Below, piece by piece: positions 1 through 22,064 of a stretch of DNA of 22,064 bases. Position 1 is the first letter of the stretch, and each line of letters starts with the position of its first letter. The notes under the pieces were generated by a model. That model searched no databases, had not been told where the DNA came from, and worked only from the letters and a program-made list of their open reading frames with translations. The stretch lies in the IMG/VR virus record IMGVR_UViG_3300047371_000105, positions 1 to 22,064 of that record; one strand, given 5' to 3'. Source of the DNA: a virus. The position numbers and the translations under genes were made by a program.

Positions 1-411
1 AAAGCCCTACTGGATAAATTAAACGGTAACGTAACCCTACGCGGTGCTACTGTACCTATATTTAATAGACTACCTAGCAGCGCTACATACCCTTTAATAC
101 GCATATACAGCGTTTCTAACGACGAAATAGACCAGAACCGCACTAGCTATATAACAGAAACTATAACGCGCTTAGAAGTTATTACACGCTTTAGCGGCGA
201 TAGTGGCGGCGAACTAGACAGTAACTTAATAACAGACCAAATACTACAATTAGTACGGACCAGAAGCGTAGACTATATAGACTTAGAAGCAGAAGGTTTT
301 AAAGTATTTACAAGTACTGTAGCTGGTATTAACTACCTAACAGAAGACGGCGACGACTATACTTACTTTAGAACTATTATAGAACTTAGTAATAAAATAG
401 AACAACTTTAA
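1..411 (+). CDS. Tail terminator / tail completion protein, 5' truncated
   Basis: The reading frame is open from the first base of the window and stops at 409-411, giving 136 residues with the start codon outside the window. The protein is a small mixed alpha/beta type with YPLIRIYSVSND near the N-terminus, then a strand-rich half with ITRLEVITRFSGDSGGELDSN and a C-terminal FRTIIELSNKIEQL. Size, the YPxIRI segment and a position just before the tail-tube genes fit the DUF3168 / HK97 gp10-like tail-terminator group, which caps the tail tube and joins it to the head. The family call rests on pattern and context, not on a search. Codons (ATA, CTA, GTA, AGC) match the rest of the phage. It is probably co-transcribed with the head-tail genes upstream of the window. 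Confidence 0.6.
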   Translation, partial: KALLDKLNGNVTLRGATVPIFNRLPSSATYPLIRIYSVSNDEIDQNRTSYITETITRLEVITRFSGDSGGELDSNLITDQILQLVRTRSVDYIDLEAEGFKVFTSTVAGINYLTEDGDDYTYFRTIIELSNKIEQL

Positions 412-422
412 AATAAATAACT

Positions 423-695
423 ATGGCTAACGAACTTAGATTTAACCACATATGGCAAAAAGCTAACCTAGGACAGTTTGGCTGTAGGGTTTTAGAAAAT
501 GGCGACAGTACACCAGCTGGCGAATTTTACCATACGATACGCCCTTTAAAAAATTCTTCGTTTACCGCAGACAACAATACAACAGGCGGCGACACTTCAA
601 TAACAATAACAAACGTAGAGGCGGCTTGCGATATTGTAGGACACTTTGATAACGTAAGCTGTAGCCACGGTAAAATAATATGTTATTTAATTTAA
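423..695 (+). CDS. Small hypothetical virion-region protein
   Basis: A 90-residue protein starting 11 nt after the tail-terminator stop, at an ATG preceded by an A-rich leader. I do not recognise the family with certainty. It has no signal peptide or membrane segment. The middle carries SSFTADNNTTGGDTSITITN and the end ILVGHFDNV-like beta strands closing with GKIICYLI; this beta-rich pattern is common in small phage structural proteins such as tail accessory or decoration proteins. Three cysteines lie in the last third. Its place between tail-terminator and lysis genes suggests a late gene. Function unknown. Confidence 0.6.
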   Translation: MANELRFNHIWQKANLGQFGCRVLENGDSTPAGEFYHTIRPLKNSSFTADNNTTGGDTSITITNVEAACDIVGHFDNVSCSHGKIICYLI

Positions 696-696
696 T

Positions 697-704
697 TATT
701 TTTG
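697..704 (+). promoter_or_regulatory. Candidate -7 promoter element (TATTTTTG)
   Basis: TATTTTTG fits the Bacteroidota primary-sigma -7 consensus TAnnTTTG. It lies immediately after the upstream stop and ends only 4 nt before the ATG at 709, so a transcript from here would be leaderless or nearly so. No clear TTTG is visible at the expected -33 position, so the call is tentative. Confidence 0.4.
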
Positions 705-708
705 CACT

Positions 709-870
709 ATGGAAGTACAAGACTTTAAACTTTACGCTATGAATATAGGCGCTTTTGCGTTATCATTAACAGAACTAGAACTGCTTTTAAAAATTGTACT
801 TTTATTAACTACTATAGGGTATACTGTTTATAAGTGGCGCCAATTATATAAAAATAAAAAAAATGTGTGA
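709..870 (+). CDS. Small one-TM protein, holin- or spanin-like
   Basis: A 53-residue gene running from the ATG at 709 to TGA at 868-870. Residues about 24-41 (ELLLKIVLLLTTIGYTVYKW) form one membrane span, followed by a strongly basic tail (RQLYKNKKNV). A short single-span protein with a charged C-terminus directly before an endolysin is the usual place for a class III holin or antiholin, and the 3TM holin gene lies one gene downstream, so a helper or antiholin role is plausible. The start is fixed by the TAnnTTTG element and by the lack of other in-frame ATGs before the hydrophobic part, except one at codon 11. Confidence 0.6.
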   Translation: MEVQDFKLYAMNIGAFALSLTELELLLKIVLLLTTIGYTVYKWRQLYKNKKNV

Positions 871-891
871 TATTTGTATATATTGCGGTTT

Positions 892-1248
892 ATGCTAAAA
901 TACTTTACTATAGCAGAATTCGACAGCCCAGACGCGCCTGGTAGTGGTATAAATATGGACCAGGAACTACTAGAACTACTAGACGAAATACGCGCTATTT
1001 ATGGTAAACCTATAGCTATTACAAGCGGCTACAGAACTAAAGAACATAATAGCTATGTAGGAGGTAAACAAAACAGCAGCCACCTAAAAGGCTTAGCTGT
1101 AGATATAGGAATAGAAAACAGTAACCAACGCTACGAAATAATACGTATAGCTATGCTATTAGGAATTAAGCGTATAGGAACTGGCAAAGGTTTTGTACAT
1201 ATTGACATAGATGATAGTAAGACGTCTAATGTAAACTGGGTATACTAA
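892..1248 (+). CDS. Endolysin, M15-family zinc peptidase
   Basis: A 118-residue M15_3-type peptidase (D-Ala-D-Ala carboxypeptidase / L-Ala-D-Glu endopeptidase group) that cuts peptidoglycan cross-bridges at the end of infection. Visible signatures: ITSGYRTKEHN at 43-53, the SSHLKGLAVDIG motif at 62-73 supplying zinc ligands H64 and D71, and GFVHIDID at 100-107 supplying H103. Length is that of the single-domain family with no cell-wall-binding domain. I chose the ATG at 892 over an upstream TTG at 874, because MLKYFTIAEF is the usual N-terminus of this family. There is no signal peptide, so export needs a holin; the stop overlaps the start of the 3TM holin gene (TAATG). Confidence 0.9.
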   Translation: MLKYFTIAEFDSPDAPGSGINMDQELLELLDEIRAIYGKPIAITSGYRTKEHNSYVGGKQNSSHLKGLAVDIGIENSNQRYEIIRIAMLLGIKRIGTGKGFVHIDIDDSKTSNVNWVY

Positions 1249-1634
1249 TGAAGAAACTACTAGCTAAACTTTTAGGACTTAATAGCGGCGGCGATAGCGC
1301 CCTAGGTAGTTTTGCTAAAGACCTACGCGAAGCTATAAAGGGCAAAGAAATAGACCCAGCAAAAGCGCTAGAACTAATAAAGGTACAGAACGAAGTAAAC
1401 AAAATAGAAGCCCAGCACCGCAGTATATTTGTAGCTGGCTGGCGTCCCTTTATAGGCTGGGTTTGTGGTGTAGCTTTATTATATAACTTTATTCTACGTG
1501 ATATTATAGCCTGGGTTTGCCCAGAACAAATACCGCCAGCTTTACAAATGGACCACTTAATAACAATACTACTAGGAATGTTAGGGCTAGGTGGACTTCG
1601 TACATACGAAAAACTAAAAGACAAAACTAAGTAA
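1248..1634 (+). CDS. Phage holin, 3TM family
   Basis: A 128-residue protein of the Holin_3TMs type (PF11351-like, as in gene transfer agents). The N-terminal half (1-60) is an amphipathic, charged helical region (KDLREAIKGKEIDPAKALELIKVQNEVNKIEAQHRS). It is followed by the family-typical RPFIGWVCGVALLYNFILRDIIAW (66-89), then PPALQMDHLITILLGMLGLGGLRTYEK (96-122). The membrane segments form lesions that let the neighbouring M15 peptidase reach the wall. The start is the ATG of TAATG at 1246-1250, overlapping the endolysin stop; the stop in turn overlaps the next ATG. This points to translational coupling across the lysis cassette. Confidence 0.88.
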   Translation: MKKLLAKLLGLNSGGDSALGSFAKDLREAIKGKEIDPAKALELIKVQNEVNKIEAQHRSIFVAGWRPFIGWVCGVALLYNFILRDIIAWVCPEQIPPALQMDHLITILLGMLGLGGLRTYEKLKDKTK

Positions 1635-1765
1635 TGGCTAAACTACCGCAGTTTATATTTAGGGCTAACGGCAAAAAGAAACGCCCAGGCAAACATAGTA
1701 AGAACGCAAGCCCAGGGCAAAAGGGCTACAAAAAGGCTAGACGCGGTCAAGGTAAGCGCCGTTAG
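1634..1765 (+). CDS. Tiny highly basic protein
   Basis: A 43-residue gene with its ATG overlapping the holin stop (TAATG). About 17 of 43 residues are Lys or Arg, grouped in KKKRPGKH and KKARRGQGKRR, with no hydrophobic core. I do not recognise a named family. Such peptides usually bind nucleic acid or are packaged as basic internal or scaffold-like components, but nothing here decides between those. Codon use matches the neighbours and the tight coupling argues it is translated. It is followed by the promoter of the tail-fibre gene. Confidence 0.6.
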   Translation: MAKLPQFIFRANGKKKRPGKHSKNASPGQKGYKKARRGQGKRR

Positions 1766-1774
1766 AATTTTTTG

Positions 1775-1782
1775 TAAATTTG
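1775..1782 (+). promoter_or_regulatory. Candidate -7 promoter element (TAAATTTG)
   Basis: TAAATTTG in the gap between the basic peptide and the tail-fibre gene, 15 nt before the ATG at 1798. It fits the Bacteroidota TAnnTTTG element and sits in a T-rich, otherwise gene-free gap. A convincing -33 TTTG is not seen. Confidence 0.5.
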
Positions 1783-1797
1783 TAAAAATTACTATAA

Positions 1798-3045
1798 ATG
1801 GGTTTAAAAGATACTGCAAGCCTGGCACTTATACCAGCAGCATATAAGACTAGCAAAATATATAGCGCTTTACCTACAGACGGCGACGGCGATTTTACCT
1901 TTAGTAGAAGCGGTAACGCCACTAGAATAAACAAAGCTGGACTAGTAGAAACTATGGGTACTAATATAGGAAGGTTAAACTACGATTTAACTAACGGTAC
2001 ACCAGCTAGCTGTCCTAGTTTACTTTTAGAACCTGCTAGGACTAATTTTATTGAAAGGTCAGAGGAATTTGACAATTCTTATTGGATAAAAGAAAACTTA
2101 TCAATAGGTACAGGTATTGTTAGCCCTATGGGCGATACTGATGCTCAAAATGTAATTGAAAATACATCAACAAGTAGGCATAGAATACGAGCATATATTT
2201 CTGTAACTTCAGGAACAACTTACACTTTAAGCGTATGGGCAAAAAGTACTAATAGAAATTTAGTTATAAATGCAGATGCTTTGTTTAACGCAAGGTCAGG
2301 ATTTAATTTATCAACAGGTGTAGTTGCAGATACAACGTCAGGCACAGCTACAATAACCGCTTTTCCAAACGGTTGGTATAGATGTACTGTTACAGGTGCA
2401 GCAACATCAACACAAAGTCAGTTTTTTTATTTACAGGCGCAAACAGGCACAACTGATGCAGATTACACAGGAGATGGTAGTTCAACACTTTCTTTGTTTG
2501 GCGCACAATTAGAAGCAGGAAGCTACCCAACAAGCTACATAAAAAATGTTGATACATCAGAAGGAGCTACAAGGACAGTAGATTTTTGCTTTATAAATAG
2601 TGGGCTACAAAATGTTTTAAATACAAGTGAAGGTACTTTATTTGTTGATGTAGAAGTTCCAAGAGCTTCATCAACGGGAAGTTTTGAGCGTATTACTTTG
2701 AGCGACCAAAACGCATCAACCGATAGAATTATTTTTGATAATTATGGAGGAAATTGGAGGGCATTGATGCTTTCATCAGCAGGGAATGTTAATAGAACAA
2801 TTGTGAGCGTTACCGCAAATCAAAGAATAAAAGTAGCTATTGCATACTCGGCAACATCTTTACGTATAAGCTATGACGGTAATACTGCAACAACAACAAA
2901 CGGAAGCTATACTCCATCAACTACTTTAGAAAGTTTTAAGTTTTCTAACAAAGATGGTGGCAACAAATGGCAAGGAAAAATATACCAAGCTATTTATTTT
3001 GACACAGCTTTAACTAATGCAGAACTTAAACAACTTACAAGCTAA
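1798..3045 (+). CDS. Tail fibre / receptor-binding protein with lectin-like C-terminus
   Basis: A 415-residue appendage protein. Residues 1-80 form the conserved anchor seen on Bacteroidota phage fibres (LALIPAAYKTSKIYSALP, GDFTFSRSGNATRINKAGLVE, CPSLLLEPARTNF). Residues about 85-250 resemble the carbohydrate-binding/head-spike domain (ERSEEFDNSYW, TYTLSVWAKST, GWYRCTVTG, QLEAGSYPTSYI). Residues about 265-415 look like a concanavalin A/LamG-type jelly roll ending in FDTALTNAELKQLTS. The likely role is adhesion to host surface glycans. Base and codon use change near 2040: upstream resembles the phage (ATA, CTA, GTA, AGC), while downstream uses many TCA and ATT codons and TC dinucleotides. That suggests the binding half was acquired by recombination. 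The stop overlaps the next start (TAATG). Confidence 0.8.
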   Translation: MGLKDTASLALIPAAYKTSKIYSALPTDGDGDFTFSRSGNATRINKAGLVETMGTNIGRLNYDLTNGTPASCPSLLLEPARTNFIERSEEFDNSYWIKENLSIGTGIVSPMGDTDAQNVIENTSTSRHRIRAYISVTSGTTYTLSVWAKSTNRNLVINADALFNARSGFNLSTGVVADTTSGTATITAFPNGWYRCTVTGAATSTQSQFFYLQAQTGTTDADYTGDGSSTLSLFGAQLEAGSYPTSYIKNVDTSEGATRTVDFCFINSGLQNVLNTSEGTLFVDVEVPRASSTGSFERITLSDQNASTDRIIFDNYGGNWRALMLSSAGNVNRTIVSVTANQRIKVAIAYSATSLRISYDGNTATTTNGSYTPSTTLESFKFSNKDGGNKWQGKIYQAIYFDTALTNAELKQLTS

Positions 3046-3380
3046 TGGAATTATTTAAGAAATACGAGTTTACAGGCGAAGCCGCAGCAGACGAACTAAT
3101 AGAAGCGCTGCCGCATACTGTAGACGACGAAACAGGCGAAAGCTATTTAGACGGTAACCACACTATAGTAAAGCTAGGACACATAGTAGTAACGCCAGGC
3201 GAATATGAAGAAGACGAAGACGGCGAACTAGTAGAAACTACAGCGCCAGTACTAGCTGACAAATATAGCGTAGACGTGCTATGGTCTGGACTAGAAGAAC
3301 AGCCAGAAGACTGGGCTGCTAATGAAATAGTAATAGAGGATAACGGCGTACATACCTTTTTCGGTATTGACTATATATAA
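3045..3380 (+). CDS. Acidic hypothetical protein paired with the tail fibre
   Basis: A 111-residue, very acidic protein (run EYEEDEDGELVE around 73-84) with no membrane segment or known motif. Its start overlaps the fibre stop (TAATG), so the two are probably translationally coupled. Codon use returns to the phage pattern, unlike the fibre's C-terminal half. By position it may be a fibre-associated structural protein or a fibre assembly chaperone, roles often filled by small acidic proteins encoded just after a fibre; this is inference only. Confidence 0.6.
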   Translation: MELFKKYEFTGEAAADELIEALPHTVDDETGESYLDGNHTIVKLGHIVVTPGEYEEDEDGELVETTAPVLADKYSVDVLWSGLEEQPEDWAANEIVIEDNGVHTFFGIDYI

Positions 3381-3386
3381 CAAAAT

Positions 3387-3875
3387 ATGGCTGCTATAAA
3401 TGGTACTAACTTTTTACTTTATAAAAGCGATATTGACCCTAAAGTAGCGCTATTTAGTGAACGCGTAAAACGCGACGGCGGTATATTAGAAGCTATTAAC
3501 TGTATACGTGATGCGTTCGAAGACGCTAAACTACCACTAGGACACAGTACCAATGTAAGCGTAAGTCTAAATGTAGATATGCCAGAAAGCACTAACAAAG
3601 AAAGCCAAGGTTTTAGAGAAGTATTACCAGGCGTTAAAAACGGTTCTATAAGCGTAGAAGGTCTAGTAGATTATACAGACAGTTTAAGCTATGCCGACTA
3701 TGTAGATTTACTAATTACACGCGAAAAAGTAGAATTTTATATGCAGTCTATAAATGAAAATTTTATAGTTAACGGTAATGGCTTCGTAACTTCTGTAGAA
3801 CAAGTAGGTCCAGCAGAAGGCGTAACTACTTATAGTTTAGAACTAGAATTAAGTAGTATTATAGAAGTAAATTAA
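3387..3875 (+). CDS. Tail tube protein paralogue 1 (with DGG-motif insertion)
   Basis: A 162-residue protein of the phage tail-tube (major tail protein) type, polymerising into the hollow tail tube. It is a clear paralogue of the next gene: the core MPESTNKESQGFREVLPGVKNGSISVEGLVDYTDS (about 69-103) aligns almost residue for residue with LPEATTKDSGGFQEVIAGVRSGEISFEGLVDYTDS there. Relative to that paralogue it carries an extra segment of roughly 30 residues near 16-50 containing RVKRDGGILEAINCI (26-40). The same motif recurs twice in the protein encoded at 7285-9417. The tail has two tube-type subunits or one specialised variant. Confidence 0.75.
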   Translation: MAAINGTNFLLYKSDIDPKVALFSERVKRDGGILEAINCIRDAFEDAKLPLGHSTNVSVSLNVDMPESTNKESQGFREVLPGVKNGSISVEGLVDYTDSLSYADYVDLLITREKVEFYMQSINENFIVNGNGFVTSVEQVGPAEGVTTYSLELELSSIIEVN

Positions 3876-3890
3876 AAAAAAATAAATACG

Positions 3891-3898
3891 TATATTTG
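3891..3898 (+). promoter_or_regulatory. Candidate -7 promoter element (TATATTTG)
   Basis: TATATTTG lies in the 41-nt gap between the two tail-tube paralogues, 18 nt before the ATG at 3917. It fits TAnnTTTG. Together with the strong terminator at 4349-4383 it would make the second tube gene a separate high-level transcript, as expected for a major virion protein. Confidence 0.5.
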
Positions 3899-3916
3899 TA
3901 GAAAATAAAACGACTT

Positions 3917-4336
3917 ATGGCTAGTACAGTATTTAACGGAACGGATTTACTACTAAAAGTATCGTCTACAGACGGTGCAGAAGCGAATATAGGACACACT
4001 ACAAGCTGTACTATATCTTTGTCAAACGATTTACCAGAAGCTACTACTAAAGATAGCGGCGGCTTTCAAGAAGTAATAGCTGGCGTAAGAAGTGGCGAAA
4101 TTTCGTTCGAAGGCTTAGTAGACTATACAGACAGTCAAAACGCTGCTGAACTAGCAGACTTTTTACTAGCACGTACAAAACTATATTTTGAGTTTGGAAC
4201 TGCCGCTACAGGCGACCAACTATATAGCGGTGCTGGTTTTTTAAGCAGCTTAGAAGTAAGCGCTGAAATGGAAAGCCCAGTAACTTATAGTGGTTCTATT
4301 ACTATTACTGGTACTATTACAGCAGCTACTAACTAA
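3917..4336 (+). CDS. Major tail tube protein (paralogue 2)
   Basis: A 139-residue tail-tube protein. N-terminal NGTDLLLKVSSTDG, central LPEATTKDSGGFQEV and EGLVDYTDSQ, and C-terminal VTYSGSITITGTITAATN are typical of the TP901-1-like major tail protein group in Bacteroidota phages. It is the shorter, standard-form copy of the pair and has its own candidate promoter and an immediately following hairpin terminator, so it is probably the abundant tube subunit. No membrane segment or signal peptide. Confidence 0.8.
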   Translation: MASTVFNGTDLLLKVSSTDGAEANIGHTTSCTISLSNDLPEATTKDSGGFQEVIAGVRSGEISFEGLVDYTDSQNAAELADFLLARTKLYFEFGTAATGDQLYSGAGFLSSLEVSAEMESPVTYSGSITITGTITAATN

Positions 4337-4348
4337 TAACAAATTAAC

Positions 4349-4383
4349 AGCCCTAGCGTAAGGAACTAGGGCTAATTTTTTTT
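4349..4383 (+). terminator. Intrinsic terminator after the major tail protein
   Basis: A perfect 8-bp stem AGCCCTAG (4349-4356) / CTAGGGCT (4366-4373) with a 9-nt loop is followed after AA by eight T (4376-4383). It lies 13 nt after the tail-tube stop and only 3 nt before the chaperone ATG at 4387. Confidence 0.85.
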
Positions 4384-4386
4384 AAT

Positions 4387-4776
4387 ATGGCAAACAGAAA
4401 AAGGGGTTACTACACTTTAAAACTAGGCGGTAAAAACCGCACACTTCATTTTAGTATGAATTTCTGGGCGAACTTTACAGAAGCCCAAGGCGTAACACTA
4501 GACCAAATAGGCGAAATATTTAGCGAAGGTTTAAGCCTTAGCGCTATTCGCGATTTAATCTACAGCGCACTACTAGCAAACGACCAGGAAAATAACAACG
4601 AAATAGACTATAATAAGTTTACTGTAGGCGCCTGGTTAGAAGACCTTACAGGCGACCAGTTAAACGACATAGTAGCCGCGCTTTTAGAAACTAAACTACT
4701 AGGTAATGACCTAAATATGGGCGTAAAGCGCAACGTAAAAGCTAGTACAAAACAGCAAAAAAAAACAAAGCCCTAA
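4387..4776 (+). CDS. Tail assembly chaperone, short (G-type) form
   Basis: A 129-residue helical protein placed between tail tube and tape measure, the standard location of the tail assembly chaperone. Visible pattern: TLHFSMNFWANFTEAQGVTLDQIGEIF (19-45), SLSAIRDLIYSALLANDQEN, and FTVGAWLEDLTGDQL, all typical of the TAC family that coats the tape measure protein before tube polymerisation. The C-terminus is a Lys/Gln-rich tail encoded by CAA AAA AAA ACA AAG just before the stop. That tail overlaps a slippery run, and the protein is also made as a longer fusion (see 4387-5129). Confidence 0.8.
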   Translation: MANRKRGYYTLKLGGKNRTLHFSMNFWANFTEAQGVTLDQIGEIFSEGLSLSAIRDLIYSALLANDQENNNEIDYNKFTVGAWLEDLTGDQLNDIVAALLETKLLGNDLNMGVKRNVKASTKQQKKTKP

Positions 4777-5129
4777 CCTGGGACGACCTACTAGACTATT
4801 ATATAGGACAAATAGGTATAAACCCTAACGACTTTTGGGCTAACACCTGGAACGAAAACCAGCTGCTAGGCGAAAGCCACACTATAAATAATTATTTAGA
4901 CTGGGAACGTACGCGCTATATAGCTACTATGTTATATAACTTAAACTGCACTAAGCGCGGCCAAATGATAACGCCAGACAAATTACTACCACTACCGCAA
5001 GACGTATATTTAGAAAAAGGTACGCCAAAAAGCACTAAAGAAGACTACGAAAAGTTTTTAGAAAAAGTAGCAAGGGCTAAAGCTGGCGGCACTAAAACTA
5101 TGGCAAACTTCAAAAATACTAACGGTTAA
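4387..5129 (+). CDS. Tail assembly chaperone, long (GT-type) -1 frameshift product
   Basis: Reading the short form up to AAA at 4762-4764 and slipping back one base opens a frame without stops to TAA at 5127-5129. This adds about 121 residues for a total near 247. The added part begins NKALTWDDLLDYYIGQIG and contains NPNDFWANTWNENQLLG, NNYLDWERTRYIATML and ITPDKLLPLPQD, a coherent acidic helical protein with the phage's codon use. It resembles the T domain of lambda-type G/GT chaperones, which contacts the tape measure. No good independent start exists for this downstream frame; the first ATG (4929) falls in the middle of the domain. Lambda gpG/gpGT is the precedent; slippage here is inferred. 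Confidence 0.82.
4758..4764 (+). other. Slippery heptamer for -1 programmed frameshift (A_AAA_AAA)
   Basis: A run of nine A (4757-4765) is read in the chaperone frame as cAA AAA AAA Aca, giving the canonical A_AAA_AAA slippery heptamer. It lies 10 nt upstream of the zero-frame stop at 4774-4776. I see no strong downstream hairpin by eye; A-rich heptamers slip efficiently in bacteria even without one. Confidence 0.8.
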
Positions 5130-5163
5130 TTTTTTCGTAATTTTACAGCTATAATTCTACACT

Positions 5164-7278
5164 ATGGCGGACCAAAAATTAAGGGTAATACTAGAAGCGA
5201 ATAGCGATAAGCTAGTCAAAGGCTTAGATAAGTCTAGCGCAAAACTAAAACAGTTTGGCAAACAAGCCACTAGCGTAGGCAAAACTTTAACTATAGGTCT
5301 AAGTACACCCATAGCTTTAGCTGGTGTAAAAGCGCTATCTAGTGCTGCTAAATTTGAAAAACTACAGACGCAGTTAAACGTTTTAACTGGAAGTGCTAAA
5401 AAAGGTACAGAAGCCTTTAAACAGTTAGTAAAATTTAGTGCTGGTACACCGTTTCAACTAGACGAACTTGTAAAAGCTAATAATACCTTAATGGGTTTTG
5501 GCGTAAGTACAGCCGACGCGTTTAAACACTTACAAAGTATAGGCGATATAGCCGCTGTATCTGGTGGCGACTTACAAAATATTTCTGTAGCCTTTGGACA
5601 GGTTGCAGCTAGTGGGCGTTTAATGGGGCAAGATTTACTACAGCTTATTAACAACGGCGTACCTATTATAGATATGCTAAGCGACAGTATGGGCGTAGCT
5701 AAGTCAGAAATTAAAGATATGGTAAGTAAAGGCGCCGTAACTTTCCCAGTACTTATTAAAGCGTTCGAAGACGCTACTAGTGAAGGCGGTAAATTTTCTG
5801 GCGGTATGCAGCAATTAAGCGGCACGCTAGGCGGTGTATTTAGTACTTTAAAAGATAACATAAATATAGCCTTTGCTGAAATAGGTAAAAGCATAGTAGA
5901 AAGTACAGACCTAGTAGAAGTAAGCAAAAAAGTTATAACTAAAATACAGGAATTAACACAGAAATTTAAAGATTTAAGCCCAGAAGCCAAAAAGGTTGCC
6001 CTTATTATAGCTGGTGTAGCTGCTGCTATTGGACCTATACTTATAGTAGTAGGTCAAATGTCTATTGGTTTTGGCGCTTTAATAAAAGCCCTACCACTAG
6101 TAGCTGGTGGCTTTAGAGTTTTAACCGCAGTTATGATAGCTAACCCTATACTAGCTGTAGCAACTGCTATAGCGGCCGTTACAATAGCTATAGTGCAGTA
6201 TAAAAAAAGCCAAAAAGAAGCTAATAAAGTAGCGCTTGAACAAATGAACGCCGCACAATTAGGCGAAAAAGTAGAAGAACTAGAAAAAAGAAAACAAGCC
6301 CTTTATAAACGCGGCTATAAAGACGGACAGCATAGGGTACAAATAGTACAGGACGAAATAGACGTATATAAAAAACAAATACAAGTAGTTAATGAAGCTA
6401 CTAAAGCTAACGAAGAACTAGAAAAACAAAGACTAGAAACGTCAAATACACCAGCACCTACAGCCTTACCTACAATGGGAGGCGGCGAAACTAGAAAACC
6501 AGTAAGCGCTGTAAGCGCCCTAGGTGCTACAGTTGGTACTACTATTGGTACTACCCAGGAATTAAATTTTGAAGCTGGAAGTAGTTTATTTGGCGAAATG
6601 CAAACTGTAAATACAGACCCAGCAGCTATGTTGGCGGCTAGTATAAATAATAGTAACGCAATACTAAAAACTAAACTAGCAGAAACCGCAGCTACTTTAG
6701 GCGAAGCTAGTGTAAATATTAACGGACATTTGGGGGGAATGGCTGAAGGTATAGGCGCAGCTTTAGGTAATGCAATAACAGGCGGCGGTAATTTAATAGG
6801 CGCTTTAGGCGGTGTTATATTAGGCGGTATAGGCGATATAGCTATACAGTTAGGTAAAACAGCTATAGGTATAGGTTTAGCTATGGAAAGTATAAAAATG
6901 TCTTTTAGCAACCCTTTTACAGCTATAGCCGCTGGTATAGCTTTAATCGCTTTGGGTACTGTTATTAAAAACGTAGTACCTGGTATAGTAAAAGGTAAAG
7001 GCGACGGCGGCGGAATTAAGCAAAGCGGACCACGTAGCGGCGCTATAGCGGCGTTTGCTAATGGCGGTATAGTTAGCGGTCCTACACTAGGACTAATGGG
7101 CGAATATGCTGGCGCTAAGTCTAATCCAGAAGTAATAGCGCCACTAGATAAGCTTAAAAACATTATAGGCGGCGGTCAAGCCCAGCAAGTAAACGTAGGT
7201 GGCGAATTTAGATTAAACGGCCAAGACCTAGTAGTAGCACTTCAACGCGCTGAAAAACAACGCGGTAGAATTAAATAA
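5164..7278 (+). CDS. Tail tape measure protein
   Basis: A 704-residue tape measure protein that sets tail length and passes through the membrane during DNA entry. The N-terminus (1-240) holds the tape-measure core: GLSTPIALAGVKALSSAAKFEKLQTQLNVLTG, FSAGTPFQLDELVKANNTLMGFGV, GDIAAVSGGDLQNISVAFGQVAASGRLMGQDLLQLINNGVPI. Hydrophobic, potentially membrane-crossing stretches lie at about 278-350 and 525-615 (Gly/Ala/Ile-rich). A charged coiled-coil-like part (355-420) sits between them. At about 1.5 A per residue, 704 residues correspond to a tail of roughly 100 nm. It follows the chaperone pair after a 34-nt gap and precedes the distal-tail gene by 6 nt. Confidence 0.93.
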   Translation: MADQKLRVILEANSDKLVKGLDKSSAKLKQFGKQATSVGKTLTIGLSTPIALAGVKALSSAAKFEKLQTQLNVLTGSAKKGTEAFKQLVKFSAGTPFQLDELVKANNTLMGFGVSTADAFKHLQSIGDIAAVSGGDLQNISVAFGQVAASGRLMGQDLLQLINNGVPIIDMLSDSMGVAKSEIKDMVSKGAVTFPVLIKAFEDATSEGGKFSGGMQQLSGTLGGVFSTLKDNINIAFAEIGKSIVESTDLVEVSKKVITKIQELTQKFKDLSPEAKKVALIIAGVAAAIGPILIVVGQMSIGFGALIKALPLVAGGFRVLTAVMIANPILAVATAIAAVTIAIVQYKKSQKEANKVALEQMNAAQLGEKVEELEKRKQALYKRGYKDGQHRVQIVQDEIDVYKKQIQVVNEATKANEELEKQRLETSNTPAPTALPTMGGGETRKPVSAVSALGATVGTTIGTTQELNFEAGSSLFGEMQTVNTDPAAMLAASINNSNAILKTKLAETAATLGEASVNINGHLGGMAEGIGAALGNAITGGGNLIGALGGVILGGIGDIAIQLGKTAIGIGLAMESIKMSFSNPFTAIAAGIALIALGTVIKNVVPGIVKGKGDGGGIKQSGPRSGAIAAFANGGIVSGPTLGLMGEYAGAKSNPEVIAPLDKLKNIIGGGQAQQVNVGGEFRLNGQDLVVALQRAEKQRGRIK

Positions 7279-7284
7279 AAAAAT

Positions 7285-9417
7285 ATGGCTTACGGCGTAA
7301 AATATAGGTTAGACTTTGAAGACCACGAAGGCAACGGTAGACGTTTAGATATTTTAAAGGACGGTTATACAGGCGAAATACTACCGCTAGTAGGTGGCGC
7401 TGAACCTGTTAAAATAAAATGGGACGGCGACGACGACTTTTATAGCCCTATAATTGGTAGCACTTGCAATATAAGCCTATACCAAACAGACGAAACAAAC
7501 TACGACGACTTCTTTAATGAACCAGAACGCGAATACAAAGTAGAAGTATATGTAGCCCAGGCTATACGCGACGAATTTAAAAACAAAGTACAGCTAGACG
7601 GCGGTATAGTAGAAGCTTCTGACTGTATAAACGGTAGCTACTACAATACAGGAACTTTTTTACAAAACCGCGTTATTAACGACGGCGGTATAATGGAAGC
7701 TGCAGACTGCGTAAGCGCTGTACTTACAGAAACCCAAGACAACTATACACTATTCTGGACTGGCTGGCTACTTAGCGACCAGTTTGCAGAAATTTTAGCG
7801 CCTAACCCACAGCCAATAAATATAACAGCTGTAGACGGTCTAGGCGAATTAGATAGCGTTTTTGTAGACAATACTTTTTACACTGTAAATGCTTTTGGAA
7901 ATAGAATAGAAGGTAGTTTAGCTAGTATATTATGCGCTGGTTTAAATAAAACTGGGCTAGGCTTAGACGTACTTATAAATAGCGACTTTGAATACATAGA
8001 TATTTTTCTAAACAGACAAAGTTTTATAACCTTTGTAAATACATTTTTAAACGAACATATATTTTTAAGCGACGACTACGAATTTTTTAACGTAAAGGAA
8101 TATCTAAGTAACATACTTAAAAATGTAAACGCTAGAGTTTTCCAGGCTAATGGGCGTTGGGTTATATTTAATAACAGTACCTATAGCGAACAAGCTGTAC
8201 TAGATTATGTTACAAATTATATACAAGATAACACAGCTATACCAGACGATATAGGCACGCTACGCCACGAATACTTAAAAGGCGATATAGAAAAACTTAA
8301 ATTTTTACGTTTTAACAATAGCGGTACTTTACAAGGCGACTACTACCACGAAGGTTTACGTACTGTAAGAACTGACCTACAACCACTAGACCAAAACCTA
8401 ACACGCGAAGCTGAACGCGGCTACAAGGCTATAAATTCTGATATAGGCGAATATAAAAGCGACGTAAGTTATAATAACGATGCTAGTTTTGAATTTCAAA
8501 ACGCTACACACTGGACTATAACAAGCGGTAGTTTTACTACAGACGAAGTAAGTAAAAACGGTAACCGTAGCTTTAAAACAACAGCTACAAACGGCGGTAG
8601 TACACCTACAAACCTGGCAATAACTGGCGACTATGGCGGAAGACGTGGTAAACCTATGAAGCTAAGGCTAAGCTATTACTATGATACTAACAACGCTACA
8701 CAGTCTACTACTTCTTATAATAAATTCTGGTGTCAAATTTATTTCCAGGCAGCTGTACCTTTTTACTATGATGTAGCAAATAAAAACTGGACTACTACAG
8801 CTAAATACTTCTTTTTTGAAGACGACCGTTTTAGCGCTGACAAATGGCTAAGCCAGGAACTAGAAATAGCAGAATTGCCAGCTGCGGCTGGGCAAAGCGA
8901 GACTGTATATTTACGTATATACGGACCGCAAAACTATTTAACTAACTACCAGGGTGTTTATATAGACGACACAATTTTATATATAGACCAGCCTACTACA
9001 GAAGCTGCTAAATATATACTTACGCAAGACACCACTACAAACACTATTATAGGCGACTTAGAAATAGAAAGGTTTTTAAGTGGTTTTGTAATAGACAATA
9101 CTACTGTAGCGTCTGGCTTTTTTGTTGGGCACTCTTTACCATATTTACTAACACAAAAGCAACAGCTAAACGACTTTAGAAATACAGTAACTAGATACGA
9201 AGGTACGCTATACAACCTACAAACAGAACCACTTACGCCTATGGATAAAATACGTATAAACTTTACGAACTTTAGCGAACCAGACAGTTTAATACTAGAC
9301 GGCTTAGAATATAGCGTAAAGTCAAATAGGTACGATATTATAGCGCACAAACCAAACCAAGACAACCCAGTAGACGCTACACTAACTACTAAATATAATA
9401 CCGTAGTAAAAACTTAA
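7285..9417 (+). CDS. Large distal tail / baseplate-type protein
   Basis: A 710-residue protein directly after the tape measure, where siphophages encode the distal tail or baseplate hub. The N-terminal part (YRLDFEDHEGNGRRLDILKDGYTGEI, KIKWDGDDDFYSPIIGSTCNISL, FWTGWLLSDQ, AVDGLGELD around 184-190) matches a tail protein family I know from Bacteroidota phages. Residues about 395-580 form a beta-rich insert (FEFQNATHWTITSGSF, GNRSFKTTA, YLRIYGPQNY) resembling a carbohydrate-binding module. Two copies of a DGG motif occur at 101-115 and 129-143, in a loop of the N-terminal domain; the first tail-tube protein has a third. The likely role is tail tip structure and initial host contact. The gene closes with a terminator. 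Confidence 0.72.
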   Translation: MAYGVKYRLDFEDHEGNGRRLDILKDGYTGEILPLVGGAEPVKIKWDGDDDFYSPIIGSTCNISLYQTDETNYDDFFNEPEREYKVEVYVAQAIRDEFKNKVQLDGGIVEASDCINGSYYNTGTFLQNRVINDGGIMEAADCVSAVLTETQDNYTLFWTGWLLSDQFAEILAPNPQPINITAVDGLGELDSVFVDNTFYTVNAFGNRIEGSLASILCAGLNKTGLGLDVLINSDFEYIDIFLNRQSFITFVNTFLNEHIFLSDDYEFFNVKEYLSNILKNVNARVFQANGRWVIFNNSTYSEQAVLDYVTNYIQDNTAIPDDIGTLRHEYLKGDIEKLKFLRFNNSGTLQGDYYHEGLRTVRTDLQPLDQNLTREAERGYKAINSDIGEYKSDVSYNNDASFEFQNATHWTITSGSFTTDEVSKNGNRSFKTTATNGGSTPTNLAITGDYGGRRGKPMKLRLSYYYDTNNATQSTTSYNKFWCQIYFQAAVPFYYDVANKNWTTTAKYFFFEDDRFSADKWLSQELEIAELPAAAGQSETVYLRIYGPQNYLTNYQGVYIDDTILYIDQPTTEAAKYILTQDTTTNTIIGDLEIERFLSGFVIDNTTVASGFFVGHSLPYLLTQKQQLNDFRNTVTRYEGTLYNLQTEPLTPMDKIRINFTNFSEPDSLILDGLEYSVKSNRYDIIAHKPNQDNPVDATLTTKYNTVVKT

Positions 9418-9449
9418 TAACCAGAATTAACAGCCCTTTGTTTGCTGCT

Positions 9450-9484
9450 AACCCACCTGTAAGCCTAGCGCTGGGTGGGTTTTT
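9450..9484 (+). terminator. Intrinsic terminator at the end of the tail operon
   Basis: Stem AACCCACC (9450-9457) / GGTGGGTT (9474-9481) with a 16-nt loop, running into TTTTT. It lies 33 nt after the distal tail gene and separates late tail genes from the replication block. Confidence 0.8.
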
Positions 9485-9493
9485 ACTTTAAAA

Positions 9494-9501
9494 TAAATTT
9501 G
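9494..9501 (+). promoter_or_regulatory. Candidate -7 promoter element (TAAATTTG)
   Basis: TAAATTTG just after the tail terminator and 45 nt before the first early-type gene. A second near-match (TCTATTTG, 9514-9521) follows. This is the logical place for an early promoter driving the replication block. No clear -33 element is visible. Confidence 0.45.
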
Positions 9502-9545
9502 CATAGTTTAAAATCTATTTGTAGTTTAGCGGTAAAATATACGAT

Positions 9546-9746
9546 ATGTATAAAGATTTATTTACAGCTGAGATGCGAAAGCTAGGCTACACTTTAAAAG
9601 ATATATGCGAACTAATAGGCGCCAAATACCCTACGGTATATACGCGTTTAGATAGCCCAGAAACTTTTAGAGTAGCTGAACTTCGCGCGTTACATAAGGC
9701 TGGCTTTAGTATAGATGTAACTTTTAATTTAATTCTAAACAAGTGA
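9546..9746 (+). CDS. Small helix-turn-helix protein, probable regulator
   Basis: A 66-residue, mostly helical protein. Residues 14-35 (GYTLKDICELIGAKYPTVYTRL) look like a helix-turn-helix, with the recognition helix around AKYPTVYTRL. The rest (FRVAELRALHKAGFSIDVTFNLIL) resembles the end of Cro/CI-like small regulators. It is the first gene after a terminator and candidate promoter, a usual place for a phage transcription regulator. It has no dimerisation extension. The stop overlaps the GTG start of the next gene (GTGA). Confidence 0.6.
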   Translation: MYKDLFTAEMRKLGYTLKDICELIGAKYPTVYTRLDSPETFRVAELRALHKAGFSIDVTFNLILNK

Positions 9747-10222
9747 AAACAGTAAATATAAAAGGTAAGGAGTATATAACCGTAAACGAACGGCTTATAC
9801 ACTTTAGAAAAGAAGCTGCCTATAAGGGCTGGCGAATAGTCGAAGACCTAGTAAGTCTAGACGACAAAGAAGGCGTATTTAAAGCTACTATTTTGGACCC
9901 AGACGGTAACGAAATGGTAAGCGCACACGCCCAGGAATACCGCGATAGTAGCTACATAAATAAAACGTCGTTTTTAGAAAACGGCTTTACTAGTGCTTTA
10001 GGGCGCGCGTTAGGCTATTTAGGTATAGGACTAGACACTAGTATAGCTAGTGCTGACGAAGTAGGTAACGCTGTAGCAAACCAGGATAACAAAAGCTGGC
10101 TAACAGAAAACCAACTAAACGCAACCCTAAAGGGTACGGCAGACCAGGCTAAAAAAGTACTGGCTAATTACAAAATGAAAAAAGAGTATAACCAGCAGAT
10201 AACTGCAAAATTTAATATATAA
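9743..10222 (+). CDS. Erf/Sak-like ssDNA-annealing protein
   Basis: A 159-residue protein starting at GTG (9743) that overlaps the preceding TGA, so translation is probably coupled. The segment FLENGFTSALGRALGYLGIGLDTSIASADEV (77-107) matches the E..xTSAxGRALxxLGIG...IASADEV signature of Erf-like/Rad52-superfamily annealing proteins common in phages. The N-terminus (VNERLIHFRKEAAYKGWRIVEDL) also fits. The role would be annealing complementary single strands during recombination. The neighbourhood supports it: an SSB-like gene follows immediately and a RecE-like nuclease is two genes on. The exact subfamily cannot be fixed by eye. Confidence 0.55.
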   Translation: MKTVNIKGKEYITVNERLIHFRKEAAYKGWRIVEDLVSLDDKEGVFKATILDPDGNEMVSAHAQEYRDSSYINKTSFLENGFTSALGRALGYLGIGLDTSIASADEVGNAVANQDNKSWLTENQLNATLKGTADQAKKVLANYKMKKEYNQQITAKFNI

Positions 10223-10512
10223 TGAGTAACACGAAAACAAAGTATGTAAACGGCGTAAGGCTATTTAACCCTGGCGATAACGCGCCACAGAACCTTTTAG
10301 CAAACGTTTTAATAACGCCAAAGCTACTTGTAGAATGTCTAAAACAGGACGACGTACAAGACGCTAAAAGCGAATATAAAGGCGACACGCAATACAAAGC
10401 GAACCTATGGAAAAACGACGACGGTAGTTTAAGTATGTCGTTTAATACATATAAGCCTACAGAACAAAAAGAAACCAAAGTAGCGCAAGGGGGCGCAGAC
10501 CTACCCTGGTAG
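10222..10512 (+). CDS. SSB-like single-stranded DNA-binding protein
   Basis: A 96-residue protein whose ATG overlaps the previous stop (TAATG). The body has the strand-rich segment QYKANLWKNDDGSLSMSFNTYKP and a C-terminus rich in Glu, Gln and Lys ending in GGADLPW. A flexible tail ending in an acidic residue plus Pro and a bulky hydrophobic residue is the protein-interaction tip of bacterial and phage SSBs (compare DDDIPF). The body is shorter than a standard OB-fold SSB, and I see no aligned OB signature. The call therefore rests on the tip, length and position beside the annealing protein. The gene ends in a terminator 11 nt later. Confidence 0.5.
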   Translation: MSNTKTKYVNGVRLFNPGDNAPQNLLANVLITPKLLVECLKQDDVQDAKSEYKGDTQYKANLWKNDDGSLSMSFNTYKPTEQKETKVAQGGADLPW

Positions 10513-10523
10513 GTTTTAACAAC

Positions 10524-10552
10524 AGCCTGGGCGCCTAGCGCCTGGGCTTTTT
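10524..10552 (+). terminator. Intrinsic terminator after the SSB-like gene
   Basis: An 11-bp stem AGCCTGGGCGC (10524-10534) / GCGCCTGGGCT (10538-10548), with two G-U pairs and a CTA loop, followed by TTTTT. It is GC-rich compared with its surroundings and is the strongest hairpin in this part of the window. Confidence 0.85.
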
Positions 10553-10564
10553 AATTATAAACAA

Positions 10565-10786
10565 ATGCAAGTGCAAATAGATTTAAAAGACAGAGTAGGC
10601 GAACTACTAGAACTTATACAAATTGCAGAACTATATCTAGTAGAAGCTATGTATTTTGATGTAAATGTAGAAGAACTATCTAAAGAAGAACTTATAAAAC
10701 GGTATAAAGAACTAAATAAAGGTTCTGATAAAGCTATAGATAACTTATATAAAGTAACAGAAATACTAGAAATATACGAATTTTAA
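10565..10786 (+). CDS. Small helical hypothetical protein
   Basis: A 73-residue acidic, wholly helical protein with a heptad-like Leu/Ile pattern (VGELLELIQIAELYLVEAM, EELIKRYKELNKGSDKAIDNLYKVTEILEIYEF). Unrecognised. Its ATG follows the A-rich leader (taaacaaATG) used by several genes in this block. Slightly more AT-rich than neighbours. Possibly an accessory replication or anti-host protein; nothing in the sequence decides. Confidence 0.55.
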   Translation: MQVQIDLKDRVGELLELIQIAELYLVEAMYFDVNVEELSKEELIKRYKELNKGSDKAIDNLYKVTEILEIYEF

Positions 10787-10797
10787 AAAGTAAACAA

Positions 10798-11559
10798 ATG
10801 AAAATAGTAAAAGACACCAACGCAGAATATCATAGTAAAAAGGACTATATAAGCGCCAGCGGTTTAAAAATGATAGCTAAAAAAAGCGTACACCACTACT
10901 TAAATGCAGACTTCAAAAGTACGCCTAGTATGGCTTTTGGAACTGCTGTACATACGGCTATATACGAACCTAGCGAATTTTATAAAGACTACCATATAAT
11001 ACCAAAAATAGACAGGCGTACAAAAGCTGGTAAAGAACTATACGCTGAACACCAAGCGAAAGCAGAAGGCAAAGAAGTACTAGACGAAGCCGACCATAAA
11101 CGTATACTTACAATACTAGAAAATTTAGATAAAAACCAGCAAGCTAAAGACTACGTACTAGGCGAAATGGAACTAAGCCACTATTTAGAATATGAAGGCG
11201 TAAAGGTTCGCGTACGCCCAGACTGCGTAAATAAAGTAGCTGGGTTTATAAGTGATGTTAAAACTTGCCAGGATAACAGCCCTAGGGCGTTTCTAAGCGA
11301 CGTATATAAATATAAATACCACATACAGGCGGCCTTCTATATGGATATGCTAAACGTAAATAAACTAGTATTTATAGCAATAGAAACCAACGCGCCGTAT
11401 AGTGTTGAAAATTATGTACTTAGCGACGAACTTATAGAAAAAGGTAGACAGGAATATAAGAAAGCTATTGCAGACTGGAAGTACTACCAAGAAACGGACG
11501 TAGCGCTAGGCTACGACGGTAAAAGAAACGACGACGGAATTATAATATTAGGGCTATGA
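10798..11559 (+). CDS. RecE-like exonuclease (PD-(D/E)XK)
   Basis: A 253-residue nuclease of the exonuclease VIII / RecE C-terminal type (PF12684-like). It degrades one strand of linear dsDNA to give 3' tails for the annealing protein encoded upstream. Family marks in order: YHSKKDYISASGLKMI (11-26), MAFGTAVHTAIYEPSEF (45-61), PKIDRRTKAGKE (69-80), RVRPDCV with D142, ISDVKTC with D153 and K155, and the YHIQAAFYMD helix with Q177. All catalytic positions expected for the fold are present. Length is close to the standalone phage version. The stop overlaps the next start (ATGA). Confidence 0.88.
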   Translation: MKIVKDTNAEYHSKKDYISASGLKMIAKKSVHHYLNADFKSTPSMAFGTAVHTAIYEPSEFYKDYHIIPKIDRRTKAGKELYAEHQAKAEGKEVLDEADHKRILTILENLDKNQQAKDYVLGEMELSHYLEYEGVKVRVRPDCVNKVAGFISDVKTCQDNSPRAFLSDVYKYKYHIQAAFYMDMLNVNKLVFIAIETNAPYSVENYVLSDELIEKGRQEYKKAIADWKYYQETDVALGYDGKRNDDGIIILGL

Positions 11560-11945
11560 AAATGCAAAAATACAGGGAACTAGTCGAAGACTTCTACGGT
11601 ATAGACTTAGGCTTAAAATGTAGGCAAACTATTTATATAGAAGCTAGGGCTTTATACTACTATTTATGTAGAAATTTAGGGCGCTACAGCTTAAATAAAA
11701 TAGCGCAAAGTTTGGATAAAAACCACGCTACAGTAATGCACGCTTTAGCTGAATTACCATATATGCGAAAATTTAATAACAAACTTGACGAAAATTTTTA
11801 CGAACTTTACGAAATAGCAGAAGCTTTAGATAAGGAAAAAACAGACGAACTAACGCTAGAACAACTAGTACAAAAATATAATAAACTGCAAATAGACTAC
11901 CAGGTAATAAAATACCGTCTGTTAAAGTACGAGAATGTAATATAA
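11556..11945 (+). CDS. DnaA domain IV-like DNA-binding protein
   Basis: A 129-residue protein whose N-terminal two-thirds resembles the C-terminal DNA-binding domain of DnaA. ARALYYYLCRNLGRYSLNKIAQSLDKNHATVMHALAEL (30-67) contains the S.xxIAxxLxKxHATVMHA helix-turn-helix signature that reads DnaA boxes. The AAA+ ATPase domain of DnaA is absent. The rest is a probable coiled coil (LTLEQLVQKYNKLQIDYQVIKYRLLKYE). Such truncated DnaA-like proteins may act as phage origin binders or decoys for the host initiation system; the position just before nuclease and replisome genes favours replication. The start overlaps the previous stop (ATGA). Confidence 0.7.
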   Translation: MKMQKYRELVEDFYGIDLGLKCRQTIYIEARALYYYLCRNLGRYSLNKIAQSLDKNHATVMHALAELPYMRKFNNKLDENFYELYEIAEALDKEKTDELTLEQLVQKYNKLQIDYQVIKYRLLKYENVI

Positions 11946-11951
11946 TTTTTT

Positions 11952-12317
11952 ATGGGTAACCACTACCACAAATACTTAGGTCCAGAAGACAAACTACAAA
12001 ACGCTGTTATGCAGTATTTAGCAGCGCAATACCCAGAAGTATTAGCGGCGCATATTCCAAACGAAGGTAAGCGCACGCCTTTTGAAAGGTTTAAATTTAA
12101 GTATTTAGGCGGTAAGGCTGGAATACCAGACGTTATGGTATTTAGACCTAGTGGCGATTATGTAGGACTAGCAATAGAACTAAAAGCTGGTAGAAATAAA
12201 CCAACAGAAACGCAGCTAAAATGGCTAGACGAACTAGGTAAAAATGGCTGGTCCGCGCACTGTTTAAACGACTTTGACAACTGTAAAAAAACCATAGACA
12301 AATACTTTAAAAAATGA
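11952..12317 (+). CDS. VRR-NUC domain nuclease
   Basis: A 121-residue single-domain nuclease of the VRR-NUC branch of PD-(D/E)XK enzymes, often acting on branched DNA in phage replication. Seen: LGPEDKLQNAVMQYL at the N-terminus, the active-site pair GIPDVMVF (D60) and LAIELKAGRNKPTETQLKWL (E76, K78), and the C-terminal GWSAHCLNDFDNCKKTID. Complete for the family (typically about 100-130 residues). Its stop overlaps the next start (ATGA). A role in resolving recombination intermediates with the RecE-like/Erf-like set is inference. Confidence 0.87.
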   Translation: MGNHYHKYLGPEDKLQNAVMQYLAAQYPEVLAAHIPNEGKRTPFERFKFKYLGGKAGIPDVMVFRPSGDYVGLAIELKAGRNKPTETQLKWLDELGKNGWSAHCLNDFDNCKKTIDKYFKK

Positions 12318-12559
12318 TTTACAACGCTGTATACTTTGACGAAGAAAACCAGAAGGTACGCTGGACCCAAACAGCGCCAGAAGGGTTTAAATTTAACTAC
12401 GAATACGTCGGCAAAATGACACGTATAGAATTCGATTTATTAGTAGAGGTACTATGGGAACTATACGAAGACGATAAAATAAAGTTTAGCGACTTTATAA
12501 GACACTTCGGCGAATTACGTACCTTTTGCGACCAACTAAAACAGCTAACAAATGAATAG
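12314..12559 (+). CDS. Small hypothetical protein
   Basis: An 81-residue acidic protein with many aromatics (YNAVYFDEENQKVRWTQ, RIEFDLLVEVLWELYEDDKIKFSDFIRHFGEL). No family recognised. It is coupled to the nuclease gene by an ATGA overlap and overlaps the next tiny gene by 8 nt, so it is part of the same transcript. Confidence 0.6.
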   Translation: MIYNAVYFDEENQKVRWTQTAPEGFKFNYEYVGKMTRIEFDLLVEVLWELYEDDKIKFSDFIRHFGELRTFCDQLKQLTNE

Positions 12560-12641
12560 ATATATTAAGTCAATAGCCTGGTTATTACTAGGCACGATAA
12601 CAGTAACGCTATGGTACGGCGTTTATAAAGTACTAACGTAG
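12552..12641 (+). CDS. Tiny membrane peptide
   Basis: A 29-residue gene starting at ATG 12552, overlapping the preceding gene by 8 nt, with TAG at 12639-12641. Residues 6-27 (KSIAWLLLGTITVTLWYGVYK) are a single membrane span, preceded by a basic N-terminus (MNRYIK). Its short length lowers confidence, but the overlap and clean TM pattern favour a real gene. Function unknown. Confidence 0.45.
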   Translation: MNRYIKSIAWLLLGTITVTLWYGVYKVLT

Positions 12642-12659
12642 AAACAGAAAAAGCAACAA

Positions 12660-13532
12660 ATGAAACTAAACAGAATTATAAAGCCGTCGAAATTCGACAA
12701 CTTTACTATAGTACCTAACGCTATATTTAGACACGAAGGTATAAGCCAGCAAGCTACAGGGCTTTACTGCTATTTATTTAGCCATAGTAGTAACCAAGAA
12801 ATAACTATAAATTTTATTACAAACCACTTTAAAAACGGTAGGGACGCTGTACGTAGCGCCATAGCTGAACTAGAACGTTTTGGTTATTTAAAGCGCGAAC
12901 AGCTGCGCCAGAATGGTAAGATAGTAGCATATAACTACATACTAAAAGACGCACCGCTTACTGAAAAACCGTCGCCTGAAAAACCGTCGCCTGAAAATCC
13001 GATACAAAGTAATACTAGTATATATAGTAATAAAGATATTACTACATATACAAAAAGAAATACTAGTACGAAGTCTGAAAATGTCGAAAAAGCCTACCAA
13101 CACTTCGTACAACTTTTTCCTAAAAGGTATAGACCTAAAACGCCAGCCACTATAGAAAAATGGAAGGTTTGCCTAGACAGAATAGAGCGTATAGACGGTT
13201 ACGACTTACGTAAAGTTTACGAAGTTTGTAGACAGTTAAGACAGGACCAATTCTGGTCTGAAAACTTTTTAAGCGTTTTAAAGCTACGTAACAACGACAA
13301 AAATGGTATACGGTATGTAGACAGGTTTATGGAACGAAACGCGCTTAGAACGCGTCCTGCGGCTTTAAACAAGCTAAAAGGCGTTAAAGACTTGGTACCG
13401 TATTTAGAAGACGGCGTTAAAATGGTAAAAGCAAATACTAATAACGGCGTAATACAGGACTTTAATTTGAAAATGAATTTAACGCCAGCAGAATATAAAC
13501 AAATACTAGAATATGCACACAGTAAATACTAG
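12660..13532 (+). CDS. Replisome organiser / replication initiation protein (winged HTH)
   Basis: A 290-residue protein like phage replisome organisers (lambda O / DnaD-type). The N-terminus (5-95) is a winged helix: FTIVPNAIFRHEGISQQATGLYCYLFSHS, then INFITNHFKNGRDAVRSAIAELERFGYLKREQ with a wing before YNYIL. A low-complexity linker (98-140) begins with tandem EKPSP units. The C-terminus (145-290) is helical with a YDLRKVYEVCRQLRQDQFW segment. By analogy to lambda O it would bind the origin and load the phage helicase encoded further on (14146-15831). The linker DNA holds short tandem repeats and an AT-rich inverted repeat that could be the origin. Confidence 0.72.
   Translation: MKLNRIIKPSKFDNFTIVPNAIFRHEGISQQATGLYCYLFSHSSNQEITINFITNHFKNGRDAVRSAIAELERFGYLKREQLRQNGKIVAYNYILKDAPLTEKPSPEKPSPENPIQSNTSIYSNKDITTYTKRNTSTKSENVEKAYQHFVQLFPKRYRPKTPATIEKWKVCLDRIERIDGYDLRKVYEVCRQLRQDQFWSENFLSVLKLRNNDKNGIRYVDRFMERNALRTRPAALNKLKGVKDLVPYLEDGVKMVKANTNNGVIQDFNLKMNLTPAEYKQILEYAHSKY
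12961..13005 (+). repeat. Three tandem 15-bp repeats in the organiser gene
   Basis: CTGAAAAACCGTCGC occurs twice head to tail (12961-12975, 12976-12990), followed by a degenerate third copy beginning CTGAAAATCCG. In frame they encode EKPSP-type units. Identical at DNA level, they could also serve as iterons for the organiser protein. Confidence 0.75.
13008..13068 (+). other. AT-rich inverted/direct repeat region, candidate replication origin
   Basis: AGTAATA (13008-13014) and its inverted copy TATTACT (13037-13043) flank an AT-rich core, and AATACTAGTA occurs at both 13011-13020 and 13059-13068. The segment directly follows the 15-bp repeats inside a replisome-organiser gene, the same arrangement as lambda ori within gene O. 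The origin function is inferred from layout only. Confidence 0.4.
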
Positions 13533-13535
13533 ACT

Positions 13536-13961
13536 ATGCACACAAAAAATAGTATAGAAAAAATACACTTACTAGAACAGCAGCTAGTATTCCTACTGAA
13601 TTTAGACGACTGGAAGCTAGAATGGACTGGCGAAGACTACAGCCACTACGACGCTATGGGTTTAGATTTGAACGGTCAAAAATGTATAATAGAGTTTAAA
13701 TTTAGAAACGAAGCGTATATAGATAAAATGCTAGAAGTATATAAATACCAGGCGCTACTAGATATATGTGTACCAAAACGGTACTACGCTGTAATAGATT
13801 TTAAAGGCTGCTGGGTATTTGATTTAGATAGTATAGAATACACAAGCCAGACTATAAACAGCCCTAGGCAGTCTATTTTTAACGACACTAATAAAGTAGA
13901 AAAACAAGTAATGATGCTAGAAAAAAGCAGCGCTGTAAAGCGTTATTTATATAAATTTTAA
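13536..13961 (+). CDS. PD-(D/E)XK nuclease-like protein
   Basis: A 141-residue protein with the arrangement expected of a small restriction-endonuclease fold: HYDAMGLDLNG supplying D39, then KCIIEFKFRNE with E53 and K55, and a following helix DKMLEVYKYQALLD with Q72. The last third is beta strands (YYAVIDFKGCWVFDLDS) and a basic C-terminal helix. It could be a phage endonuclease or resolvase acting with the replication set; its family name is not clear to me. The start lies 3 nt after the organiser stop; no alternative upstream. Confidence 0.6.
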   Translation: MHTKNSIEKIHLLEQQLVFLLNLDDWKLEWTGEDYSHYDAMGLDLNGQKCIIEFKFRNEAYIDKMLEVYKYQALLDICVPKRYYAVIDFKGCWVFDLDSIEYTSQTINSPRQSIFNDTNKVEKQVMMLEKSSAVKRYLYKF

Positions 13962-13986
13962 CTAACAAAAAAATAAATTTTAAGAT

Positions 13987-14124
13987 ATGAAGCTACCAAA
14001 AATTAAACCTATACAACTAAACAGAAACCATAAATTTTTACTAAAAGCAGCTGCTTATTTTGCTGCTATTTATATAATTACAGTACAAATGCTAATTTTT
14101 GCACTAGATTATTTTGTAGGTTAG
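13987..14124 (+). CDS. Small single-TM protein
   Basis: A 45-residue gene from ATG 13987 to TAG 14122-14124. A basic N-terminus (MKLPKIKPIQLNRNHK) precedes a long hydrophobic helix (FLLKAAAYFAAIYIITVQMLIFALDYFVG). This is a typical small inner-membrane protein with the N-terminus in the cytoplasm. It lies between the nuclease-like gene and the primase-helicase. Unknown function; superinfection exclusion is one possible role for such early membrane peptides. Confidence 0.55.
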   Translation: MKLPKIKPIQLNRNHKFLLKAAAYFAAIYIITVQMLIFALDYFVG

Positions 14125-14145
14125 CAAACGAAACAATAGAAACAA

Positions 14146-15831
14146 ATGGAATACAAACAGAAACTACAAGACCTAGGTATACACCTAACGGCTAACAGCG
14201 GCGAAACTAAAACAATATGCCCAAAATGTAGCCACACCAGAAAAAACAAAAGCGACAAATGCCTAAGCGTAAATATAGACGAAGGCGTATATAACTGCCA
14301 TAACTGCGGCTATGCTGGTAACGTAAAATTTACGCCCAAAAAGGAATATACAAAGCCACCAAAGGTAAACGCTGAACTAAATAACCGTATTATAGACTGG
14401 TTCGCTGGTAGGTCAATAACAGAACCAACGCTAGTACACTGGAAAATAGGCGAAAGTCTAGAATACATACCACAAGTACAGAAAAAACGTAGAACTATTA
14501 ACTTTAATTATTTTAGGGAAGGCGAACTAATAAACGTAAAATACAGGGACGCTGAAAAAAACTTTAAAATGGTTAGTGGCGCTGAACTTATATTTTATGG
14601 TGTAGACAACCTTAAAGACAGAAAGCGCTGCTATATAGTAGAAGGCGAAATGGACGCGCTAAGTTTACACGAAGCTGGTTTATACAGCGTTTGTAGTGTA
14701 CCTAACGGCGCCAGTAAAGGAACGCAAAAGCTAGACTATTTAGATAACTGCTATAAGTACTTTGAAGACAAAGACGAAATAATACTATGCACCGATAACG
14801 ACCAGCCAGGGCTACAGCTACGTAACGAACTAGCCAGAAGGTTAGGCGCTTACCGCTGTAAATACGTCGAGTTTGGCGATTACAAAGACGCTAACGAAGT
14901 TTTAATACAAAAAGGTGGCGAAACCTTACGGCAAATTATAAGCGACGCTAAGAACTTCCCACTAGAAGGCGTACTAAACTTAAATAATATATGGAATAAC
15001 GTACTAAACTATAACGAAAACGGTATAAAAAACTATAGTATAAACCTAGGCGAAAGCGACAACTACTTCAATATGGCCTTCGGAGAATGGACTGTAGTAA
15101 CTGGTATACCTAATAGCGGTAAGTCTGACTTTATAGACCAGGTTCTAGTTAATATAGCTACTAAATATAACTTCCGCTGCGCTATGTTTAGCCCAGAAAG
15201 CTACCCATACGAAGGTCATATAAAGCGTATAGCTGACAAACTAAACGGTAAAAGCTGCGGCACAGACGACCTAAATAATACAAAAGACTTTATAGAAGAA
15301 CATTTTTACTGGATAAAAATAGACTTAGAAAACCTAACGCTGAAAGGTATACTAGACGCTTTTAGGCAGCTGGTATTCCAAAAAGGCGTAAACGTACTAG
15401 TAATAGACCCCTGGAATATGCTGGACCACAGCGCCCAGCGCGACTTCACATATATAGGAAAACTACTAAGTGAAATAACGCAGTTTTGCCAGCAGACCAA
15501 TACCCACCTATTCCTAGTAGCACACCCCAGAAAAATAGAAAGCGATAACGGCGTATTTAAAAAGCCTAACCTGTACGATATTAGCGGCAGTGCAGACTTC
15601 TATAATAAGGCGTATAACGGTCTAGTGTGCTTTAGGTCTGTAGGTCAAAAGACAGAATACAAAAGCGACCTAGTAACTATATACGTAGAAAAAATAAAAC
15701 GTAAAGAAAACGGACAGCTGGGACAATTTGACCTAGCGCCAGACTTCCATAACGGCGGCGTATATAAGCCTATAGGTAAGGCTAGTAAGACCTTTGAAGT
15801 AATAAAAGACACAAACGTACCCTGGGACTAG
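14146..15831 (+). CDS. Bifunctional primase-helicase
   Basis: A 561-residue protein combining primer synthesis and DNA unwinding, like T7 gp4. In order: a zinc ribbon with CPKC (C25, C28), C39 and CHNC (C51, C54); a TOPRIM domain with YIVEGEMDALSLHEAGL (E166, D170) and ILCTDNDQPG (D217, D219), then FGDYKDANEVLI; and a RecA-like DnaB-family helicase with Walker A GIPNSGKS (320-327), Walker B VNVLVID (D421) and the THLFLVAHP motif (H460). All key residues are present, so it should be active. It supplies both core replisome functions; no DNA polymerase is in the window, so the host enzyme or a gene outside is used. Its stop begins a 10-bp tandem repeat. Confidence 0.93.
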   Translation: MEYKQKLQDLGIHLTANSGETKTICPKCSHTRKNKSDKCLSVNIDEGVYNCHNCGYAGNVKFTPKKEYTKPPKVNAELNNRIIDWFAGRSITEPTLVHWKIGESLEYIPQVQKKRRTINFNYFREGELINVKYRDAEKNFKMVSGAELIFYGVDNLKDRKRCYIVEGEMDALSLHEAGLYSVCSVPNGASKGTQKLDYLDNCYKYFEDKDEIILCTDNDQPGLQLRNELARRLGAYRCKYVEFGDYKDANEVLIQKGGETLRQIISDAKNFPLEGVLNLNNIWNNVLNYNENGIKNYSINLGESDNYFNMAFGEWTVVTGIPNSGKSDFIDQVLVNIATKYNFRCAMFSPESYPYEGHIKRIADKLNGKSCGTDDLNNTKDFIEEHFYWIKIDLENLTLKGILDAFRQLVFQKGVNVLVIDPWNMLDHSAQRDFTYIGKLLSEITQFCQQTNTHLFLVAHPRKIESDNGVFKKPNLYDISGSADFYNKAYNGLVCFRSVGQKTEYKSDLVTIYVEKIKRKENGQLGQFDLAPDFHNGGVYKPIGKASKTFEVIKDTNVPWD

Positions 15832-15880
15832 TATAACATATAATAACATAAACTAACATAAACTAACACAAATTAGCATA
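15831..15880 (+). repeat. Five tandem 10-bp repeats before a start codon
   Basis: Five consecutive 10-mers fill the whole gap between the primase-helicase stop and the ATG at 15881: gtataacata, taataacata, aactaacata, aactaacaca, aattagcata. The heptamer TAACATA is exact in the first three and has one mismatch in each of the last two, always at 10-bp spacing. Helical-turn spacing would place every copy on the same face of the DNA, as expected for a protein-binding or bending site. Confidence 0.85.
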
Positions 15881-16087
15881 ATGAATACAGACAAACACCA
15901 GGCTATGTCCTGGGCGCTTAAAAACGGTATAAAAATTTATACTGTAGCCACGCGTAAAGGGCTAGGAATAGTAATAGAAGACAACGGTAAAAAGGTCCGC
16001 AGCCCAGATTTATACACCAATAATAAAGAAGCCAGCGCTAAAATATGGGAACTTTATACCTATCTTTATAAAAAATATAATAAATAA
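15881..16087 (+). CDS. Small hypothetical protein
   Basis: A 68-residue basic protein (MSWALKNGIKIYTVATRKGLGIVIEDNGKKVRSPDLYTN, then a helical SAKIWELYTYLYKKYNK). It looks like a small alpha/beta fold; I do not recognise the family. It starts directly after the tandem 10-bp repeats with no Shine-Dalgarno sequence, so those repeats form its whole leader. Codon use is that of the phage. Confidence 0.6.
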   Translation: MNTDKHQAMSWALKNGIKIYTVATRKGLGIVIEDNGKKVRSPDLYTNNKEASAKIWELYTYLYKKYNK

Positions 16088-16092
16088 ATACT

Positions 16093-16251
16093 ATGTTTTT
16101 AACTTTTTTTCCTATCTACGGCTGTACTGTTGGCGTATCTTATACTGATAGCTTTACACGCGGCGAAGAACCAACTAACCACAATACCCACCAGCTACAG
16201 TTATTATGCTTTTTATTCGGCGTAACTATAGGCTGGTATACTGATTTATAG
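16093..16251 (+). CDS. Small two-segment hydrophobic protein
   Basis: A 52-residue gene from ATG 16093 to TAG 16249-16251. Two hydrophobic stretches (MFLTFFPIYGCTVGVSY and LQLLCFLFGVTIGWYTD) are joined by a polar loop (TRGEEPTNHNTHQ), a hairpin membrane topology. Starts 5 nt after the previous stop. Unknown function. Confidence 0.5.
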   Translation: MFLTFFPIYGCTVGVSYTDSFTRGEEPTNHNTHQLQLLCFLFGVTIGWYTDL

Positions 16252-16254
16252 CAA

Positions 16255-16404
16255 ATGTCGAAACCAGATATACTATTAAAAAGGGACTTAGAACGGCTTA
16301 AACTAGAAAAGTCTGAACTATACCAAAGGGTTATACAACTGGAAGCCGAAAACGGTCTACTACGTACACAAATTAAAATAAAGTTTGGTTTAAAAGTAGA
16401 ATAG
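16255..16404 (+). CDS. Small coiled-coil protein
   Basis: A 49-residue gene from ATG 16255 to TAG 16402-16404. LKRDLERLKLEKSELYQRVIQLEAENGLLRTQI (8-40) has a clear heptad repeat, a leucine-zipper-like coiled coil, followed by a short basic end. It starts 3 nt after the previous stop, so likely the same transcript. No family recognised. Confidence 0.55.
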   Translation: MSKPDILLKRDLERLKLEKSELYQRVIQLEAENGLLRTQIKIKFGLKVE

Positions 16405-16437
16405 CTAACCTGTAAAACCTAAAAAGTTTAAGATTTA

Positions 16438-16468
16438 TTTGCAACTATAGATTTTTTGTGTACATTTG
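16438..16468 (+). promoter_or_regulatory. Bacteroidota-type promoter (TTTG-N19-TACATTTG)
   Basis: TTTG at 16438-16441 and TACATTTG at 16461-16468 are separated by exactly 19 nt, matching the -33/-7 arrangement of the Bacteroidota primary sigma factor. The surrounding 92-nt gap is AT-rich and gene-free. Transcription should start near 16473-16476, about 22 nt before the ATG at 16497. This is the best promoter match in the window. Confidence 0.75.
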
Positions 16469-16496
16469 TACTGTTAAACAATTAAAAACAGACAAA

Positions 16497-16649
16497 ATGA
16501 CAACAGAATTTAAACTAAACTACATCGAAAACAAATTAAGAAAATCAGGAAATAAATTACCTAATACACAGATAACTTTTATAGCAAGTCAATTATTACA
16601 GCAATGTAATAAATTAAATAAATCAGTTTACGATTTAGAAATAATATAA
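16497..16649 (+). CDS. Small hypothetical protein in its own transcription unit
   Basis: A 50-residue helical protein (MTTEFKLNYIENKLRKSGNKLPNTQITFIASQLLQQCNKLNKSVYDLEII). The ATG at 16497 is preferred over the longer open frame from 16458, because the promoter -7 box lies inside that extension. Base use is more AT-rich and less phage-like than its neighbours (TCA, TTA and AAT codons). It is flanked by the best promoter and by a hairpin terminator, making a self-contained cassette. No family recognised; a moron-type host-takeover or anti-defence gene is a reasonable guess. Confidence 0.6.
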   Translation: MTTEFKLNYIENKLRKSGNKLPNTQITFIASQLLQQCNKLNKSVYDLEII

Positions 16650-16660
16650 ATGAAACAAAT

Positions 16661-16680
16661 AGGGGGTGTAAAAACCCCCT
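16661..16680 (+). terminator. Hairpin terminator after the small cassette gene
   Basis: Stem AGGGGGT (16661-16667) / ACCCCCT (16674-16680) with loop GTAAAA, 11 nt after the stop at 16649. It is followed by TTATAAT, so the T tract is weak. It stands out as a GC-only stem in AT-rich surroundings. Confidence 0.65.
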
Positions 16681-16706
16681 TTATAATAACACTAAAAACA
16701 GAAACA

Positions 16707-16901
16707 ATGCAAAAAATACATTTTCCAGCGCTTAAATACATACAAAGCCGCAAAACAAAGCTAGACCAAGCCGAAGCCAGAATAGCCCAGCTAAGGTTGT
16801 CTATTAAGCTAAAAGACGACGAAATTAACAAGCTAAACGAAGAACTAATACGGCAGCGGAATATAATAACCAAAGCCCAACGGCTACTAAAACAGCTATA
16901 G
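16707..16901 (+). CDS. Small coiled-coil protein
   Basis: A 64-residue protein starting at ATG 16707. An upstream in-frame ATG at 16650 would read through the hairpin at 16661-16680, so the later start, with the A-rich leader seen elsewhere (gaaacaATG), is preferred. KTKLDQAEARIAQLRLSIKLKDDEINKLNEELIRQRNIITKAQRLLKQL is one long coiled coil. It is the second small coiled-coil protein in this region. Unknown function. A terminator follows directly. Confidence 0.6.
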   Translation: MQKIHFPALKYIQSRKTKLDQAEARIAQLRLSIKLKDDEINKLNEELIRQRNIITKAQRLLKQL

Positions 16902-16908
16902 TAACAAG

Positions 16909-16932
16909 CCCACTAATTAAGTGGGTTTTTTT
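16909..16932 (+). terminator. Intrinsic terminator before the packaging genes
   Basis: Stem CCCACT (16909-16914) / AGTGGG (16920-16925) with loop AATTA, followed by seven T (16926-16932). It lies 7 nt after the coiled-coil gene and separates the replication block from the terminase operon. Confidence 0.8.
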
Positions 16933-16960
16933 ATGCTTATTAGTTTACGGCGTTTTTACG

Positions 16961-16968
16961 TACTTTTG
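16961..16968 (+). promoter_or_regulatory. Candidate -7 promoter element (TACTTTTG) for the packaging operon
   Basis: TACTTTTG fits TAnnTTTG, sits just after a terminator and ends 4 nt before the terminase ATG at 16973, so the message would be leaderless or nearly so. No clear -33 TTTG at the expected distance. Confidence 0.5.
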
Positions 16969-16972
16969 CAAT

Positions 16973-17326
16973 ATGGCTACACAAAATACACAACAGAAAA
17001 AAACCGCACTACTAGAAGCCTTAGAAAAAAGCTTAGGCGTAGTAACTACCGCTTGCAAGCAAGTAGGTATAGCTAGGAAAACTTACTACCTATGGATAGC
17101 TAAAGACAAAGCCTTTAAAGATGCTGTAGACGATATTAGTAACGTAGCCCTAGACTTTGCAGAAAGTAAACTACATAGCCTTATAAGGGACGAAAACCCT
17201 ACGGCTATTATATTCTACCTAAAGACAAAAGGTAAGAAACGCGGCTATATAGAACGCCAAGAGATAGCCCACGACGGTAGTATAGAAAGCAAGCTAATCG
17301 AATGGAAGCCAGCAGACAAAAAGTAA
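16973..17326 (+). CDS. terS: Terminase small subunit
   Basis: A 117-residue TerS that recognises phage DNA and recruits the large subunit. The N-terminus has a helix-turn-helix (LGVVTTACKQVGIARKTYYLWIAKDKAF, 21-48), followed by the family's oligomerisation part (DFAESKLHSLIRDENPTAIIFYLKTKGKKRGYIER, 61-95). This NPTAIIFYLKTKGKKRGY pattern is well known in Bacteroidota and other phage TerS proteins. Its end overlaps the start of TerL by 25 nt, the usual arrangement. The C-terminal IEWKPADKK is probably the flexible segment contacting TerL. Confidence 0.88.
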   Translation: MATQNTQQKKTALLEALEKSLGVVTTACKQVGIARKTYYLWIAKDKAFKDAVDDISNVALDFAESKLHSLIRDENPTAIIFYLKTKGKKRGYIERQEIAHDGSIESKLIEWKPADKK

Positions 17327-18483
17327 CAGAAAGCTGTAATATACAATTTTACCAAACCCTCAATAGTAAAGCCAGAATAAAAATACACCAGGGCGGTACT
17401 AGAAGCGGTAAAACATTTGCAGTATGTCAATACTTAGTATACCGTATAACAACGGCGCAAAAGCCGCTTACGATTGATATAGTACGTAAAACGCTACCAG
17501 CTATTAAAGGTTCTGTACAGCGCGACCTAATAGGAATACTACAGCGCCTAGGTATCTACTACAAAGGCGTACATAACAAAAGCGAAAACACCTTTACTTA
17601 TAACGGCTGTACTATATCGTTTCTGTCTGTAGACGAACCACAAAAAATACGCGGTAGAAAGCGCCATATATGTTTTATTAACGAAGCTAACGAACTGCAC
17701 TACGAAGACTTTAGACAGCTGAATATGCGTACTACAGAACAGCTTATAATTGACTTCAACCCCTCGGACCCTGTACACTGGCTATATACTGAACTAATAG
17801 ATATAGAACGCGACGACGTCGAAACGTGGATAACAACCTATAAGGATAACAACTTTTTACCAGCTGAACTAGTACGCGAAATAGAACTACTAAGAGAACG
17901 CGACCCAGACTACTGGCGCGTCTTTGGCGAAGGGCAGCGCGCTGTATTTAGTAGCCGTCAGATATTCCAGAACTGGACCCAGATACCTTACGCTGACTTC
18001 CCAGACTTAGACTACCACCTAGGCTTAGACTTTGGCTTTACGAACGACCCTACAGCTATACTTAAAGTAGCTAAGAAAGGTAACAAGCTATACGTACACG
18101 AACTACTATATAAGACTGGCTACACTAACCGCGATATAGCGGACTTCCTAAAGGCGCAAGGGTTAAACCATACGCTTACATTTTGCGATAGCGCCGAACC
18201 TAAAAGTATAGTAGAACTAAAGCAAATGGACTGCCTAGCTAAGCCAGCTGTAAAGGGCGCTGGTAGTATAACCGCTGGTATAAGTCTATTAAAGGAATTC
18301 GACGTAATAATAAGCCAGGAAAGTACTAACCTAATCAAAGAACAACAGAACTACTACTGGCAGCAACTAAAGGACGGTACGGTAATAAATACGCCAATCG
18401 ATAAACATAACCACTTATGCGATAGCCTTAGATATTCTACCTACAGCCTATATAAGAACCGCAACGACTTTTTTGTAATTTAA
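17302..18483 (+). CDS. terL: Terminase large subunit
   Basis: A 393-residue packaging motor (PBSX/Terminase_3 type). The ATPase has Walker A GGTRSGKT (31-38), an RGRKRHICFINEANE Walker B with catalytic E128, and the coupling segment IIDFNPSDPVHW (149-160). The RNase H-like nuclease has GLDFGFTNDPTA (D243), FCDSAEP (D296) and HNHLCDSLRY (D374), so all three metal ligands are present. Slightly short but complete for the family. It translocates DNA into the prohead through the portal encoded next. The start overlaps terS by 25 nt; no later in-frame ATG gives an intact N-terminus before Walker A. Confidence 0.95.
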   Translation: MEASRQKVTESCNIQFYQTLNSKARIKIHQGGTRSGKTFAVCQYLVYRITTAQKPLTIDIVRKTLPAIKGSVQRDLIGILQRLGIYYKGVHNKSENTFTYNGCTISFLSVDEPQKIRGRKRHICFINEANELHYEDFRQLNMRTTEQLIIDFNPSDPVHWLYTELIDIERDDVETWITTYKDNNFLPAELVREIELLRERDPDYWRVFGEGQRAVFSSRQIFQNWTQIPYADFPDLDYHLGLDFGFTNDPTAILKVAKKGNKLYVHELLYKTGYTNRDIADFLKAQGLNHTLTFCDSAEPKSIVELKQMDCLAKPAVKGAGSITAGISLLKEFDVIISQESTNLIKEQQNYYWQQLKDGTVINTPIDKHNHLCDSLRYSTYSLYKNRNDFFVI

Positions 18484-18489
18484 AAATAG

Positions 18490-18497
18490 TAAATTTG
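18490..18497 (+). promoter_or_regulatory. Candidate -7 promoter element (TAAATTTG)
   Basis: TAAATTTG in the 27-nt gap between terL and the portal gene, 13 nt before the ATG at 18511. A TTTG occurs at 18472-18475, but the 14-nt spacing is shorter than usual, so only the -7 box is supported. Confidence 0.5.
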
Positions 18498-18510
18498 TAA
18501 AAAATTAAGT

Positions 18511-20745
18511 ATGGCTAGCCTATTAGACAGAATATCAAAACTTATAACAAAGAACGCCCAACAAACAGCAGCCGAATATAACCGCGCTATATACCAGTAC
18601 TTAGGCGAAAGTATACTTTGGAACCCAGAAAACGACAGAAGCTATATAGACGAAGGCTACCGTAAGAACGCTACGGTATATTCGCTAGTAAACATTATTA
18701 CCAAGGCGGCTACTACTATACCCTTCCAGGTGTACCAAAAACAAAGCGACAACGACTTAAAACGCTATAAGGCGCTAACAAGCGGCACGCTAGATAGCAG
18801 TACTATGTACCAGGCTAAGATGCTACAGAAGAACGCGCTAGTAGAAGTTAAAGACACCGCACTACACCAACTGCTAGACAGACCAAACGCGGCGCAGTCT
18901 TATAACAGCTGGCTAACTGAACTAATAGCTTTTGGTAAGCTAACTGGGAACCGTTACGTTTACGGTATAGGTCCAGACAGTGGACCCAGCCAAGGTAAGT
19001 ATACTGAACTATATGTATTACCTAGTCAAGTAGTAGAAATAGTAAGTAACGGTATTATGCAGCCAGTAAAAGAATACCGTATAGAATACAACGGTAACTA
19101 TGCTATGCCAGCCGACTGCGTACTACATATAAAAGATTTTAACCCATACTACGACGGTACAGGCAGCCACTTATACGGTCAAAGCCCACTACGCGCTGGT
19201 CTTAGAAGTTTAACAACAAATAACGAAGCTGTTACTACAGGGGTTAAATATCTACAGAACCAGACCGCTAGGGGTGTACTTATGTCCGAAGAAGGCGACC
19301 TAAACGAAGTACAGGCGCAACAGTTAAAGGATAAATTTAGACAGCAATACCAAGGTAGTAACAATGGCGGCGACGTTATTATAACGCCTAAGAAACTTAG
19401 CTGGGTTAACTTTGGCCTAAACGCTGCGGACGTTTCACTAATAGAACAGTACAACGCGTCTATAAAAGATATTTGTAACATATTTAACGTACCTGTACAG
19501 CTGCTAAACAATACAGAAGCCAGCACGTATAACAATATGAAGGAAGCCAAAAAGGCTTTATACCAGAACGCTGTAATACCAGAACTAGTAAAACTACGCG
19601 ACGAACTGAACCGCTGGCTGGTCCCAATGTACGGCGATAACCTATACCTAGATTTTGACTTTACAGCTATACCAGAACTACAGGAAGAAAACGATAAAGT
19701 AGTACAACAGCTTAGTAGCGCCTGGTGGATAACACCAAACGAAAAACGCGCTGTAATGAACTACGGCAAAGATGAAGACACGCCAGCTATGGACGACTAC
19801 TATATACCTAGTAACCTACTACCAGTAAGTAACCAGGATATAGAAATACCAGAACCAGCGCCAATGGCTGTAGATATAGAAGAAGAAAAAAGGCTAATCA
19901 AAGAAGCGCTGTATAGTATAGAAGTTAAAGCCGAAGTACCAGGAATGACAGACGTATATACTACAGAAGAAGAAGCCCAAGCACGCGCCGAAGAACTAGG
20001 CGGTAGTGGTACACACCAGCACACCTTTGACGGCGAAGAAGTATATATGCCCTTTGACACCCACGCAGAATACGAAACGGCTATAGCTGAAAGCAAAGAC
20101 AAAGAAATAAGCGACAGGCTAAACGCTGCACTAGAAAAAAAAACTAACGACCATAACGAAGAAGTAGGCGACGACGAAAGCAGGCGTACTACTGTAGGTA
20201 CACTATACGAAGTATATAAACGTGGTGTAGGCGCTTATAGAACTAACCCACAAAGCGTAAGACCAACAGTACAAAGCCCAGAACAGTGGGCTATGGCACG
20301 CGTAAACAGTTATTTATATGCGCTTAAAAATGGTAAGTTTAAAGGCGGCAAACACGATACAGACTTACTACCAGCTGAACACCCAGAAAGCAGTAAAGAA
20401 ACTAGCAAAGCAGAAAGCTACGACGACTACCCACAGGCCGCTACTAACAACGCTAAGCGTATGCTAGGCTGGATAGACAAATACGGTAGGGACGTAGTAA
20501 CCGCTGGCACGAACGTAGGGCTAGCTAGGGCGCAGCAATTAAGCAGCCGCGAACCAATAAGCTTAGACGTTTTAAAACGCACTAGAAGCTATTTAGAACG
20601 CGCCAAAACCTACAGTACTGTAGACGACAAACTAAAAGACGAACCCTGGCTAGATAACGGTTTTGTAGCTTACAACTTATGGGGCGGCGAAGCTATGCGC
20701 GTATATGCAAATAAGAAGCTAGCCGAACTAGAAGACAATGCCTAA
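18511..20745 (+). CDS. Portal protein with long C-terminal extension
   Basis: A 744-residue portal, the dodecameric ring through which DNA enters and leaves the head. Residues 1-440 are a complete HK97-type portal (YRKNATVYSLVNIITKAATTIPFQVY, LTGNRYVYGIG, LYGQSPLRAGLRSL, NVPVQLLNNTEASTYNNMKEAKKALY). About 300 further residues follow. Part A (479-525) has YTTEEEAQARAEELGG and THQHTFDGEEVYMPFDTHAEYE. Part B (560-620) has YEVYKRGVGAYRTNPQSVRP and LKNGKFKGGKHDTDLLP. Part C (638-742) has YPQAATNNAKRMLGWIDKYG, VGLARAQQLSSREPISLDVL and LWGGEAM. I recall similar modules in other phage head-region proteins, where they stand alone or fused. Their function is unknown. The stop overlaps the next gene by 8 nt. 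Confidence 0.88.
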   Translation: MASLLDRISKLITKNAQQTAAEYNRAIYQYLGESILWNPENDRSYIDEGYRKNATVYSLVNIITKAATTIPFQVYQKQSDNDLKRYKALTSGTLDSSTMYQAKMLQKNALVEVKDTALHQLLDRPNAAQSYNSWLTELIAFGKLTGNRYVYGIGPDSGPSQGKYTELYVLPSQVVEIVSNGIMQPVKEYRIEYNGNYAMPADCVLHIKDFNPYYDGTGSHLYGQSPLRAGLRSLTTNNEAVTTGVKYLQNQTARGVLMSEEGDLNEVQAQQLKDKFRQQYQGSNNGGDVIITPKKLSWVNFGLNAADVSLIEQYNASIKDICNIFNVPVQLLNNTEASTYNNMKEAKKALYQNAVIPELVKLRDELNRWLVPMYGDNLYLDFDFTAIPELQEENDKVVQQLSSAWWITPNEKRAVMNYGKDEDTPAMDDYYIPSNLLPVSNQDIEIPEPAPMAVDIEEEKRLIKEALYSIEVKAEVPGMTDVYTTEEEAQARAEELGGSGTHQHTFDGEEVYMPFDTHAEYETAIAESKDKEISDRLNAALEKKTNDHNEEVGDDESRRTTVGTLYEVYKRGVGAYRTNPQSVRPTVQSPEQWAMARVNSYLYALKNGKFKGGKHDTDLLPAEHPESSKETSKAESYDDYPQAATNNAKRMLGWIDKYGRDVVTAGTNVGLARAQQLSSREPISLDVLKRTRSYLERAKTYSTVDDKLKDEPWLDNGFVAYNLWGGEAMRVYANKKLAELEDNA

Positions 20746-22064
20746 ACAACTGCTAACTAAACAGTTTAAGCAAGTCTGGCAAACGTCCGTAGAACGTGAA
20801 CGCGGTAAAATGGAACGCCAGTATATAGCTAAGCTACGCAAATGGTATAACGCCGAATACGCTAAAGGCGTCCAGCAGTTTGTAGACGAAGGGCGTATAA
20901 TAGTACAGGGTTTATTCCCTGTAGCTTTTTTATCTAAATTCTACGAAGAATACTACGAAGAAACTGGACTACATTTTGCTAACTGGTATTTTAAGAACTA
21001 TAAGAAGTTTGTAAAGAAGCAAAGCGCCGACCAATACCAAAACCAATGGCGTACAAGTTTTGCTAGTTATGGCGCTGCGGTAGCTAAGACTAACGTAACA
21101 CTAGTACAGGGTACAGCACTAAAAACCCTTATAGCCCTTACAACTAAACTAAGCCGCGACCCAGAATTTCAAGCGCTAGGCGCAGCTGAACAGGCGCGTA
21201 TATTAAAGCGTCAATTCGACGGCTATAGTCAATACCAAGCCGAACGCTTTATACGTACAGAAACCACCGCTATAAGTAATAAGGCTATACTAGAAAGCGC
21301 TACTACTATATTCCCAAAAGACCAGCTACAAAAAGAATGGTCTACAGCACTAGACGGACGCGAACGCGCAAGCCATAGGGCAGCAGACGGACAGACCGTA
21401 CCATACGACCAGCCCTTTATAGTGCAAGGCGAAGAACTAATGGAACCAGGCGACAGACGCGGCAGCGCTAGTAACGTAGTAAACTGTAGATGCGCCGCTA
21501 TACCAGTACCTATAGAAGACGCTGTAGCTGTAGAAGGTTTGGAAAATATAGGCGTACAGTTAGCTGGCGAAAACCTAACAGGTGGACTAACAGCAGCAGA
21601 TGTAGCAAGTATAGCAGCAACTATAGGCGCACCAAAACCAAAACCTAAGCCAAGGTACAGCGGACCAGACCAAGGCAAAGGCGAACCGCTAGGCGACTAC
21701 TTAGAACGTACAGAACACCCAGGATATAGCACCTGGCAGCAGTTAGACAAAATAGAAAAAGACGGTTATGTGGTAGGTAATTTAGAATTTGTAAAACTAC
21801 TTAAACAAGAAGTTAAAATAACTTTAACTGAAACTAGAAGCTCACACCTGGCAAATAGAATAAAAATAAATAAAAAAAGATACCCAAAAGGTGCGCCTCA
21901 AACCAAAGGCGTAATAGCGCACGAATTCGGACACGCTATACATAACCAACAGCGCTGGGTGCAGTATGGTATGGCTAGCGACCCTATAGTAGTTAAAAAC
22001 TTTAAGCGACTACAAAAAGAAGCTGGTGTAGGTTTTAGGGGACAGCGCCGTATGGATATACAAA
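20738..22064 (+). CDS. MuF-type head morphogenesis protein with C-terminal HEFGH metallopeptidase motif, 3' truncated
   Basis: Open from ATG 20738, inside the portal stop region, to the window edge: 442 residues with no stop. Residues about 1-260 are a phage Mu F-like minor head protein (PF04233-type): AERFIRTETTAISNKAILESATTIF (168-192), KEWSTALDGRERASHRAADGQTVPYDQPF (199-227) and the NVVNCRCAAIPVP end with C250/C252. A linker with PKPKPKPRYSGPDQGKG (299-315) leads to a second domain with KGVIAHEFGHAIHNQQRW (390-407). There H395-E396-F397-G398-H399 is an HExxH zincin motif; the third zinc ligand would lie beyond the window or downstream. DNA around 21780-21905 is more AT-rich with different codons (AAT, AGA, TCA). 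MuF proteins carrying C-terminal enzymatic or toxin domains are known; delivery by the virion is inferred. Confidence 0.85.
   Translation, partial: MPKQLLTKQFKQVWQTSVERERGKMERQYIAKLRKWYNAEYAKGVQQFVDEGRIIVQGLFPVAFLSKFYEEYYEETGLHFANWYFKNYKKFVKKQSADQYQNQWRTSFASYGAAVAKTNVTLVQGTALKTLIALTTKLSRDPEFQALGAAEQARILKRQFDGYSQYQAERFIRTETTAISNKAILESATTIFPKDQLQKEWSTALDGRERASHRAADGQTVPYDQPFIVQGEELMEPGDRRGSASNVVNCRCAAIPVPIEDAVAVEGLENIGVQLAGENLTGGLTAADVASIAATIGAPKPKPKPRYSGPDQGKGEPLGDYLERTEHPGYSTWQQLDKIEKDGYVVGNLEFVKLLKQEVKITLTETRSSHLANRIKINKKRYPKGAPQTKGVIAHEFGHAIHNQQRWVQYGMASDPIVVKNFKRLQKEAGVGFRGQRRMDIQ

Follow-up and report, generated by a model that had tools for sequence, protein, structure and literature searches.

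Gene 0.3 of phage T7, a small gene that is the first to be read, differs between relatives and counters host restriction. Morons, by the definition given in the accessible part of PMC4378225, are small coding units that carry a promoter and a hairpin, lie between genes adjacent in relatives, and deviate in composition. The same portion of that paper deals with temperate Mu-like phages of Pseudomonas, where regions of genomic plasticity (RGPs) are fixed loci with zero to six small accessory open reading frames whose contents differ in near-identical phages; RGP G holds anti-CRISPR genes. In T4-type phages, promoter early stem-loop (PeSL) cassettes (Arbiol 2010; Comeau 2014; as described in the available sections of PMC4503421 and PMC5931544) have a promoter and a stem-loop between small accessory genes; homology ends at these elements, and the modules are shuffled between phages.

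Here we describe a locus that has features of all these systems. It lies in a virus record of 22,064 bases, analysed in full and called the window below. A preliminary description of this DNA had recognized at 16438-16680 a self-contained cassette of promoter, gene and terminator with the architecture of a moron. We find instead an accessory slot with constant ends, located just before the gene for the terminase small subunit, in which small genes are swapped between relatives; its present first gene, g50, recurs in viruses that are otherwise unrelated to the window.

Results

The window encodes a primase/helicase, the small and large terminase subunits (TerS and TerL) and a portal protein. 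In annotated phages, where none of the 1288 matching records reaches 60% identity, the closest TerL proteins are those of Phocaeicola and Bacteroides phages, at about 40%. Taken together, the type of promoter described below and the nearest annotated TerL point to a probable host in the Bacteroidota. Relatives were collected by their TerL (the best 80 of 239); the rows of L044 and L047 were excluded from the slot table as negative-coordinate artefacts. The close set consists of 23 loci with TerL at least 92% identical, the window and L002 counted in. Twenty of them cover the region that separates the conserved small genes from terS, whereas in L017, L021 and L041, which were excluded, the slot is cut by the end of the contig.

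All features of the locus lie on the plus strand. The slot itself (16406-16952) is the stretch lacking in L018-L020, with approximate breakpoints (one T is ambiguous). Its left border is a conserved small gene (16255-16404) for a protein of 49 aa with a predicted coiled coil, which shows 90-100% identity among those close relatives in which it occurs and is missing in L029, L032 and L040. The right border is terS (16973-17326), preceded by a -7 element (TACTTTTG, 16961-16968) that is retained in filled and empty relatives alike. In L018-L020, whose TerL is 99% identical to that of the window, the flanking gene and terS are adjacent, with 22 nt from the stop of the small gene to terS (25 nt counting the stop codon), and the suggested insertion between co-directional genes is thereby borne out.

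The slot promoter (16438-16468) is of the Bacteroidota type, TTTG-N19-TACATTTG, with TTTG at 16438-16441 and TACATTTG at 16461-16468; the housekeeping promoter of Bacteroidota is given as TTTG/TANNTTTG in the accessible text of PMC6847099. The match is present where it had been placed before, but the motif alone is not above chance in the window: two strict matches were observed against 0.88 expected, and at least two occurred in 22 of 100 shuffles. What makes the promoter credible is its conservation, since a matching promoter stands at the same position in all 15 filled slots of close relatives, though the gene behind it differs. It is followed by a leader (16469-16496), near-identical to the leader in the unrelated locus L003, and by g50 (16497-16649), with an ATG at 16497, 50 codons and a stop that ends at 16649, as the preliminary description had it.

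Downstream of g50 lies a G5/C5 hairpin (16661-16680), and then a second cargo gene (16707-16901) for a 64-aa protein with a predicted coiled coil, whose family is found in most, not all, filled slots. The slot is closed by an intrinsic terminator (16906-16928) that was listed by the plus-strand scan and has the same form, GCCCAC...GTGGGTTTTTT, in 15 of 15 filled slots. The hairpin, previously regarded as the end of the cassette, does form a stable fold (-13.6 kcal/mol, z -2.5), but it is devoid of a T-run, fails a simple terminator test on the plus strand (at this place the scan reported the minus strand only) and is followed by the second gene. In L030, L031, L033, L034 and L040 it follows first genes that are unrelated, as an internal junction between cargo genes. 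The notion of a self-contained unit of 243 nt was therefore wrong: there is a further gene behind the hairpin, and what relatives possess or lack is a stretch of about 547 nt. Elsewhere in the window, a strong GC-rich hairpin with a T-run (10524-10548) is followed by a small gene (10565-10786) with GC 0.27 and GC3 0.11, perhaps another accessory site.

Among the 20 close loci, 15 have a filled slot and five an empty one. Nine different ordered contents, each of one to three small genes, occupy the filled slots, one of them being that of L033 and L034; g50 is present in two of the 20 loci, namely the window and L002, and these two look like the same virus. This comparison, run as a refutation test, left the accessory status of g50 standing: the gene is rare among close relatives, atypical in composition and recurrent in unrelated phages. 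At 82% TerL identity, four of the five loci (L035-L037, L039) show the strict promoter, one other gene, the terminator and terS, and the remaining one (L038) has a gene and the terminator without a strict promoter match. Further contents appear at 66-68% TerL identity in L057, L061, L063, L064, L068 and L102, in a table that covers gaps of at least 20 nt only, and four loci at this distance (L056, L058, L065, L072) are empty, with 16-18 nt between the small gene and terS. L102 has a relative of g50 (82% identical) at a place that other genes occupy in L061, where the neighbours and the terminator are the same. In relatives with TerL at about 64-70%, the region that leads from the small genes to terS also includes a gene for an N6/N4 DNA methyltransferase (L043, 3505-4632) or a ParB-like gene (L102, 4326-4763); both are compatible with a defence-related region and prove nothing about it.

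The AT-rich composition noted earlier for g50 was confirmed: its GC content is 0.220 and its GC3 0.160, and none of 5204 windows of 50 codons from the 27 other genes of the window is as low in GC. TTA accounts for six of the seven leucine codons, a share reached by 1.5% of such windows. Comparison of the window with nine other g50 sequences gave dN/dS values of 0.05-0.67, below 0.25 in seven of the nine, and judged by these ratios the gene is under purifying selection. The AlphaFold2 model, built from 11 sequences, has two helices (pLDDT 89.5, pTM 0.70). Searches with g50 gave no match in Pfam or NCBIfam at E<=1 and nothing better than E=0.73 among PDB sequences; with the model, Foldseek gave no match in PDB and viral folds at E<=0.001, and its matches at E >= 0.6 were discarded as two-helix matches. 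The sole PHROG match (phrog_27006, E 0.12) was not used. With the patterns used, 84,980 genomes of bacteria and archaea yielded no relatives, and neither did annotated phages beyond a single chance hit (MH319756.1, E 0.7) that falls inside a 393-aa gene. Also rejected were L015 as a distant relative, its match being antisense within a 1401-aa frame, and a common family of g50 with cargo families 10, 13, 16 or 20, which hhalign did not support.

Besides the window record, g50 occurs in 15 viral contigs, most of them with unrelated or distant backbones; several are sister phages, so the independent lineages number fewer than 15 (L010 and L108 were excluded as copies of L098). The gene stands before terS in L002 and L102, after the capsid gene in L003, L008, L097, L098 and L104 (cut), after terL in L096 and L101, in replication or early regions in L004, L005, L009, L099 and L100, and at the contig end in L103. 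By blastn, most of these contigs have in common with the window only about 115-270 nt around g50, the exceptions being L102, with long stretches at 66-67%, and L104, with one stretch at 64%. Where TerL could be matched, its identity to that of the window is 66, 43, 34, 32 and 28%, against 74-98% for g50. A TAHHTTTG box is found upstream of g50 in 13 of 15 loci, against 1.4 expected (two loci are without it). Downstream, 11 of the 15 have a GC-rich hairpin, against 0.1 expected (four have no strong hairpin). In L100 (about 10001-10153) the same hairpin (GGGAGG...GCCTCC) flanks g50 on both sides, as if each gene were bordered by a copy.

The borders of the exchanged segment are seen best between the window and L003, which have a common backbone gene 57% identical at the protein level. 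They differ at 2 of 153 nt in g50 and at 3 of 37 nt from the -7 box to the ATG, against 36 of 63 nt further upstream and 59 of 100 nt beyond the hairpin arm; homology thus stops at the -7 box of the promoter and at the hairpin. L003 retains the hairpin and the promoter that belong to its own slot, and in sister phages that hairpin stands behind other first genes. Because homology ends at these points and the hairpins stand behind unrelated genes, the moved unit would be the leader with the gene, bordered inside the promoter and in the hairpin. The ends of homology in this one clear pair suggest recombination at the shared leader.

A second slot is known from relatives, the window record being cut in that region. 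The capsid gene of L003, itself a g50 locus, was used to collect 80 loci. Over all loci of the analysis, both the capsid and the connector genes could be placed in 66. The capsid gene is followed by a promoter that is constant and a gene that varies. In the 21 loci with capsid at least 90% identical (L098, with a truncated capsid, was excluded), the first position is occupied by 12 families, and each position after it by one or two. In L192 and L193 (TerL 94%) the constant genes follow directly behind the promoter region, so that the second slot is empty. Both slots belong to one phage group, since the capsid and the TerL of the two sets of loci are found together on single records in 15 of 18 and 17 of 20 cases. 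One contig of 35,483 bases (L114 and L117) carries two capsid genes about 27 kb apart, 100% and 96% identical to the L003 capsid, and is either a chimeric assembly or something odder.

Clustering of 372 proteins from both slots yielded 77 families, three of which, including g50, are found in both. Family 16 likewise occurs in both slots, and also just downstream of terL, behind a strict promoter, in phages with no more than 29-35% TerL identity to the window (L241, L242, L260, L261). The site after terL is a third recurring docking site, common to family 16 and g50 (L096 and L101). Pfam gave no confident match for 20 other cargo proteins. For one cargo protein the lead PF12843 was weak (E 5e-4, below its cut-off), and an NCBIfam match of the same protein to the C-terminus of DNA polymerase III epsilon (E 3e-5) was far below the cut-off. 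Eight other contigs (L233-L240), two of them of 50-57 kb, have matches to the C-terminal 26 residues of family 10; in the two examined (L235, L240), no listed frame of at least 40 aa covers the match as a clear gene.

Discussion

The slot works like PeSL shuffling in a phage that is not of the T4 type, and it agrees with a moron in location and composition but not in being a self-contained unit. As in PeSL cassettes, a promoter box and a stem-loop mark the borders of most g50 copies, and genes are exchanged with homology ending at these elements, as seen in the window and L003 and in the pattern at the level of the slots. Here, however, the records are of about 28-34 kb and not T4-like, the promoter is of the Bacteroidota TTTG/TAnnTTTG type rather than a T4 early promoter, the slots are fixed and have one constant promoter, often with just one gene that varies, and the cargo is common to phages with unrelated TerL. 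As in a moron, an accessory gene of deviating composition stands behind a promoter between genes that lie next to each other in relatives. Nevertheless, both promoter and terminator are outside the moved unit and stay constant while the genes change, only the leader and the gene being exchanged, and the contents are replaced rather than simply appearing or vanishing. The Mu-like plasticity regions resemble the slot as fixed loci of variable content; here the slot opens with a constant promoter, and its contents match no named family by sequence. Gene 0.3 of T7 is likewise a small gene that differs between relatives, but it is read from early host promoters located at the end of the genome, whereas these slots lie among late-type genes. 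Among the titles found in a literature search, largely without subscription papers, none describes such slots in these phages.

A moron in the classic sense would have arrived as one 243-nt unit of promoter, gene and terminator, expressed from a prophage to the benefit of the lysogen. The promoter, the odd composition and the insertion point all agree with such an origin, and so do the box and the hairpin that surround most copies of g50; yet the promoter and the terminator remain when the cargo changes, and the homology of the transferred copies ends inside the promoter and in the hairpin. Moreover, none of the 20 records searched, which may be fragments, has a match to the Phage_integrase family, which leaves a prophage role without support. 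We consider this origin distinctly improbable. Hardly more can be said for the idea that the swapped genes are structural or packaging accessories, such as decoration or terminase-associated proteins, although it would account for docking sites upstream of terS and downstream of terL and of the capsid gene, and the accessible part of PMC4378225 counts genes for capsid decoration among the morons. Many unrelated families occupy one slot, five of the contigs have g50 in a replication or early region, and the gene serves phages with TerL 28-66% identical to that of the window, which would be unlikely for a close partner of a virion protein.

It is also unlikely that the cargo is selfish or neutral, with short reading frames that drift through a permissive gap between transcription units and have no common function. 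The lack of a detectable family for most of the cargo and the existence of empty slots are what one would then expect, but g50 shows purifying selection, and the same families are found repeatedly and independently behind promoters at the same sites. In our view the locus is probably one of several plug-in slots, related in kind to morons and PeSL cassettes, in a Bacteroidota-type phage, with a fixed promoter and terminator and swapped small genes, of which g50 would act on the host or its defence.

Under this plug-in reading, a promoter of the type used by the housekeeping sigma factor of the host and a terminator, both of them fixed, would form an expression site between the small gene and terS, which the host polymerase could, given the promoter type, read without phage factors. 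Small genes would enter and leave by recombination in short stretches common to all cargo, namely the -7 box with the leader on the left and the hairpin or the terminator on the right; the current cargo would be a two-helix protein of 50 residues and a coiled-coil protein. Since the contents of the slot vary among close relatives and g50 is also found in unrelated viruses, g50 looks like an interchangeable accessory part.

An action of the g50 protein on the host or on a defence system would explain both the rapid turnover between sister phages and the sharing between unrelated ones. Anti-defence or host takeover seems the likeliest function, considering the turnover, the sharing, the small size, the host-type promoter and the analogy with the anti-CRISPR genes of the Mu-like plasticity regions; it is because those regions house anti-defence genes that a similar role may be suggested for slot cargo in general. 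In Pfam, NCBIfam, PHROGs, PDB and viral folds, g50 matched no known inhibitor by sequence or fold, and as no family or fold match was found, the function proposed here is a guess.

More tentatively, and with somewhat more doubt than confidence, we suggest that a few sites with a constant host-type promoter and terminator, ahead of terS and behind terL and the capsid gene, are filled from one pool of single-gene cassettes that circulates among otherwise unrelated phages through recombination at the shared leader and hairpin, without an integrase. This would be a cassette system without a recombinase of its own, its pool enriched for unknown anti-defence proteins. To our knowledge, very few anti-defence genes have been described in such phages. 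If the suggestion holds, the slot is a collecting point, and a catalogue of what stands behind the two constant promoters would comprise dozens of families of small accessory genes. Shuffling by promoter and stem-loop would then extend beyond T4-type phages to another phage group with another type of promoter, and, as the border of a cassette can lie inside the promoter, the receiving phage would retain control of expression of the genes that it takes up.
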